Assembly: GCA_903910555.1 (NCBI GenBank)
Contig: CAIVZZ010000004.1
Span: 1 to 64,000, forward strand
Source: an uncultured Gemmatimonadota bacterium
Lineage (GTDB): Bacteria; Gemmatimonadota; Gemmatimonadetes; Gemmatimonadales; Gemmatimonadaceae
Length of the DNA stretch: 64,000 nt
Direction: 5' to 3'
Under the pieces are notes generated by a model. The model saw only the letters and a program-made list of their open reading frames with translations, was not told where the DNA came from and did not search any database. The position numbers were made by a program, and so were the translations under genes. Numbering within the stretch: the stretch's first letter is position 1; each line of letters opens with the position of its first letter. This document shows, in pieces, positions 1 to 64,000 of this stretch.

Positions 1-1808
1 CCGCGCTCGGCGACGTCCTTCGCGGCCACGAGCGCGCGGTGGACCGTGGCGCCGTAGGTCACGACCGTCACCTGCGCACCCTCCTTGAGCACCTTCGCCT
101 TGCCGAACGGACTCATGAAGTTCGGCCCCGGATACGCCGACTTGTTGTACGTCTGGCGATACAAGTGCTTGTGCTCGAGGAAGATCACCGGATCGTCGCA
201 GCGGATGGCCGTGCGGAGCAGCCCGTTCGCGTCGAGCGCGTTCGAGGGGCAGACCACGCGCAGGCCGGGGCAGTGCGTGAAGAGCGACGCGCCCGTCTGC
301 GAGTGGTAGATCGCGCCGCGGATGTAGCCGCCGTACGTCGTACGCACGACGACCGCGGTCGAGAACGCGTTGTTGGAGCGCCAGCGCATGGTCGCGAGCT
401 CGTCGCGCAGCTGCATGTACGCCGGCCAGATGTAGTCGAAGAACTGCACTTCGACGACCGGCTTGAATCCGCGAGCAGCAAGACCAATCGCACGCCCAAC
501 GATATTCGCCTCGGCGAGCGGCGTGTTGTACACGCGCGAGCCGCCGAACTCCTTCTGCAGTCCCCACGTGACTTTGAAGACGCCGCCTTTTCCCTTGACC
601 TTGCCGAGCTGTTCCTCGCGCGAGACATCGGCGACATCCTCACCGAACATGAGGATCTTCGGGTCGCGCCGCATCTCGTCCTTCATGCACGAGTTGAGCA
701 GGTCGACCATCGTCGTCGGATCGCCGGCAAACTGCGGATCGTCCTCGGTGTCGAACTGTTCGCTCGTCGGGTCGATATCCGGCGAATAAACCGCGTAGTG
801 CACCGTGCTCGCGTCGGGCTGCGGTTGCGCGAGCGCGTCGTCTGTTGCGGCAAGCACTTCGGCATCGACGTCATCGCGGATTTTCGCGAGGTCGGCTTCG
901 GTCACGTAGCCCTCGTCGAGCAGCCACGCCGGATAGGTCGTCAGCGGATCGCGCAGCGCATCGGCTTCGCGTTCGGCCTCCGGACGGTACATCACTTCGT
1001 CGTCCGAGAGCGAATGCGAGTATGGGCGAATGACCTTCGCGTGCACGAGCGCAGGTCCTTTGCGCGCGCGCGCGTATTCGACCGCCTTCTTCATGACTTC
1101 ATATGACGCGAGCAGATCGCAGCCGTCGACCGTCTGCACGTAGAGATCGGGGAACGACTTCACGAGCTCCGAAATCGAACCGCCCGCGGTATTGACCTCG
1201 ACTGGAACCGAAATCGCGTAGCCGTTGTCCTCTACCAGATACACGACCGGCAGCTTGAGATTCGAGGCAGTGTTCAGCGACTCCCAGAACTCGCCTTCGC
1301 TCGTCGTGCCGTCGCCCGTGGTGCAGAAGACGACTTCATCACTATGAAAACCTTCCGTGATGCCGTTCTGCTTCGCGCGCAGAGTGGCTTCAGCCGTGCC
1401 GACCGCCTGCAGGAACTGCGTTCCGGTTGGCGACGACATCGAGACGATATTGAGTTTCTTGTGCCCCCAGTGCGACGGCATCTGGCGGCCGCCGGAGTTC
1501 GGATCGGCCTTGGCGCCGACCGCCGAATAGAGCATTTCAGCCGCGGTCATTCCCATCTGGAGGCAGAAGGCGCGGTCGCGATAATAGAGATAAAACCAGT
1601 CGTATCCCGTCCTCAGGACCAAGCCGGCCGCGACGGTAACCGCCTCGTGGCCCGCGCTCGAGATCTGGAAGAAGATCTTGTTTTGACGTTTGAGACCGAT
1701 CTCCTTGTCGTCGATTTTCCGCGACAGGAGCATGGTGCGGTATGCCGCGACCAGTTGGTCGCGGGAGAGTCCGTGGGTGGCGCTGCGCGCCTTGGAAGTC
1801 GTCGCCAT
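1..1808 (-). CDS. Thiamine-diphosphate dehydrogenase E1, fused alpha and beta subunits (3' end outside window)
   Basis: This is the E1 component of a 2-oxoacid dehydrogenase complex (pyruvate or branched-chain 2-oxoacid), which decarboxylates the 2-oxoacid on thiamine diphosphate in the cytoplasm. Reading the minus strand from the ATG at 1808 gives 602 codons without a stop before the left edge. The alpha part (about 1-335) carries the ThDP/Mg motif [11 protein letters not shown] near residue 163, ending in VEDNGYAIS. The beta part starts near residue 365 ([13 protein letters not shown], then [17 protein letters not shown] and HSQTGASLF). Alpha and beta are separate genes in many bacteria; here they form one reading frame. 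The substrate cannot be fixed from the sequence. A small membrane protein gene starts divergently 60 bp away. Confidence 0.9.
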
Positions 1809-1868
1809 AGACTCCATTATAAGGGATCGCGGGTGACATTTCACGGAGCTTTCGGAGCTTTCTGGTCA

Positions 1869-2420
1869 ATGCGCATCAAGATGCTCTGGAGTTCCTGCTT
1901 TCTCGGCGCCCTGTTCCTCGCGTTATCCCTCCGGGGCCCGTGGGGAAGCGCGATGGCCGACGACGGCAGCCGGTTCGATGTGTCGCTCCACGGCGTAACC
2001 CACGTGCTCTTCCCAAAAGAGCCGCGCTCGCCGATTGCGGGGTGCAGCTATCTGACCGGCAAAGGCTCCGTTGAGAACTGCGCGCCTTCTCCGGTCGGCG
2101 ATGCGCAGTTTTCGATGCTCTGCTCGGTTTTCCCGCTCATGCTGACCGGGCTGGCCCTCGCGCTCGGTGCGGGGATGGTCACGTACATCTCGCCGTATCG
2201 CGCGAAGGGGACGTCGGCGGCTCTCGCGGCGGGGAGCCTCGCGACAGTCTTTGCGGGATCGGCGATCGCGCAGATCGCGATGCCGCGCGCGCTGAAAGTG
2301 TTCGACGAAATCCCGCTGTATATCCGCGGCGCGGCGTTCACCTGCGTGTGGATTTCGATGGTTTTCCTGTTGTTCGCGGCCGCGCTCTCGACGACGAGTA
2401 CGATGCTGAAGCACGACTAG
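1869..2420 (+). CDS. Small exported or membrane protein of unknown function
   Basis: The product is 183 aa and I do not recognise a family. The N-terminus has a hydrophobic stretch (residues 5-28, ending near GSAMA) that could be a signal peptide or anchor. Two further strongly hydrophobic segments follow, around residues 80-105 (LMLTGLALALGAGMVTYI) and 145-178, joined by a third, weaker Ala-rich segment near 112-130. Cys occurs at about 58 and 70. The ATG at 1869 is chosen because the signal-like segment begins there; upstream sequence in the same frame is antisense to the E1 gene. Function unknown; probably inner-membrane. Confidence 0.6.
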   Translation: MRIKMLWSSCFLGALFLALSLRGPWGSAMADDGSRFDVSLHGVTHVLFPKEPRSPIAGCSYLTGKGSVENCAPSPVGDAQFSMLCSVFPLMLTGLALALGAGMVTYISPYRAKGTSAALAAGSLATVFAGSAIAQIAMPRALKVFDEIPLYIRGAAFTCVWISMVFLLFAAALSTTSTMLKHD

Positions 2421-2551
2421 CGACGCGGGCGTTACGCGCCCCCTCTTGCGCCGCACGTGTTACGAAGCAACTTTTTCGTTCGTCAGTTTGAGGAACGCGT
2501 GACGCGCGAGCGAAAAGCACCACTTGGACAAAATCGCAGCGTTGCGCCCTT

Positions 2552-2637
2552 CGGAGGCTCATGGCAGAAAGGCCAGGACCCAACCTCCAGTGCCTAGCGC
2601 CACGATCGCTACCAGCGATCGCCGGCTGGAGTCTCCG
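2552..2637. other. Nested inverted repeats in intergenic space, candidate structured RNA
   Basis: Three nested complementary pairs can be read directly: CGGAG 2552-2556 with CTCCG 2633-2637; CTCCAG 2585-2590 with CTGGAG 2626-2631; and the perfect hairpin CGATCGCT 2603-2610 with AGCGATCG 2614-2621, loop ACC. No convincing ORF covers it on either strand. It lies between the membrane protein gene and the HNH gene. It has no U-tract, so it is not a simple terminator. It could be a small RNA or a leader element. I could not match it to 6S, SRP, tmRNA or a known riboswitch. Confidence 0.35.
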
Positions 2638-2650
2638 CCCCATCATAGCC

Positions 2651-2690
2651 ACCCCGCACGGGATTCGAGCCCCGATGCGGGGTGTCGTCT
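2651..2690 (+). terminator. Hairpin with T-rich tail, probable intrinsic terminator
   Basis: ACCCCGCA (2651-2658) pairs perfectly with TGCGGGGT (2676-2683), with an inner GGG/CCC extension, and is followed by a T-rich tail running to about 2693. It lies 16 bp upstream of the HNH start, so it could end upstream transcription or act as an attenuator for the HNH gene. The tail is short, so confidence is moderate. Confidence 0.45.
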
Positions 2691-2706
2691 TTTATGGCGA
2701 GGTGTC

Positions 2707-3111
2707 ATGTCTCACCGGAGCGTCTACCGCGTCGCATTGCCCCGTGCACCCCGTGGTCTTGCCCGCAATCACCGTCGAGTGCTCGCCCAAAACCACAAGC
2801 GGCACGTCAAGCGTGCGACTTTCCGTGATTGTGGGCGGCGCTGTGTCTACTGCGGTACGACCCTTGGGCTAGAAACAGCCACGCTCGACCATGTGTTTCC
2901 GCTCTCGAAAGGCGGAAATCACGCGGCGGGCAACCTGGTCGCGGCATGCGAATGCTGCAATCAGCTGAAAGGGGCGATGCTGCCTACGGAGTTTTTCGCG
3001 AGATATCCTTGGGCGGGCGCGAATTTCATGCGCTACGCGCGTGCGGTGCACCGGACTTTGAAACGCGGGGCGAGACGGGCAGTGAGTCTGGCTTACGCAG
3101 AGGCTGCGTAG
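2707..3111 (+). CDS. HNH endonuclease
   Basis: A 134-aa HNH-family nuclease (the group seen in restriction, phage and housekeeping nucleases). Residues 1-40 are basic (NHRRVLAQNHKRHVKR), suiting DNA contact. The zinc/HNH core is CVYC (46-49), DHVFPLSKGGNH (61-72), N76 and CECCNQLKG (81-89), that is, two CxxC pairs flanking the catalytic DH and N residues. The ATG at 2707 follows the hairpin at 2651-2690; upstream in-frame sequence overlaps the structured intergenic region and is unlikely to be coding. Its last 86 bp overlap the 3' end of the convergent Ada-like gene. No partner methylase is nearby. Confidence 0.85.
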   Translation: MSHRSVYRVALPRAPRGLARNHRRVLAQNHKRHVKRATFRDCGRRCVYCGTTLGLETATLDHVFPLSKGGNHAAGNLVAACECCNQLKGAMLPTEFFARYPWAGANFMRYARAVHRTLKRGARRAVSLAYAEAA

Positions 3112-3961
3112 GACTGCCTTTTTCGATCTGCTCGCGGTAGAGCATCACTTTTTTCCGTTCGATTCCCCAGGCGTAGCCGCCGAGTTCTCCTGTCGACCGG
3201 ATTACCCGGTGGCAGGGGATCAGCCAGCTGACCGGATTACTGCCAACTGCGGTTCCCACCGCACGTGAGGCGCCGGGAAGATGGAGCGAGCTCGCAATAT
3301 CACCGTATGTCGTGACGCCGCCGTCGGGAATCGTTAGCAAAGCTTCCCAGACCTTCAGCTGAAAGTTCGTGCCTTTGATATGCAGCGAAAGCGGCGGGAG
3401 TTTCTTGTTGCTGCTGATCGGGAATGCGGTCGCGATCGCGATGCGTGTCGCTGATTGATCGGCAATCAACGCGGCCCGCGGCCAGTCGTGCTTCAAGCGC
3501 GCGAGCGCGGCGTGCCGCGACACCGGATTCACGAACGCGAGATGGCAAATCCCACGGGGCGTGATCGCGATCAAACACTCGCCAAAAGGTGACGGGTGAA
3601 ATCCATACTTCACCGTGAGACCCTCGCCGGCCTTTTGATATTCGCCCGGTGATACGGCTTCGGCGTTTACGATCAGATCGTGCAAACGCGACGACCCTGA
3701 AAGCCCCGCCTCATAGCTCGCGTCGAGCACGCTGCGATTCTCGCGCAGCAAACGCTTCACGACCTGCGCGGTGCGATGCTGGAGAAATCGTTTCGGACTG
3801 ATTCCTGCCCAGCGCGTAAACATGCGCTGGAAATGCGCCGGACTGAGCCCGACGTATTTCGCGACGTCCGCGAGCTCCGGCTGCTCGGCGCGGTTGGTGT
3901 CGAGATAGCGGATGGCTTTCTCGATTCGTGCGTAATCGGCGTTGAGTTCGGTGGCGGTCAT
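3026..3961 (-). CDS. Ada/Ogt-type methylated-DNA--protein-cysteine methyltransferase with AraC helix-turn-helix
   Basis: A 311-aa suicide DNA-repair enzyme that moves alkyl groups from O6-alkylguanine to its own cysteine. Residues 1-105 form an AraC-type DNA-binding domain (LADVAKYVGLSPAHFQRMF). The methyltransferase domain is at about 115-285, with the winged-helix stretch FQLKVWEALLTIPDGGVTTYG and the active-site PCHRV (Cys250). The N-terminal Ada zinc domain that repairs methylphosphotriesters is absent, so methyl-dependent Ada activation is not expected to work in the E. coli way. The last 28 or so residues after the domain overlap the HNH gene end and look like a read-on tail. Confidence 0.9.
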   Translation of the reverse strand: MTATELNADYARIEKAIRYLDTNRAEQPELADVAKYVGLSPAHFQRMFTRWAGISPKRFLQHRTAQVVKRLLRENRSVLDASYEAGLSGSSRLHDLIVNAEAVSPGEYQKAGEGLTVKYGFHPSPFGECLIAITPRGICHLAFVNPVSRHAALARLKHDWPRAALIADQSATRIAIATAFPISSNKKLPPLSLHIKGTNFQLKVWEALLTIPDGGVTTYGDIASSLHLPGASRAVGTAVGSNPVSWLIPCHRVIRSTGELGGYAWGIERKKVMLYREQIEKGSPTQPLRKPDSLPVSPRVSKSGAPHARSA

Positions 3962-4045
3962 TGCGGAGATCCCTGTTGAACTGATGACCGCAGTGTATCG
4001 CTCACTGCGCGCCCGCTCAATCCGATTCGTGCGGTCGCTTCAGCT

Positions 4046-5866
4046 CTAGAAATCCACCGGTCGCAGATACGACTCGCCGATCGCGGCGCCGCTCAGCATC
4101 GCAACGGTCGGCAGCTTTCGTTTCCAGTGCGTTCCGTCGAGGCGCTTGCGCACGATCTCGACTTCTGCCGCTGAGAATCCCCGATCGACCAGCTCCGCCG
4201 GCGTGTAGCCGTTGAGCAGCCAGTTCAGAATCACATCGGCTTTCGCGTAGCTGATTCCGAAATCGCCTTCGTCAGTTTGCCCGGAGACAAGATCCGCCGA
4301 TGCGGGCTTCTCAATAATTTCGAGCGGCACGCCGAGGTGGCGCGCGAGCGACCAGAGCTGCGTCTTGAACAGATCGCCGATCGGATTGACCGGCGGCGAA
4401 TCGTCGGCGTGCCAGGTGAAATAGCCGAGCAGGCGTTCGCTCTTGTTGCCGGTGCCGAGCGGCAGCGCGTGATGTTTCGCACTGAGGTCGAAGAGCGCGA
4501 TCATGCGCATGCGCGCCATGACATTTCCGCGGCGCGCGGCGTCGGCCTCGGGTTCGAGCGCGAGATAGCCGTCGACGGCGGCGCTGATGTCGAGCGTGCG
4601 TGAGTCGAGTCCGAGCGTGTCGATGACCTTTTGCGCGTGCGCGAGCGAGTCGGGGCTCGAGGTGCGATACGGCATGCGGACGGCGACGACGTTCTTGGGG
4701 CCGAGCGCACGAGCGGCGAGCGTCGCGACAACGGCGGAGTCGACCCCACCGGAGAGGCCGACAACTGCTTTTTTGAAACCGCGGCGGGTGAACTCGTCTT
4801 TCAGGAAGGTGACGAGCCACGCTTCGACCAATGCGGGATCGATATCCAGCGGAGGCGGGGAACCGCGGGAGAGATCGCCGCCGGTCACGACCGAAAGGGT
4901 CGCAGGCGCGGTTGAAGGTTCGCCGTTGTTGACCGTTGTCGATTGGCGGCCGGTCGTCGACAGTTGCCGTTCCTCGCCCCTCGTCGGAGTGGCATCCACG
5001 CTTCGGTCCAGCTCCGATCTCAGCTTCGGCAGCAGCGTGCGCATATCCGAGAGCAACGGCAGATCGGCGCGCGCCTTGGTGATATCGTCGAGATCGAGAC
5101 TCGCGGTGAGCAGCGATTCTTCAAAGACCGGCGCGCGCGCGCGTGTGTCGCCGCGCGGGCCAACGACGAGCGAGCCACCCTGAAACATCCGGCCGCCTTC
5201 GCTGCCCACGAGGCTCGAGAGCGTGACGAACACACCGTGTTCGTCCGCGATGTCGCGAATCAGGCGGTCCCAGCGGGCTACACTGCCCGGAACTGCGTCG
5301 CCGTCGGTGCGCTCGAACGCTCCCCGTGCGGGAGATGCAGAAGAAACGAAAATCATGTGCGCGCCATCGAGCGCGGCAATCAGTCCGGTGAGCGAGTGCC
5401 ATGCGTCCTCGCAGATGAGCATCGCCGCACGCCCCCACGGCGCGTCGAACGCGCGAACCTCGTACCCGCGTTCCACAAAACGCTCTTCGTCGAACAGCCC
5501 ATACGTCGGAAGAAACGTTTTCCGATGGATATGCAGAATGTCGGCGCCCGAACCGCAGCGCACATAGGCGAGGCTGTTGTGCAGATCGCCATCGTGCTTT
5601 TCGTAGAATCCAACAATCGCGTCGATCGGCGGCCCGTGATACGCCGCTGCGAGCCCCGCGGCAAACTCTTCGGCGGTCAGCGCCATCTCGCGAACGCCGC
5701 CCTCCACGAAATACCCGGAAAGCGTCGTCTCGGGGAACTGCACCACATGCGGGCGCGGCTCCAGCGCGGCCGCCTGGGCGAGCACCTCGCCGACTCGGCG
5801 CAGGTTGCCCTGAACGTCCCCTTTTCGAGGGCGGAACTGCGCTATGGCGATGTGCAGGAGCGGCAT
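4046..5866 (-). CDS. nadE: Glutamine-dependent NAD+ synthetase
   Basis: Catalyses the last step of NAD synthesis: deamido-NAD + ATP + glutamine to NAD. 606 aa from the ATG at 5866; longer in-frame extensions upstream run into the divergent PBP gene. The N-terminal nitrilase-type glutaminase has the triad Glu46 (FPETTLSGY), Lys116 (RKTFLP) and Cys152 (CEDAWHS). The C-terminal synthetase has the P-loop LSGGVDSAV near residue 370 and the Mg/ATP region GTGNKSERLLGYFT. Between them, about residues 289-330, lies a Thr/Ser/Gln-rich linker (RQLSTTGRQSTTVNNG) whose DNA is repetitive and looks like an inserted repeat. A bidirectional promoter is likely in the 61 bp shared with the PBP gene. Confidence 0.95.
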   Translation of the reverse strand: MPLLHIAIAQFRPRKGDVQGNLRRVGEVLAQAAALEPRPHVVQFPETTLSGYFVEGGVREMALTAEEFAAGLAAAYHGPPIDAIVGFYEKHDGDLHNSLAYVRCGSGADILHIHRKTFLPTYGLFDEERFVERGYEVRAFDAPWGRAAMLICEDAWHSLTGLIAALDGAHMIFVSSASPARGAFERTDGDAVPGSVARWDRLIRDIADEHGVFVTLSSLVGSEGGRMFQGGSLVVGPRGDTRARAPVFEESLLTASLDLDDITKARADLPLLSDMRTLLPKLRSELDRSVDATPTRGEERQLSTTGRQSTTVNNGEPSTAPATLSVVTGGDLSRGSPPPLDIDPALVEAWLVTFLKDEFTRRGFKKAVVGLSGGVDSAVVATLAARALGPKNVVAVRMPYRTSSPDSLAHAQKVIDTLGLDSRTLDISAAVDGYLALEPEADAARRGNVMARMRMIALFDLSAKHHALPLGTGNKSERLLGYFTWHADDSPPVNPIGDLFKTQLWSLARHLGVPLEIIEKPASADLVSGQTDEGDFGISYAKADVILNWLLNGYTPAELVDRGFSAAEVEIVRKRLDGTHWKRKLPTVAMLSGAAIGESYLRPVDF

Positions 5867-5914
5867 CGACCTAAAGTTCGCCCCCTGACGGGTGACGGGC
5901 AACGCCGTCGGGGG

Positions 5915-5920
5915 TACAAT
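5915..5920 (+). promoter_or_regulatory. Possible -10 box (TACAAT) for the PBP gene
   Basis: TACAAT lies seven bases before the ATG at 5928. If used, transcription would start at or next to the start codon, giving a leaderless mRNA. No clear -35 box is visible at the right spacing and there is no Shine-Dalgarno between the box and the ATG, so this is suggestive only. Confidence 0.25.
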
Positions 5921-5927
5921 ACACGAG

Positions 5928-7976
5928 ATGCCCCCGCGTCCCGCCCCGATTTTCTGCTTGATCGCCGCCGCCGCCCTGATTGCCGGGGCTCCGGGCGGCG
6001 CGTGGGCGCAGGCGAGCCCGAGCCCCGCCGCACCAGCGAAAAGCACGGGGCAAGCCTGGCAGATTGTGCCACCGGCGCAGTCGTCGCTGGTATACGCGCG
6101 CGACGGCTCACTGATCGGCGAGATCGGCTCTGAGTGGCGCACGAGCGTATCAATCCGAACGCTTCCGAAATACGTCGGCGAAGCATTCATCTCTGTTGAA
6201 GACAAACGGTTCTATCAGCACAACGGTGTCGACGTCGTCGGCATTGCCGGTGCGCTCAAGGACAATCTCCTCGGCGCCTCGCGCGGTGCGAGCACCATCA
6301 CGCAGTTGCTCGTCGGCAACATGCATCCCGATCTGATCGACCGCCGCGACAAATCGCTCTCCCGCAAACTTCACGAGCAGAGCGCGGCGCGCGAAATGGA
6401 GCGCCACTACAACAAAGAACAGATCCTCGAAGCGTTCCTCAATCAGATCAGCTTCGGGCACGGCTGGTACGGCGTCGAATCGGCCGCCAGGCATATTTTT
6501 GGGAAGGGCGCGGCGCAACTGACGATTGCAGAAGCCGCGACACTCGCCGCGATGCCGAAGGGGCCGGCGATCTACGATCCCGTGAAATATCCGGATCGTG
6601 CAAAGAATCGCCGCGACGCGATCCTCGGTCTCATGGCCGAGCAGAAATACATCTCCGCGGCCGACGCCGCCGCAGCGAAAGCGGAGCCAGTGCGCACGGT
6701 GGCCAACGGCGGCGTGTCCGCGCCGTCTCCCTACTTTGTCGACGTCGTGAAAGTCCAGGCGGAGCGCGCCGGGATTCCGGTCTCGACCGGCGGATTTCGG
6801 ATTTACACCACGCTCGATCCTACGCTGCAGCGGGCCGCAGTGCAGGCGCTCGCGGACGGGACGGCAGAAGTCGAGCGGCGCCCCGGCTACCACAATCCGA
6901 CTTACACATCGCACGCGAAGGGGAGCACGGACTATCTGCAGGGCGCGGTGGTCGCCATCGATCCATCATCGGGCGACGTGAAAGCGCTTGTCGGCGGACG
7001 CAATTATCAGGAGTCGTCGTTCAATCGTGCCGTCAGCGGCATGCGTCAGCCCGGGTCGAGCTTCAAACCGTTTGTGTATGCGCGCGCGCTGATGGATTCG
7101 CTGCCGCCGAACGCGATCGTCCCGGATACCGCGATCGACATCCGCTACGACAATCAGTCGTACCGGCCGAAGAATTCCGACGACAAGTTCATGGGGAACA
7201 TCACGCTGCGCGAAGCGATCACATTCTCGCGCAACCCGGTTGCCGTGCAGCTCTGGATGCGATACGGCGCGGACTCGATCATCGCGCTCGCGCGGCGCTT
7301 CGGTATCACGACACCGATTTCACCGTACCCGGCAAGCGCGATCGGCGCGTCGGAAGTGCAGCCGCTCTCGTTTATCGCCGCGTTCACTGCGCTCGATAAT
7401 CTCGGCACGCCGATGGAGCCGCGCTTCATCTACCATGTTGACGATCGTGCGGGAAAAACACTCTGGAGTCAGGGTGTGCAGTCGCTGCCCCCCGCGCTCG
7501 ATCCGCAGGTGACCTTCATTCTGCGCGACATGATGCGCGACGTGGTCGAGCGCGGCACAGCGACGCCCGTACGGCGTTACCTGCCTGCGAGCGTGCCCGT
7601 CGCCGGAAAAACAGGTACGACCGACGACAACACCGATGTCTGGTTCGTTGGAGTGACACCTGAAATCGTCGCAGGCGTCTGGCTCGGATTCGACAAGCCG
7701 CGGCCGATTGCCGAGCACGGAGTGGCCGGCGGATCGCTCGCGGCGCCGGTCTTCGCCCATATGCTTGCAGCGGCTGGATACACGCATCCGGCCGCCACGT
7801 GGGACATGCCGCAGGGACTGGTTACTGCGGTGCTCGACCGGCAGACCGGAAAGCTCGCCGATCCCACCACTCCTGCCGAACGCCGATATACCGAGTACTT
7901 TCTTGCGGGCACGGAGCCGGGTGCGCTCCGCGTCGACGCACGCCGCTTGTTCGGACTCGGCCCGATTCTGCCGTAG
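5928..7976 (+). CDS. Class A penicillin-binding protein (PBP1-type transglycosylase/transpeptidase)
   Basis: A 682-aa peptidoglycan synthase acting at the periplasmic face. An N-terminal hydrophobic segment (about 8-28) serves as anchor or signal. The GT51 glycosyltransferase domain follows, with EDKRFYQHNG at 91-100 and ASTITQLL downstream. The transpeptidase domain has S377-S-F-K (catalytic Ser377), SRN near 434 and KTGTT at 561-565. Length is within the family range, on the short side, without OB or PASTA domains. The ATG at 5928 is favoured because it begins the signal-like stretch. The CHASE3 sensor gene follows after 12 bp and is probably co-transcribed. Confidence 0.93.
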   Translation: MPPRPAPIFCLIAAAALIAGAPGGAWAQASPSPAAPAKSTGQAWQIVPPAQSSLVYARDGSLIGEIGSEWRTSVSIRTLPKYVGEAFISVEDKRFYQHNGVDVVGIAGALKDNLLGASRGASTITQLLVGNMHPDLIDRRDKSLSRKLHEQSAAREMERHYNKEQILEAFLNQISFGHGWYGVESAARHIFGKGAAQLTIAEAATLAAMPKGPAIYDPVKYPDRAKNRRDAILGLMAEQKYISAADAAAAKAEPVRTVANGGVSAPSPYFVDVVKVQAERAGIPVSTGGFRIYTTLDPTLQRAAVQALADGTAEVERRPGYHNPTYTSHAKGSTDYLQGAVVAIDPSSGDVKALVGGRNYQESSFNRAVSGMRQPGSSFKPFVYARALMDSLPPNAIVPDTAIDIRYDNQSYRPKNSDDKFMGNITLREAITFSRNPVAVQLWMRYGADSIIALARRFGITTPISPYPASAIGASEVQPLSFIAAFTALDNLGTPMEPRFIYHVDDRAGKTLWSQGVQSLPPALDPQVTFILRDMMRDVVERGTATPVRRYLPASVPVAGKTGTTDDNTDVWFVGVTPEIVAGVWLGFDKPRPIAEHGVAGGSLAAPVFAHMLAAAGYTHPAATWDMPQGLVTAVLDRQTGKLADPTTPAERRYTEYFLAGTEPGALRVDARRLFGLGPILP

Positions 7977-7988
7977 GAGTTTCAATAA

Positions 7989-9212
7989 ATGCAATTCACG
8001 TGGGTACAGAAGCTCTCCATCGGAACCGGCGCCGCGCTTGGATTGCTGGCGCTGATGGGCTTTGTGTCGTACGTGAGCATCAATCAAATGATCGGCGGCC
8101 AGCAGGCGGTCGCCGCGACAAACCAGAATATCGCGCGGCTCGATGCCGTTGTGGGCCGGACCGTCGATGCTGAAAATGCGCAGCGCGGATATGTCTCCAC
8201 CGGAGACGAGCAATATCTCGAGCCGCTCAATGCGGCGTTCAGCGACGTCGAAGACGCGATCCAGGGCCTGACCAAGGCGACCGAAGACGATCCCGATCAG
8301 CGCCGCAATCTCGACAAGCTCGCGCCGATGATCTCCAAGCGGTTCAAGGAAATCAACGCAGTGATCGCGCTGCGGAAGCGGGTGGGGATGGACTCCGCCG
8401 CGAAATCGCTCAAGGCGCAGAGCGCGGTGCGCGCCCGCGATGGCATCGGTCCGACTGCCAACAAAATGCGCGAGGAAGAACTGCGTGTGCTCGGTGAGCG
8501 CACGCGTGCGATGACAACCACCGGCGATACCGCGCTGCGTGTAATTCTCGGCGGCTCGATCTTCGCGCTGATTCTCGCACTGTTTGCCCTCCAGCCGCTG
8601 CGTCCGAGTGTGGAACGCCGGCTCACGCAGCGCCTCTCGCAGGTGCTCACCGCACCGCTTCCGGAACTGCAGCTCACGATGACCGAAGCCGCGCGTCACG
8701 CGGGCGACCGGCTCGTGCGACTTCAGCAAGTGATCGCCGCGCTGAACGGGCCGGTTACGAAAAACGAAATTGCGCAGGCGCTGCTGACGCGCGGCGCACC
8801 GCCGCTTGTGGCGAGCCTCGGCTTGGTCGCGGTCGGCAACTCTTCGTCGCTCACCGTGTTGCGCGCGCTCGGCGATGTCGTGCCGCATCTCGCTGTTGGA
8901 TCGGTTGTGCCCTCGAACCTCGCCGATCCGCTCGCGCAGGCGTATCGCACGCGCGAACCGGTGGTGATCGAATCACGCGCCGAGCGGTCGGCGCAATTCC
9001 CGGGGCTCGCCCGGTTCTCCGAATCCGGCACGTCCGACGGTGCGTTCGTTGCGGTGCCGCTCGTGGAAGACGACAGCTCGTTCGGGGCGCTGCTGCTCGC
9101 GTTCGCCGACAATCGCATGTTCAGCGACGACGAGCGCGCGTATCTCGCGACGCTCGGACGACTCGGCGGTCAGGCGATCGCCCGAGCGGAGGCGTTCGAG
9201 CCGAAGAAGTAG
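7989..9212 (+). CDS. Membrane sensor protein: CHASE3 plus GAF, no output domain
   Basis: 407 aa. Transmembrane helix 1 lies at about 8-30; a CHASE3-type four-helix periplasmic domain at about 35-180 (DAENAQRGYVSTGDEQYL is typical of CHASE3); helix 2 at about 187-208; then a helical connector and a GAF-like domain at about 245-400 (DGAFVAVPLVEDDSSFGALLLAF). No histidine kinase, GGDEF or methyl-accepting region follows the GAF, so the protein is either a truncated receptor or works through a partner. A Shine-Dalgarno GGAG precedes the ATG. It sits 12 bp after the PBP gene and ends at a strong terminator, suggesting a two-gene unit tied to the cell envelope. Confidence 0.75.
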   Translation: MQFTWVQKLSIGTGAALGLLALMGFVSYVSINQMIGGQQAVAATNQNIARLDAVVGRTVDAENAQRGYVSTGDEQYLEPLNAAFSDVEDAIQGLTKATEDDPDQRRNLDKLAPMISKRFKEINAVIALRKRVGMDSAAKSLKAQSAVRARDGIGPTANKMREEELRVLGERTRAMTTTGDTALRVILGGSIFALILALFALQPLRPSVERRLTQRLSQVLTAPLPELQLTMTEAARHAGDRLVRLQQVIAALNGPVTKNEIAQALLTRGAPPLVASLGLVAVGNSSSLTVLRALGDVVPHLAVGSVVPSNLADPLAQAYRTREPVVIESRAERSAQFPGLARFSESGTSDGAFVAVPLVEDDSSFGALLLAFADNRMFSDDERAYLATLGRLGGQAIARAEAFEPKK

Positions 9213-9219
9213 CGGACGC

Positions 9220-9259
9220 AAAAAAAGCCGCCCCCGATCAACCGGGGGCGGCTTTTTTT
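9220..9259. terminator. Perfect bidirectional intrinsic terminator
   Basis: The stem GCCGCCCCCG (9227-9236) pairs with CGGGGGCGGC (9243-9252) around the loop ATCAAC, flanked by A7 (9220-9226) and T7 (9253-9259). It serves the CHASE3 gene on the plus strand and lon on the minus strand. Confidence 0.97.
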
Positions 9260-9266
9260 ATTCGAC

Positions 9267-11831
9267 TCAGTTCACGACAGCGAGCTGCGCGGGAAGTTCA
9301 ACGGCGCTCTTCGCCTCGGGCACCAATGCCAGCCGCAGTACATCCTCGAGGGTCTCTGCGAAGTGGAACTTCAACTTCGCCTTTGCCTCCTCGGGCACAT
9401 CCTCGAGATCCGCCTCGTTGTCCTTTGGCAGGATGATCGTCGTGATGCCGGCACGCAGCGCGCCGAGAACTTTTTCTTTGACTCCGCCGATCGGCAGCAC
9501 TCTGCCGCGCAGCGTGATCTCACCGGTCATCGCGATCTCTCTGCGCACCGGACGTCCGCTCATTTCGCTGGCGAGCGCTGTTGCGATCGAGACTCCGGCC
9601 GATGGTCCGTCTTTTGGAATCGCGCCCTGCGGCACGTGAATATGTGTTTCAACTGCGCCCAGCCGTGAGCGCGGAATTCCGAGCTTCACCGCGTTGTTCG
9701 TGACGTACGTGAACGCCGCGCGCGCCGATTCTTTCATGACATCACCCAGCTGGCCGGTGAGAATAAGTGCCACCGGTCCGCTGCCGGCACCGCCGTTCCC
9801 GTCGCCGGCTGGCGTCGCTTCGAGTCTGCGCGTCGATGCTTCGACGAACATGATGTCGCCGCCCATCGGCGTGTAGAACATGCCGGTTGCAATGCCGACT
9901 TCGTTCACGGCGTTTGCCTTCTCCGGATGCACTTTCGGCCGTCCGAGCAGCTCGCGCACTTCTTCGGCGGTGATCACACCGCTTTCGATGCCCGTGTGTT
10001 CGCTATTGCTCGCAATGCGGCGCGCCACCTTGCGGGTGACCGCTCCGATCTGGCGCTCGAGCTGACGAACGCCGCTCTCGCGTGTGTACTTCGACACGAT
10101 CGAGTTCACTGCGTCGTCTGAGAATGTCACACCCTTCTCGCCGAGTCCGGCGTCGTCGAGCTGACGCGGAATCAGATATTTCTTGGCGATCTCCGCCTTC
10201 TCGCGCTCGGTGTAGCCGGCAAAATCGACGACTTCCATGCGGTCGAGGAGTGGACCGGGAATGTTCTGAATGAAATTCGCCGTCGCGATGAACAGCACTT
10301 CGCTCAGGTCGAACGGCACGCCCAGATAGTGATCGGTGAACGTGTCGTTCTGTGCGGGGTCGAGCACTTCAAGCAGCGCGCTCGAAGGATCGCCCTGGAA
10401 ACTCGACCCGAGCTTGTCGACTTCGTCCAGCAGGAAGACGGGATTTTTCGTTCCGGCCTGCTTCATCCCCTGGATGATCCGGCCCGGCATCGCACCCACA
10501 TAGGTGCGACGATGGCCGCGAATATCGGCTTCGTCGCGCGCGCCGCCGAGTGCGACACGTACGTATTCACGTCCGAGTGCGCGTGCGACCGATTTTGCGA
10601 TCGACGTTTTGCCAACGCCCGGCGGTCCGACGAACAGGAGGATCGGACCCTTCGCCATCGCGCGGGCCTTCGCTTCCTTTTGATCGGTGATCGGACGGTC
10701 GACGTCTTCGTCGCTCTTCTTCAGCGATGGCGTCGCGTTCTCCTTGCTGACGCGCAGTTTGGCGGCGGGGAATTCACCCGTCGTTTTGATTTCCTCGGCG
10801 AGCTGCTTTGCGCGCAGCTGACGCACCGCAAGGAATTCCACGATGCGATCCTTCACGTCTTCGAGACCGTAATGATCGTCATCGAGCACTTTGATTGCGT
10901 GCGGAAGCTCGAGGTGGTCGTCGGAACGCTTGCCCCACGGCAGCTCCGCCATCCACTCGAGGTAGGTGCGAATGACCTGTGCTTCCATCGACTCGCGGCC
11001 TGAACGCTCGAGGCGTCCGAGCTCGCGCTCGACTTCTGCGCGCGCCTCTTTCGGAAGTTCGAGCTTGCTGAGCTTTTCGCGCAGCTCGCCGATTTCTTTG
11101 GCCTGATCGTCGTCGCCGAGCTCTTTCTGAATCGCCTTCATCTGCTCGCGCAAGAACATCTCGCGCTGGCGCTCGCCGAGCTCTTCCTGTACCTGCGATT
11201 TGATCTCGTCCTGCGCTTCGAGCAGGGAGATCTGGCGCTGCACGTGCACGAGCACGCGGCGCAGGCGCTCTTCAACTGACAGTGTTTCAAGAAGTCCCTG
11301 TTTTTCAGGAACGGTAAGTTCGATGTAGCCGGCGACGAGATCGGCGAACTTGCCGGGCTCTGTAACGGAATCGAGGACCTGATGCACGACTTCCTCGGGA
11401 AGCCCGCGACGCTCGCCGAGTTCGGCCGCGCGCTCGCGAATCTCCTTGTGGAGTGCCTCAAAAGCGGGATCTTTGTCGTCGAGCGGAGACATCTCTTCGA
11501 TGTCCATGACGACGGCGGAGAGGTAGCCCTCGCCCTGCACGTACTGGAGCGCGGTTGCCCGTTGCTCGCCCTGGAGCAGGAGCTGGACGCCGCCCAAACC
11601 GCGTTGAACCTGTCCGATTCGGGCGATTACGCCCGTGTTATATAGGATTTCAGCGCTCGGCTCGTCGGTGTTGTCGCGCTGGGCGACAGCAAAGACGAGA
11701 CGGTCGCCCTTGAGTGCGGACTCAATGGCCCGCAGGGTACCCGGACGGCCGGCCGCGATAGGGGCGGTGAGTCCGGGAAAGATTACTGTCCCTCGCAAGG
11801 GAAGGACTGGGAGTGTCTGTCGTGTGCTCAT
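9267..11831 (-). CDS. lon: ATP-dependent protease Lon
   Basis: Cytoplasmic AAA+ serine protease that degrades misfolded and regulatory proteins; 854 aa from the ATG at 11831 (MSTRQTLPVLPLRG). The N-terminal LON substrate domain (about 8-200) is followed by a coiled linker, the AAA+ module with Walker A GPPGVGKTS near residue 400 and Walker B FLLDEVDKLG, and the C-terminal protease domain with catalytic Ser744 (KDGPSAG) and Lys787 (GGVKEK). A Gly-rich insert (PAGDGNGGAGSGP) interrupts the start of the protease domain. Upstream in-frame codons run into non-conserved sequence. The gene ends at the shared terminator and is divergent from the kinase pair. Confidence 0.97.
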   Translation of the reverse strand: MSTRQTLPVLPLRGTVIFPGLTAPIAAGRPGTLRAIESALKGDRLVFAVAQRDNTDEPSAEILYNTGVIARIGQVQRGLGGVQLLLQGEQRATALQYVQGEGYLSAVVMDIEEMSPLDDKDPAFEALHKEIRERAAELGERRGLPEEVVHQVLDSVTEPGKFADLVAGYIELTVPEKQGLLETLSVEERLRRVLVHVQRQISLLEAQDEIKSQVQEELGERQREMFLREQMKAIQKELGDDDQAKEIGELREKLSKLELPKEARAEVERELGRLERSGRESMEAQVIRTYLEWMAELPWGKRSDDHLELPHAIKVLDDDHYGLEDVKDRIVEFLAVRQLRAKQLAEEIKTTGEFPAAKLRVSKENATPSLKKSDEDVDRPITDQKEAKARAMAKGPILLFVGPPGVGKTSIAKSVARALGREYVRVALGGARDEADIRGHRRTYVGAMPGRIIQGMKQAGTKNPVFLLDEVDKLGSSFQGDPSSALLEVLDPAQNDTFTDHYLGVPFDLSEVLFIATANFIQNIPGPLLDRMEVVDFAGYTEREKAEIAKKYLIPRQLDDAGLGEKGVTFSDDAVNSIVSKYTRESGVRQLERQIGAVTRKVARRIASNSEHTGIESGVITAEEVRELLGRPKVHPEKANAVNEVGIATGMFYTPMGGDIMFVEASTRRLEATPAGDGNGGAGSGPVALILTGQLGDVMKESARAAFTYVTNNAVKLGIPRSRLGAVETHIHVPQGAIPKDGPSAGVSIATALASEMSGRPVRREIAMTGEITLRGRVLPIGGVKEKVLGALRAGITTIILPKDNEADLEDVPEEAKAKLKFHFAETLEDVLRLALVPEAKSAVELPAQLAVVN

Positions 11832-12024
11832 GGCATCCGTACCTGCAAGGGACGTTCCATCGGGAGTTACGACATAAAGGCGGGGATTGCAACTTTCGTA
11901 TGCCGTCGTGACGTAGGGCCTGTCAGTCTGGAGACCCGCCCCAAAAGGGTGGGTTCCCTTTAGGAAGCTCCAGGCACCTTCAGGCAAGGCGTCACTGCCT
12001 TGTATCCTTGTACGGCGCGGTGCT

Positions 12025-14064
12025 ATGCTCTCCGTTTCGACGACCCCCATATCAGGCAAAGTGGAAGAACCGCAGATCACGCAGTCTGACGCCGAACTGC
12101 GCGGGCATGTGCAGCGTGTCCTCGACGCGACGTACGAGCTCGATCGCGAGATCGGGCGCGGCGGCATGGGCATCGTCTACTGCGCCAAGGATCGCCGGCT
12201 CAAGCGCACTGTCGCGATCAAGCTGCTGCCGCCGGAGCTCGCGTTTCGCTCGGAGATTCGCTCGCGCTTTTTGCGCGAGGCGGAAACCGCGGCGCAGCTG
12301 TCGCATCCGTGCATCGTTCCGATCTATAGCGTAGACGAAAAAGACGGTCTCGTCTTTTTCGTGATGGCATTTGTTGATGGCGATACGCTCGCGAAGCGGA
12401 TTCACGATCGTGGCGCACTGGATCCTGTTGAAGTGCGGCGCATCCTTCGCGAGGTCGGCGACGCGCTCGCTTACGCGCACGCGCACGGCGTCGTGCACCG
12501 CGATATCAAACCCGACAACATCCTGCTGGATGCCGCAAGCAACCGGCCGATGGTGACGGACTTCGGAATCGCGCGCGCGATCAGCGACGGCAGCGCGCGA
12601 CTGACCGCGACCGGCATCGCGATCGGCACGCCGGCCTTCATGAGTCCGGAGCAGTCGGCGGGCGACCGCGATGTCGACGGCCGCAGCGATTTGTATTCGC
12701 TCGGCGTGGTCGCATATCAGATGTTGTGCGGCGAACTCCCGTTCAACGCGACGAACACGCCGGCGCTGCTCGTGAAGCATTTGTCGGAGCGCCCGGTTCC
12801 CGTAGACCAGCGCGCGTCGAACATCCCGCCGGATCTCGCGCGCGCGGTGATGCTCTGCCTCGAGAAAAATCCGGACGATCGTTTCCCGAGCGCGCAGGCC
12901 TTCGTGACGGCGCTCGATACGGGGAACGTGCCGAACCTTCCGCCGGAGCGCGCGACGCAGGCGCCCGGTGCACCGCCGGCGTATGCGCCCTCCGCGTATT
13001 CGTCATCGGGCTATACCTCTCCCGGTTATTCCACGCCGACGAGTGATCCCATCGGATCGCATGTCGTCACGAACGAAGACCGGGCGCGCTGGGAACAGAC
13101 CGACGTCGTCAAGTTTCGAAAAAAACTTGGGCCGTTCATGTTCATCGGCGCTGCGCTCGTATTGCTCTCGCCGTTCAACGTCGCGCGCGGCTTGTTCAGC
13201 GTGTGGGGCATTTACGCGGTGTACCTCGCGTACAAATACGCGCTGCTCTGGAGCGCGGGCTACGACTGGCACGATGTCTTCCGTCAGCCGCGTCACCGCC
13301 TCTTCACCGATCAAATCAGCGAGCTCGGCGACGAAGTGCAGGCGTTCTGGAATCCGAAGAAACGCGTCGAAGTTCGCGAGCGGCATGTCGCGCGCTTGTC
13401 CGCGCCGGGGATGTTCAGCCCGGTGCCGTCGACCATGTCACCGGCGATGGGCACCGCCGCCGCCAATACCGCGGCGAGTGTCGCAACGTTCGCACACGGC
13501 CAGTTCGCTTCGGTCACGCGGCGCGCGGCGGACGACTGCAGCGAGATCATCCGGCTCGTCGGCTCGCTTCCCGCAAATGATCGCGCGCGGATTCCCGAAG
13601 TGATCAGCACGGCGCAGACGCTCAACAACAAAGTTCTGGGGCTCGCCGCGGCGATCGAGCAGATAGATCGGGCGGCGGGCGGAGTGTCGGCGGACAAGAT
13701 CGAAAAAGAAATCACACTGCTCGAGTCGCAGGCGAATCCGCTCGACCGCGCGGGAAGCGAGGAACGTGTGCGCCGGCTTGCGGCGCTCAAGCGTCAGCGC
13801 CGCTCGGTGGCCGACATCGCGCGCCGCCGTGCAGAAATGAACGGCAAACTGGAGAGCTGCGCACTCGCCCTGCAGAACATGCGGCTCGATGTCGTGCGTC
13901 TTCGCACCGGGACGAACGCGGAGAGCTGGCAGCACATCACATCGGTTGCCGATCAGGCGATGGCGCTCGCGCGGGACGTGGACAATGCGGTGTATGTGGC
14001 TGACGAAATGGCCCGCATCAACCCGAGATCAAACACGCCCCGCAGCGAGTCGGGACGGTCGTGA
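12025..14064 (+). CDS. Membrane-anchored Ser/Thr protein kinase (first of a tandem pair)
   Basis: 679 aa. The kinase domain (about 37-300) is complete: Gly loop GRGGMGIVY near 44-52, VAIK lysine, HRDIKPDN near 157-164, DFG near 178, TPAFMSPEQ activation segment. A Pro/Ser/Tyr-rich linker follows (about 305-350), then a two-helix hydrophobic hairpin (about 369-412, FMFIGAALVLLSP and YAVYLAYKYALLW) and a C-terminal, Glu/Arg-rich probable coiled coil (about 480-660). No PASTA or other extracellular sensor is present, so both ends are probably cytoplasmic. The ATG at 12025 is used; a GTG near 12060 is an alternative start. The next kinase overlaps by four bases (GTGA). Confidence 0.93.
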   Translation: MLSVSTTPISGKVEEPQITQSDAELRGHVQRVLDATYELDREIGRGGMGIVYCAKDRRLKRTVAIKLLPPELAFRSEIRSRFLREAETAAQLSHPCIVPIYSVDEKDGLVFFVMAFVDGDTLAKRIHDRGALDPVEVRRILREVGDALAYAHAHGVVHRDIKPDNILLDAASNRPMVTDFGIARAISDGSARLTATGIAIGTPAFMSPEQSAGDRDVDGRSDLYSLGVVAYQMLCGELPFNATNTPALLVKHLSERPVPVDQRASNIPPDLARAVMLCLEKNPDDRFPSAQAFVTALDTGNVPNLPPERATQAPGAPPAYAPSAYSSSGYTSPGYSTPTSDPIGSHVVTNEDRARWEQTDVVKFRKKLGPFMFIGAALVLLSPFNVARGLFSVWGIYAVYLAYKYALLWSAGYDWHDVFRQPRHRLFTDQISELGDEVQAFWNPKKRVEVRERHVARLSAPGMFSPVPSTMSPAMGTAAANTAASVATFAHGQFASVTRRAADDCSEIIRLVGSLPANDRARIPEVISTAQTLNNKVLGLAAAIEQIDRAAGGVSADKIEKEITLLESQANPLDRAGSEERVRRLAALKRQRRSVADIARRRAEMNGKLESCALALQNMRLDVVRLRTGTNAESWQHITSVADQAMALARDVDNAVYVADEMARINPRSNTPRSESGRS

Positions 14065-16160
14065 CCGAGCGCGACGCGCTGCGCGACCGCGTCGAACGCG
14101 CGGTCGGCGCGCTCTTCGAAATCGAAGATGAAATTGGACGCGGCGGAATGGCCGTCGTCTATCGTGCGCGCGATGTACGCCTCCGCCGGAAAGTTGCGCT
14201 GAAGGTTTTGCCGCCAGAGCTCGCGTTTCGCGCCGAGGTGAAGTCGAGGTTCCTGCGCGAAGCACAGATGTCGGCGCAGCTCACGCACCCGAACATCGTG
14301 CCGATCTTTACGGTGGATGAGCTCGACGGCGTCGTGTTTTTCTCGATGGGGCTCGTCGAGGGTGAAACGCTCGCGCAGCGTCTCGCGCACGAGCCGCGCC
14401 CGCCGATCACGACGGTGCGCGCGATGCTGCGCGAAGTTGCCGACGCTCTTGCATACGCGCACTCGCGTCACGTCGTGCACCGCGATGTAAAGCCCGACAA
14501 CATCCTTGTCGATGGTGCGAGCGGTCACGTGCTCGTCTCCGATTTTGGAATCGCGCGCGCGGCGGAAGGTGATGCGCGGCTCACGGTCACGGGCGTCGCA
14601 GTCGGGACGCCGGCGTACATGAGTCCCGAGCAGGCGATGGGCGATCGCGATGTCGACGGTCGTGCGGATATCTATGCGCTCGGAGTCGTCGGATATCAGA
14701 TGCTCGCCGGTGAGCTTCCGCATCAGGCGGCGAACACGCCGTCGATGCTCATGAAGCACATCAGCGAGCGCCCGCGGCCACTCGGCGACGTGCGGCCGGA
14801 TCTTCCGGCGAATCTCATCTACGCCATCGAGCGCGCGATGGCGAAAGGGCGCGATGATCGCTGGCCCGACGCGTCTGCGTTTCGCGCCGCGCTGGCTGAG
14901 ACGGCTCCGCCGCCGCCGTTATCGCGATCCGCCCGCGCGTCCACGCCGAATCGTTCCGCGGATTCTGGCGATGCACTCGCGCTCGACGCTGCGTCTTATG
15001 GAGCAGAGCTTGGGTTGCATCTGACAGGGCAGGTGCTCGGCGCGCTCGGACTTCATCCCGGCGCGCCGCCGGCGCCTCCGGGTCAGCCGCGCGCGCCCGG
15101 CGATCATTTGCCGGAGTATCCGCGCGTTCCCGCGCTGCCGCCGGGGTGGATGCTCGATCCGAACACGCGGGAGTACGGTCGCGAAGCGTTGCAGCGCTAC
15201 AAGGAAGAGACGCGGCGCTGGAAAGAGCGGTATGGGCGGCAGGCGGTGATTGGTTTGCGTGTTGGCCGGAAGGAACTCCGGCGCGCGCGCCGTGAGGGAT
15301 TGTTCGGTCCACAGACGCCGGAAGATCGCATTCGACGCGTGCAGCGCTCGCTGATCGGGGCGGTAGTCGGCATTGCTGGGCTGACGGCGATCAATCTGAT
15401 GACGAGCCCCGGCTATCTCTGGGTTATGTGGCCCGCATTGGCATTCGGCATCGGTGCGGTATCGCGGGTGACGCGGTTGTGGGTGGATGGCATCTCACCG
15501 TTCAGACTTTTCCAGCGTCAGCCTTATATCGATCCGCCGGCGGATCGCGCGGGGGCGGCCGATCCCCGGCTGGCATCGGCGTCGCCGCAGGTGGCGGCGC
15601 CACGTCGCGAAGCGCCCGAACTCACGGCGATTCCGCGAGAAGTGCTCGACGGCCCGCAGGGCGCGGTGATTCGCGAAGCGGTGAGTACGAAAGCTACGAT
15701 CGCGGATGTGCTCGCAAAGTTGTCGCCGGCCGACCGTCAGCTGCTGCCGGAGATTCAGCCAACCGTCGACGCGCTCGTGGAGCGCGTCTGTTCGCTCGCG
15801 CAGGGTTTGCACCAGCTCGACGCCGACGCGTCACCCGCCGCGATTGCGGCGCTCGACAAGCGCGTCGCGGACGCGAAGGCCGGTCCTGCGGATGCGCCCG
15901 ATCTCGAGCGCAGACTTCAGCTGCTCGAGCGTCAACAGGCAACGCTCAAAGATCTTGCCGCACGCCGCGGCGCGGTGGCCGAACAGCTCGAGCGCGCGTC
16001 GCTCGTATTGCAGACGATGAAGCTCGACCTCTACAAACTCAGGTCGAGCGGACTGGATGCGAAGCTCGATGCGACGACCGGCGCGACTCAGGAAGCGCGT
16101 GCGCTTTCAACGGATATCGGACGCGTGATGGACGCCGCGAACGAGGTTCGGAAGCTCTGA
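14061..16160 (+). CDS. Membrane-anchored Ser/Thr protein kinase (second of a tandem pair)
   Basis: 699 aa, starting at a GTG that overlaps the stop of the first kinase (GTGA), so translation is likely coupled. The layout repeats the upstream gene: kinase domain about 15-285 (GRGGMAVVY, VALK, HRDVKPDN near 139, DFG near 160, TPAYMSPEQ), a Pro-rich linker, two hydrophobic helices (about 429-468), and a C-terminal helical region (about 520-695) with LERRLQLLERQQATLKDL. Linker and C-terminus have diverged more from the first kinase than the catalytic domain has, as expected for an old duplication. Substrates cannot be read from the sequence. Confidence 0.93.
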   Translation: MTERDALRDRVERAVGALFEIEDEIGRGGMAVVYRARDVRLRRKVALKVLPPELAFRAEVKSRFLREAQMSAQLTHPNIVPIFTVDELDGVVFFSMGLVEGETLAQRLAHEPRPPITTVRAMLREVADALAYAHSRHVVHRDVKPDNILVDGASGHVLVSDFGIARAAEGDARLTVTGVAVGTPAYMSPEQAMGDRDVDGRADIYALGVVGYQMLAGELPHQAANTPSMLMKHISERPRPLGDVRPDLPANLIYAIERAMAKGRDDRWPDASAFRAALAETAPPPPLSRSARASTPNRSADSGDALALDAASYGAELGLHLTGQVLGALGLHPGAPPAPPGQPRAPGDHLPEYPRVPALPPGWMLDPNTREYGREALQRYKEETRRWKERYGRQAVIGLRVGRKELRRARREGLFGPQTPEDRIRRVQRSLIGAVVGIAGLTAINLMTSPGYLWVMWPALAFGIGAVSRVTRLWVDGISPFRLFQRQPYIDPPADRAGAADPRLASASPQVAAPRREAPELTAIPREVLDGPQGAVIREAVSTKATIADVLAKLSPADRQLLPEIQPTVDALVERVCSLAQGLHQLDADASPAAIAALDKRVADAKAGPADAPDLERRLQLLERQQATLKDLAARRGAVAEQLERASLVLQTMKLDLYKLRSSGLDAKLDATTGATQEARALSTDIGRVMDAANEVRKL

Positions 16161-16167
16161 CCGTTCG

Positions 16168-16998
16168 TTAGCGCTTGAGCAGGGCGGCGACGGCGCTCGC
16201 GACGTGCGCGGGCGCGTCCTCTGGTGAGAAATGCCGCGCTTCTGGAATCACCGTGAGCGTCGCCCCGCTGATTGAATCGCGGAGACGCTCGCCGACGTCC
16301 ACGCCGAGCCAGGGATCACCAGCGCCGCAGAGGATCGAGGTGGGCTGCGTGATGTTGCCGAGCCGCGCACCGATTTCACCAACAGAGCGATCGTGCATTG
16401 CGCGCAGCTGCGAAATGAGCGCGTCGACGCCGAGTCGCATCGTGTACGCACGCAAATAATTATCGAGCGCGTGTAGTCCGGCTTGTTCGTCGGCGAAGCC
16501 TTTGAGGAGCGAGCCGTGCACGAAGCCCGCGAGCAGCGGCGCACCGAGCGCGCGTCCGAGCGGCGGCCAGGCGGCGACGAGCCGCGCGAGGCGGGCGGCG
16601 CGATTGGGCCACGCGTCGAACGCCGTGCTGTTCACGAGACAGAGTCGTGTCACGCGAGTCGGCGCGTTGAGCGCGAGCGCTTGGGCAACTGCGCCGCCCA
16701 TGCCGTGACCGACCACACACGCCGCGCCGATGCCGAGGTCGTCCATCAAGAGGCGGATGCGATCGGCGTGCGCGGGTGCGGAGAGCCTCGCCAACTCCGG
16801 CCGGTCGCTCTTCCAGAATCCGAGCAAATCGACGACGACAACGCGATGGCCTTCAGGCATTTCGCGCACGACACCGTGCCAGAGATGCGATGACGCGGGG
16901 AACCCGTGCAGGAAAATGACCGGCTCACCCGCGCCGCGCGTGCCCGCGGCGTAGTAGTAGAGTCGCGTGACACCGAGATCCACAAACTCGCCGCGCAT
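16168..16998 (-). CDS. Alpha/beta hydrolase-fold protein lacking the nucleophile serine
   Basis: 276 aa, a full-length alpha/beta hydrolase fold: oxyanion-hole region HGFPASSHLW (30-39), strand VVVVDLLGFWKSDRP, nucleophile elbow, acid AGDPWLG, and histidine ARHFSPED. The elbow, normally GxSxG (GHSMGG in close relatives), reads GHGMGG; the codon is GGC where AGC or TCN is expected. Acid and histidine are kept, so the protein is either a non-hydrolytic family member, uses another chemistry, or is inactivated. It is convergent with the kinase pair (7 bp gap) and stands alone. Confidence 0.8.
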   Translation of the reverse strand: MRGEFVDLGVTRLYYYAAGTRGAGEPVIFLHGFPASSHLWHGVVREMPEGHRVVVVDLLGFWKSDRPELARLSAPAHADRIRLLMDDLGIGAACVVGHGMGGAVAQALALNAPTRVTRLCLVNSTAFDAWPNRAARLARLVAAWPPLGRALGAPLLAGFVHGSLLKGFADEQAGLHALDNYLRAYTMRLGVDALISQLRAMHDRSVGEIGARLGNITQPTSILCGAGDPWLGVDVGERLRDSISGATLTVIPEARHFSPEDAPAHVASAVAALLKR

Positions 16999-17216
16999 CG
17001 CGGCAAGATGAACGCGGTGCAGGGTCGCGACAAGCGCATCCGGTGGCGCCGTTGCAGTTCAAAACCAACAAATCCACCCCACAAAACCGTTGTTTTGCCC
17101 TAGCGTTCCGTGACGAAAATGGTATCCTTAGCGGCTGGGCGCGGTAACACGCGACAAAAGCGCCAGATCGTATTGTTTGACAACGACTTAGCTAACTCAG
17201 AACCGGGCGTCTCAAC

Positions 17217-18365
17217 TTGACCGCACCTAACGTTCCGATCGTTTCTACGTTTCCGCCGCCGCCCCCGACGCTATCCGCGGTAAAGTTTCCAATCGGCTGG
17301 CTGCTGGAACATGCGTCAGCACCGATACAGTATCGCGCCATGATCGACGTAGCGCGGCTCGGAACAAGGGTTTCTCCGCAATTTCAGTATCTCCCGTTCA
17401 CGTTCAAGCCAGCTGTCGAGCTCGCGATGGCCCAGTCCGGCGATGGCGTGTGGAACGGTGCCATGCTGACCGCGCCTTCAGCGCGGTCGGAAGGCTTCGA
17501 GGGCGTCGGCACCGTGCATGCGGTTCGCCGGATGCTTGAATACGGGTGGGATAAGGACTCGCCGCCGGTTTATCAGGCGCGGCGCGTTCTGTTCCGCCTT
17601 TTGGCCGAAGATGACGACCCTGAGCTGTTGTTCGAGTTCGCGCCAAACCCGAACGCGAAGTCGAAGCCGGAAGAAGAGATGCGCTTGATGGCGCGCCAGA
17701 CGTTGCGTGAAGCAGCCGGTGCCGCGCTCGCTCAGGCTGGATTCGAAGCTGACCCGCGACTGCGCGGCGCGGCACGTCGCACGCTCGACCGGATGATGGA
17801 GTTCCTCAAGTCGCCGGTCGGCGCGAAGCCGTGGATTCGCATCGGGAATCGTCAGGTTCTCTCGCCGGACGCCTTTGCTCCTTCGATTTACGCGCTGCAG
17901 ATGCTCGCCCATATGCCGCTGTTCCGCAGCGAGCACTACGAAGGAATGGAACTGCTGTACCGCTGGCTCACGCGTCCGCTGCCGCGCCAGGAGCAGATGC
18001 AGGTCGTCGGCAAAAAGATCGTGCCGGTGCCGCTGCTCGTGATGGGTGATCGTCTCCCGCATCGCAACGCAGTCGAAGACGACGTGCCCGCAGCGCTCTC
18101 GTGGATCGAACTCATGGCGCGCATGGGATTCCTGCGCCGCAACGAGAACTGGTCGAAGATGTACGAGCGTTTCGTCGACGACTGTGGCCGCGATGGTGTC
18201 TGGCATCCGCATAAAGGACTCGCGATGCCGCGCAGCTCGAATGCATGGGTCTGGTCGTCGTATCCGCTCGAACCGTCTCGCGCCGGCGACGAGCGCTGGG
18301 CCGACATGACGTTCCGCATCGGCCTTATCGCCCGCTTGAGCGGACGGCCGATCGATCTGATCTGA
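17217..18365 (+). CDS. Conserved alpha-toroid-like protein of unknown function
   Basis: 382 aa. Segments such as WLLEHASAPIQYRAMIDV, AQSGDGVWNG and GVGTVHAVRRMLEYGW resemble the helical repeats of prenyltransferase/squalene-cyclase-like proteins, but no catalytic DxDD-type motif is visible, so the enzymatic role is open. A TTG at 17217 is chosen as start because the characteristic WLLE...QYR segment lies upstream of the first ATG (17341). It overlaps the next hydrolase gene by four bases if that gene starts at CTG 18362, suggesting the two act together. The 218 bp upstream contain a small hairpin (CAAAAC 17082-17087 with GTTTTG 17092-17097) but no clear promoter. Confidence 0.65.
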   Translation: MTAPNVPIVSTFPPPPPTLSAVKFPIGWLLEHASAPIQYRAMIDVARLGTRVSPQFQYLPFTFKPAVELAMAQSGDGVWNGAMLTAPSARSEGFEGVGTVHAVRRMLEYGWDKDSPPVYQARRVLFRLLAEDDDPELLFEFAPNPNAKSKPEEEMRLMARQTLREAAGAALAQAGFEADPRLRGAARRTLDRMMEFLKSPVGAKPWIRIGNRQVLSPDAFAPSIYALQMLAHMPLFRSEHYEGMELLYRWLTRPLPRQEQMQVVGKKIVPVPLLVMGDRLPHRNAVEDDVPAALSWIELMARMGFLRRNENWSKMYERFVDDCGRDGVWHPHKGLAMPRSSNAWVWSSYPLEPSRAGDERWADMTFRIGLIARLSGRPIDLI

Positions 18366-19231
18366 AAAACAGGCTCACACCCGATCAGTGGTTCCCCGCC
18401 GGCCGCGCCGATATCACGGCGCGGCGGGTGACGCTCGCGAACGGCCTCGCAGTCCGCGTGCTCGAGGCGGGGCCCGAGCGCGGCACGCCTGTCCTGCTGA
18501 TTCATGGCTGGGCGATCTCGGCCTACTTATGGAGGCACAACTTTGCAGCGTTGGCCGAGGCCGGCTACCGCGTGCACGCGCTCGATCTTCCCGGCCATGG
18601 TTTGTCTGACGCGCCGCTCACGAAAGGGAGCTACACAACCGAAGCGCTCACGGACGATGTCGCCGCGCTGCTCGATGCGCTCGATCTCGAACGCTGCGCT
18701 GTTGTCGCGCAGTCTATGGGGGGGCGTATAGGAGTGGAGCTCGCGCGCCGGCATCGCGTGACGCGTCTCGCACTGTTCGGCTCGGTCGGGTTCGGCGACG
18801 TGCCAACCACGCAGGAGATCGGCTCGTTCCTGCCTGCGATTCCAAGCATGCTCGCCGCGATGCTCGTGCCGCGCGAACTTGTTGAAATCGTGCAGCGTCG
18901 CGTCTATGGCAAGATCGGTTGGTTCACTGAGCGCGACGTCGACGAGTACTGGGCGCCGACGCAGTTTCCCGCTGTCGTGCAGGCCGCGATGCAAATGCTG
19001 CGCGAGTTCGACTGGCACCGCCTCAACCCGGAAGTGCTCGCCGAAATCGCGACACCAACGATGCTGGTCTTCGGCACGCTCGATGGCACCGTGAAGCCGG
19101 TCAACACTGCTGAGCTCGTAAAGTCGCTGCCGCATGGCCGACTCGAATGGATCGAGGGCGGCGGCCATGTCGTAATGGAAGAGGTGCCCGAAACGGTCAA
19201 TCGCCTCCTCCTCGATTTCCTCTCTGCGTAG
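18362..19231 (+). CDS. Alpha/beta hydrolase with intact triad
   Basis: About 289 aa. Oxyanion region IHGWAISAYLW, nucleophile elbow AQSMGG, acid FGTLDG and histidine GGGHVVMEE are all present, so this is a working hydrolase of unknown substrate (esterase/lipase-type). The start is uncertain. CTG 18362 overlaps the upstream stop as CTGA and gives the N-terminus LKNRLTPDQWF; the next in-frame candidate is GTG 18428, close to the fold's first strand (RVTLANG). The only upstream ATG (18245) would overlap the previous gene by 121 bp. Probably in an operon with the toroid-like gene. Confidence 0.83.
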   Translation: MKNRLTPDQWFPAGRADITARRVTLANGLAVRVLEAGPERGTPVLLIHGWAISAYLWRHNFAALAEAGYRVHALDLPGHGLSDAPLTKGSYTTEALTDDVAALLDALDLERCAVVAQSMGGRIGVELARRHRVTRLALFGSVGFGDVPTTQEIGSFLPAIPSMLAAMLVPRELVEIVQRRVYGKIGWFTERDVDEYWAPTQFPAVVQAAMQMLREFDWHRLNPEVLAEIATPTMLVFGTLDGTVKPVNTAELVKSLPHGRLEWIEGGGHVVMEEVPETVNRLLLDFLSA

Positions 19232-19240
19232 CCCCGCCGC

Positions 19241-19273
19241 AGCCTCACGGTAGCCTCACGGTAGCTTCACGGT
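19241..19273. repeat. Three tandem copies of an 11-bp unit
   Basis: AGCCTCACGGT occurs twice in direct succession and a third time as AGCTTCACGGT, between the hydrolase stop and the helicase gene. It may be a slippage repeat or a binding-site array in the helicase leader region. Confidence 0.9.
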
Positions 19274-19428
19274 AGCCCGCGCTCCGGGGTCCGATTAGCT
19301 TCAATTGCAGATGGGATAGGCCGGCCGGTCGCACGTGACGTTTGTGCGTGCGCCCCGGGTCTCATCGAGCCGATCTTCCGATTCGCGGAGGTATTGGCTC
19401 ACCGCGGAGCCAAACCACACGAGTTGAT

Positions 19429-20724
19429 ATGAAGACGAAAAAGGCGGCGAGTCCCGCCGCACGCCGTACGCCGCGCGCCGCTGCAGCAGCGGCCGCAACC
19501 GCCGCCGCACGCGAAACGGCACCAGAAGAATCCATTGCAGCACCGGTGGCCGCATCACCCGGCGGCGAACTCGCCGCTGCAGAAGCCGCCACGATCGACA
19601 TCACGTTCGCCGACCTCGGCCTTACGGCGCCGATGCTCAAGGCGCTCTCCGATTCCGGCTACAAGCGCCCGACGCCGATCCAGGCGCAGGCGGTCCCGCT
19701 CGCACTGAAGGGGCGCGACATCATCGGCCTCGCGATGACGGGCACCGGCAAAACTGCGGCGTTCGTGATTCCGATCATCGAACGCTTGCTCGGCGGACCG
19801 AAGCGCACGCGCGCGCTCATTCTCACTCCGACGCGCGAACTCTGCGTGCAGGTCGAAGAGAGTTTCCGTAAGTACGGCAAACATTCCGGGCTCGATGTGA
19901 TCCCGGTGTACGGCGGTGTCGGATACGACCCGCAGGTGAAGGCGTTGCGCGCTGGTGTGGATGTCGTAGTCGCGACGCCGGGACGACTGCTCGATCATCT
20001 GGAAAAACAGAACGTCGTGCTGGACGAGATCGAAGTGCTTGTGCTCGACGAAGCAGACCGCATGCTCGACATGGGGTTTGCGCCGCAGATCAACCGGATT
20101 GTCGCGCAGCTCCATTCATATCGTCAGACGCTGCTGTTCAGCGCGACGATGCCGCCCGAAGTGGAAGCGCTCGCGCGAAAATATCTGCGCAAGCCGGTGG
20201 TGGTGCAGGTCGGCCGCCGCTCCGGTGCCGCGACCACGGTGCAGCATTTCGTCTATCCCTGCCCGAAGGACAAGAAGACGTCGCTGCTCGTCGAGCTGCT
20301 GAAGAAAGAAAGCCTCGGCAGCGTGCTCGTCTTCACCCGCACCAAGCATGGCGCGGATCGTGTCGTGAAGGCGATTGAGAAAGCGGGGATCGAAGCGGGC
20401 GCGATGCACGCTGACAAGACGCAGGGCCAGCGCACCAAGGCGCTCGAGGATTTCAAGAAAGGCAAACTCCGCGTGCTGGTCGCAACGGACATCGCGCAGC
20501 GCGGTCTCGATATTTCCGGCATCTCGCACGTCATCAACTACGACGTTCCGCAGCAGGCCGAGGATTACGTGCACCGCATCGGCCGCACCGGACGCGCGGC
20601 GACGACGGGCGATGCGTACACGTTTATGTGCGCGGATGAAATTGCGATGGTGAAATCGATTGAGCGGGTGATTGGTCAGGCGATTCCGCGGATTTCTGTT
20701 CCTGGCTACGATTTCGGCACGTAA
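19429..20724 (+). CDS. DEAD-box RNA helicase (RhlE-like)
   Basis: 431 aa, an ATP-dependent RNA helicase of the kind used in ribosome assembly, RNA decay or cold adaptation. Residues 1-60 are an Ala-rich low-complexity tail. The core follows: Q motif YKRPTPIQ, motif I MTGTGKT near 103, PTREL, VLDEADRM near 205, SAT, TDIAQRGLD and HRIGRTGR. The protein stops soon after motif VI and lacks the basic C-terminal extension common in RhlE and DeaD. The ATG at 19429 is used. A triple 11-bp repeat lies about 155 bp upstream. Convergent with the pilin-like gene (4 bp gap). Confidence 0.93.
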   Translation: MKTKKAASPAARRTPRAAAAAAATAAARETAPEESIAAPVAASPGGELAAAEAATIDITFADLGLTAPMLKALSDSGYKRPTPIQAQAVPLALKGRDIIGLAMTGTGKTAAFVIPIIERLLGGPKRTRALILTPTRELCVQVEESFRKYGKHSGLDVIPVYGGVGYDPQVKALRAGVDVVVATPGRLLDHLEKQNVVLDEIEVLVLDEADRMLDMGFAPQINRIVAQLHSYRQTLLFSATMPPEVEALARKYLRKPVVVQVGRRSGAATTVQHFVYPCPKDKKTSLLVELLKKESLGSVLVFTRTKHGADRVVKAIEKAGIEAGAMHADKTQGQRTKALEDFKKGKLRVLVATDIAQRGLDISGISHVINYDVPQQAEDYVHRIGRTGRAATTGDAYTFMCADEIAMVKSIERVIGQAIPRISVPGYDFGT

Positions 20725-20728
20725 CTGA

Positions 20729-21172
20729 TCACCAGGCCGAGCGAACGCGGCCTAAGCGCGACATCACGACCGTATCGGAGCGAGCACCACGGCTCACGAT
20801 CACGGTCGTGTTTGCTGCCCCCCAGCCGAGTCCGCCGGGCGCGAAGGTGACCGACTCGCGCGTGGCCTCGAGTTTCACGCCGCGGACATGCAATAGATCG
20901 CGATCGAGCAAGAGTTCGCCGCCGCTCACGACGCGCAGATGGCCGGTACGCGTGTCCGCAACAAACGATGCATACGCGCCGCGCCGGCCCGACGCGGCGC
21001 GCGCGGCGCCAAGTGCGAGCACGACATCCTGCGTCGCTCCCTTCACGCTGACGCGGTCGACGAGCGACGCCGCGCGCGGAACGGCGATCGATGCGAAGAC
21101 GCCGAGGATCGTAAGCGTGAGCAGCAATTCGGCGATCGTTGCGCCGCGGCGACGGTATAACACCCATAACAT
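20729..21172 (-). CDS. Prepilin-like protein (GspH/FimT type)
   Basis: 147 aa. A 10-residue leader MLWVLYRRRG is followed by ATIAELLLTLTILGVF: cleavage after Gly leaves Ala as residue 1, Glu at +5 and a hydrophobic helix, the standard type IV pilin/pseudopilin signature. The rest resembles the GspH/FimT beta-rich globular domain. The ATG at 21172 is preferred over an earlier one at 21229 because it gives the classic short leader and has a Shine-Dalgarno (GGGAG) a few bases upstream. No other pilus or type II secretion gene is in the window, so it needs a prepilin peptidase encoded elsewhere. Confidence 0.8.
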   Translation of the reverse strand: MLWVLYRRRGATIAELLLTLTILGVFASIAVPRAASLVDRVSVKGATQDVVLALGAARAASGRRGAYASFVADTRTGHLRVVSGGELLLDRDLLHVRGVKLEATRESVTFAPGGLGWGAANTTVIVSRGARSDTVVMSRLGRVRSAW

Positions 21173-21284
21173 GAACGCTCCCGAACGGGTCGTTGCTGAT
21201 ATACGTTCCCGCGAGCGCAGAAGCGTCATCGCGATGTTGCGTGCAGGATCGTTTTAGCCCGTCGTTTCATCTCGGAGATTTCTC

Positions 21285-21542
21285 ATGGCTCATCGGATCC
21301 GTGCCCGTCGTCTCGTGATTCTCGCGGCGGTTTGCGCCGCGATCGCCGGATGTGTGCAGAGTCCCGCGACCGCCGCGCGCCAGGCACAGCAGTTCAACGA
21401 CATCGGCGATCAACTCAACGAGCTGCGCACCGAGAACGCGACGCTCGAGAGCATTGTGGATTCGCTGCGAACGGTGATCGCGAAACACGATACGACGATG
21501 TCGAGGCTCGCAAGCGCGACCGGCGTCGTCGTCGTGAAGTGA
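21285..21542 (+). CDS. Small coiled-coil lipoprotein
   Basis: 85 aa. A basic N-terminus and hydrophobic stretch end in the lipobox AIAGC, so the mature protein starts at Cys22. The rest (about 35-75, FNDIGDQLNELRTENATLES) is a heptad-like helix, reminiscent of Lpp-type coiled-coil lipoproteins. A GGAG lies about 10 bases before the ATG. The SGNH hydrolase gene begins 6 bp downstream, so the two are probably co-transcribed. Function unknown; envelope role inferred. Confidence 0.75.
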   Translation: MAHRIRARRLVILAAVCAAIAGCVQSPATAARQAQQFNDIGDQLNELRTENATLESIVDSLRTVIAKHDTTMSRLASATGVVVVK

Positions 21543-21548
21543 GCGCGC

Positions 21549-22229
21549 ATGCGATGGCGGCATGCGGTCGGGCTTGTGTCGGCGCTCACCGTGATCGCGC
21601 CGGCTGCACGTGCGCAGACACCAACCGGAGGCGCGATGCGATTCCTCGCGCTCGGTGATTCTTACACGATTGGCGAAAAGGTCGACGCAACCGGCCGCTG
21701 GCCGGTGCAGCTCGCGAATGCGCTTCGCGCAAAGCAACTCAACGTTGACGCTCCGGAAATCATTGCGCGCACGGGGTGGACAACGGATGAACTGAAGGCC
21801 GGCATTGCCGCGGCGCCACCGTCCGGCCGCTACGATCTCGTCAGCCTTCTGATTGGCGTCAACAACCAGTATCGAGGCCGCGACGCCGAGCAGTATCGCG
21901 CGGAATTCAAAGCTCTGCTCACGCAGGCGGTTGGATTCGCCGGCGGAAAGGCGTCGCGGGTGATCGTGCTCTCGATTCCCGATTGGGGCGTCACGCCGTA
22001 CGCCGAGGGGCGCGATCGCGGCAGGATTGGCGCTGATATCGACCACTTCAATTCGATCGGCCGCACCGAAACGCTCGCCGCCGGTGCGCATTGGGTTGAT
22101 ATCACGCCCGCCTCGCGCGAAGAACACGCGGGTTGGACCGCGCCTGACGGACTTCATCCGAGCGCCGCGCAGTACACGCGCTGGGCCGAACTCGCGATGA
22201 ACGCCGCAACCGCCGCGCTCAAAAAATGA
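21549..22229 (+). CDS. Exported SGNH/GDSL-type hydrolase
   Basis: 226 aa. A signal peptide (about 1-22, ending ARAQ) is followed by the SGNH blocks: block I FLALGDSYTIGE (nucleophile Ser), block III LLIGVNNQYRG, and block V DGLHPSAAQY with the catalytic Asp and His. A secreted esterase/lipase or carbohydrate esterase; substrate not predictable. It lies between the small lipoprotein and the selenoprotein gene, all on the same strand. The 46 bp between its stop and the selenoprotein start hold a strong Shine-Dalgarno. Confidence 0.88.
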   Translation: MRWRHAVGLVSALTVIAPAARAQTPTGGAMRFLALGDSYTIGEKVDATGRWPVQLANALRAKQLNVDAPEIIARTGWTTDELKAGIAAAPPSGRYDLVSLLIGVNNQYRGRDAEQYRAEFKALLTQAVGFAGGKASRVIVLSIPDWGVTPYAEGRDRGRIGADIDHFNSIGRTETLAAGAHWVDITPASREEHAGWTAPDGLHPSAAQYTRWAELAMNAATAALKK

Positions 22230-22265
22230 CGGCGATATATTTCGTGCACCATCATTGGAATCTTC

Positions 22266-22271
22266 GGAGGG
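22266..22271 (+). promoter_or_regulatory. Strong Shine-Dalgarno GGAGGG deciding the TTG start of the selenoprotein gene
   Basis: GGAGGG sits four bases before TTG 22276. No other start codon in the SelW-like frame has such spacing, and the resulting N-terminus (LHIAIEYC) matches the usual length before the CxxC/CxxU motif in this family. Confidence 0.75.
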
Positions 22272-22275
22272 CTGC

Positions 22276-22509
22276 TTGCACATCGCGATCGAATATTGCA
22301 CCGCGTGAAACTACGAACCCCGGGCCGTCAGTTTGGCGGCAGCGATTCGTGAGCGGTATCCAAGCGCGGAGATCACGATGAACCCGTCCAGCGGCGGCCG
22401 CTTCGAGGTCACGCTCGACGAGTCGCCGATTTTCGAGAAATCCAAACTCGGCCGCCACGCGCAGCCTGGCGAAGTGCTTCGCTTGATCGACACCGCGGCA
22501 TCCAAGTGA
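22276..22509 (+). CDS. SelW/Rdx-family selenoprotein with in-frame UGA (CTAU motif)
   Basis: Reading from TTG 22276 gives 77 residues if TGA 22306-22308 is read as selenocysteine (U) at residue 11. The motif is C8-T-A-U11, the CxxU redox site of SelW-like Rdx proteins (thioredoxin-like fold). After it come NYEPRAVSLAAAIRERYPS, SSGGRFEVTLDESPIFEKSK and PGEVLRLID, which follow the family pattern (Y..RA..L, GG.FEV, IF.K, GE...LI). A SECIS-like hairpin lies just after the UGA and a strong GGAGGG precedes the TTG. The stop overlaps the pfkA GTG (GTGA). The alternative is a Cys codon mutated to TGA; the intact frame on both sides argues against decay. No selA, selB, selC or selD lies in the window. 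Probable cytoplasmic redox protein. Confidence 0.82.
22313..22350 (+). promoter_or_regulatory. Bacterial SECIS-like stem-loop following the UGA
   Basis: GCCGTCA (22324-22330) pairs with TGGCGGC (22334-22340) over seven base pairs including one G-U, leaving the three-base loop GTT with G first. A lower helix ACGAA (22313-22317) with TTCGT (22346-22350) extends it across an internal loop. The apical loop begins 22 nt after the UGA. Bacterial SECIS elements are known to be within the coding region just downstream of UGA, with a small apical loop carrying G in its first two positions, for SelB binding. The geometry here fits. Confidence 0.7.
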
Positions 22510-23585
22510 GAATCGCGATCACCACCGGCGGCGGCGACGCACCGGGACTCAACGCCGTCATTCGTGCCGCCGTGCTCACCGCGATCGATCGCGGCTGGCA
22601 TGTGCTCGGCATCAAGAAGGGCTACGCCGGACTGCTCGGCGACGACGAGGTCATCCCGCTCACGCGCGACCAGGTGCGCGGCATCGGTCACCTCGGCGGC
22701 ACGATCCTGCGCACGACGAATCGCGGAAATCCGTTTTCGTATCCCGTTCGGCAAGCCGATGGCAGCTTCATTAAGCGCGATCGTTCGGACGAGCTGATCG
22801 AGAACGCGCGCAACCTCGGCATCAACGCGGTCATTTCGATCGGCGGCGATGGATCGCTCGCGATCGCGCACAGACTCGCGCAAAAGGGATTGCGCGTGGT
22901 TGGCGTTCCGAAGACGATCGACAACGACGTCAGTGGCACGATCAGCACGTTCGGCTTCGACACGGCGGTAAACACCGCGATGGAGGCGATCGACAAGCTG
23001 CACACGACCGCGGAAAGCCACGATCGCGTGATCGTGATGGAAGTCATGGGCCGCCATTCCGGATTTATTGCGCTGCACTCGGGGGTCGCGGGCGCTGCGC
23101 ATGCGATCCTGATTCCGGAGATTCCGTATGATCTCGCAAAGGTTTGCGATGCGATCATGGCGCGCGAAAAGCGCGGGCGGTTTTTCGATGTGGTAGTCGT
23201 CGCGGAGGGTGCGTATCCGAGCGGCGGTGAGGAATCGGTGATCGGCGAGTCGATGCCGGGGCAGGCACGGCGTGTGGGCGGAGTAGCCGAATCGCTGGCG
23301 CGACAAATTCAGGAGAAGACGGGAAAGGAATGCAGGTCGCTGGTTCTGGGGCATTTGCAGCGCGGCGGCATGCCGACCGGGTATGACCGGTTACTCGCTA
23401 CGCGCTTTGGCGGGGCAGCCGTGCAGGCCGTGGAGGACGGCAAATGGGGGCATATGGTTGCGCTGCAGTCGCCGGACATCGTGACGCTGCCGATCGAGGA
23501 GGCGCTGCTGCATACCAAGAGGGTCGATTTGGGGCACGATTTGATGAAAACAGCACGCCGATTGGGGATCAGTTTCGGCGACTGA
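22506..23585 (+). CDS. pfkA: 6-phosphofructokinase
   Basis: 359 aa, phosphorylating fructose 6-phosphate in glycolysis. GTG 22506 overlaps the selenoprotein stop (GTGA). Motifs: TTGGGDAPGLNAVIR at the N-terminus, ISIGGDGSLAIA near 110-121, the catalytic PKTIDNDVSGT near 134-144, and MGRHSGFIAL. The first site has Gly (GGDG), as in ATP-dependent enzymes, whereas the Lys of KTIDND is the form common in PPi-dependent ones, so the phosphoryl donor is best taken as ATP but not certain. Its coupling to a redox selenoprotein is unusual. Confidence 0.92.
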   Translation: MRIAITTGGGDAPGLNAVIRAAVLTAIDRGWHVLGIKKGYAGLLGDDEVIPLTRDQVRGIGHLGGTILRTTNRGNPFSYPVRQADGSFIKRDRSDELIENARNLGINAVISIGGDGSLAIAHRLAQKGLRVVGVPKTIDNDVSGTISTFGFDTAVNTAMEAIDKLHTTAESHDRVIVMEVMGRHSGFIALHSGVAGAAHAILIPEIPYDLAKVCDAIMAREKRGRFFDVVVVAEGAYPSGGEESVIGESMPGQARRVGGVAESLARQIQEKTGKECRSLVLGHLQRGGMPTGYDRLLATRFGGAAVQAVEDGKWGHMVALQSPDIVTLPIEEALLHTKRVDLGHDLMKTARRLGISFGD

Positions 23586-23693
23586 GGGTATGACGTTTCG
23601 AAGCTCCCATGCGTATGATTGTCGGTGATTGTGGCGGGAGCAAAGGGTGCGTCGTCCCATAGTCGACGCCCACTGAAGTCCTTGGAGGTTGCG

Positions 23694-24164
23694 GTGTTCC
23701 GTTCGTTGGTCCGAGTCCTCTGCCTTGCCGGCTCTCTGGCTTCGCTGGTTGCGCTTCCGCTGGGCGCCCAGGAGAAAAGCACAAAGGAGACGAAGGCCGC
23801 CAGCACTGTTCCGCAGTCGGCCCAGCCGCCTGCGGGGATGTGCCGTGTGTGGCTCGAAAACGTGCCGGCCGGCCAGCAGCCCGCACCGACCGACTGCGCG
23901 ACGGCGATCAAGAACCGTCCGGCTAACGCGCGCGTTGTTTTTGGAACGCAGAAGGAAGATGCCGATAAAACGGTGCAGAAAACGGCGACCGTTCCGCAGA
24001 GCCATCCGTCTGCGACTGCGCACCGATTCGACACGGGTCCGGGGATCCCGAACCATCCAAATCAGGATCGTCAGAACCAGGGCGCTGGCGGCGTACGTCC
24101 CGTCAACTCCACGGTGCCGGTGAGCCGGCCGTCAACGGATAGCGGCGCGAAGCGTCGTCCGTAG
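23694..24164 (+). CDS. Exported protein of unknown function
   Basis: 156 aa from GTG 23694, which has GGAGG (23684-23688) five bases upstream. A signal peptide (about 1-26: VRVLCLAGSLASLVALPLGAQ) precedes a low-complexity, Pro/Gln/Thr-rich body with two Cys (in GMCRVWLENV and PTDCATAIKNRP). No recognised domain. The Cys spacing and the QPPAGMCRVWL segment suggest a small periplasmic or surface protein. Stands alone between pfkA and the helicase. Confidence 0.6.
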   Translation: MFRSLVRVLCLAGSLASLVALPLGAQEKSTKETKAASTVPQSAQPPAGMCRVWLENVPAGQQPAPTDCATAIKNRPANARVVFGTQKEDADKTVQKTATVPQSHPSATAHRFDTGPGIPNHPNQDRQNQGAGGVRPVNSTVPVSRPSTDSGAKRRP

Positions 24165-24239
24165 ATTTAGGGGATCGACTCTCCACAGAACCTCCGCCGC
24201 GTTCGCGATCCGTACCTTCCGCCCGACCACGATGCGTTC

Positions 24240-26924
24240 GTGGGGTCGGGCGCGACGCGCCGACTGATTGTCATCGCGCCAACGCGCGCCGCCTGCGAGA
24301 CGATTGAACTCGCATTCGGCTTGGACCTCGAAACCACTCTTTGGAAAACACACGGCGCCGAACTCACGGCGCTCGCTGAGAAATTCCGCGAGGAAGAAGC
24401 GTCTGCCGCGCCCGGCACCCGCATCGAGCGCCGCGGATTTGGAATCGTCGCCGGCACCGGCACGGGGAAGACGCTCTCGATCCGCCCAATAGCGCACACC
24501 CTGCTCGGGACCACCGAACTGCGCGTTGGCGTGATCAATCGCGAACGTGAAGCCACGCCCGAGTCGCCATCGTGGAACGTCGTGATCGTGACGACCGGCA
24601 TCGCGCGCCGCTGGTTTCAGGACGGCGACATTCGGCCGCAGGACACATTGGTGGTCGATGAAATTCATCAGACGAGCGCAGAGTTAGAACTCTGCCTTGC
24701 ACTCGGCAAACGCGTCGGCTGCCGGTTCATCTGGCTGTCGGCGACGGTCGATCCGTCGTTCTACGCGCGATATCTCAACGCGTCGAGCGTGGTCGAGAGC
24801 CGCGCGTTCGATCCCAATAAAGCGGCGAAAGTTGAAGTCGTACGATCAGAACCGCTCCGTTTTCTCGACGACAAATTTCTGACCCAGGTGATGAAAGAGA
24901 AGCGCGGTGTCGGCGTATTTCTGCCGACGCGTGCGGGCGTCGAGCAGGCCGCCGCGACGGTCAGCGCGCGTTTCCCGCGGATCACCGCGCAGTTTTATCA
25001 CGGCGGCGAACCGATCCGCGTGATCCGCCCCTTTCTCGAGGGCGGAGTCGAGAAGCCGTATCTCCTCTCGATGACTGCGGCGGGACAGAGCGCGCTCAAC
25101 GTGCAGGGACTCGATACGGTCGTCATTCACGATTCGCGTTTTGCGAACGTGGTGGATCATGGCCGCAACGTGCTCACGCGTGTGCACCTTGGCGCGAATG
25201 AGATTTTGCAGATGGCCGGGCGCGTGCACGGGCGAGTCGCGGGCGGCCGGGTGTTCATCCTGTCGGATCGCGACATTCGCTTCGAGTCGCTGCGCCCGAC
25301 AGCGCCCGAGTTTCAGCTCGCCGGCGATTCCGAGCGTGTCGCGCTCACGTGCGCGGATCTCTCGGTGCGCGCCGACGAGCTCGAGCTGCCCGTTCCGCTC
25401 GATCGCGCGAGTTACATCAAGGCGATCGCGAAGCTGGAAGTGCGCGGGATCATCGAGAACGGAAAGCTCACGCGCTATGGAAAGGCAGTCGAGGCGATGC
25501 CGGTGGACCGGCCGTGGGCGGAGCTGCTCGTGCACTGCGACGACGCGCTGCTGCCGTACGTGGCGGTCATGAGCGCGGTAGAATCGCTGCATCGCATGAC
25601 GCGCGACGATCGCGATCTCGAAGGGCTGGTCGTTCGCGGGAGCGACAATCTCACCGCGTATAACGTCTACGCCGAAGCGTTCACGAAGTGTGGCTACGTG
25701 GGTGAGGTGTACGGTCTCCCGCGTCATCTGTTTGATCCGAGTATCGAACAGTGGGCGGAACGGCGCGGTGTGCTGGTGAAGGCGATCGAAGATGCGGCGC
25801 TCGGCATGGCGAGCATTTTCCGCGCGGTGAAGCTGCCGCTCCCGCAAACGATGCCGCGCGTGCACGAGGGGATCGAGCGGCGGTTCGTTGATCTTCTCGC
25901 GAAGATCCAGCCGTTTGATCTCGTCATCGATGAATCGACGGCGGATGGGCATGAGGCACGCGTTTCGAAGACGAGTGTGGCCGGAACGTGGGGCGCGATC
26001 AGCGGAACGCTCCGCTATTTCGCAGACGCGTACGGAAATCCGCGCGCAGCAATCGAAGGCACGAACGTGCCGATGACGCTGATCAAGCGCTATTCGACAT
26101 CGAGCGGACAAACGCTCGTGTACGATGCGAAGCACAAACAGTCGCCCCTCGCGCTGGAGCGGAAGGTCGACTATTTCGGTTTCGAGCTCGAGCGTGAGCG
26201 CGAAGCGGTGCACGATTTCCCTGCGGGGATGGAAGCCGATGCGCGACGTGTGCTTGCTGAAGCGCTCGCCCGTGGTGAAGCTCGGCATGCGGCCGTCATG
26301 CGCAACCGGCAGCCGATTGAAGAAGTGCGCGAGGCCTATCGCCGGTCGGGCGGTAAGACGCCGAAAATGGGACTCGTGGAGCTCACGGCGTGGTATGTCG
26401 CGGCGCTCGGCGAGGCGCGGAATCTTCATGAGTATCGCGCGGCACCCCTGCGCTTTGACGCTGACGATTTTGTGCCGCGGGCTGTGCGCGCCGAACTTTC
26501 AGGACTTCCGGGCGCCGCGGAGATTCGCGATCGCACGGTGCCGATGCACTATGAAATCGAAGAGACGCCCAACGGCCCGCTTGGCGTGGTGCGGCTGGTG
26601 ATTCCGGAGAAAGTCGCGCGCGGCCTCGCGAAAGAGGAGCTTCCCGAGGTCGACCGGCCGCTGCGATTCACCATCACACGCGGCGGGCGCGGCTCGGTGA
26701 AGGCGGATTCGCTTGACCGGATCAGCGGCGCGCTAGAACGTCCATACACCGACGAAGAGGCGCGCGGTTCAACATCGGGCAGCCGCTACGATATGCGCGG
26801 CGATAAAAAGTCGCGCGACAACCGCGGTGGACCACCGCAGCATGGCAAGAAGGGCGGGCACGACAAAGCGTCGCATAGGCCAGGTTCACCTTCGGGGCTT
26901 GGCAAGCGCCGGGGAAAACGGTAA
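24240..26924 (+). CDS. DEAH-type superfamily 2 helicase with basic RNA-binding-like tail
   Basis: 894 aa from GTG 24240. Motif I is AGTGTGKT near 71-78, motif II is VVDEIHQT (DEIH) near 138, motif III is LSAT, and motif VI lies in QMAGRVHGR; an HrpA/HrpB-like RNA or DNA helicase is the nearest type. The middle and C-terminal thirds are not recognised; a conserved-looking block (LRFTITRGGRGSVKADSLD) precedes a Lys/Arg/Gly-rich tail (about 845-894). The frame stays open upstream to 24171 and encodes plausible sequence (DSPQNLRRVRDPYLPPDHD), but contains no standard start codon, so the true start may be non-canonical. Overlaps the next gene by one base (TAATG). Confidence 0.75.
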   Translation: MGSGATRRLIVIAPTRAACETIELAFGLDLETTLWKTHGAELTALAEKFREEEASAAPGTRIERRGFGIVAGTGTGKTLSIRPIAHTLLGTTELRVGVINREREATPESPSWNVVIVTTGIARRWFQDGDIRPQDTLVVDEIHQTSAELELCLALGKRVGCRFIWLSATVDPSFYARYLNASSVVESRAFDPNKAAKVEVVRSEPLRFLDDKFLTQVMKEKRGVGVFLPTRAGVEQAAATVSARFPRITAQFYHGGEPIRVIRPFLEGGVEKPYLLSMTAAGQSALNVQGLDTVVIHDSRFANVVDHGRNVLTRVHLGANEILQMAGRVHGRVAGGRVFILSDRDIRFESLRPTAPEFQLAGDSERVALTCADLSVRADELELPVPLDRASYIKAIAKLEVRGIIENGKLTRYGKAVEAMPVDRPWAELLVHCDDALLPYVAVMSAVESLHRMTRDDRDLEGLVVRGSDNLTAYNVYAEAFTKCGYVGEVYGLPRHLFDPSIEQWAERRGVLVKAIEDAALGMASIFRAVKLPLPQTMPRVHEGIERRFVDLLAKIQPFDLVIDESTADGHEARVSKTSVAGTWGAISGTLRYFADAYGNPRAAIEGTNVPMTLIKRYSTSSGQTLVYDAKHKQSPLALERKVDYFGFELEREREAVHDFPAGMEADARRVLAEALARGEARHAAVMRNRQPIEEVREAYRRSGGKTPKMGLVELTAWYVAALGEARNLHEYRAAPLRFDADDFVPRAVRAELSGLPGAAEIRDRTVPMHYEIEETPNGPLGVVRLVIPEKVARGLAKEELPEVDRPLRFTITRGGRGSVKADSLDRISGALERPYTDEEARGSTSGSRYDMRGDKKSRDNRGGPPQHGKKGGHDKASHRPGSPSGLGKRRGKR

Positions 26925-27502
26925 TGGAACGTCGCGATCTTCTGCGCGCATTTGGCGCTGCAGCCGCATTCACCATCATGCCGCGTACGGCGCAGGCGGC
27001 GTGGGAAACCGTCGCCACCTCGCCGTCTGCGCAGCGCCGCGTTCTCACGGACGAGCGCGCGGACCTTGTTGCGGCGCTTTCCGACGCGATCATTCCGCGC
27101 ACTGATACGCCGAGCGCGACGGATGTGAATGTGCCGGCGTTTATTGATGTGATTGTTTCCGAGTATTACGGCGATGAAGAGCGCGCGGTGTTTTTGTCAG
27201 GGCTCGATTTGATCGGCGCGCGGGTGAAGCGCAGCGACGTCACGTCCTTTGCGGGGCTGTCGCCGGAGTCGCAGAAGGCGCTGCTCGACGCGCTCGATCA
27301 GCCGGTCGACCGTCAAGCGCCCGATGCGCGTGCGTGGAATCGCCTTAAGGGATTGGTGATTCACGGCTACTTCACGAGTGAGCGCATACAGAAGGACGTG
27401 CTCAAGACCGCGGTGATGCCGGGGCGATACGACGGGAACGCACCGATGAAAGCGGCGACGGGTGCGAGCCACGGAGGCGATCATGGCGGCAACCATGCGT
27501 GA
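26924..27502 (+). CDS. Gluconate 2-dehydrogenase subunit 3-like protein (small subunit of GMC dehydrogenase)
   Basis: 192 aa. The Tat-type N-terminus (MERRDLLRAFGAAAAF, cleavage near AQA) is followed by a helical domain typical of the small subunit that partners GMC flavoenzymes: DERADLVAALSDAIIPRTDTP and FIDVIVSEYYGDEE, ending in a His-rich tail. In known systems this subunit helps export and activity of the FAD subunit. The large subunit gene overlaps by 20 bp, consistent with one complex in the periplasm. Confidence 0.85.
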   Translation: MERRDLLRAFGAAAAFTIMPRTAQAAWETVATSPSAQRRVLTDERADLVAALSDAIIPRTDTPSATDVNVPAFIDVIVSEYYGDEERAVFLSGLDLIGARVKRSDVTSFAGLSPESQKALLDALDQPVDRQAPDARAWNRLKGLVIHGYFTSERIQKDVLKTAVMPGRYDGNAPMKAATGASHGGDHGGNHA

Positions 27503-29183
27503 GGTCACGAAATTCGATGCCATAATTGTCGGCTCCGGCATCAGTGGCGGCTGGGCAGCAAAGGAGCTCACCGAGCGCGGTCTCAAGACCGTCGTGCTCG
27601 AGGCCGGCGGTCCGACGGATACGAGTGATTTCGTCGAGCATGTGCAGCCGTACGAAATGCATTTCCGTGGATATGGCGATCGCAAAACGCTCGCGCGCGA
27701 CTATCCGATTCAGCGCGAGTGCTACGCCTGCGACGAAATGGGGCACAAGTTTTTCGTGAACGATCGCGAGAATCCGTACACCGCTCCGACAGACGCGCCA
27801 TTCCGCTGGTTCCGCGGCCGGCAGGTTGGCGGACGCTCGATCACGTGGGGCCGGCAGGTATATCGCTGGAGCGATCTCGACTTCACAGCCAACGCGAAAG
27901 ACGGTCACGGGAACGACTGGCCGATTCGCTACGCAGATATCGCTCCGTGGTATTCGTATGTCGAAAATTTCATCGGCATCACCGGCGCGCAGGAAGGATT
28001 ATCGCAACTGCCGGACGGTGAGTTTCTGCCGCCGATGCCGATGACGATCGTCGAGCAGGAGGCAAGCGGAAAGATTCGCGCGGCGTTCGGCGGTCAGCGC
28101 GTGATGACGATCGGCCGTGCCGCGATCCTCACGCAGAATCACAACGGGCGTGCCGCGTGCCACTATTGCGGGCCGTGCGAGCGCGGCTGCGTGACGCACT
28201 CGTATTTCAACAGCATCGGCTCGACACTTCCCGCGGCGGCGAAGACCGGAAAGATGACGCTGCGCCCGCACAGCGTTGTGGCAGAGGTGCTCTACGATCC
28301 CAAGCGCGGCAAGGCGCGCGGAGTGCGAGTGATCGATGCGCTCACGATGCAGGAGACGGTCTTTGAGGCGCGCGTGATTTTTCTCTGCGCTTCGGCAATT
28401 GAATCGTCGCGCATTCTGCTCAACTCAAAGTCGACGCGTTTTCCGGACGGTCTCGCGAACAGCAGCGGAGCGCTCGGCCGTTATCTCATGGACCATCACT
28501 ACGGCTCGGGCGCGTCGGGACGGTATCCCGGTCACACGGATCGCAGGACGCTGGGCAGCAGACCGAATGGCATTTACATCGCGCGCTTTAGAAATGTGAA
28601 AGACGCGCATCCCGATTTTCTGCGCGGGTACGGAATGCAGGGCGGATCGGGGCGCTCAGGGTGGGGGCGTGGCAGTTCGATGCCGGGGTATGGTGCCGCG
28701 TTCAAGCAGTCGCTGATCGAGGATCTCGGTCCGTGGAATCTCAGCGCGTCCGGCTGGGGCGAGACGCTGCCGCACGAAGACAATCGCGTCACGCTCGATG
28801 GTGATGTGAAAGACAAATGGGGAATTCCCGCGGCGCGGATCGAAGTGCGCTGGCGTGAGAACGAGCGCGCGATGGACAAAGACATGCAGACCGCGATGGC
28901 CGAGATGCTCGATGCCGCGGGCTGCGCAGATATCAGAACGCACGGATCGAACAATCCGCCCGGTCACTGTATTCACGAGATGGGCGGCGCGCGCATGAGC
29001 ATCACCGAGAAGGACGGTGTGCTCAACAAATGGAATCAGGCGTGGGATGTGAAAAATTTGTTCGTGACCGATGGCGCGTGCATGGCGTCGAACGGCTGCC
29101 AGAATCCATCGATTACGTATATGGCGCTGACGGCGCGCGCCGCGGCGCATGCGGCGAGCGAGATACGGAAGGGTGCGCTGTGA
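27483..29183 (+). CDS. GMC-family FAD-dependent sugar/alcohol dehydrogenase, large subunit
   Basis: 566 aa. The ATG at 27483 has GGAGG five bases upstream. The N-terminal dinucleotide fold is AIIVGSGISGGWAAKEL (FAD). CHYCGPCERGC in the middle is a Cys cluster seen in this dehydrogenase group. The C-terminal GMC signature holds the catalytic His in PPGHCIHEMGGARM and ends with VTDGACMASNGCQNP. It lacks its own signal and probably travels with the Tat-bearing small subunit. Likely oxidises a sugar or sugar alcohol and passes electrons to a cytochrome or quinone; substrate unknown. GTGA overlap with the isomerase-like gene follows. Confidence 0.88.
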   Translation: MAATMREVTKFDAIIVGSGISGGWAAKELTERGLKTVVLEAGGPTDTSDFVEHVQPYEMHFRGYGDRKTLARDYPIQRECYACDEMGHKFFVNDRENPYTAPTDAPFRWFRGRQVGGRSITWGRQVYRWSDLDFTANAKDGHGNDWPIRYADIAPWYSYVENFIGITGAQEGLSQLPDGEFLPPMPMTIVEQEASGKIRAAFGGQRVMTIGRAAILTQNHNGRAACHYCGPCERGCVTHSYFNSIGSTLPAAAKTGKMTLRPHSVVAEVLYDPKRGKARGVRVIDALTMQETVFEARVIFLCASAIESSRILLNSKSTRFPDGLANSSGALGRYLMDHHYGSGASGRYPGHTDRRTLGSRPNGIYIARFRNVKDAHPDFLRGYGMQGGSGRSGWGRGSSMPGYGAAFKQSLIEDLGPWNLSASGWGETLPHEDNRVTLDGDVKDKWGIPAARIEVRWRENERAMDKDMQTAMAEMLDAAGCADIRTHGSNNPPGHCIHEMGGARMSITEKDGVLNKWNQAWDVKNLFVTDGACMASNGCQNPSITYMALTARAAAHAASEIRKGAL

Positions 29184-30040
29184 ACAGGCGGCGCGCGGTT
29201 GGCGTTATGGCCGGCATGGCGGGGCTCGCGGCGATTGGACCGAAGACCGAAGCGCGAGGACCGAACACGGTTTCAAAGTTTCCCTCAGGACGGATCAAAC
29301 AATCCGTGAGCCGCTGGTGCTACGGAAAACTTTCGCTTGAAGAGCTGTGCGCGGCTTCGAAGAAAATCGGTCTGTCCGCGATCGATCTCCTTGATGAGAA
29401 AGACTGGACCACGCCGAAACAATTCGGCCTCGCGTGCGCGATGGCAAACGGCTTTGGCTCGATCCCAAAAGGCTTCAACCGCCCTGACAATCATGACAAA
29501 CTCGTGGCGGACGCGGAGCGCATGATGCCGCTCGCCGCGGCCGCGGGCGTTCCGAACATCGTCTGCTTCAGCGGCAATCGCGCGGGGATGTCGGATGGCG
29601 AGGGAATCACGAACTGCATCGCCGGCTTCAAGCGGATCACGGCGACTGCAGAGCGTGTCGGTGTCACGCTCTGTCTGGAACTGCTCAACAGCAAGGTCGA
29701 TCATCACGACTATCAGGCCGATCACACTGCGTGGGGCGTCGAGGTCGTGAAGGGCGTAAACTCCCCGCGCCTAAAGCTCCTGTACGACATCTACCATATG
29801 CAGATCATGGAAGGCGATGTCGTGCACACCATTCGCGAGAACGCGCAGCACATCGCGCACTATCACACGGGTGGCGTGCCGGGGCGCAACGAGATCGATG
29901 AGACGCAGGAGCTGAATTATCGGCGGGTTGCGCAGGCGATTGCCGACAGCGGCTTCACCGGATTTCTCGCGCATGAGTTCGTGCCGAAGCGGGATGCGAT
30001 CACGTCGCTCGGGCAGGCCTTTACGATTTGCGACGTTTAA
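29180..30040 (+). CDS. Hydroxypyruvate isomerase-like / sugar phosphate isomerase-epimerase TIM-barrel protein
   Basis: 286 aa from a GTG overlapping the GMC stop. A Tat-like leader (NRRRAVGVMAGMAGLAAIG) suggests export. The barrel follows the AP-endonuclease-2/hydroxypyruvate isomerase pattern with metal ligands in LCLELLNSK (Glu), DHTAWGVE, YDIYHMQIMEGD (Asp/His), AHYHTGGVPGR (His) and FLAHEFVP (Glu). It is the third gene of the GMC operon and probably isomerises or epimerises the keto-sugar made by the dehydrogenase. Exact substrate not predictable. Confidence 0.82.
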   Translation: MNRRRAVGVMAGMAGLAAIGPKTEARGPNTVSKFPSGRIKQSVSRWCYGKLSLEELCAASKKIGLSAIDLLDEKDWTTPKQFGLACAMANGFGSIPKGFNRPDNHDKLVADAERMMPLAAAAGVPNIVCFSGNRAGMSDGEGITNCIAGFKRITATAERVGVTLCLELLNSKVDHHDYQADHTAWGVEVVKGVNSPRLKLLYDIYHMQIMEGDVVHTIRENAQHIAHYHTGGVPGRNEIDETQELNYRRVAQAIADSGFTGFLAHEFVPKRDAITSLGQAFTICDV

Positions 30041-30083
30041 TTGAGACGGCAGACGGCGGACCGCAGACGACGGAAACTGCCGA

Positions 30084-30752
30084 TCAGCCGCTGATTTTTT
30101 TTCTGTGACGAGCCGCTTTCGCGCGATTGCCGCACGTCTTCATGTCGCACCAGCGCCGCTTCCCGTTGCGTGAGCCGTCAAAGAACACTCGTGCGCACCG
30201 CGGATCGGCACACTTCCTGACGCGCTGAAGCTCGCCGCTCACCAGCCCGTCCGCCGCTGACTCGATCGCCGGAATCATCAGGCCTGCGAAGACGTCGCCA
30301 GTCGTCACGAAGTTCCGCACAAACCCGCCATCCGAGCGCGGTTCCACCCGGCGCGTTCCGGCGCTGCGCCCAAGAATACGATTGATTTCCGCGATAGCAG
30401 TCTGCGTTGCGCGTTCCTGCGGTGCGTCGCCACGCTCGGCGAGTGCGCGCAGAACATTTCGCAGCCGGCGCGCTTCGTGCAGCGCGGCGCTCGAACCGGT
30501 CGGCTGCTGTTGCGCGCGGCGCATCATTGCGGTCGCGCGCTCTTCGTCGAGAATCCGCGCCGCCGACAGCCATCCGACGAATCGTTCGAACGAATCGAGC
30601 GCATCAGTTCGCGAATCGCCGCGTGAGTGCGTCGAGTCGTCGCTGTTCACGAAGTCGAGCCAGAGACGCTCGCCGACGAAGACGAACGAGGCACTGCTCG
30701 CGCTCGTCGCTGCAGGTGCTGAAGTGCTGGGAGACCGCATGGCTGTGGGCAT
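30084..30752 (-). CDS. CGNR zinc-finger / ABATE-domain putative regulator
   Basis: 222 aa. The N-terminal ABATE-type domain starts at RLWLDFVNSDDS (about 29-40). The C-terminal zinc finger is KCADPRCARVFFDGSRNGK, then RRWCDMKTCGNRAKAARHR (C-x4-C...C-x4-C ending in CGNR), a family thought to be stress-related transcriptional regulators. The first 25 residues are Ser/Ala-rich; a later start is possible. It is divergent from the thioesterase gene with a 102-bp shared upstream region. Confidence 0.87.
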   Translation of the reverse strand: MPTAMRSPSTSAPAATSASSASFVFVGERLWLDFVNSDDSTHSRGDSRTDALDSFERFVGWLSAARILDEERATAMMRRAQQQPTGSSAALHEARRLRNVLRALAERGDAPQERATQTAIAEINRILGRSAGTRRVEPRSDGGFVRNFVTTGDVFAGLMIPAIESAADGLVSGELQRVRKCADPRCARVFFDGSRNGKRRWCDMKTCGNRAKAARHRKKISG

Positions 30753-30854
30753 CGATTGCCCAGACTAAGGGTCAAAGTGCGGGCGGGCAAGAAGATCGCG
30801 CGTTAAGTTCTCACTAATGTCGTTCGAACCCGTTTCCCGACCCGGAGTTCCGCA

Positions 30855-31265
30855 ATGAAGTTCGAGGTTCTCGACCGTGTCCGCTGGAGCGATTGCGACC
30901 CCTTTGGCATCATTTATTACGGCGCGTATATCCGGCTCTTTCAGGTCGCTGAAGAAGAGTTGCTCCGCGCATGCGGGCTGCCCTACGCGAAGCTGCGCGA
31001 GGAGATGGGTGTGTGGATCCCGCGAAAGGCCGTTCAGGCCGAGTTCCACTCGCCCGCGCAGATCGACGAAGAAGTCGCGATCCAGGTCTACTTCTCCAAG
31101 ATTGGCAACACCTCAATCACTTTTCAGTTCGAAGTGTACCGCGCCAGCGACCGCGTTCATCGCGCGAGTGGCACGCTCGTCGTCGTCTCCGTGGACAAGC
31201 CGACCATGACACCGCGGCCGGTTCCCGACGCCCTGCGGGCGATTCTATCCCTCTACGCGGGGTAA
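30855..31265 (+). CDS. Acyl-CoA thioesterase, YbgC/4-hydroxybenzoyl-CoA type hotdog fold
   Basis: 136 aa, the usual length. The signature RVRWSDCDPFGIIYYGAY holds the catalytic Asp (SDCDP), and AVQAEFHSPAQIDEEV is the second conserved block. A cytoplasmic enzyme that hydrolyses short or aromatic acyl-CoA. Its last 21 bp overlap the convergent sthA-like gene. Confidence 0.88.
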   Translation: MKFEVLDRVRWSDCDPFGIIYYGAYIRLFQVAEEELLRACGLPYAKLREEMGVWIPRKAVQAEFHSPAQIDEEVAIQVYFSKIGNTSITFQFEVYRASDRVHRASGTLVVVSVDKPTMTPRPVPDALRAILSLYAG

Positions 31266-32687
31266 GCCGCCGCTCGCGCCGATCCGTCGCGCGAGCCGCT
31301 GGAGTCCGTCGTACGCCGCATACTTGTACACGTCGCTCAGCGTCGGGTAGTTGAAGACGGCCTGGATGAAATAGTCGATCGTTCCCTCGAAGTTCATCAC
31401 GGCCGCAGCGAGATGGATCAGCTCGCATGCGCCCTCGCCGACGATCGAGCAGCCGAGCAGCCGCTGATCGTCGCGACGGAAGATGAGCTTGATGAAGCCG
31501 TCGAGATCGCCAATGATCTGGCCGCGCATATTCGACCGGAAGCTCGACTTCCCGATCTCGTACGAAATTTCTTTTGCGCGCGCCGTTTCTTCCGTCTCGC
31601 CGACCATCGCGACTTCCGGAACGGTCCAGACACCATACGGCAGCACGGGATGGACCCGCTGCTTATAGCGCAGATCGAAGGCGTGGCACATCGCGACGCG
31701 GGCTTGTTCCATTGACGTCGACGCCAGCGCCGGAAATCCGATGACGTCACCCGCGGCGAAAATGCTCGGGACGGTCGTGCGATAATTGTCGTCGACGAGG
31801 ATGAATCCACGCGGATTGGTTCGCACGCCGGCTTCCTCGAGTCCCAGCTCTTCCGTCGCGCCCGAGCGGCCGATGCTGTACAGCACGCAGTCGGCGGCGA
31901 TCTCGCTGCCATCGTTCAGCACGACGGTCGCGATGCGGTTGCCGTCGGTGTCGACGCGAATCTCCGTCACCTCGGCGTTGAGCATCACCTGCACGCCGAG
32001 TCGCCGGGTCATCTCCGCTCGCAGCGCTTCGCTCACCTCGGCATCGAGCTGCGTGAGCAGCCGTTCGCGCGCGTTGACGAGGGTGACGCGCACGCCGAGT
32101 GCGGCGAAGGTGCCCGCGTATTCACAGCCGATCACGCCGCCGCCGATCACGACCATCCGGCCGGGGATCGAAGGCAGCGTGAGCAGGGTGTCGCTGTCGA
32201 CGACCGTCTCGCCGTCGAACGGAACGTTGTCAGGTCGGACAGGATGCGAGCCTGTTGCAATCAGGATCACATCTGCGGTGATGCGCACCGGTGTCTCGCG
32301 AAAGCGCGTGACTTCAACGGTGTGCGCATCAACGATCCGTGCGTGGCCCTGAATGGTGACGACGCCGTGGTTCGCGAGATTGTCGCCGACCAGCTGCCAC
32401 GCCGATTAGACCACTGCGCGCTCGCGGTACATGAAATCGCTGATGGTGATATCCGACTTTACGCGATACTCAACGCCGTAGAGCCCGCGCTGGCGGAGGC
32501 CGGAGAAATAGAGCGCGGTCTCGCGGAGAGTCTTTGAGGGGAGGCCGCCCGTATTCACAGAGTTGCCGCCCGGCTTGGGGGCACGCTCCACGAGGCAGAC
32601 TTTTTTCCCGAAGTAGGCCGCCTGTGCGGCGCCTTTTTCACCGGCCGGGCCGGCGCCGATGACGAGGAGGTCGAAATGGTCTGCCAT
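31245..32687 (-). pseudogene. sthA: Soluble pyridine nucleotide transhydrogenase-like flavoprotein, broken by an in-frame ochre
   Basis: Reading from ATG 32687 in one frame gives the complete protein except for TAA at 32408-32406, between RERAVV and SAWQLVGDNL. The N-terminal part (93 aa) has the FAD fold IGAGPAGEKGA and GGLPSKTLRE, without the redox-active disulfide of lipoamide dehydrogenase, as in SthA. The second part has the NAD(P) fold VVIGGGVIGCEYAG, AAGDVIGFP and the dimerisation domain. One base (TAA from GAA) would restore a ~480-aa flavoprotein. It is either a recent pseudogene, a base error, or a readthrough site; the downstream frame shows no other damage. ATG 32288 could start a fragment lacking the FAD fold. 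Confidence 0.85.
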
Positions 32688-32755
32688 TGGCAGACAACGT
32701 TACGGGTGCGACGGAAACAGCACAATCACTGTGGAGGAGGTAGTTTTCAACGGAC

Positions 32756-33973
32756 ATGACCACCCCCGATCAGGCGACGTACTTCCGGAAGGGATTCGGC
32801 CTCAGAACCGAGGTGCAGGAGACCCTTTCCAGCGACTACACGGGTCACCTCGTGGACCTGCTCCGGGCGCGCGAGTTCACGCTTTCCGCGGGCGATGTAA
32901 CCGTGCGGCTGGCCAAGGAATTCGGGTTTTGCTACGGAGTGGAGCGCGCGGTCGAGTACGCGTACCAGACGCGCGCGAAGTTTCCCGAGCGGCGCATATA
33001 TCTCGCCGGCGAAATCATCCATAATCCCCACGTCAACGCGAAGCTTCGCGAAATGGGGATCGTCTTTCTCCAGCCGGGCGAAACGGGATTTGACTACTCG
33101 GGAGTGAAGCCCGAGGACGTCGTGATCCTCCCGGCGTTCGGCGTGACGATCAGTGATTTCGAGACGCTGCGCGGCATCGGCTGCGTGATGGTCGATACCA
33201 CGTGCGGGTCCGTGCTCAATGTGTGGAAGCGCGTCGAGAGCTACGCGCGCGACGGCTACACGTCGCTCATCCACGGCAAGTATTACCACGAGGAGACGCG
33301 GGCGACGGCGTCGCAGGTCGCGAAATACGAGGGCGGGAGTTACCTCGTTGTGCGCAACATGGAGCAGGCGCATGATGTGTGCGATTACATCGAGGGAAAA
33401 GGACTCTCGCGCGAGGCGTTTCTCGAGAAATACGAGGTGCAGGCGAGCCCGAATTTTGATCCCGACGTGCATCTCGCGCGGATCGGTGTCGCGAACCAGA
33501 CGACGATGCTCGCCCGCGAGTCGCTCGCGATTGGCGATGCGGCGGGACATGCGATGGCCCGTGCGAAGGGTGATGCATATCGCGCCGAAAACTTCCGCAC
33601 GTTCGATACGATCTGCAGCGCGACGCAGGACCGTCAGGACGCGGTGAACGAACTGCTGCGCGAGCCACTCGACGTGATGCTCGTTATCGGTGGATACAAC
33701 TCGAGCAATACCATCTCGCTTGCCGCGCTGTGTGACGAGCGCGTGCCGACTTTCCACGTGGCCGACGCGAATTGCATTGATGTCGAGGCGGGCTCGGTGC
33801 GCCATGTGCGGCCGGGAAGTTCGGATGAGATCGAGACCGCCGGCTGGCTCCGGACGGACGGCGCGCTCCGCGTGGGGATCACCGCGGGTGCGAGCACACC
33901 GAACAACAAGATCGGCGAGGCGGTGGCGCGCATCTTTGCCACGCGCGGAATCGATCCGGCGGGAATCGTCTGA
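32756..33973 (+). CDS. ispH: 4-hydroxy-3-methylbut-2-enyl diphosphate reductase
   Basis: The last step of the MEP isoprenoid pathway, reducing HMBPP to IPP and DMAPP with a [4Fe-4S] cluster. At 405 aa it is the long form found in cyanobacteria and some other phyla (about 310 aa in E. coli). Conserved Cys: FGFCYGVERAVEYA, VDTTCGSV and DANCIDVE, with LAGEIIHNPHVN and the C-terminal GITAGASTPN. The ATG at 32756 has a weak local Shine-Dalgarno; a GGAGG lies about 15 bp upstream. Downstream gene coupling appears to be through CTGA. Confidence 0.95.
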   Translation: MTTPDQATYFRKGFGLRTEVQETLSSDYTGHLVDLLRAREFTLSAGDVTVRLAKEFGFCYGVERAVEYAYQTRAKFPERRIYLAGEIIHNPHVNAKLREMGIVFLQPGETGFDYSGVKPEDVVILPAFGVTISDFETLRGIGCVMVDTTCGSVLNVWKRVESYARDGYTSLIHGKYYHEETRATASQVAKYEGGSYLVVRNMEQAHDVCDYIEGKGLSREAFLEKYEVQASPNFDPDVHLARIGVANQTTMLARESLAIGDAAGHAMARAKGDAYRAENFRTFDTICSATQDRQDAVNELLREPLDVMLVIGGYNSSNTISLAALCDERVPTFHVADANCIDVEAGSVRHVRPGSSDEIETAGWLRTDGALRVGITAGASTPNNKIGEAVARIFATRGIDPAGIV

Positions 33974-34998
33974 GCGATCTTCCCGGCTACGCAAAGTTGC
34001 AGGGCGGCGATGCGAGTGCCGTGCTCGTACCGGCGCTCGGCGGGAAGGTGCGCGACATGTTTCTTGGCGGACGGCAATGGCTCTGGCACAATCCTGATGT
34101 GCCGTTCGCGCTGCCGCGTGAAGGCGCGGCGTATTTGGAAGCGGAATCGGCGGGCGGATTCGACGAGTGTTTCCCGACAGTCGGATCGTGCCGGCTTCCG
34201 CGGTCTGTCGCGGGCGCCCGCTGGGTGAAGCTTCCGGATCATGGTGAACTCTGGGCGCAACATCCCGAGATCATGATCATGACCGATCAGGAAGGGCATT
34301 CGGCGACGTGCACATGGAACGGCGCCGCGCTGCCGTATCGATTCACCCGGCGCATCACCGTACATCCCGAGGGGTGGGTCGCGTTCGCGTATTCGGCGAC
34401 GAACAATGGGAAACACCGGCTGCCATTCTTGTGGTCGTCGAATCCGATTTTTCCGCTGACCGCGCGCACGCGCATTCATCTGCCGGAGGGTGCGCGCACG
34501 AGAGTCTGGACGCAGAGCGGCGTCGACTTCGGGAAAGCGGGATCGGAACATCAGTGGCCGAAGCTCGCTGCACGCGGTGCCAACATCGGAAAGAAAGTGG
34601 ATCTCTCGCGTCCATTTCTCGCGACGGGCGGCGACTACTCCTGCAAATTGTTTGTGGAGCTTCCCCGCCGCGAAGTGACGATCGTGATTGAAGAGGGCGG
34701 GGCCCGGCTCGAGATGCATGTGCAAGGCCGCGAGATTCCGAGCGTCGGTGTGTCGATCAATCGCCGGACGGGCGCACCACCGGCGCGTCGCGGCTTTTGG
34801 CCGTTCGGAAAGAAAGCGCGCGGCGGATGCACGGTTGCGATCGAGCCCTGTCTTGGCGCGCCGGAATCACTTCGTGCGGCGCTCGGCAAATGGGATGATG
34901 CGCACTGGCTCGAGCCGGGTGGAACAGCGCGGTGGGGGATGACGTGGCGCGGCGGTGCCGCGCCGGAGGGACGACGGCAGACTGCGGAGGGCGTATGA
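33970..34998 (+). CDS. Aldose 1-epimerase (mutarotase)-like protein
   Basis: About 342 aa. Galactose-mutarotase-like beta-sandwich features: VPALGGKVRDMFLGGRQWLW, GFDECFPTVG and the sugar-site-like HPEGWVAFAYSATNNG. The start is uncertain. CTG 33970 overlaps the ispH stop (CTGA) and gives LSDLPGYAKLQGGDAS; TTG 33997 is the next option. The C-terminal residues EGRRQTAEGV come from a small repeat-like DNA stretch. It overlaps the next gene by four bases (ATGA). Role within this run of genes unknown. Confidence 0.72.
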   Translation: MSDLPGYAKLQGGDASAVLVPALGGKVRDMFLGGRQWLWHNPDVPFALPREGAAYLEAESAGGFDECFPTVGSCRLPRSVAGARWVKLPDHGELWAQHPEIMIMTDQEGHSATCTWNGAALPYRFTRRITVHPEGWVAFAYSATNNGKHRLPFLWSSNPIFPLTARTRIHLPEGARTRVWTQSGVDFGKAGSEHQWPKLAARGANIGKKVDLSRPFLATGGDYSCKLFVELPRREVTIVIEEGGARLEMHVQGREIPSVGVSINRRTGAPPARRGFWPFGKKARGGCTVAIEPCLGAPESLRAALGKWDDAHWLEPGGTARWGMTWRGGAAPEGRRQTAEGV

Positions 34999-35918
34999 CC
35001 AGCAACCGCGCGACCGCGCTCGATGCGCGGCGGGTTTTGTTCGAGGGACTCGTCGACTACGCCGGGCTCTTTCCGCCTGCGGCGGAGTCGATGCGCGACG
35101 CGGTCGCGCGCTACGATGAGTATCGCCGAGGGTCTCATGCGTGGGCGCTTGGAAAGTTTGTCGTGCCCGTGGCGCGGCTTGCGGAGTTTGAGGCGGCTGC
35201 GCGGGCGGTGATTACGAGCGGAGAGCGATGGCCGCTCGCATTGATTGCCGGCGCTGATTTTGCCGCCGACATTCGTGTGATCGAAGAGTTTGTGCAGCGC
35301 GCGTCGTCGATCGCAATCGTTGCGGCGATCGAGGTGAAGGGGTCGACGCTCGACGCCGTCGGGTCGATTGGGCGGAGTGCCGCGCTGCTCCGGGCAAACG
35401 TGCCGGACGCATTCGATGTGTATGTGGAAGTTCCGATCGCGAACGATTCAGCTATTCTGCTCGCGGGCCTCGCGGAGTTCGGGCTGCGCGCAAAAGTGCG
35501 CACCGGTGGCGTGGAAGCAGGCGCCTTTCCGAGTGCGCACCAGCTTGCGGGTTTTTTGAATGCCTGCGTCGCGACCGGCGTGACGTTCAAGGCCACTGCA
35601 GGTTTGCACCACGCCATGCGCGCGGAGTACCCGCTCACGTACGATGCTGCGAGCGAGCGCGGCACGATGTTCGGTTTTCTCAATGTTTTTCTCGCGGGCC
35701 TTTTTCTGCGCGACGGGCTCGCGCCAACCGACGCGGAAGCGCTGCTTGAAGAGCGCGATCCCAAGAGCATCGCATTTAGTTCGGCAGGCATCACGTGGCG
35801 CGGTCATACGATCGACGCTGCATCGATTCGCGACGCGCGCGCTCGTTTTGCGATTTCGTTCGGTTCCTGCTCATTTGCAGAGCCAGTCGCCGATCTTTCG
35901 TCACTCGGACTCCTTTGA
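34995..35918 (+). CDS. Conserved protein of unknown function, TIM-barrel-like
   Basis: 307 aa, ATG overlapping the mutarotase-like stop. Alternating strands and helices (FVVPVARLAEFE, WPLALIAGADFAADIRVIEEF, IAIVAAIEVKG, FDVYVEVPIAND, LRAKVRTGGVEAG, GVTFKATAGLHH) suggest a barrel with possible Lys, Arg and His in the centre (RAKVRTGG, FKATAGLHH), as in aldolase-like enzymes. No family name can be given. The frame abuts fumarylacetoacetase, so a role in aromatic amino-acid breakdown is possible but inferred only from position. Confidence 0.65.
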   Translation: MTSNRATALDARRVLFEGLVDYAGLFPPAAESMRDAVARYDEYRRGSHAWALGKFVVPVARLAEFEAAARAVITSGERWPLALIAGADFAADIRVIEEFVQRASSIAIVAAIEVKGSTLDAVGSIGRSAALLRANVPDAFDVYVEVPIANDSAILLAGLAEFGLRAKVRTGGVEAGAFPSAHQLAGFLNACVATGVTFKATAGLHHAMRAEYPLTYDAASERGTMFGFLNVFLAGLFLRDGLAPTDAEALLEERDPKSIAFSSAGITWRGHTIDAASIRDARARFAISFGSCSFAEPVADLSSLGLL

Positions 35919-35929
35919 ACCGCACCCCA

Positions 35930-37279
35930 ATGCTCGACGAGACGCACGACCCCGCGCTTCGCTCATGGGTGGAGAGCGCAAACGAACCCGGTACGGATTT
36001 TCCGATCCAGAATCTTCCGTTCGGTGTGTTCCGCCACGACTTCGAAGAACGTCCACGCGTTGGTATTGCGATCGGCGATCAAGTGCTCGATTGTCTCGCG
36101 GCCGCGCGCGCGGGGTGCTTTGCCGCGCTCGGGCCGCTGATCGACGACGCGCTGCAATCGTGGTCTCTCAACGCGCTGCTCACGCTCGGCCGCACCGACG
36201 CGCGCGCGGTGCGGCTTGCCGCCAGCAAACTTCTTCGTGCGGATACCGCGGAAGGACGGCATGCGCAGACGCTGCGCGATGCGATCATCGTCGGGATGGA
36301 TCGGATCGGCATGCTCGTTCCCGCGGAAATCGGCGATTACACCGACTTCTACGCGTCGATATTTCACGCGACGAACGTCGGAAAGATGTTCCGTCCGGAT
36401 GCGCCGCTCCTTCCGAACTACAAGTACGTGCCGATCGGATATCATGGCCGCGCCTCGTCGATCGTGGTGAGTGGAACACCCGTGCGCAGGCCGCGCGGGC
36501 AGACGAAGCCCGATGCAAACGCACCGCCCGCGTATGGTTTGTCGAAGAGTCTCGACTACGAGCTCGAAGTCGCCGCGCTCGTCTGCGGTGAGAACGCAAT
36601 CGGTGAAACGGTGCCGATCGCGCGGGCCGAAGAGCGGATCTTCGGTCTATGTCTGCTCAACGACTGGTCCGCGCGCGATGTGCAGAGCTGGGAGTATCAG
36701 CCGCTCGGCCCCTTTCTCGCGAAGAGCTTTACGACGACCGTCGGCGCGTGGGTCGTTACGCTCGACGCGCTTGAGCCATTTCGCACCGCCGCGTTCGCGC
36801 GACCGGAAGGAGATCCGGCAGCGCTGGACTATCTGAACGACGCGGGAGATCAATCGCGCGGCGGATTCGGCATCACACTCGAAGTGTGGATCCGTTCGGC
36901 GGCGATGTGCGCCGCAGATCTCCCCGCTGTACGGCTGTCTTCGGGCTCGTTCGAGTCGATGTACTGGACAGTCGCACAACTGCTCACGCACCATTCGAGC
37001 AACGGATGCAATTTGAAACCGGGTGATTTGTTGGGGAGCGGTACGGTATCCGGACCGGAGAAAGATTCGCGAGGCTGTCTGCTCGAGCTCGCCTCGCGGG
37101 GTGCGGAGCCGGTGACGTTGCCGTCGGGTGAGGCGCGGTCGTTCCTCGCCGACGGCGATGAGATAATTTTCAAAGGGTGGTGTGACCGCGAAGGCGCAGC
37201 GCGAATCGGGTTCGGCGAATGCCGCGGCGAGATTCGTGTCGCGCCGGCAGTGTCTTCCCAGACGGAGAGAACGAAATGA
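35930..37279 (+). CDS. fahA: Fumarylacetoacetase
   Basis: Hydrolyses fumarylacetoacetate to fumarate and acetoacetate, the final step of tyrosine/homogentisate breakdown. 449 aa from ATG 35930; a TTG at 35915 overlapping the previous stop (TTGA) would add five residues and may be the real coupled start. N-terminal SH3-like domain FPIQNLPFGVFRHD; catalytic domain with DYTDFYASIFHATNVGKMFR, the FAH metal/active-site block DYELEVAALVCGEN, CLLNDWSARDVQSWEY and the C-terminal GSGTVSGPEKDSRGC. The other tyrosine-pathway genes are not in the window. Overlaps the DUF421 gene (ATGA). Confidence 0.95.
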   Translation: MLDETHDPALRSWVESANEPGTDFPIQNLPFGVFRHDFEERPRVGIAIGDQVLDCLAAARAGCFAALGPLIDDALQSWSLNALLTLGRTDARAVRLAASKLLRADTAEGRHAQTLRDAIIVGMDRIGMLVPAEIGDYTDFYASIFHATNVGKMFRPDAPLLPNYKYVPIGYHGRASSIVVSGTPVRRPRGQTKPDANAPPAYGLSKSLDYELEVAALVCGENAIGETVPIARAEERIFGLCLLNDWSARDVQSWEYQPLGPFLAKSFTTTVGAWVVTLDALEPFRTAAFARPEGDPAALDYLNDAGDQSRGGFGITLEVWIRSAAMCAADLPAVRLSSGSFESMYWTVAQLLTHHSSNGCNLKPGDLLGSGTVSGPEKDSRGCLLELASRGAEPVTLPSGEARSFLADGDEIIFKGWCDREGAARIGFGECRGEIRVAPAVSSQTERTK

Positions 37280-37857
37280 ATTCGATTTGGAATGACATGC
37301 TCGTCTCCGGTGTTCCGATGGCGGAGAAGGTCATTCGTACCATAGCCGTATACGGATTTCTCATTGCAGGTCTGCGTCTCTTTGGCAAACGCGAACTCGG
37401 CCAGCTGAACCCGCTCGATTTCATCGTGCTGCTGCTCCTGTCGAATACGGTGCAGAATGCGATTATTGGAAACGACAATTCGCTTGTGGGTGGCCTGGTC
37501 GGCGCGCTGGTGCTGATGATTGTGAACTCATTGCTTGTTCGCTACGCCTACAGGCATCCGGCATTTCGGCGGGCACTCGAAGGGCGCCCGGAGGAGCTCG
37601 TTCGGGACGGGCATGTGCTGGTTCGTCCGCTCGAGCACAATCAGATTACGCGCGAAGAGCTTGTCGCCGCGGCACGAAAACAGGGAATCGAGCACATGGG
37701 CGATGTCGCCTGTGCGCGGCTCGAAGTGAGCGGCGCACTCAGTTTTCTCGTGAAGGAGCCGACCGAACTGCAGCGCTTCCACGCGGAAATCGTCTCGCGT
37801 CTCGAGGCAATCGAGCAGCGACTCGCCACCGTGGCGCCGCCAGCCGGCGCGAAGTAA
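37276..37857 (+). CDS. DUF421 (YetF-type) membrane protein
   Basis: 193 aa. Three hydrophobic helices lie in the first 95 residues (AVYGFLIAGLRLFGKRELGQ, LDFIVLLLLSNTVQNAII, LVGGLVGALVLMIVNSLLV). The soluble DUF421/YetF domain follows (RPEELVRDGHVLVR, ITREELVAAARKQGI, ARLEVSGALSFLVK). A helical tail ends in EAIEQRLATVAPPAGAK. Known members are inner-membrane proteins of unclear, often stress-linked function. ATGA overlap with fahA shows co-transcription. Confidence 0.88.
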   Translation: MNSIWNDMLVSGVPMAEKVIRTIAVYGFLIAGLRLFGKRELGQLNPLDFIVLLLLSNTVQNAIIGNDNSLVGGLVGALVLMIVNSLLVRYAYRHPAFRRALEGRPEELVRDGHVLVRPLEHNQITREELVAAARKQGIEHMGDVACARLEVSGALSFLVKEPTELQRFHAEIVSRLEAIEQRLATVAPPAGAK

Positions 37858-37898
37858 GCACCCGAATCGTGCACATCCCCCACCGGAGATCGTCGATC

Positions 37899-38804
37899 GT
37901 GTCAAACCGCAATTCCATTCTCGCGGCGGTCATCGCCGTGGCCGCCGCGGCGCCGATGTTGCGCGCGCAGGGCGGAACGGATGTCTGGATCGTGTCGATG
38001 AAAATGAGCGGCCCCGCCGTGAGCTTTGGCGAGCCGCGCAACGTGACCGATCGCAAAGGCTACGACAATCAGCCGTCATTCACGCTGAAAGGCGACGCCG
38101 TCATGTACACGGCGACGGATGAGAAGGGGAAAACAGACACATGGCGCTTCTCGCTGCCAGAAGGAAAGCCGGTCCATGTCACGATGTACCCGATGAATCT
38201 TTACTCGCCGACGCAGACGCCGGACGGCAAGACTTTTTCGGCGATTGGAGTCGAGCCCGATTCGACGCAGCGTCTCTGGCGGATTCCGCTCGATGGCCAG
38301 GGTGCGCCGTCGAAGATCAATGACAATCTGAAAGTTGGATATCACGTTTGGACCGGCGATCACTCGCTCGTCGTGTATGTGCTGCCGCCGAACGGATCGC
38401 CGCGCGGCACGCCCAGCACGCTGCAGGTCATCGACGATCACAACGGAAAGACCGAGATTGTCGCGACGAATGTCGGCCGCGCGCTCGTAAAGATTCCGAA
38501 TCGCGATGCGGTCAGCTTTCAGCAGATTGTGAAGGACAGCCTGCCGTGGATCGTCGATCTCGATCTGAAAACAAAGGGGGTGCGCCGCTTGGTGCAGGCA
38601 CCGAAGGGCGCGGACTATCACGTGTGGGCACCGAACGGATCGCTGCTCACCGCGGTCGGTTCCGGGATTTATCGCTACACGGACGAAGGGTGGGCGCCGA
38701 TCGCGAACTTTGAAAAATTCGGAGTGAAGAACATTTCGCGCATCGCCGTGAGTCCGAAAGGAAACTGGTTCGCATTCGTCGCCGAGGATAAAGCGACGCC
38801 GTGA
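37899..38804 (+). CDS. Exported TolB-like beta-propeller protein
   Basis: 301 aa from GTG 37899, with GGAG about 10 bases upstream. A signal peptide (about 1-23, ending MLRAQGG) is followed by WD40/PD40-like repeats (YDNQPSFTLKGDAVMYTA, YSPTQTPDGKTFSAI, VWTGDHSLVVYV, HVWAPNGSLLTAVG, ISRIAVSPKGNWFAFVA), similar to the TolB C-terminal propeller. Periplasmic; partner unknown. It overlaps the methyltransferase gene by four bases (GTGA). Confidence 0.8.
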   Translation: MSNRNSILAAVIAVAAAAPMLRAQGGTDVWIVSMKMSGPAVSFGEPRNVTDRKGYDNQPSFTLKGDAVMYTATDEKGKTDTWRFSLPEGKPVHVTMYPMNLYSPTQTPDGKTFSAIGVEPDSTQRLWRIPLDGQGAPSKINDNLKVGYHVWTGDHSLVVYVLPPNGSPRGTPSTLQVIDDHNGKTEIVATNVGRALVKIPNRDAVSFQQIVKDSLPWIVDLDLKTKGVRRLVQAPKGADYHVWAPNGSLLTAVGSGIYRYTDEGWAPIANFEKFGVKNISRIAVSPKGNWFAFVAEDKATP

Positions 38805-39568
38805 ACCGTCCGCTGACTCCGCCCGACGGCTTTCATAATTATTTCGGGCCGCAGGCGGGACAGTACCGCGAGTACCGTCCGCGCTATCCCGCGGCGCTCT
38901 TTCACTATTTGGCGGTAGCGGGCGGCGGGACCCGTCTCGCGTGGGACTGCGCGACTGGCAACGGTCAGGCGGCGGTGCGCCTCGCCGAGCGGTTCGCGCG
39001 AGTGATCGCGACCGATCCGAGCGCGGAGATGATCGAGCACGCGCTGCCGCATCCGCGCGTGACGTATTCGGTTGCAAAATATGAATCGGGCTTACCGGAC
39101 CACAGCACGAATCTTGTGACGGTTGCGCAGGCGCTTCACTGGTTCGATGTGGATCCGTTCATGCGCGAAGTGCGGCGGGTGCTGGTGCCGGGCGGAGTGT
39201 TCGCGGCGTGGTGTTATTCGAAATGCACGGTCGACTCGAGCGTCGACGAGATTGTCGATCTTTTCTATACCGTGACGCTCGGACCGTTCTGGCCGAAGGA
39301 ACGGAAGCTTGTTGATGACGGATATCGGACGATCGCGCTGCCGTTGGATGAGATGGCGCCGCCGCCGTTTGAGATGATCGAGCAGTGGACGCTCGTTGAA
39401 TTTGTCAGCTATATCCGGACCTGGTCGGCGGTGAGCAGGTTTATAGAAGTGAGGGGTGAGGAGTCGGTATTGGTGTTCGAAGAGGCGCTCGCGGCGATGT
39501 GGGGGGATCCAAATGAACGGCGGCGAGTGAAGTGGCCGGTGCATTGCCGGATCGGGGAGATACGGTGA
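38801..39568 (+). CDS. SAM-dependent methyltransferase (type 11)
   Basis: 255 aa from a GTG overlapping the propeller stop. The N-terminal YFGPQAGQYREYRPRYP is typical of the family. The SAM-binding motif is LAWDCATGNGQAAVRLAE, motif II FARVIATDPSAEMIEHA, and the post-motif VTVAQALHWFDVDPFMREV. Resembles small-molecule methyltransferases; substrate unknown. Last gene of a long same-strand run that begins with ispH. Confidence 0.9.
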   Translation: MNRPLTPPDGFHNYFGPQAGQYREYRPRYPAALFHYLAVAGGGTRLAWDCATGNGQAAVRLAERFARVIATDPSAEMIEHALPHPRVTYSVAKYESGLPDHSTNLVTVAQALHWFDVDPFMREVRRVLVPGGVFAAWCYSKCTVDSSVDEIVDLFYTVTLGPFWPKERKLVDDGYRTIALPLDEMAPPPFEMIEQWTLVEFVSYIRTWSAVSRFIEVRGEESVLVFEEALAAMWGDPNERRRVKWPVHCRIGEIR

Positions 39569-39619
39569 ACTGATTGCCGGAGCTCGCGACACTAACTGTG
39601 GTTTTGGGTTTTCAGGTGT

Positions 39620-40023
39620 CAGTACAAGGCTGTGGGTTTGTGGCTGACGGCTGTTGGTTTTGTTGAACGGATGAGCAGGGCGATCCCGAGAGAGCACAAC
39701 TCGGGATTGACGAGTCAGATCCGGCGCGCGGCGCTGTCGATCGCCGCGAATATCGCCGAAGGGTGCAGTCGTCCAACGAATCGCGACTTCGCGAAATTCC
39801 TCAACATAGCGATCGCGTCGTCATCAGAGTTGGAATACCATCTCCAATTCGCCGGCGATGCCAATATCATCCCGCGCCACGAGTTCGATGCGCGGTCGAC
39901 TGAAGTTGTTCAGGTCCGCCGCATGCTATTCGGCCTGCTCAAACGGGTCCGTGCAGATGACGGTCCCGTCGCAGTTGTCCCAAAACCAACGGCCGAGAGC
40001 CACTAACCCATAGCCTTGTACCG
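39620..40023. mobile_element. S23/four-helix-bundle unit bounded by 43-bp imperfect inverted repeats
   Basis: The left arm 39620-39662 and the reverse complement of the right arm 39981-40023 match at 37 of 43 positions. Both read cNgtacaaggct at the outer end and gttggttttg at the inner end. The enclosed ORF starts 12 bp inside the left arm and stops inside the right arm, so gene and repeats form one unit that would fold into a long stem. Homologous ORFs are known from intervening sequences inserted in 23S rRNA, which also have complementary ends. Here the unit is intergenic. No transposase is encoded. Mobility is inferred. Confidence 0.65.
39632..40006 (+). CDS. Four-helix bundle protein (23S rRNA IVP/S23 family)
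   Basis: 124 aa from GTG 39632. The family core GLTSQIRRAALSIAANIAEG is clear, preceded by VERMSRAIPREHNS and followed by FLNIAIASSSELEYHLQFA. Family members usually begin with a Y..L.VW segment; here YKAVGLW can be read in frame but begins three codons before the GTG with no standard start, so the N-terminus is uncertain or slightly degraded. Related four-helix proteins include the Avd factor of diversity-generating retroelements, but no reverse transcriptase is near. Confidence 0.8.
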   Translation: MGLWLTAVGFVERMSRAIPREHNSGLTSQIRRAALSIAANIAEGCSRPTNRDFAKFLNIAIASSSELEYHLQFAGDANIIPRHEFDARSTEVVQVRRMLFGLLKRVRADDGPVAVVPKPTAESH

Positions 40024-40152
40024 ACGGCGGTAAGCTGTCAGCCGCTTACGCACACCGCTCGCTCGGTCGCAAGGCTTTCCCCCGAGCCCGTTGTTGCCCT
40101 TGTCCGAGGGAAGTGATCAGGTAATCGTTCAACCTTCCCTACCAGTGCCGAG

Positions 40153-40623
40153 ATGACCCCAGCAAAAGCCAGTGCGCCGGAAAGCACACAGTCGGTCAGT
40201 CCGCTTACCGATGCCGCTGATGCGCTCTTTCGCGCGGCGATCGAAGCGTGCCGTCAGCATGAGCGCGTCGCGCGCTGCAGCGGTCGCGGTGTCTCCGACG
40301 ACGAGCTGACGGAAATGGCGGAGCTGTGTGAGATGGGCCACCGCCATCTCGCGGCCCGCACGGTCGCGTGGGAACAAGCCGCGGCCGAAGGACAGGGGAA
40401 GAGCGAGGATGCGTTCTGGCACTCCGCGAACACGCTGTGGCATGCGAGCCGGGAATACGCGCGGCGTCACCACTCGTGCGACGCGCTTAACACCAAGGTC
40501 AGCCGCCGCTCCACAGACGCGCTCGGCGCGCTCACCCTCGAGTACGAACTCGAGGCTTCAGCGCTGCTCGCCTTGAGCCACGCAGTCGCGGGCTACCGGA
40601 AGCTCCGCACCGACGCCGAATAG
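40153..40623 (+). CDS. Helical protein of unknown function
   Basis: 156 aa, not recognised. It is predicted almost wholly helical and charged, rich in Ala, His and Arg (MGHRHLAARTVAWEQAAAEG, FWHSANTLWHASREYARRHH, LTLEYELEASALLALSHAVA). No signal peptide or membrane segment. It lies alone between the inverted-repeat unit and a REP-like palindrome. The ATG at 40153 has no strong Shine-Dalgarno. Confidence 0.55.
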   Translation: MTPAKASAPESTQSVSPLTDAADALFRAAIEACRQHERVARCSGRGVSDDELTEMAELCEMGHRHLAARTVAWEQAAAEGQGKSEDAFWHSANTLWHASREYARRHHSCDALNTKVSRRSTDALGALTLEYELEASALLALSHAVAGYRKLRTDAE

Positions 40624-40664
40624 TGATGACGCTCGTGCGACAGAGGTAGTAATGGAAGGAAATA

Positions 40665-40704
40665 CCTGACACGTGAACCTTTTTTGGGAACGCGGGGTGT
40701 CAGG
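40665..40704. repeat. REP-like palindromic element
   Basis: CCTGACAC (40665-40672) and GTGTCAGG (40697-40704) are perfect inverted ends around a centre containing CCTTTTTTGGGAACG. This composition resembles extragenic palindromes moved by REP-associated tyrosine transposases in many phyla. It is intergenic, 45 bp before the membrane protein gene. Only one copy is seen in the window. Confidence 0.5.
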
Positions 40705-40748
40705 CTGAACAACGCCGCGGTTCACGCAAAGCCGCATACGGAGAAGCC

Positions 40749-41387
40749 ATGTTTCTCACGTTCGCCCTCGTCAGCGCACTCGCAGTCTCGCCAGCCGACA
40801 CTGTGCCAGAACCGGCTCCCGTCGCTGTCGGTCCAATTGTTCCGCGGCCCGTCGGCATCGGAACTTCCGTCGCGGCCGCCGTCGATGCGCCCCCGATCGG
40901 TGACGACACGACGCCACCACGACGCCGCAAGGCGGTGCAGGTGTCCGATGGCTACGCGCTGAGGCTTCAGATCCACTATCTCGCGAGTTATGCGACCATT
41001 CCGATTTTTGCCGCACAGGCAATCGTTGGCGAGCGTCTCTATAACGAAGAGCTGGTCGGACCGCCGTCGCACGGCCTCAAGACGACGCACGACGCCATAG
41101 CGGTTGCTCTCGGCGGTCTGTTTGCGGTCAACACAGTCACGGGCGCATGGAACTGGTGGGAAACGCGCGATCAGGAAAAAGGGCGCGCGTGGCGGACCGT
41201 GCATTCCGCTCTGATGCTCATCGCCGACGGCGGATTTGCATACACAGCGACACTCGGCAGCGGCGCCAATTACAATCACGGCACGATCGACGGGCGTACG
41301 CTTCACAAGAATTGGGCAATTGGTTCCGCGTCGGTTGCGCTGGCGAGCTACATCATGATGTGGAAACCGATTCGTGGAGATAAATGA
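40749..41387 (+). CDS. Membrane protein partnered with a Rieske protein (first pair)
   Basis: 212 aa. A hydrophobic start or signal (1-15) and a Pro-rich stretch (20-60) precede about four hydrophobic helices: YLASYATIPIFAAQAIV, AIAVALGGLFAVNTVTG, SALMLIADGGFAYTATL and AIGSASVALASYIMMW. His residues sit at helix edges (QIHYLASY, PSHGLKTTHD, RTVHSALM, TLHKNWAIG), which could hold haem as in b-type cytochromes; this is inference. Its stop overlaps the Rieske gene start (ATGA), so the two probably form one membrane redox unit. Confidence 0.68.
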   Translation: MFLTFALVSALAVSPADTVPEPAPVAVGPIVPRPVGIGTSVAAAVDAPPIGDDTTPPRRRKAVQVSDGYALRLQIHYLASYATIPIFAAQAIVGERLYNEELVGPPSHGLKTTHDAIAVALGGLFAVNTVTGAWNWWETRDQEKGRAWRTVHSALMLIADGGFAYTATLGSGANYNHGTIDGRTLHKNWAIGSASVALASYIMMWKPIRGDK

Positions 41388-41875
41388 GAAAGAACGCGGA
41401 CGTTCCGCGCGCAGCGTGCGCGCACTGTGCCACGAGCCGCGAAGGCACGGTCGACCGCCGCGCGTTTCTGTCGGTCGCGACGCTCGCCGCCGCGTCGGCC
41501 TTGCTGCAGGCGTGCGGCGGCGGAGGCGGCGCGGCGTTCTTCACCGGACCATCAGGCGGTGCGCTCGTCGTGAAGCTTTCTGATTTTGCGGCGCTCGCCA
41601 CTGTCGGCGGACTCGCGCGCGTCGACAACGGCGTTGGCGCACCGACTGCGCTCGCGCGAACGGGCGCGTCGTCGTTCGTCGGCATCACGATGGTCTGCAC
41701 GCATCAGGGCGCGACGATCGATGTGATCAATGGCGCGAGTTTCCGCTGCCCGAACCACGGGGCGCTCTTCAGCTCAACTGGTGCGTGGCAGGGCGGCCAG
41801 CCGACATCGAGCCTCGCGACTTACTCCGCCACGTTCGACGGCACCAACACCGTCACGATCGCGCGCCCGGCCTGA
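41384..41875 (+). CDS. Rieske [2Fe-2S] lipoprotein (first pair)
   Basis: 163 aa. An N-terminal Cys pair (ACAHCATSRE) is followed by a twin-Arg-containing hydrophobic stretch (DRRAFLSVATLAAASALLQAC) that ends in a lipobox-like LQAC, so it is probably a Tat-exported lipoprotein. The Rieske cluster ligands are VCTHQG (Cys, His) and CPNHGALF (Cys, His), about residues 105-130. It would pass electrons in the periplasm, probably with the overlapping upstream membrane protein. A similar pair occurs at 43864-44890. Confidence 0.88.
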   Translation: MRKNADVPRAACAHCATSREGTVDRRAFLSVATLAAASALLQACGGGGGAAFFTGPSGGALVVKLSDFAALATVGGLARVDNGVGAPTALARTGASSFVGITMVCTHQGATIDVINGASFRCPNHGALFSSTGAWQGGQPTSSLATYSATFDGTNTVTIARPA

Positions 41876-41886
41876 CTGCGGTGCTG

Positions 41887-43821
41887 TCAGTTGCGCGATT
41901 GAGCGACTTCCCATTTGGCGAGCGCGTCGTCGAGCGACCGCTGCGCGGCGGTGAGCTCTTTATCGAGCTTTCCGGCCTGTTTGGCCTTCGCGGCGCTCCC
42001 GTCATACAGGGCGGGATCGTCCAATGCTTTGCGGAGCTCGGCAACTTTTCGCTCGAGGTCGTGGACGGCACGCTCGGCGTTGCCGGCGGCTTTTTGCGCG
42101 GCTTTGCGGGCGGCCTGGTCTTTCTGCTCCGCGGCGGCGTTTCCGCGCGCACGAACTTTTTCTTGCTCACGGCGCGCGTCAGAGGCGACGGCGTCCGCGG
42201 CGCGGCGCGCCAGCGCGGCGTCGTTGAGCGAGCGCTCCCAGTCGACGAACGTCCCGCCGAAGTCCCGCAGCTTCTCACCGTCGAACGCCCAGACGCGCGT
42301 CGCGAGTTCGCGCAGCAGCGCGCGGTCGTGGCTGACGAGCAGAACGGTGCCTTCGTAGTCCTCGATCGCATCTTCGATCGCTTCGATCGATTCGACGTCG
42401 AGATGGTTTGTGGGCTCGTCGAGAATGAGCATGTTCGCGCGCTGCAGCACGATTACCGCGAGCGCCAGCCTGGAGCGCTCACCGCCGGAAAGCGTGCGCG
42501 TGGAACGAAAAACTTCTTCGCCGGAGAAGCCAAAGCAGCCGAGATGATTTTGAATCGCGCCGCGCGTCCAGAGCGGGCGCAGATTCTCAATCACTTCATA
42601 CAGGCTCGCATCGAGCGGGAGCTTGTCGTGATCCTGGCGAAAGTAGGCCGGCGTAACAGAGCCGCCGAGTTTTACCGCGCCGCCGTGCGGTTCGCGTTCA
42701 CCGAGCAGCGTCTTGATCAGCGTGGTTTTTCCGGCGCCGTTCGGTCCGACGAGCGCGATAACGTCGCCGCGATTCGCGGTCGCAGAGAAATCGCGAACGA
42801 GCGTGCGATCGCCGATCGCAACCGTAAGACTTTCGGCGGCAATCACGCGGTCACCGCCACGCTCGTTGATCTCGAGCCGCAATTCCATGGTGCCGCCAGC
42901 GCCCGGCGGCGGCGTGAGGCGCGGAAGTCTGTCGAGCCGCTTGCGACGCCCCTTGGCCTGCGATGTGTTTTGTCCGGCGATGTTGCGGCGGATGTAGTCC
43001 TCTTCCTTCGCGATCATCGTGCGCTGCTTCTCGACTTGACGCTCGAGCGCGAGCCTGCGTTCGGCGCGCTGCTGAACGAAGCTGGAGTAGCCGCCGCGGT
43101 ACGTCTCGGCGGTTCCGCCTTCGAGATGCAGCACGTGATCGGCGATTTCATCGAGAAAGGCGCGATCGTGGCTGATCACAATGACGGTTTCGTCGAGCTC
43201 GCGGATGTATTGCTGGAGCCAGGCCGTGGTCTCGAGGTCGAGATGGTTCGTGGGCTCGTCGAGCAGGAGAAGATCTGCGGGCGCTACAAGCTGAGCGGCG
43301 AGCCCGACACGGCCGCGCTCGCCGCCGCTGAGCGTCGCGACGCGGCGCGTCTTCGATTCTTCGGCGTCAAACGCGAGTCCCTGAAGGACGGCGTCGACGC
43401 GAGCGTGAAAGGTGTAGCCGCCCTCGTGAGCGAAAGTTTCGAGGTCGTGCCCATACTGCTCGAGAATCGCCGCCGGCGCGCGCTCGCCAAGTTCGGCGAG
43501 TTTCGCGGCTTGTTCAGCGAGCGAAACTTCCAATGCCATGACAGACGCATACGGAAGCGCCGCCGCGTCCCACACGCTCACCGCCGCGCCGAAGTCCCGG
43601 TGCTGGTCGAGCAGCGAGACCTTCAGACCGGGCGTCCGCGCAACCGCACCGCGGGCCGGCGTGAGCGTACCTGTAATTATCTTGAACAGCGAGGTCTTAC
43701 CGCTGCCGTTGCGACCTACAATTCCCCAACGATCGCCCTTCCCGACCGTAAATGTTATGTCGTGGAAGAGGGTCGTTGCGCCGAATTCGACGGCGATGTC
43801 GGAAAGCGAGAGTTGGGTCAC
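41887..43821 (-). CDS. ABC-F family ATPase (Uup/YdiF-like)
   Basis: 644 aa with two ABC domains and no membrane part, typical of ribosome-associated ABC-F proteins that rescue or remodel translation. Domain 1: GRNGSGKTSL, LSGGERGRV and LLLDEPTNHLD. Domain 2: GPNGAGKTTL, LSGGERSRLA and LILDEPTNHLD. The linker between (about 240-310) is charged. A C-terminal coiled coil (about 540-640, Ala/Lys-rich) resembles the Uup tail. It sits between two membrane-Rieske pairs but on the opposite strand, so it is not in their operons. Confidence 0.95.
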   Translation of the reverse strand: MTQLSLSDIAVEFGATTLFHDITFTVGKGDRWGIVGRNGSGKTSLFKIITGTLTPARGAVARTPGLKVSLLDQHRDFGAAVSVWDAAALPYASVMALEVSLAEQAAKLAELGERAPAAILEQYGHDLETFAHEGGYTFHARVDAVLQGLAFDAEESKTRRVATLSGGERGRVGLAAQLVAPADLLLLDEPTNHLDLETTAWLQQYIRELDETVIVISHDRAFLDEIADHVLHLEGGTAETYRGGYSSFVQQRAERRLALERQVEKQRTMIAKEEDYIRRNIAGQNTSQAKGRRKRLDRLPRLTPPPGAGGTMELRLEINERGGDRVIAAESLTVAIGDRTLVRDFSATANRGDVIALVGPNGAGKTTLIKTLLGEREPHGGAVKLGGSVTPAYFRQDHDKLPLDASLYEVIENLRPLWTRGAIQNHLGCFGFSGEEVFRSTRTLSGGERSRLALAVIVLQRANMLILDEPTNHLDVESIEAIEDAIEDYEGTVLLVSHDRALLRELATRVWAFDGEKLRDFGGTFVDWERSLNDAALARRAADAVASDARREQEKVRARGNAAAEQKDQAARKAAQKAAGNAERAVHDLERKVAELRKALDDPALYDGSAAKAKQAGKLDKELTAAQRSLDDALAKWEVAQSRN

Positions 43822-43863
43822 TCACGAAAGATCGCAGGCGGACACCCTCAAGTGGAGTGCTGA

Positions 43864-44364
43864 GTGATGGCAATAGTTGAAACGCTCGAGGCTGCGCTCA
43901 AGCCGTGGGCCGATTTTTACGGCCATACCAAGCCCGTGCAGGCGGCTGTCGAGTTTCTGCACGTCGGCGGCCTGCTCGTCGGCGGCGGTTTTGCCATTGC
44001 GGCGGATCGCGCGGCACTGCGGGCGCTGAAGGCCGATCTGGAGCACAAGAAGTTCGTGCTACGCGATTTTACGACCATTCACACGCCCGTCATCATCGCG
44101 CTCACCGTTTCGCTCCTTTCCGGCTTGCTGCTGCTGGCGAGCGATGTCGGAACTTTCCTCGTCTCGCCGGTGTTTTGGATCAAGATGACGCTGGTGGCTC
44201 TGTTGCTCGCCAACGGGTATCTGGTGAAGCGCACGGAAGAACAGCTCAATGCCGATCCATCCCCCGGCAACCGTGCGTGGCCGCGCTTCAAGTTCGGCGC
44301 GATCGCGAGCATCACGCTCTGGCTCTCCACGACGCTCGCCGGCGTCATTCTCCTCAATTCCTGA
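43864..44364 (+). CDS. Membrane protein partnered with a Rieske protein (second pair)
   Basis: 166 aa; GTG 43864 and the adjoining ATG 43867 are both possible starts. Four hydrophobic helices: AAVEFLHVGGLLVGGGFAIA, VIIALTVSLLSGLLLLA, VFWIKMTLVALLLANGYLV and ASITLWLSTTLAGVILL. His residues near helix ends (GHTKPV, FLHVGG, TIHTPV) are candidate haem ligands, not proven. The Rieske gene starts 4 bp after its stop. Same logic as the pair at 40749-41875, though overall sequence similarity to that membrane protein is low. Confidence 0.7.
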   Translation: MMAIVETLEAALKPWADFYGHTKPVQAAVEFLHVGGLLVGGGFAIAADRAALRALKADLEHKKFVLRDFTTIHTPVIIALTVSLLSGLLLLASDVGTFLVSPVFWIKMTLVALLLANGYLVKRTEEQLNADPSPGNRAWPRFKFGAIASITLWLSTTLAGVILLNS

Positions 44365-44368
44365 TTCA

Positions 44369-44890
44369 ATGACCGATATGCATTTGTCCGACGATTGCGG
44401 TGGCTGCCCGTTGATCGACAACGCACCAAAAAACGGCCGCCGGGAATTTCTTCGTGAGCTCGGTCTCGCGGCCGCGGCCGTTGCCGCACTCGGCGCGACA
44501 GCCGGGGCGATGCCCGTGCACATGATCAAGGCGATCGCGGAGCGTGATGAAATGGTGACGTATCCATTTCCATCGGCCGACGGCGTCTACATCGACACGA
44601 AAAAAGAAGTCATCGTCGCGCGCTCCGCGGGTCAGGTGTACGCGTTCATGCTCGCATGCCCGCACCAGAACACGGCGCTGCGCTGGAACGCGAGGGATCA
44701 GAAGTTCCAGTGCCCGAAGCACCATTCGCAGTACAAGCCGGACGGCACGTTCATCGACGGGCGCGCAACCAGAGCAATGGACCGTTTTGCGCTCAAGCAC
44801 GACGGCTCGAATCTCATCGTGAATCTCGACAAGGTGTTCGAAGAAGATCGCGACGCGGCTGGATGGAAGGGCGCGTCGGTCGCCGCGTAG
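44369..44890 (+). CDS. Rieske [2Fe-2S] protein (second pair)
   Basis: 173 aa from ATG 44369. N-terminal CGGC (11-14), then a Tat-type motif NGRREFLRELGLAAAAVAAL. The cluster ligands are ACPHQN and QCPKHHSQY: Cys-x-His, 15 residues, Cys-x-x-His. Unlike the first Rieske protein it shows no lipobox, so it may stay anchored by its N-terminal helix. Probable periplasmic electron carrier with the upstream membrane protein. Its stop lies next to the convergent acyl-CoA dehydrogenase stop. Confidence 0.88.
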   Translation: MTDMHLSDDCGGCPLIDNAPKNGRREFLRELGLAAAAVAALGATAGAMPVHMIKAIAERDEMVTYPFPSADGVYIDTKKEVIVARSAGQVYAFMLACPHQNTALRWNARDQKFQCPKHHSQYKPDGTFIDGRATRAMDRFALKHDGSNLIVNLDKVFEEDRDAAGWKGASVAA

Positions 44891-46651
44891 CTAGCTGTCC
44901 GTCGGCGCCGCCACAGTGAGCGATCCGGTCTCGAGCGCCCGCTCGGCAAGCGATTTCATCCGCGCATCCTGATTCCGCTCGAGCGCGCGCACGTTACGGC
45001 GCGCCCGGCGCATGGCCATCGGGATGAAAATCTTCGCGTTATCGAGATCGGCTTGCGCCTTATCAACGCCGCCGGCCTTGTTGATTGCCCAACTCGCGCG
45101 TGAGAGTGTCGCCGTCGCGAGATAGACATCGATCGCAACGTTTGCCATGCGCTCCTGCTGGAACTGATGTTCGATCACATCCTTTCCGTGCGCGATCAAG
45201 AGTTTCTCCACGCCAAGCGCGAGATCGTGCACCACGGTCGCAATCTGCTCCGCTTCATCCTTGAGCGCGGGATGGGCGTGCGGGAACGAGGGCTTCACCA
45301 CCTGCCGCTTCACGCGCTCGCCGAGAAACGAACCGATCGCACCAAGTGAGTGGAGCGGATCGCGGAATGCCTTACCGATCGCCTTGAGATGCTCGCCCGG
45401 CTGTTGCAACCCGCTCAACGCGATAAGCGCTCGCAGAACTTCGTTCGTGCCCTCAAAAATCATGTTGATGCGCGAATCGCGCACGGCCTGCTCGTACGGA
45501 AACTCTTTGGAGTAGCCGATGCCGCCGGCGATCTGCATCGCGTCAACCGATGATTTGAACGCAAGCTCCGACGCGAACACTTTGCACGCGGCGGTCTCGA
45601 GCGAGAAATCAATTCCGCCTTTGTCGACCATCGATGCCGTGAGCATCCATCCCGCGTCGGCCGCGTAACATTCCGCAGCGGCCACCGCAAATTTTCGCTG
45701 GATCATCTCAAACGATCCGATCGGCCGTCCGAACTGTTCGCGCTCCTTCGCGTATCCGAGCGCGATATCCAAAATGCGACGCGTGCCGCGCGCCGATCCC
45801 GCCGCGAGACCAAGCCGGCCGGAGTTCAGAATTTCCAGAGCGATCTTGAAGCCGTGGCCGACCTCGCCAAGCATGTCTTCGACGGGCACGACCACATTTT
45901 CGAATGTCACCGCACGAGTGTCGCTCGCTTTGATTCCCATCTTCTCTTCGATCTTGCCGAGCGAAACACCCGGCGCGTGCGCGTTCACGATGAATGCGGT
46001 CACGCGCTGCTTCGGCTTTCCGTCGATCTCAACGGGGACTTTCGCGAAGACGGTAAAGACGCCCGCGTAGCCCGCGTTCGAAATCCAGATCTTCTGACCG
46101 TTCAGCGTGTAGCTCTTGCCGTCAGCGCTCGGAACAGCGGTCGTGCGCATCGCCTGCGCGTCGGATCCCGAGCCCGGCTCGGTGAGGCAGAACGCGGCGA
46201 TGAGTTCGCCGCTCGCGCATTTCGTGAGCCAGCGCTTCTTCTGATCGTCGGTCCCGAAGAGCGTGATCCCCTTGCAGCCGATGGACTGGTGCGCGCCGAA
46301 ATACACAGTGAGCGCGGGATCAGTCGCTCCGATTTCACCGAAGACGCGGTTGAACATCATCGCGCTCGCGCCGAATCCGCCGTACTCCTCGGGGATGTTC
46401 ATTCCCATTAAGCCCAGCTCGGCCATTCCGCTGCGGACATTATCGGGGAAGTGACCGTCGTGATCCTGCTTCGCCGAGTCGACGTTGTCTTTCGCCCACG
46501 CGCGGAACGAGTCGAGGATCGCGGCGAGATTTTCTTTCTCTTCGCTGCTCAACTCGGGAAACGGGAAGACCAGAGATTCCCGGATCTCGCCGAGGAACAC
46601 GCCTTTGGTGAAGGAAGTGTTGTGGTCTGGATCGGCGAGATGGACGGTCAT
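44891..46651 (-). CDS. Acyl-CoA dehydrogenase
   Basis: 586 aa FAD enzyme of fatty-acid beta-oxidation, in the longer VLCAD/ACAD9-like size class. Motifs: N-terminal IPEEYGGFGASAMMF, FAD/substrate block AFCLTEPGSGSDAQAM, WISNAGYAG, and VRDSRINMIFEGTNEVLRAL with the C-terminal-domain pattern. An additional C-terminal helical domain (about 430-586) fits this class. The start ATG follows the PH-like gene by 2 bp, so the two are co-transcribed. Confidence 0.95.
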   Translation of the reverse strand: MTVHLADPDHNTSFTKGVFLGEIRESLVFPFPELSSEEKENLAAILDSFRAWAKDNVDSAKQDHDGHFPDNVRSGMAELGLMGMNIPEEYGGFGASAMMFNRVFGEIGATDPALTVYFGAHQSIGCKGITLFGTDDQKKRWLTKCASGELIAAFCLTEPGSGSDAQAMRTTAVPSADGKSYTLNGQKIWISNAGYAGVFTVFAKVPVEIDGKPKQRVTAFIVNAHAPGVSLGKIEEKMGIKASDTRAVTFENVVVPVEDMLGEVGHGFKIALEILNSGRLGLAAGSARGTRRILDIALGYAKEREQFGRPIGSFEMIQRKFAVAAAECYAADAGWMLTASMVDKGGIDFSLETAACKVFASELAFKSSVDAMQIAGGIGYSKEFPYEQAVRDSRINMIFEGTNEVLRALIALSGLQQPGEHLKAIGKAFRDPLHSLGAIGSFLGERVKRQVVKPSFPHAHPALKDEAEQIATVVHDLALGVEKLLIAHGKDVIEHQFQQERMANVAIDVYLATATLSRASWAINKAGGVDKAQADLDNAKIFIPMAMRRARRNVRALERNQDARMKSLAERALETGSLTVAAPTDS

Positions 46652-46653
46652 GA

Positions 46654-47016
46654 TCAGGCCCGGTTCTTGGTGGAGTCAGTGATGAGCTGTACGGCGCCGG
46701 CAGGATCGCGCACTTGCAGTATGAGCGCGTCATAGGTCTCGTGTGCGAGATCGACGACGATCGTGTGCTCCGGTTTATGCGTGTCGTAAAAAACAAAGCG
46801 GCCTTTCGTGTAGAAGGCACCGGCGGTGATCACACCGGGGATATCGGCTCCCCCGACCCTCACTCCATGCCACCATCCCTTTGCGGCGTCGTCGTCGACG
46901 CGCGCTCCCTTGATATGAGCGAGTGGAATCTCGAGGCGGCTGCGCAGCGCCCACAGCTTGTCCCATCCCTCCACTTCAAACACGAGGCTGTCGCCCTGCA
47001 GCGTAATGTCGACCAT
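46654..47016 (-). CDS. Small PH-like domain protein
   Basis: 120 aa. A short beta-rich protein (VDITLQGDSLVFEVEGWDKLW, RLEIPLAHIKGARVDDD, GAFYTKGRFVFYDT, TIVVDLAHETYDALILQV) that matches the pattern of bacterial PH-like domain proteins. No catalytic residues are apparent. It lies 2 bp before the acyl-CoA dehydrogenase start and 28 bp after the FAD oxidase stop on the same strand. Confidence 0.6.
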   Translation of the reverse strand: MVDITLQGDSLVFEVEGWDKLWALRSRLEIPLAHIKGARVDDDAAKGWWHGVRVGGADIPGVITAGAFYTKGRFVFYDTHKPEHTIVVDLAHETYDALILQVRDPAGAVQLITDSTKNRA

Positions 47017-47044
47017 CAGTGCGTCTCCGGTGTTCCTGCGTTGA

Positions 47045-48178
47045 TCATTTCTCTGTCAGTAGTCTAGCGAATTCCGTTGTGCCGCCGCTGGCCAGGTGTG
47101 CCGCGGCACGTCCGCAGAGGGCGCCGACCGCGTTGCCGGTGCCGCTGTAGCCGCCGAGCACCCAGACGCCCGGGCGAACTTCAGCGAGCACCGGGAGCCC
47201 GTTGAAGGTATACGACACATTTGCCGCCCAGCGGTGCGTGATTGGTGCGCTCACACGGATCTTTTCGCGCAGAACGGACTCGAGATAATTCTGGATAAAC
47301 AGGGACGGTTCGTTTTCGGTCGTCCATTCGGTGTCGATCGATTTGTCGCGGCCGCCGCCGAGCGCGATCGAGCCATCGGGAAGCTGCTGGTAGTAGTCGA
47401 ATCCGTACCGCGCGTAGACAGGGCAGGGGACTTCGATCTCGCGGGTCGGCGCAGTGGCGAGCATTTGCAAGCGCGCAGTGCGCACGGTGCCCGCGAGCTC
47501 CGGCACCAATGATTCGAGCTTTCCATCAACTGCGACTATGACTGTGTCGCAGTTGATGCGACCGCGATCCGTGACGACTTCGTTCGCGCTGAATGAGATC
47601 GCGCGTGTCTTGGCGAACAGCTGCGCACCGCGTGCGACATTGCTCATCGCGAGCGCGCGGCACCGCGCGAGCGGATTGAACGACGCGTCGCCCGGGAAAA
47701 ACAGACCGCGCCCGAACTGTCCGTCATAGTCTTCCACCGGCATGCGGTCCGCGCGCATCGCGTCGCGCTGGCGAGCGCAGTCGGCGAACTCTTCGTCGGA
47801 CTCGGCGATGCGCAGCGATCCAGGGAAACGCACCGTGCCGGGCGCCTGCGCGGCTATGCGGCCGATTTCTTCAAGCGTGAGTTGATGAATTCGCAGGGCG
47901 CGCGCGCGTCCGATCGCCGTGCCGGCATCGTGATGGAAGTCAGCGGTCCCGCCCAGAAGAAAGCCGCCATTTCGGCCAGCCGCGCCGGCGGCGACGTCGG
48001 CCGCATCGATCCCGATCACGCGACGGCCGAGGTCGAGAAGTTCGCTCACGGCGGTAAGCCCGGAGCCGCCGAGGCCGATTACGCAGACGTCGGTGGTGAG
48101 ATCGGAGGCTTGAGGGGCGAGCGTGCGCCACGCGCCGTCATCCCACACGGGCGTGTTATTCAGCGAAGGCGGATTCAC
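47045..48178 (-). CDS. FAD-dependent oxidoreductase, DAO/gamma-glutamylputrescine oxidase type
   Basis: 377 aa. The FAD-binding motif VCVIGLGGSGLTAVSEL is followed by AAGAAGRNGGFLLGG, typical of the D-amino-acid oxidase/PuuB family. Substrate-side segments include PCPVYARYGFDYYQQLPDG and LGGGRD; the C-terminal FAD contact is WVLGGYSGTGNAVGAL. Probably oxidises an amine or amino acid; exact substrate unknown. First gene of the minus-strand run into the PH-like and acyl-CoA dehydrogenase genes. Confidence 0.88.
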   Translation of the reverse strand: MNPPSLNNTPVWDDGAWRTLAPQASDLTTDVCVIGLGGSGLTAVSELLDLGRRVIGIDAADVAAGAAGRNGGFLLGGTADFHHDAGTAIGRARALRIHQLTLEEIGRIAAQAPGTVRFPGSLRIAESDEEFADCARQRDAMRADRMPVEDYDGQFGRGLFFPGDASFNPLARCRALAMSNVARGAQLFAKTRAISFSANEVVTDRGRINCDTVIVAVDGKLESLVPELAGTVRTARLQMLATAPTREIEVPCPVYARYGFDYYQQLPDGSIALGGGRDKSIDTEWTTENEPSLFIQNYLESVLREKIRVSAPITHRWAANVSYTFNGLPVLAEVRPGVWVLGGYSGTGNAVGALCGRAAAHLASGGTTEFARLLTEK

Positions 48179-48235
48179 AGATATCAGTATACTCGCTTTT
48201 GTCGTAGATTCTCGGTCTACTCAGCCCCGGCTCAT

Positions 48236-49294
48236 ATGCGCCCAATTGCCCTGCTCCTCGCCTTCGCCACCGCAGCATCCGCCCAGGCCGTGCGGGGCGT
48301 CGAAGGCGACTACACCACGAAGAATTTCAAATTCGTATCGGGAGAATCGATCCCCGAACTGCGAATTCATTACACGACACTCGGCACCCCCCGCCGCGAT
48401 GCAAAAGGCATCGTCCGCAATGCCGTGCTGATCGGCCACGGAACTGGCGGAACCGGACGCGCATTTCTGTCGCCGCAGTTTGCAGGCGTCCTGTTCGGAC
48501 CGGGCCAGCTGCTCGACACGGCCAACTACTACATCATTCTGCCCGACGGCCTCGGCCACGGCGGATCGAGCAAGCCGAGCAACGGGCTGCACGCAAAGTT
48601 TCCGCACTACGACTACGACGACATGGTGCGAGCCGAGTATCTCATGGTCACTGAGGGGCTTAAGGTGAACCATCTGCGGCTGATCATGGGCACGTCGATG
48701 GGGTGCATGCATGCGTGGGTTTTTGGCTACACCTATCCGGCACTCGCCGACGGCCTCGTTCCGCTCGCGTGCCTGCCGACGCAGCTTGCCGGCCGAAACC
48801 GCATGATCCGCAGGATGATGATGGACGACATCCTCGACAGCCCCGATTACAATGGCGGCGAATATACAGCGCAGCCGCTCGGACTCCGCGCCGCACTCGG
48901 ACAGCTCTACATCATGTCGAGCGCACCGCTCGTGCAGCAGAAGGCGGCGCCGACGCGCGACAAGGCGGATACGATCATTCGCGCGTACATCAACGCCGGC
49001 ATGAAGACGACCGACGCAAACGACATGCTCTATTACTTCGCCGCGTCGCGAAACTACGATCCGTCGTCGCATCTCGCGGCGGTCACCGCGCCGGTGCTCG
49101 CGATCAACTCGGCGGACGACTTTGTGAATCCGCCCGAGCTGGGGATTGAGGAAAAACTCATCACGCAGGTCAAGAACGCGAAGTTCGTGATGATCCCGAT
49201 CAGCGACCAGACGCGGGGTCATGGAACACACACGCTCCCTGCGGTGTGGGGTAACTATCTCAAGGACTTCATGGCGACGCTGCCCGAGCGCTAG
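48236..49294 (+). CDS. Exported alpha/beta hydrolase of the homoserine O-acetyltransferase-like group
   Basis: 352 aa from ATG 48236. A signal peptide (about 1-18, ATAASAQA) is unusual for this MetX-like fold, so biosynthesis of methionine is unlikely. VLIGHGTGGTGRAFL, nucleophile elbow MGTSMGCMHAW, acid NSADDFVNP and histidine GHGTHTLPAVW give an intact triad. The lid is HRMIRRMMMDDI-like. Likely a periplasmic esterase or acyltransferase. The TonB-plug-like gene follows after 12 bp. Confidence 0.85.
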   Translation: MRPIALLLAFATAASAQAVRGVEGDYTTKNFKFVSGESIPELRIHYTTLGTPRRDAKGIVRNAVLIGHGTGGTGRAFLSPQFAGVLFGPGQLLDTANYYIILPDGLGHGGSSKPSNGLHAKFPHYDYDDMVRAEYLMVTEGLKVNHLRLIMGTSMGCMHAWVFGYTYPALADGLVPLACLPTQLAGRNRMIRRMMMDDILDSPDYNGGEYTAQPLGLRAALGQLYIMSSAPLVQQKAAPTRDKADTIIRAYINAGMKTTDANDMLYYFAASRNYDPSSHLAAVTAPVLAINSADDFVNPPELGIEEKLITQVKNAKFVMIPISDQTRGHGTHTLPAVWGNYLKDFMATLPER

Positions 49295-49306
49295 AGGAGA
49301 CTCTGC

Positions 49307-50098
49307 ATGCGATTTACTCCGTTCTGCATCAACACGATCGGCGTTGTGGCGGCAGTCGCTTTTGCGGCGTCCGCCGCAGGCGCACAGGATCGTGCTCTGC
49401 GCGTGACGAGTCCGGATAGCGAGCCTATCGCCTATGCGTTTGTGCAGGCCAACGGCGGACGCGCGATGCTGACCGACGAAAATGGCCGCGTCAGCATCGG
49501 CGCCGGGAAGAAGCAGACTCTTACGATCGAAGTGCGCCGCATCGGCTACACGCCCTATTACGGGAAGGTCGATTTTCCCGATACGGCGATTACGATTCCG
49601 ATTATCCTGCCGAGCATCGCGCAGCAGCTGAGCTCGGTGAAAGTCACGGCAGACAAAAGCAAATCACCGCTCGAGCGCAGCGGCTTCTACCGTCGCTGGC
49701 TGGACGGCCAGAAGGGCGTGACCAGCGCGGCGTTTATCGGGCCCGAAGAAATTGAGAAAAAGAATGAAGCGCGCGTGAGCACCATTCTTGGCTCTGTGAA
49801 CGGAATCCGGATCACGCGCACATCCAACGGGAACAACGTTGTCGTATCGGGCACGAGTTCCTGCGGCATGGCGGTCATCATCGACGGCCGCCAGGTATGT
49901 CCCAATGCCGGTTGCCGCATTTTGGATACGAGCGCCGGGATGACCGATATGAACTCGGTTCTCATCGATCAGGTTATCGATCTCAGCGCGATCGCGGGGA
50001 TCGAAGTGTACCGGCGCGGCGGCAACATGCCGTCGGATTTTCACGTCGACGGCGAGTGCGGCGCGGTTGCCCTCTGGACCGGATCGCGCCGCCGCTGA
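49307..50098 (+). CDS. Exported protein with carboxypeptidase-regulatory-like and TonB-plug-like domains, no barrel
   Basis: 263 aa. A signal peptide (about 1-26) is followed by a CarboxypepD-reg-like fold (about 28-105: SEPIAYAFVQANGGRAMLTDENGRVSI and IEVRRIGYTPYYG). A plug-like segment comes next (about 110-255: LSSVKVTA, ARVSTILGSVNGIRITR, CGMAVIIDGRQVC, IAGIEVYRRGGNMPSDF). The protein ends where the TonB-dependent receptor barrel would begin. Four Cys in the plug part suggest disulfides. It is a short family form rather than a truncation: no barrel remnant lies downstream. Confidence 0.78.
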   Translation: MRFTPFCINTIGVVAAVAFAASAAGAQDRALRVTSPDSEPIAYAFVQANGGRAMLTDENGRVSIGAGKKQTLTIEVRRIGYTPYYGKVDFPDTAITIPIILPSIAQQLSSVKVTADKSKSPLERSGFYRRWLDGQKGVTSAAFIGPEEIEKKNEARVSTILGSVNGIRITRTSNGNNVVVSGTSSCGMAVIIDGRQVCPNAGCRILDTSAGMTDMNSVLIDQVIDLSAIAGIEVYRRGGNMPSDFHVDGECGAVALWTGSRRR

Positions 50099-50107
50099 TC
50101 GGCGTTA

Positions 50108-51340
50108 TTACTTTCCGTCGTTCCGGAACACTTTTCCGCCCTTCATCACGAAGCTGACGCGGCGGACGGCCGTGATGTCGGTCATGGGATCGCCGTCCAT
50201 TGCGATGATGTCTGCTTCCATCCCCGGCGCGATCGCGCCGATCTTGTCGGCGAGCCGCAGTGACGCCGCGTTGACCGAAGTGGCCGACATGATCGCGTGC
50301 ATCGGTGGCTCACCCGCATCGTTTACGCGGCAGATGAGATCCTCGCCGTTGCGTCCATGCGCCCCCGCGACTGCATCGGTGCCGTAGGCGATCTTCAATC
50401 CCTTCGTGGCGAGCGCCATGCGAATGTCCTGCGCTGCCAGCGGAATCGCGCGCTCCATCGCCGCGAATCCTTCCGCATTGTAGTTGCCGATTCCGTCGTA
50501 CTTCGCGCGGTTGTCGAGATAGTTATGAAACACGAGCGAGCACTGCGGATCGAACACCACATTCTTCTGCGCCATCAGATCGAGTTCGGCCTGCGTGACG
50601 AAAATCCCGTGCTCCACCTGATTGCAGCCGGCGTTTACCGTTGCGCGCACCGACTCGGCGCTGTGCGCATGCACAATCGTGCGAAGCCCCTGCGCGGTTG
50701 CCTCGCTGCACGCCGCAGCGAGCTGTTCGTCGGTCAGCGTCTGCTTTCCGCCGTCGCGAATGCTGGCCGACGCAAAAATCTTGATGAGGTCCGCACCGGC
50801 GGCCTTGCGGCGGCGCACGAGCGCGCGCAGCGTGTCGGGCGAGCCGCCCTGGAGCGGACTGAGCGACGTGAGAATCCGCGGACCCGGAAGTCCCTGCGTC
50901 GTAATCCAGTCACGGAGATCCGCGTCTTCCGGTGATCCGGGGCTCTGTACGGTGGTGAAGCCGGCCATGAGCGTCGCGTACGCATTTGCGGCTGCGGCAA
51001 GGATCGACTCGATCGGCGTGTCGTTGTCGTTGGGGTTGCGACCGCCTTGGTGGTAGCGGCCCTGGCGATTGAAATACCAGGTGAGGTGCGAGTGGACGTC
51101 GATCAATCCCGGCAGCACCGTCTTGCCGCGCAGATCGATTTCGCGCGTGCCCTTCGCTACCGCGCCCGCGGGCCCGACACGCGTGATCTGGCCATTCACG
51201 ACCGTGATGTCGACGTTCGACATCGCCGCGCCCTTTCCGTCGATCAGCTTCGACGTATGGATCACGGTGGTCCCATCTTGTGCCGCAGCCGTCACGGCGG
51301 CGAACACGACGAGTGCAGTGACTGCGAATACGCGGCGCAT
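50108..51340 (-). CDS. Exported amidohydrolase (imidazolonepropionase/prolidase-like)
   Basis: 410 aa from ATG 51340, which begins a clean signal peptide (RRVFAVTALVVFAAVTAAAQ). The metal-dependent hydrolase barrel has LPGLIDVHSHLTWY (HxH), LIKIFASASIRDGGK (Lys position), IVHAHS (His), NQVEHGIF (His) and YGTDAVAG (Asp). These are the ligands of a binuclear amidohydrolase. Similar exported enzymes act on Xaa-Pro or N-acyl amino-acid substrates. An ATG at 51391 is less likely. Third gene of the DinB-M20-amidohydrolase run. Confidence 0.9.
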   Translation of the reverse strand: MRRVFAVTALVVFAAVTAAAQDGTTVIHTSKLIDGKGAAMSNVDITVVNGQITRVGPAGAVAKGTREIDLRGKTVLPGLIDVHSHLTWYFNRQGRYHQGGRNPNDNDTPIESILAAAANAYATLMAGFTTVQSPGSPEDADLRDWITTQGLPGPRILTSLSPLQGGSPDTLRALVRRRKAAGADLIKIFASASIRDGGKQTLTDEQLAAACSEATAQGLRTIVHAHSAESVRATVNAGCNQVEHGIFVTQAELDLMAQKNVVFDPQCSLVFHNYLDNRAKYDGIGNYNAEGFAAMERAIPLAAQDIRMALATKGLKIAYGTDAVAGAHGRNGEDLICRVNDAGEPPMHAIMSATSVNAASLRLADKIGAIAPGMEADIIAMDGDPMTDITAVRRVSFVMKGGKVFRNDGK

Positions 51341-51356
51341 GATGATCACGTGTCGA

Positions 51357-52694
51357 TTACTCCGAAGCTGGTTTGCGGGTAAAGCTGGCACTCGTCTGGT
51401 GTGCGAGGCGCTCGAGCAGCAGTGCAGTCCGCTCGGTTTGCATTTGCAGCGAGTTCACATTCACACGCTCTTCTGGTGCATGCGCGCCCGTGCCGAGCGC
51501 GCCGAGTCCATCGATGCCGTCAATCAGCGGCGCGACGAACGAAATATCACCAGCACCGCGCGAGCCCGGATCGAGTGCGCGAACCGCCCCGTAGCCAAGC
51601 GCCTGGCTCGACGTGTCGTACACGGCGAGGATTCGCGCGTTGCCGGCCGTCGGCGACATCGCGGGATATTCATCGAGAAAAGTGATTTTTGCGTCGGTGC
51701 CGGGAAGGTGCTTTGCGACAATCTCGCGCATCTTCGCACGCGTGCGCTCTTTCTGCTCTTCGGAAATGAACCGAAGATCGCCGTGCGCGATCGCGGACTT
51801 CGGGATGATGTTGAGCTTGGTCGCAGCCGATCCCTTGATGCCGATCGTGTCGTACTCGACATCGGTGCCGCCGACGATCATTGCCGCGTTGAACGTGAGG
51901 TACTGCTCACCCACGAGCTGCACGCGGAACTCGTTCACGATTCGCGCGAGTTCGTAGATGGCGCCGTATCCCGCGCTGCCGAACACGCCGGCTGAATGTG
52001 CCTGGCGTCCGGTTGCCGTCACGCGCCACGAGCTCGCACCTCGGCGTGCGGTGGTGGCATCGAATCGGTTGCCGCCTTCATACGCAAGCGCGATGTCGTT
52101 GCGCTTCGCAGCGTCGATGAGATCCTTGCGCGTGACCGAGATCGGATCGCCGGGATGTTCTTCGTCGCCGGTAAAGACGATCGTGATGTTCATGTCCTTC
52201 AGTGTGCCTGCGGCCTGAAGCGCCTTGAGCGCGTACAGAATGATCACGTCGCCGCCTTTCATGTCGTTCGAGCCGACGCCTTTCGCCATCGAATCGGTCC
52301 GCACCCAGTTCGGCCCGTCGGGTTCGACAACCGTATCGACATGGCCGATCATCAGAATGCGAACAGCACCGGGCTTTCCCTTGTGCTCGGCCACCAGATG
52401 GCCGGCACGCTGTGTGGCCTCGGGAAGCACGACCCACTTCGTCTCGAAGCCGAGCGAGTCGAATGAGGCGCGGAACGCCGCGCCGACTTTGCGCACGCCG
52501 GCAAGGTTCAGCGTGCTGCTCGGAATATTTACGACGCGCTCGAGATATTTGATCTGATCTTCGCGCGAACGATCGATCGTCTCGCGAATCTTCTGCTCGG
52601 CCGGCGTGAGCGTCGATTGCGCTCGCGCTGCGAACGGTACGGCGAGCAAAACGCTGGCAAGCGAGAGTGCGGTTGTGCGGAGTAGCCGGTTCAT
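51357..52694 (-). CDS. Exported M20-family metallopeptidase (glutamate carboxypeptidase-like)
   Basis: 445 aa. Signal peptide about 1-25 (ending AARAQ). Zinc ligands and catalytic residues: MIGHVDTVVE (His, Asp), GSNDMKGGDV (Asp), FTGDEEHPGD (catalytic Glu and ligand Glu), AYEGGN, and a late His in GTGAHAPEE. A dimerisation domain lies between about 210 and 320. Probably removes C-terminal residues or N-acyl groups from peptides in the periplasm. ATG overlaps the DinB stop (ATGA); 16 bp separate it from the amidohydrolase. Confidence 0.9.
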   Translation of the reverse strand: MNRLLRTTALSLASVLLAVPFAARAQSTLTPAEQKIRETIDRSREDQIKYLERVVNIPSSTLNLAGVRKVGAAFRASFDSLGFETKWVVLPEATQRAGHLVAEHKGKPGAVRILMIGHVDTVVEPDGPNWVRTDSMAKGVGSNDMKGGDVIILYALKALQAAGTLKDMNITIVFTGDEEHPGDPISVTRKDLIDAAKRNDIALAYEGGNRFDATTARRGASSWRVTATGRQAHSAGVFGSAGYGAIYELARIVNEFRVQLVGEQYLTFNAAMIVGGTDVEYDTIGIKGSAATKLNIIPKSAIAHGDLRFISEEQKERTRAKMREIVAKHLPGTDAKITFLDEYPAMSPTAGNARILAVYDTSSQALGYGAVRALDPGSRGAGDISFVAPLIDGIDGLGALGTGAHAPEERVNVNSLQMQTERTALLLERLAHQTSASFTRKPASE

Positions 52695-53188
52695 TTCGCG
52701 AGTGCGATCGGGGGAATCGGGATCGTGCCGACCGACACAGGATTGCCCGTGACGACGCGGCGATGATAGTCGACCTGGCCGAGGTGGTAGGCCAGATGTG
52801 AAGCGAGATGCTGCAGGAAGAGTCCCGTCTGGATTTTGTGCCCGCCGATTTCGACGGGGAACGGTTTCTCGAGCAGCGCCGGATCGAACGTTGCGAGCGT
52901 GCGTGTAACCTCTTCGGCCGCTTTCTCGATGTTCTTCACGATCTCGGCGCGCGGAACACCCGTGCTCGAAAACTCGGCGTCACGATCGCGCACGAATCCG
53001 GTCGCGCCGAACTGCGTGCCAATAAAGAACCGCAGATTTCCAATCAGGTGCAGCGCGATGTTTCCGCCCGAGTTGGGGATGCCTTTGGGGATTGCCCACA
53101 TATCGGCTTCGTTGGGATACGCGAGGAGTTCATCGCGCAGCGACGCGAGTTCGCGGTTGATGAGGCGGGAGAGATCGGCGGTCGACAT
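52691..53188 (-). CDS. DinB-family protein
   Basis: 165 aa four-helix bundle of the DinB/YfiT superfamily. His residues that could bind metal are placed as usual: NIALHLIGNLRFFIG (helix 2), and HLASHLAYHLGQVDYHRR (helix 4). Members include thiol-dependent transferases and nucleases of unknown role. It overlaps the M20 peptidase start by four bases, so it is co-transcribed with two exported hydrolases. Confidence 0.87.
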   Translation of the reverse strand: MSTADLSRLINRELASLRDELLAYPNEADMWAIPKGIPNSGGNIALHLIGNLRFFIGTQFGATGFVRDRDAEFSSTGVPRAEIVKNIEKAAEEVTRTLATFDPALLEKPFPVEIGGHKIQTGLFLQHLASHLAYHLGQVDYHRRVVTGNPVSVGTIPIPPIALAK

Positions 53189-53247
53189 GGGAGGCTCGTG
53201 TTCGTGTGGAGAGTTCGGACGTTCGGAGGCTCTGGTTCGGGGGTACG

Positions 53248-53454
53248 CTACTCGTATCGCTTGGCGATTTTCACGCCGTAATAAATGCCGGGACCGTAGG
53301 CGATCGTGCTGACGATGAAGGCCGTGAAGAAGCTGCCGCCGAGCGCCGTGACGAGGTACCCAACGACGATGCTGGTGAGAGTTCCGCCGACGAACCCACC
53401 GATCTTTCGCAAGCTCAAGACCGCCCCCTTGGGAGACGAGATGTGTACGGACAC
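53248..53454 (-). CDS. Small membrane protein
   Basis: 68 aa with two hydrophobic segments (IGGFVGGTLTSIVVGYLVTAL and FFTAFIVSTIAYGPGIYYGV) separated by a Gly-rich turn, and a basic C-terminus. No family recognised. It lies 59 bp upstream of DinB on the same strand, and divergent from the desaturase gene with a 102-bp spacer in which I see no clear promoter. Confidence 0.55.
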   Translation of the reverse strand: MSVHISSPKGAVLSLRKIGGFVGGTLTSIVVGYLVTALGGSFFTAFIVSTIAYGPGIYYGVKIAKRYE

Positions 53455-53556
53455 TTGTATCTAGTGCGCCCAGTGCGATCCTGCCACTCGGTTCCCCGAG
53501 GTTCTGTATCCGGCTAGATTCCCGAGAGGAACGCCTGACCCTTACCCGGATTCCGC

Positions 53557-54525
53557 GTGAAATCGAAAGATTGGGAAACGCTCTCGAAGGTCGAAGTCCT
53601 TGGCGACCTCGAGCCCGTGGTGGACAAGCTCATGGAAGCGCACGAATCGAAGCGCGTGCTCTGGTTTCCGTCCGAGCTGCTCGCACCGCCCGAGGGTGAG
53701 GATCCCGACCGGCACCGGGTCGCGCTGCGTGAGCGCGCGCGCGGCATTCATGAGTCGGCGCGGGTTGCGGTCGGCCTGAATTTGCTGACCGAGGAAGGGC
53801 TTCCGCATTTCCACCGTCTGCTCGCGAAGTACCTCGATAAAGACGGTTTTTGGTCGAAGTGGAATTATCTGTGGACCGCGGAGGAAGATCGTCATGGCGC
53901 CGTGCTGCACGACTATGCGCGCGACGCCAACCTGTTCAACCCGATCGTGATCGAGCAGATGCAGTTTGCGTATATCCGCAACGGGTTTGATCCCGCATGG
54001 GACAGCGATCCGTACCGGGTGTTCGTGTATACGACGCTGCAGGAGCGCGCGACGCAAGTCTCGCACGCCAATACCGGCAAGTTGTGCGGTGTGTACGAGC
54101 CGACGATTGGAACGATTCTCAAGAACGTGGCCGCAGAAGAAGCGCGGCACTACACGTTCTATCGGACCATTTTCAAGGAAGTGCTGGCGCGCGATCCGAA
54201 CCGTGCGCTGGAGTCAGCGCTGAAGGTGATGCCGGCGATCGATATGCCGGGCGTGAAGATGCCACACTTCCGCGATATGGCTGATGTCGTGCGCCGCGTT
54301 GGGATTTATGGGCCGCGCGACTATTTGGAAATTGTGAAAGAGCAGTTGAGCTGGTGGAAGATCGAGACGCTCGGAGGGCTGAATGAGATTGGCCGGGCCG
54401 CTCAGGAGAAGTTGATGGAGATTCCGGAGCGGCTGGAGAGGGTGGCGGATGCGATTGAGTCGAGGTCGAAGGCGAAGACGTTCTCGTTCGATCTCACGTT
54501 TGCGAGAGAATTCGCGCTCGAATAG
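53557..54525 (+). CDS. Acyl-[acyl-carrier-protein] desaturase
   Basis: 322 aa soluble di-iron enzyme that inserts a double bond in acyl-ACP, so it would control membrane fluidity. The di-iron ligands are visible: WTAEEDRHG (EExxH, helix 3) and VAAEEARHY (EExxH, helix 6), with Glu in an earlier helix (RGIHESARVAV) and in TLQERATQ. GTG 53557 is taken as start; there is no strong Shine-Dalgarno. Length matches actinobacterial and plant types. It ends 13 bp before the convergent VPS10-type gene. Confidence 0.93.
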   Translation: MKSKDWETLSKVEVLGDLEPVVDKLMEAHESKRVLWFPSELLAPPEGEDPDRHRVALRERARGIHESARVAVGLNLLTEEGLPHFHRLLAKYLDKDGFWSKWNYLWTAEEDRHGAVLHDYARDANLFNPIVIEQMQFAYIRNGFDPAWDSDPYRVFVYTTLQERATQVSHANTGKLCGVYEPTIGTILKNVAAEEARHYTFYRTIFKEVLARDPNRALESALKVMPAIDMPGVKMPHFRDMADVVRRVGIYGPRDYLEIVKEQLSWWKIETLGGLNEIGRAAQEKLMEIPERLERVADAIESRSKAKTFSFDLTFAREFALE

Positions 54526-54538
54526 CGGCTGGCGGCTT

Positions 54539-57500
54539 CTAGTTGGAAGCACCTTGGAGAATGGGTTCGAGCCCGGCGGCTTTGAGTGCGATGTTGATCG
54601 CGGCGAAATCTGTGGCGAATAGCCTGTTCCAGCGCGCCTCGACCGCGTGAAAGCGATTGAGTTTGTCGTGCGCGGCGGCGACGACGATTGATGTTGGCGC
54701 GTCGTCGCTCTCCTGCAGCAGGTTGAGCGTACTCAAAATCTCTCCGGCGGCACTCGCGAATGTGTCTCCTGGCGGTGCGCCACCACCGCCGCCACCGCGA
54801 CCGCCGCGGCCTCCGCCCGCACCGGCGATTTCGACGACCCGTTTGTCGAGGGCGTCAAGTTGCGCAGCGAGTGCGGGCGCTTTCGTCTTACGATCAGCGA
54901 GTTCCTTTCGAACCCATCGCACAGATCCGGTGTCGATCGCCAATCTGACGAAGATCGCGTCAAAAAGGGCGAGCGAAAGTGTCGACTGTTGCTGCAGAGC
55001 CGCCGCCGGCGTTTTGACGCGAGGATCCATTCGCACGGTCACGATCTGCGTCTGCGTTCCGCCATCTTCCGTTCTTAGCGTGACTTGGTACTGGCCGGGT
55101 GGCGCCCAGATTCCCTCGGGCTCACACTTTGTATTGTGTGGTGTTGCGGAAATCGGCAGGGAGCATTCGCCATCCGGCGGCGTGTAGTGCAGGTCCCACA
55201 CGAACCGGTTGAGCCCGGCTTTCGCGGAGAGAACCTGAGTAGGGCGGAACCAGTATGACGGCCAGTTGCCGACGTCCTTCACTGGCTCGGGCTTGGTGTC
55301 GCTCGAGTAACTGCGGGCCATCCGTTTATCCATCGCGGCGATCGAAATCGTGACTCGGCGACTGTCGTGCTTCAAGTAGTAATCAAAGATTGCCCCGTCC
55401 GGCGCGTTCTCTGCGTACGGCTCGTCCGGCGGCACCGGAGTGTCGGTGTACATGCTGTAGTGCACGCGCGTCGCGGTTGCCGGCTTGAACAAGGTGACGG
55501 CACCGTTCGCGGCGCTGTCACTCCATTGCCTGAGCGCCGTGATGTCATCGAGAATCCAGAAGCCGCGGCCGTGTGTGCCGACGGCAATGTCATCGTCCTT
55601 CACGATGAGATCGCGAATCGATGTCGCCGGCATATTGATCCGCAGCGAATGCCAGTGATCGCCGTCGTCGAGCGAGAACCAGACCTGTGTCTCGCTGCCG
55701 GCAAAGAGCAAACCTTTCCGCTTGGTGTCTTCGCGCACGACGTTGATCGTCGCGCCGCTGTCGATGCCGGTCACGATCTCCTTCCACGATTTTCCGCCGT
55801 CGCGTGTGCGGAAAATGTGCGGACGTAAATCGTCCAAGTGAAAAGTGTTCACGGCGGCATACGCAACATTTGCATCGCTGTGCGAGGCATCCATGATCGA
55901 GACCTTCGCCCACGCGCCAATCTCCGGCGGCGTCACATTCTTCCAGCTCTTGCCGCCGTCGCGCGTGACCTGAATCAATCCGTCGTCGGTGCCGGCCCAA
56001 ATCGTGTTGCTGTCCACCGGGCTCGGCGCAATCGTATAAACCACGCCGCGCTGCGTCACCGCGGCTGCTGGCGTTCCCGCATAGTGACCGACGTTTTTTG
56101 GGACATCCCACGTTGCGCGGCTGAGATCCGGGCTGATGCTCTTCCAATGATCACCGGCATCGGTCGTCTGCCAAACGCGATTGGTGCCTAGAAACAGTTT
56201 GTGCGGGTTGATCGCCGAAAAAAGAACCGGCGCCGTGCGCACATGCCGAAACAGTGTATCCGGCCCAGCGCCTCGCCCACCGCGGCCGCCCGCGTTCGGA
56301 CCAACCATCTGCACCTGACCGGTCAGACGATTGAATCGCGTCACCGACGCCCCACCGTAGACGAGATCAGGATTCAGCGGATCAGGCGCGGCGTATCCGT
56401 ACTCGTCGACTCCAACCGGATGAAACTCGCGATAGCCGATCGTGCCGTCGTTGCCCCGGCTCGATACACATGCTGATCCAGAATCCTGTTGTCCGCTGCA
56501 GAGACGATATGGCCACGCGTTGTCCGCCGCGACGTGATACATCGCCGCGGTCGGCTGATTGAACCACGAACTCCAGCTCAGGCCGTCGTTCACCGTGACG
56601 ACCGCACCCTGATCCGACACGAGGATCATGATGTTCGGATCGTTCGGGTTGATCCAATAGCGCTGATAGTCGTCGCCACCCGGCGCGCCGCGATGCGCGG
56701 TCCATGTCTTTCCGCCATCGACTGATTTCCACGCGACGGTGTTCGCTTCGTAAAGAATATCTGCGTTCTTCGGATTGACGGTGATCGCACCTTCGTCGTC
56801 TGCCTTCCCCGCGATGCGATTGTCCGTCGTGACGACACTCCAGTTCTCACCGGCGTCGTTCGAGCGATACAGCGCCGGCACGGTCGCCGTCGCCACCACA
56901 TACACGCGACTCGGCTCGCTCGGACTCACCGCGATTTGAATTCTGCCAAGCCCCTGTGCTGATGTCGGCAGTCCGTTGGTGAGCTGCTTCCACGTATTGC
57001 CGCCGTCCGTGCTCTTGAAGAGTCCGCTCGTCGTGCCGTTAAAGCTGCCATTCTCCCATGGCCCGTATTGATGCGACCAGAGCGCCGCGTACACCGTGTT
57101 CGGATCGTTCGGCGCAAGCACGACATCCGCGCCGCCGGTGTAATCATCTTTGAACAGCACTTTCTGAAAAGTCTTGCCGCCGTCCGTTGAGCGGAAAATT
57201 CCACGCTCGGAGTTCGGACCATACGGATGGCCGAGCGCGGCAACGAACAGCCGCTCCGGATTCGTCGGATCGATTGCAATGCGCGGAATCTGCTGCGCGT
57301 CGCGGAGCCCGAGATGCGTCCACGTCTTTCCCGCGTTCGTCGATTTGTAGATGCCGTCGCCGGTGGCGAGATCGGGGCGGTGCAGTCCTTCGCCCGATCC
57401 CACGTAGATCACATTCGGATTTGAGATCGATACATCGATGGCGCCAATCGAACCCGACGGCTGCTCGTCGAATAATGGGATCCACACGCGACCGAAGTCC

Positions 57501-57766
57501 GTCGTCTTCCAGACGCCGCCGCCGACCATTCCTATGTAGAACACATTCGGCTGGCTCGGCACACCGACCGCGGACTTCGTACGGCCACCGCGAAACGGTC
57601 CGATGTTGCGCCAGCGCATCGCGATCGGGCCGGGATCGAACACGGCCTGCGCGCGGAGTGAAACGGCGACCGGGAGTGCGAGCGACAATGCGCTCGCGAG
57701 AATCAATGCGTGACGGCGGGAGACGAGCACGAGAGCCTCTTGCAGACGTGAGCGTGCAATCTGCAT
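54539..57766 (-). CDS. Exported VPS10/sortilin-like BNR-repeat protein
   Basis: 1075 aa. Signal peptide about 18-40 (ALILASALSLALPVAV). The body is a series of beta-propeller BNR/Asp-box repeats (GGVWKTTDFGRVW, GIYKSTNAGKTWTHLG, GIFRSTDGGKTFQKV, GLFKSTDGGNTWKQL, ALYRSNDAGENWSVV, LIQVTRDGGKSWKNV). A C-terminal region (about 800-1075) includes FVWDLHYTP and a low-complexity run of Gly, Arg and Pro (about 995-1012). Annotated widely as a glycosyl hydrolase, but no catalytic residues can be assigned; binding or scaffolding in the periplasm or at the surface is equally likely. It follows the lipoprotein gene by 7 bp and ends that operon. Confidence 0.9.
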   Translation of the reverse strand: MQIARSRLQEALVLVSRRHALILASALSLALPVAVSLRAQAVFDPGPIAMRWRNIGPFRGGRTKSAVGVPSQPNVFYIGMVGGGVWKTTDFGRVWIPLFDEQPSGSIGAIDVSISNPNVIYVGSGEGLHRPDLATGDGIYKSTNAGKTWTHLGLRDAQQIPRIAIDPTNPERLFVAALGHPYGPNSERGIFRSTDGGKTFQKVLFKDDYTGGADVVLAPNDPNTVYAALWSHQYGPWENGSFNGTTSGLFKSTDGGNTWKQLTNGLPTSAQGLGRIQIAVSPSEPSRVYVVATATVPALYRSNDAGENWSVVTTDNRIAGKADDEGAITVNPKNADILYEANTVAWKSVDGGKTWTAHRGAPGGDDYQRYWINPNDPNIMILVSDQGAVVTVNDGLSWSSWFNQPTAAMYHVAADNAWPYRLCSGQQDSGSACVSSRGNDGTIGYREFHPVGVDEYGYAAPDPLNPDLVYGGASVTRFNRLTGQVQMVGPNAGGRGGRGAGPDTLFRHVRTAPVLFSAINPHKLFLGTNRVWQTTDAGDHWKSISPDLSRATWDVPKNVGHYAGTPAAAVTQRGVVYTIAPSPVDSNTIWAGTDDGLIQVTRDGGKSWKNVTPPEIGAWAKVSIMDASHSDANVAYAAVNTFHLDDLRPHIFRTRDGGKSWKEIVTGIDSGATINVVREDTKRKGLLFAGSETQVWFSLDDGDHWHSLRINMPATSIRDLIVKDDDIAVGTHGRGFWILDDITALRQWSDSAANGAVTLFKPATATRVHYSMYTDTPVPPDEPYAENAPDGAIFDYYLKHDSRRVTISIAAMDKRMARSYSSDTKPEPVKDVGNWPSYWFRPTQVLSAKAGLNRFVWDLHYTPPDGECSLPISATPHNTKCEPEGIWAPPGQYQVTLRTEDGGTQTQIVTVRMDPRVKTPAAALQQQSTLSLALFDAIFVRLAIDTGSVRWVRKELADRKTKAPALAAQLDALDKRVVEIAGAGGGRGGRGGGGGGAPPGDTFASAAGEILSTLNLLQESDDAPTSIVVAAAHDKLNRFHAVEARWNRLFATDFAAINIALKAAGLEPILQGASN

Positions 57767-57773
57767 TCAGCGC

Positions 57774-58979
57774 TTACCGAGAGTAAGTGAACGACGCTCC
57801 GGTAAAGGCCCACGGCTGCGCGGCGGCGCACATGACATTTCCCTGTCGACCTTCGAGTTGCAGCGTTGTCGAGGTTGGCATCTTCAACAACAGGATCCAA
57901 TTGCCCGGCGATTCGTAGCAGTACACGTTCCCGTCTGCAGTCACTTGCGCCGGGTTGCGGTTCACATTGCCCGAGTTCACAGGCGTGAACTCCTGAAGGC
58001 CGAACGTCCATCCCGGCTGCGACTGGCCAATGGAAAACCCGATCATGTTCGGATTCACATTGTCGGGCGCGATCGCGAGGTGCGGTGTTTCTGGATTCAC
58101 GGGTTGTGTGGGATTGAACCAGTGACCCATTGCCGTGCCGGGGACATCGACGCCGATAGTTCCGCCGAGCGGAGGGATCGTGCGGTGAACGCTGCCGTCG
58201 TATGTGCCGAGTATCGCGGCGACCTGTGACTTCACTGGCTCCACGAAATAATCGCTCGCAGCGACGTCGTGAAACGAATCGAAGCCGTCGCTGCTCGCTC
58301 CCCATCGCGATGGGTTCGCAAAGGTCAGCGGTGTCACTCGCGAATCCCAGAACGAAAAGTCCATCGCGATCGCGTGCGGCGGATCGCCGCCAGCCGTGCC
58401 AAGCACATCGCCGGCGTGAACCGCGATCGAGAGCTGCTTCGTTTGGCACGTCGAGACACTCGTGCCGGTGCTGGGCGAGTACACGTTGCACTGTTGATCG
58501 ATCGCTCCGGCCTGTGCCAGCAGCGCGGGTGCAATGCTCGCAACGTGACCGAACTGTCCGTACAACTCGGTGCAGATGGAGAACTCGATCGTATAATCGG
58601 CCAGTCCGGGCGGCGTGGTCGTCCCCGCGTGGATGTAGGTGACGATCATATCCGCCGGCGCGACAACGGTTGCCGTGCGGTACGTCGACAGTCCGGTACC
58701 GGAGTTGATATAGAGGTACTGATGGTCCACCGGGAACGTGTGCCCCGACGGCGACATCTGCCCGAGCGGTATCCAGCCGTTCAAGAACGACGGCGCAATC
58801 GGCGCGACGGTGAGCACGGCGGTTTTCGTTCCGCACGACACCGACCCAAGCGGAATCCGCCCGTTCTGCAGCGGCACTCCATTTCCTGTGGGCGCGGTCG
58901 AAGAATCGTGTCCGCCACACGCGAGGACCAGGAACGTCGCCGCAGTTAATCCGATTACCGACCACCGACGATCGATCAC
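57774..58979 (-). CDS. Lipoprotein, M23-peptidase-like fold of unknown function
   Basis: 401 aa. The signal ends in a lipobox (FLVLACGG), giving a lipidated Cys near residue 21. Residues 85-215 (SGHTFPVDHQYLYIN, VVAPADMIVTYIHAG, QLSIAVHAGDVLGTAGG) resemble the M23 LytM fold, but the full HxxxD and HxH zinc set is not evident. A separate C-terminal beta-rich part includes ADGNVYCYESPGNW, with a Cys pair. ATGA overlap with the upstream gene (58976) and 7 bp to the VPS10-type gene show a tight operon. Confidence 0.7.
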   Translation of the reverse strand: MIDRRWSVIGLTAATFLVLACGGHDSSTAPTGNGVPLQNGRIPLGSVSCGTKTAVLTVAPIAPSFLNGWIPLGQMSPSGHTFPVDHQYLYINSGTGLSTYRTATVVAPADMIVTYIHAGTTTPPGLADYTIEFSICTELYGQFGHVASIAPALLAQAGAIDQQCNVYSPSTGTSVSTCQTKQLSIAVHAGDVLGTAGGDPPHAIAMDFSFWDSRVTPLTFANPSRWGASSDGFDSFHDVAASDYFVEPVKSQVAAILGTYDGSVHRTIPPLGGTIGVDVPGTAMGHWFNPTQPVNPETPHLAIAPDNVNPNMIGFSIGQSQPGWTFGLQEFTPVNSGNVNRNPAQVTADGNVYCYESPGNWILLLKMPTSTTLQLEGRQGNVMCAAAQPWAFTGASFTYSR

Positions 58980-60490
58980 CGTGTACCCGCCTTCGCAGTT
59001 GGTCCTACCTCAACATCAAACGCCGCCGATCGCACCGTTCCCGCGCGCTTGAACTGCACCCACACGCGATAATGCCCGGCGCTCGGAAACGCCCAAGGAA
59101 ACTCAAAGCTCCCCGCCATCGCGCTTTCCATAGCGGGCATCGCTCCAGATCCTATGGCCGGCGTAGTTCCCATCGGATGCAGATGCACAAACACCTTTCC
59201 ATCATCGCGCACCACAACCGCGTGTGCCGCCATCCCCATGTACGGCTCGACGCTCAATACCGCGCCGTTCGCATCGCGCAGCGTGAACCGCAGCCCCGCA
59301 TCCGCGCCCGCCGCATGCGCGCTGTTCGCGCCGTCCCACGATAGCGTCGACCCGTCATCAAATCGAAACGGCGTCCGCACGCCGTTCCCAACAAAAATCG
59401 CATCATCAGGATCCGACGCTTTCCACGCCATCGCCGGCTGCTCGCCGAGCCTCACGGATTCCACCAGCGTCTCGGCGAATCCGTTCTCGTGCACTGCGTC
59501 GGCAAAAACGAAGTACTCGCCGGCGGGCAGAAATGGCAGCGAGCTCTCGAAGCTCGTCGACGTGACCGCAAGTGGATGAAGATGTGCGAGCGCGCCGAGC
59601 CCGTTTTTCTTCACGAAAAACATGTGCAGAAGTTTTCCGTGATCCGGAATCAACGGCAACCATGTCCGTTGGCCGGTGACGCTAGAATCGATCACCAGCG
59701 TGACGATGCGTGTGTGCTGCTCCGTATGGCCCGGGCGCGCAACGCGGCCGCCGCGTGCGCTCGTGTCGTCGCGCACTTTGACGTGCACGATCTCGGGACG
59801 AAAGACAGCCGCTGCGTATGCGCGATCTTCGACGTTCCACCAGATTCTGCCGCCAATCAGAATCACCGCGATGATCGCCGCACCGGTCAGGCGCACGCGA
59901 CGCGCGCGGTGGCGTACGCGATCGTCTGTTGCTTCACCCGGCGTGAGCGTCGCCTCACCCGCTGCGGCGCCGATGATCGTCAGCATTCCCGCGATGAGAA
60001 ATATTCCCGCGGCGGCGAGCGCGACGGCCATCGTGCGGTTCATCTTGAGCACGCCCTGCGCGACCGCCGTGTATGGGACAGTCGCGGTGCCTGGTCCCGC
60101 CGCACCGTCGACGTGTACGATCACGGCGTACGAGCCCTGGCGCATCATCCAGAGTTGGAGCGTCCAGAGCGTGGAGTCACCGGGAACGCGGGCGGCGTCG
60201 TCCGGCGGCGGTGCGTTTTTTTTGTCGGCGCCCCAGACGCGCGCGGTCGCAGTCACGCGCGTTACAGCGGAGCCCGTGACGCGCACGATGATTTCGGCGC
60301 GCGCCGGGATCACGGCGGGGCTGCGAATGATGACGCGCAGCGGGTATGGTCCCGCTTTTCCGTCGAAATACGCATCAGGACTTCCGACGTGCGCTGCACA
60401 CACGAACAGCAGCGAGAGTGCGCCGGAAAGAATTGCGACTCGCCGCGTGACAGCGCGAGCTATGCTCAACGCTTCACTCGTGACATCCAC
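58976..60490 (-). CDS. Membrane-anchored protein with HLHP motifs, unknown function
   Basis: 504 aa. Hydrophobic segments at about 15-37, 150-176 and 196-217 bracket an early periplasmic-type domain (IIVRVTGSAVTRVTATARVWG). A long C-terminal extracytoplasmic part contains two His clusters, LAHLHPLAV and VFVHLHPMGT, plus Met-rich stretches (MAAHAV, AMPAMESAMAG). This pattern suits copper or another soft metal, which is inference. The stop overlaps the downstream lipoprotein start by four bases, and its start overlaps the upstream membrane gene by 25 bp. Confidence 0.65.
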   Translation of the reverse strand: MDVTSEALSIARAVTRRVAILSGALSLLFVCAAHVGSPDAYFDGKAGPYPLRVIIRSPAVIPARAEIIVRVTGSAVTRVTATARVWGADKKNAPPPDDAARVPGDSTLWTLQLWMMRQGSYAVIVHVDGAAGPGTATVPYTAVAQGVLKMNRTMAVALAAAGIFLIAGMLTIIGAAAGEATLTPGEATDDRVRHRARRVRLTGAAIIAVILIGGRIWWNVEDRAYAAAVFRPEIVHVKVRDDTSARGGRVARPGHTEQHTRIVTLVIDSSVTGQRTWLPLIPDHGKLLHMFFVKKNGLGALAHLHPLAVTSTSFESSLPFLPAGEYFVFADAVHENGFAETLVESVRLGEQPAMAWKASDPDDAIFVGNGVRTPFRFDDGSTLSWDGANSAHAAGADAGLRFTLRDANGAVLSVEPYMGMAAHAVVVRDDGKVFVHLHPMGTTPAIGSGAMPAMESAMAGSFEFPWAFPSAGHYRVWVQFKRAGTVRSAAFDVEVGPTAKAGTR

Positions 60491-61611
60491 TCACCCCACG
60501 CGAGGCCGACGCGGCTCGTAACCGTTCCGACGATCGTCGCGGCTCCGAGCGCGGGAAAGATCGAAAGCAACGATGGATCGTCAACCCCGTCCGTCGCGCG
60601 TTCCGTCGGCCAGAATCGCGTTTCCCACGGGCCCATGCGCGCCGAGTATGGCCACTCATGTCCGTGAAAGAGCCAGTTGTGCGAGTTCCCGTGCACCATG
60701 AAGGTCGCCATCGGCCACTGCACCGCGCAGAGCAGCAGCACAAAGGTCGCGCTCAACGCGAGCGAGAGGAGCCACGGATTCACGCTGGCGAGGCGGCGTC
60801 GCACGAGATCCATCCCGAACGCCGGAACAATGAGCAACACCGGAAAGTACGGTGGCCACAGATACGTTCTCGGATTCCAGATCGGCGCGAGCAACGGCAC
60901 CGCGCTGATGTGCGGCAGGATCTGTCCCATTGCCAGCCAGAGCAGCGTGCTCACGAGCGCCGCCGCTGCCGCGGGATAGGTGAGCCGTCCCGCCCGCGAA
61001 TATCCCGCAAGCAACAGCGGAAAGACTCCGCCCCACACGAGGTAGAACACAGCCGAGTGCTGCTCGTTCGGCCACGAATATTCGATCGAGCCGCACATGA
61101 AGATGAACGCGACGACTCCACCGGCGCACGCGTACAGCCATGCGTCGCGAACGGTGTCGTGTTCGTCGGCGCGGTTCTGCGCAGACGCAGTCAACGCGAG
61201 CGCGCCGACGACGATGCCGAGCATTCCCCAGAAGAGCACCATGTGCGGCGGGCTGACGATTTTCACATCGAGCCCGTACGCGTTGTGCCACCAATCGTCG
61301 AACGGCGCCGAGGCGAGCATCGCGAAGGTGCCCCAGATGGTGATCCACGCGCCCATGGGGCCGCGGAATCCCCAGAAATGCACCGTCGACGCGTCGTCAG
61401 TTTTCTGGAATGTCGTGCGCAGCACAATGAAGCCGCACGCGCAGCCGGCGCAGATCGCGGCGAGATACTCGACCACATGCGGCGGCGTCCAGAACGTGTC
61501 GCGGCCGACGGTCATGTGCCATGAGATATCCCACAGCAGGCCGAGGACGATTCCGGCGGCGCTCGCGACGATCGTTGCGATGAACCAGGTCGGAATTGCA
61601 GGGGAGCGCAT
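60466..61611 (-). CDS. Polytopic membrane protein of unknown function
   Basis: 381 aa with about ten hydrophobic helices. Recurrent His/Trp/Pro motifs near helix ends (LWDISWHMTVGRDTFWTPPHVVEYLA, read in two parts; FDDWWHNAYG; SPPHMVLFWG; MVHGNSHNWLF) look like a metal- or haem-containing membrane enzyme or assembly factor. No family assigned. It is the first gene of the four-gene operon ending in the VPS10-type protein. Its ATG at 61611 follows a structured leader at 61632-61726. Confidence 0.68.
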   Translation of the reverse strand: MRSPAIPTWFIATIVASAAGIVLGLLWDISWHMTVGRDTFWTPPHVVEYLAAICAGCACGFIVLRTTFQKTDDASTVHFWGFRGPMGAWITIWGTFAMLASAPFDDWWHNAYGLDVKIVSPPHMVLFWGMLGIVVGALALTASAQNRADEHDTVRDAWLYACAGGVVAFIFMCGSIEYSWPNEQHSAVFYLVWGGVFPLLLAGYSRAGRLTYPAAAAALVSTLLWLAMGQILPHISAVPLLAPIWNPRTYLWPPYFPVLLIVPAFGMDLVRRRLASVNPWLLSLALSATFVLLLCAVQWPMATFMVHGNSHNWLFHGHEWPYSARMGPWETRFWPTERATDGVDDPSLLSIFPALGAATIVGTVTSRVGLAWGEWMSRVKR

Positions 61612-61631
61612 TACTTGATGTTAATGGCTCA

Positions 61632-61726
61632 GCGCCCTAGCTCACAGTTCCGGGCGCACCGCTTGGCAGGGTCAGAGCTCAAGCTTACGGCAGGCTTTGA
61701 ACTTGAGCGATGACAATGCCAAGCGG
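61632..61726 (-). promoter_or_regulatory. Structured leader or attenuator of two hairpins upstream of the membrane operon
   Basis: The long outer pair CCGCTTGGCA 61659-61668 / TGCCAAGCGG 61717-61726 is perfect (10 bp) and encloses GCTCAAG 61677-61683 / CTTGAGC 61702-61708. A second pair, GCGCCC 61632-61637 / GGGCGC 61652-61657, lies closer to the ATG at 61611. Neither has a U-tract, so this is more likely a leader structure than a terminator for gluQ. No known riboswitch was recognised. Confidence 0.5.
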
Positions 61727-61731
61727 GGAGC

Positions 61732-62550
61732 CTACGACCCGTGAGCTAGAGCATTGAGCACGTCATCTGCGGTTTTGCCTGCCGCGCGCATTTCGCGAAT
61801 GCTCGTATCCCCCGCCGACTTGCTGAGCTTTGAACCATCAGGATTGGTGATCAGCGCATGATGGTGAAACGTCGGCGGCGTGGTCCGGCCGAGTAATCGA
61901 GCCAGGCGGATCTGTCGTGCCGTGGACGACAAGAGATCTTCGCCGCGAATCACGAGATCGACGCCCTGATCGAGATCGTCGACGGTCACCGCGAACTGAT
62001 AAGTCCAGTTTCCCAAACGGTCGCGAATAAGAAAATCGCCACACTGCTCCGCAGGCGACTGCGCTTGCGGGCCGAGCCGCTCGTCGACGAACGTCTCGAT
62101 TCCGTCATCCATGCGCACGCGGCGGGCGAGAGTCGAATCCGGCGCGAGCCTGCGTTCGCGACAGAGAGCCGGATAACGCATCTCCTCACCGAACCGATCC
62201 GGAACTTCGGCGGCAATGTCGCGTCGCGAGCAATCGTACGGATATGCGAGTCCGGCCGCTTCCAATTCGGCGAGCACCGCGGCGTATCGTTCACCGCGCT
62301 GCTTCCAGCTCTGTCGCGGCGCGATCGAATCAGGAACGAATCCGAGCCAGTCGAGATCGTCGACGATACCATCGACGTATTCCTGGCGACAGCGAGTGCG
62401 ATCGTGGTCTTCAATCCTCAGGATCACGCGGCCACCGCGTTCGCGCGCGATGCCCCAAACGTGCATCGCGTTCACCACGTGACCCAGATGCAGCCACCCT
62501 GTCGGGGCCGGCGCGAAGCGCGTGACCGGCCCCTTTGCTGCGCTCGCCAC
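61732..62550 (-). CDS. gluQ: Glutamyl-Q tRNA(Asp) synthetase
   Basis: 272 aa. This is a GluRS paralogue that lacks the anticodon-binding domain and attaches glutamate to queuosine in tRNA(Asp). Signature FAPAPTGWLHLGHVVNAM (HIGH-like), RIEDHDRTRC, the Zn-region YPYDCSRRD and CRERR, and the KMSKS-like SKLSKSAG near the C-terminus, where the protein ends as expected for this short form. It lies 23 bp downstream of the formamidase-like gene, same strand. Confidence 0.93.
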   Translation of the reverse strand: MASAAKGPVTRFAPAPTGWLHLGHVVNAMHVWGIARERGGRVILRIEDHDRTRCRQEYVDGIVDDLDWLGFVPDSIAPRQSWKQRGERYAAVLAELEAAGLAYPYDCSRRDIAAEVPDRFGEEMRYPALCRERRLAPDSTLARRVRMDDGIETFVDERLGPQAQSPAEQCGDFLIRDRLGNWTYQFAVTVDDLDQGVDLVIRGEDLLSSTARQIRLARLLGRTTPPTFHHHALITNPDGSKLSKSAGDTSIREMRAAGKTADDVLNALAHGS

Positions 62551-62573
62551 TTTCTAGACTTTTTTTAAACTTT

Positions 62574-63656
62574 CTACTTCGTGAAGATCTTCTTGGGAAT
62601 CATCACGTGCACACCGTAAGGACCGTCAACCAACTGCGTGATGTCGACGTCGCACGCGGTGCTCACCAGCATGTACGCATCGTCTTTGTTCATTCCCTTC
62701 ATTGTGACGAGGAACTCAATGGCCTGACGAATCGCGGTCTTGGTTGCGACAACCAGATCCTTGTCGATTCCCATCGCGATGAAATGCGTCGGCGTCTCGC
62801 CGCGCGGCCAGGTGAGATGGAGATCCTTGCGAACGATCAGCTGAATGCGGCCGACGAGCGACGTTTCCAGCGCGGTGATATCGACTTCGCCGTTGCCCTG
62901 TCCGGCGTGCCCGTCGCCAATCTCTAAGAGCGCGCCCTTCGTGTGGACCGGAATAAAGAGCGTCGTCCCCGCGACGAGTTCTTTGTTGTCGAGATTCCCT
63001 GCGTAAATCCCTGGCGGCGCGCTCGACACTTTTCCCATCGAGGCCGGCGGCGCCACTCCAATCGACCCAAAAAACGGATGCATCGGGATGTCGATCCCGT
63101 CGGCGAAGTGCGCCATGTTCGTCTTCGCGTCGAGCGGAATGATCTTGGTTTTCGAGTAGCCGTAGTCTTCTGGAATAAATCCGCTGCGTCCGCCGAACGA
63201 GTTGTAGGCGTACGGAATCGCCAAATCAATTTGCCGGATACGCACTTCGAGCACGTCGCCCGAATCTGCACCTTCCACATAAATCGGGCCGGTGAGAATG
63301 TGGCCGCCCAGTCCCGGCGTTCTCTTCACCGAATCGATGATCGCGCGCAGCGCCGGCTGAATGTCCGCCGGCTTCACACCCGCGCGCTCGAGTCCCGCAG
63401 GATTGTTGGTGATCATGGTCGTCACTTCGACAACGTCGCCCGATCTCACCCGCAGCACCGGCGTTGCGTCAGCCGAGTAGTAGCCGAGGATCACCGTCTT
63501 GGGCGTGGCGAGCAGTTTGTGCTGCACCTCGATCTTTCCCATCTTCGGCGCTTCGCTTACCGCGGGACCCTGCGAGGACATGCACGCCGCCGCCGCCACG
63601 ACCGTTGCCGCTGTGACCACTGCGAACTGAAACAACCGCGTCAGCTTGGTTTTCAT
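62574..63656 (-). CDS. Acetamidase/formamidase-family lipoprotein
   Basis: 360 aa from ATG 63656, which overlaps the upstream stop as ATGA (an ATG four codons earlier is less likely). The signal ends in the lipobox-like VAAAACMSS, so the mature protein is probably lipidated. The FmdA/AmdA fold is clear: LRVRSGDVVEVTTM, TGPIYVEGADSGDVL, FFGSIGVAPP, IPVHTKGALLEIGDGHAGQGNGEVDITALE (read in two parts) and YMLVSTACDVDITQLVDGP (read in two parts). Cytoplasmic relatives hydrolyse formamide or acetamide; an exported version suggests an extracellular amide. Confidence 0.88.
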   Translation of the reverse strand: MKTKLTRLFQFAVVTAATVVAAAACMSSQGPAVSEAPKMGKIEVQHKLLATPKTVILGYYSADATPVLRVRSGDVVEVTTMITNNPAGLERAGVKPADIQPALRAIIDSVKRTPGLGGHILTGPIYVEGADSGDVLEVRIRQIDLAIPYAYNSFGGRSGFIPEDYGYSKTKIIPLDAKTNMAHFADGIDIPMHPFFGSIGVAPPASMGKVSSAPPGIYAGNLDNKELVAGTTLFIPVHTKGALLEIGDGHAGQGNGEVDITALETSLVGRIQLIVRKDLHLTWPRGETPTHFIAMGIDKDLVVATKTAIRQAIEFLVTMKGMNKDDAYMLVSTACDVDITQLVDGPYGVHVMIPKKIFTK

Positions 63657-64000
63657 TTGCCGTTGCACGCCTCAGGAGTGAGTTCAAAGTCAGCGAGATA
63701 AATAGCACCGCGTCCATCCGTCCGCGCCCCCGGATCAAAAGCCGCATGCAACTGCACTTCGGCTTGATGGAAGGTGAGCGGCGCGGCGCGCGCCAGCGTG
63801 CACGCAAGCGCCTTCCGCAACGCTTCGGCATCGTGCTCGTTCAACGGCTTCGCGTGAATCGTGGCCGTCACGAGAGTCACCCAAGCGGTGTCGGTCCCCT
63901 GCGCGGCGAATCCGGGCGCGAGAAAGAGCTTGCTCGCTTTGCCCGTTGCAAGCGCCACCGCGCGCGCCTTCATGAGCTCAACGGAACGCTGGCCGATCAC
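63653..64000 (-). CDS. Partial protein of unknown function (right window edge)
   Basis: The 115 visible codons read to the right edge, where a GTG occupies the last three bases; whether this is the true start cannot be told. Sequence such as KLFLAPGFAAQGTDTAWVTLVTATI and FHQAEVQLHAAFDPGARTD is not recognised, with no signal or membrane helix in view. Its stop overlaps the formamidase-like ATG by four bases, so the two form one operon. Confidence 0.55.
   Translation of the reverse strand: MIGQRSVELMKARAVALATGKASKLFLAPGFAAQGTDTAWVTLVTATIHAKPLNEHDAEALRKALACTLARAAPLTFHQAEVQLHAAFDPGARTDGRGAIYLADFELTPEACNGK

Follow-up and report, generated by a model that had tools for sequence, protein, structure and literature searches.

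In a 64,000-nucleotide stretch of DNA from an uncultured Gemmatimonadota bacterium (the window), we found a selW-like gene of 77 codons on the forward strand (22276–22509, stop codon included). Direct reading confirmed the layout given in the original prediction: a TTG start codon at 22276, a Shine-Dalgarno-like GGAGGG with a GGAGG match 4 nt upstream of it on the same strand (22266–22271), an in-frame TGA at codon 11 (22306–22308) and a terminal TGA at 22507–22509. With codon 11 translated as selenocysteine (Sec, U), the product reads LHIAIEYCTAUNYEPRAVSLAAAIRERYPSAEITMNPSSGGRFEVTLDESPIFEKSKLGRHAQPGEVLRLIDTAASK and contains the motif C8-T-A-U11. The gene is preceded by a GDSL-type lipase/acylhydrolase gene on the same strand (21549–22229), a neighbour shared only by close relatives. 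It is followed, also on the forward strand, by pfkA, the gene for 6-phosphofructokinase (22506–23585), which begins with GTG and overlaps the selW stop codon by 4 nt (GTGA). The pfkA product scores above the TIGR02483 cut-off, and no other PF00365 gene was found in the window genome. Judging from the sequence, 22276–22509 is almost certainly a SelW/Rdx selenoprotein gene with an in-frame UGA and a bacterial SECIS. The TTG start and the short spacer to the Shine-Dalgarno sequence are points against this assignment.

Ordinary gene callers might read the frame as a broken gene; existing NCBI family models already cover it. With TGA read as U, the product matches Pfam Rdx (PF10262) at 72 bits (cut-off 22.6, E = 4.7e-20; residues 3–72 of 77), TIGR02174 at 61.5 (cut-off 34.2) and NCBIfam NF041051 (SelTWH) at 90.7 (cut-off 88; residues 3–71). 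The proposed membership in the SelW/Rdx family over the whole length, with TGA as Sec, is borne out by these matches. Both C8 and U11 of the CxxU motif are invariant in 26 aligned relatives. An AlphaFold2 model of the product has a mean pLDDT of 93.8, and the best solved matches to this predicted structure, a thioredoxin-like fold, are the SelW-family proteins 2fa8 (E = 2.4e-07, TM 0.83), 2obk and 3dex. The same set of SelW-family structures is retrieved by a sequence profile.

We then investigated the codon at the Sec position across the family (Gemmatimonadaceae), in which 107 of 179 genomes have a SelW match at the search threshold. The codon is TGA in 103 of these copies, TGC in three and masked (N) in one. 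None of the TGA copies has a premature stop other than the TGA of codon 11, and frameshifts were not seen in the relatives, so the check on residue 11 suggested in the original prediction came out in its favour. Relative to the window sequence, 2552 changes fall on third codon positions, against 1327 on first and 1096 on second positions. The Rdx E-value, the homologues in 107 of the 179 genomes and the lack of any other premature stop in the TGA copies place the frame far beyond chance. The same TGA is also found in Planctomycetota, Acidobacteriota, Chloroflexota, Calditrichota and others. SelW genes with CxxU and UGA (L163–L191) come from assemblies of Planctomycetota, Acidobacteriota, Chloroflexota and Armatimonadota; the available flanking DNA of these genes gave no pfkA match.

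Of the three TGC copies, two are close SelW relatives and the third (L120) is a distant Rdx paralogue. The two close copies (CVGC; L111 and L114) are found in a single-contig genome (G149) and in G134, and neither genome gave a tRNA-Sec match. Thus, a Sec/Cys pair is present among the homologues at the UGA position. Both Cys-type genes still adjoin pfkA, and their SECIS codons are gone: they have neither an AGT/GGT loop codon nor the C of codon 18 (22329). L111 and L114 are a natural record of Sec–Cys exchange.

Downstream of the UGA, an apical stem-loop of 7 bp (22324–22340, forward strand; GCCGUCA/UGGCGGC) encloses the loop GUU (22331–22333). The UGA-to-loop distance is 22 nt, and the predicted fold of a 57-nt stretch has a free energy of -17.0 kcal/mol. 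This hairpin satisfies all four rules for a bacterial SECIS, namely a loop of 3–9 nt with a G within its first two positions, an upper stem of 4–16 bp, a UGA-to-loop distance of 16–37 nt and a free energy of at most -7.5 kcal/mol (PMC13188914). Synonymous codons are frozen in this region. The loop G (22331) is implied by AGT, GGT, AGG or GGG codons in 103 of 103 TGA copies. Ser19 is encoded by AGT in 59 of 59 copies, compared with nine of 309 serines elsewhere in the gene, and glycine at residue 19 is encoded by GGT in 34 of 35 copies, compared with 76 of 533 elsewhere. Leu20 is TTG or CTG in every copy, and across the 103 TGA copies codon 18 invariably ends in C and codon 20 in G.

Two base pairs show compensatory changes among the TGA copies. 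Pair 22326–22338 (CG/GC/TA) can form in 102 of 103 copies against a shuffle mean of 88, and pair 22323–22341 (GC/AT/CG) in 93 of 103 against a shuffle mean of 67, though at the latter the window sequence has a G-A mismatch. A test of pair 22323–22341 on the pfkA tree gave four to five independent pairs in the same direction and none in the opposite direction, with a median p of 0.125 from these few pairs; the small number of independent pairs tells against the selenoprotein assignment. The hairpin, first described as SECIS-like, is conserved and covarying. A lower helix extending it had been described as well: it appears in the minimum-energy fold at approximately 22312–22351 of the forward strand, where it is predicted without covariation support.

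The genome of the window (3.2 Mb, estimated to be 100% complete) contains all four genes for which the original prediction had suggested a search. These are selC, encoding tRNA-Sec (77.4 bits, cut-off 47), selB (336.6 bits), selA (548.2 bits) and selD (382.2 bits), the last adjoining selC, and together they make up a complete Sec gene set. A formate dehydrogenase alpha gene in the same genome (G000:C15:22436-24376, L193) carries a single TGA in frame, within the catalytic motif NRT-U-HAPSVVGL, and is likely to encode a second selenoprotein. The Sec machinery thus has at least two likely clients, which rules out SelW as its sole user.

Across the family, SelW with TGA and tRNA-Sec occur together in 87 genomes (odds ratio 19, Fisher p = 2.5e-17, for genomes that are not phylogenetically independent). 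Sixteen genomes with a SelW-TGA gene gave no tRNA-Sec match, which counts against our assignment; these are mostly fragmented assemblies, and selB is above the cut-off in most of them. A large genus (group g8, G042–G071) has kept pfkA and has neither selW nor a tRNA-Sec match. The Sec trait looks patchy inside this one bacterial family.

We propose that, when a ribosome meets the UGA at codon 11 of selW, the hairpin at 22324–22340 would recruit SelB carrying Sec-tRNA-Sec, and that selenocysteine would be inserted. Most likely, this is a standard recoding of UGA as Sec. The product would be a small oxidoreductase, a 77-residue Rdx protein of the thioredoxin fold with a CxxU redox motif, and may have a thiol/selenol redox role. 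The single in-frame stop at codon 11 could instead mark a decayed Cys-type Rdx pseudogene with a nonsense TGA at its active site. However, the same TGA recurs in the 103 family copies and in the other phyla named above, no other premature stop has accumulated, third-position changes dominate and tRNA-Sec is present. The pseudogene reading is refuted by the conservation of the TGA plus the hairpin, and we give it practically no weight. Hardly more credible is a decoding of TGA as Trp or Cys without selenium, through near-cognate reading or an alternative code. It would yield the same frame, but TGA serves as the normal stop of selW and its neighbours, the hairpin 3' of the TGA is under constraint at synonymous positions and has disappeared from the Cys copies, and the full Sec machinery is at hand. 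The pseudogene, the alternative code and a chance frame are all rejected on the grounds of conservation, covariation and the full set of Sec genes.

We then investigated the pairing of selW with pfkA. A same-strand pfkA gene lies directly 3' of selW in 84 of the 103 TGA copies of the family, and the same holds for the two close Cys copies and for the copy with the masked codon. Two other families of the same order yielded 32 selW copies, 23 of them paired with pfkA; in two more families of the class, none of eight copies is so paired. Its occurrence in the family and in other families of the order indicates an old pair that this order has conserved. The spacing between the two genes ranges from -4 to +161 nt, with the 4-nt overlap in 14 family copies, and the overlap state changed at least seven times on the pfkA tree. 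Since the spacing varies and the overlap comes and goes, neither the 4-nt overlap nor a tight spacing is conserved across the lineage. In other families of the order, five loci (L157, L221, L207, L224 and L226) have a selW-pfkA overlap of 4 or 10 nt; where it is 10 nt, selW ends in QCA or close to that, which adds a Cys near the C-terminus. Cysteines of PfkA were considered as a possible redox target: among PfkA proteins, counting only those linked to selW, C214 is conserved in 74 of 83 and C276 in 44 of 83. A scan for promoters and terminators found no signal that clearly exceeded chance.

A pfkA-like gene is present in 164 of the 179 family genomes, many of which have no selW or tRNA-Sec, and in 16 genomes that gave no selW match the DNA before pfkA showed no selW remnant. 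As pfkA persists with neither selW nor a trace of it upstream, selW is dispensable to pfkA, and a dependence of pfkA on selW is ruled out by these genomes. The same observations bear on a possible selenium control of glycolysis, in which only ribosomes that insert Sec would reach and re-initiate at pfkA, so that a shortage of selenium would lower pfkA translation. Such a control would be in keeping with the 4-nt overlap, with pfkA as the sole PF00365 gene found in this genome, and with the start of pfkA, which no Shine-Dalgarno match precedes in the window or in most of the relatives that have the overlap. However, 66 of 71 spaced pfkA genes also have no Shine-Dalgarno match, which makes its absence uninformative on coupling, and the variable spacing, the repeated changes of the overlap and the many pfkA genes in genomes without selW speak against it. 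We therefore regard selenium control as improbable. The original prediction was right that the selW stop overlaps pfkA; its suggestion that Sec insertion could affect coupled translation of pfkA is not supported, given the repeated overlap changes and the pfkA genes kept without selW. A conserved selenium-dependent coupling of pfkA is not indicated. It is only slightly less doubtful that insertion of Sec into SelW is required for translating pfkA in those lineages where the genes overlap by 4 nt, in which case the committed step of glycolysis would respond to selenium supply there, or, more loosely, that SelW is a dedicated redox partner acting directly on PfkA.

Rather than selenium control, we think that selW and pfkA are probably kept together for serving central metabolism or for being needed under the same conditions, and they are probably co-transcribed as a small operon. 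Gene order suggests that SelW may act near upper glycolysis. At least three families of one order have kept the pair, a concrete and testable hint that SelW is used together with upper glycolysis; copies of the Sec type and of the Cys type beside the same gene lend themselves to a natural comparison.

Bacterial SelW-like selenoproteins have long been known (PMC1088965, PMC2398784, PMC1794560), and a 2026 review (PMC13188914) still treats SelW-like proteins in bacteria as high-confidence predictions. A text search of open-access selenoprotein surveys, the review and a prediction paper did not find Gemmatimonadota selenoproteins, and literature searches among open-access papers found no report of the selW-pfkA pair. 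While the protein family is known, its pairing with pfkA in these soil and water bacteria seems to be unreported, and the present set adds more than 100 well-supported selenoprotein genes in Gemmatimonadota. The window product falls above the NCBI cut-off of NF041051 (SelTWH_Campy, SelT/SelW/SelH family (seleno)protein) by only 2.7 bits, and the name of this model suggests seed sequences of the Campylobacter type. Among solved structures, the SelW-related protein of Agrobacterium (2fa8) resembles the window model with TM 0.83–0.87 and 37–39% identity, and mouse SelW (2npb) with TM 0.74 and 22% identity. Compared with 2fa8 and 2npb, the window gene has the second residue of the motif encoded by UGA, in a bacterium. 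Ten reads of the GOS survey placed SelW beside a peroxiredoxin gene (PMC2398784). The SelW-like genes of the Sargasso Sea and GOS (PMC1088965, PMC2398784; reviewed in PMC13188914) and the window gene share PF10262, the CxxU motif and a bacterial SECIS right after the UGA; unlike them, the window gene belongs to Gemmatimonadota and lies next to pfkA.
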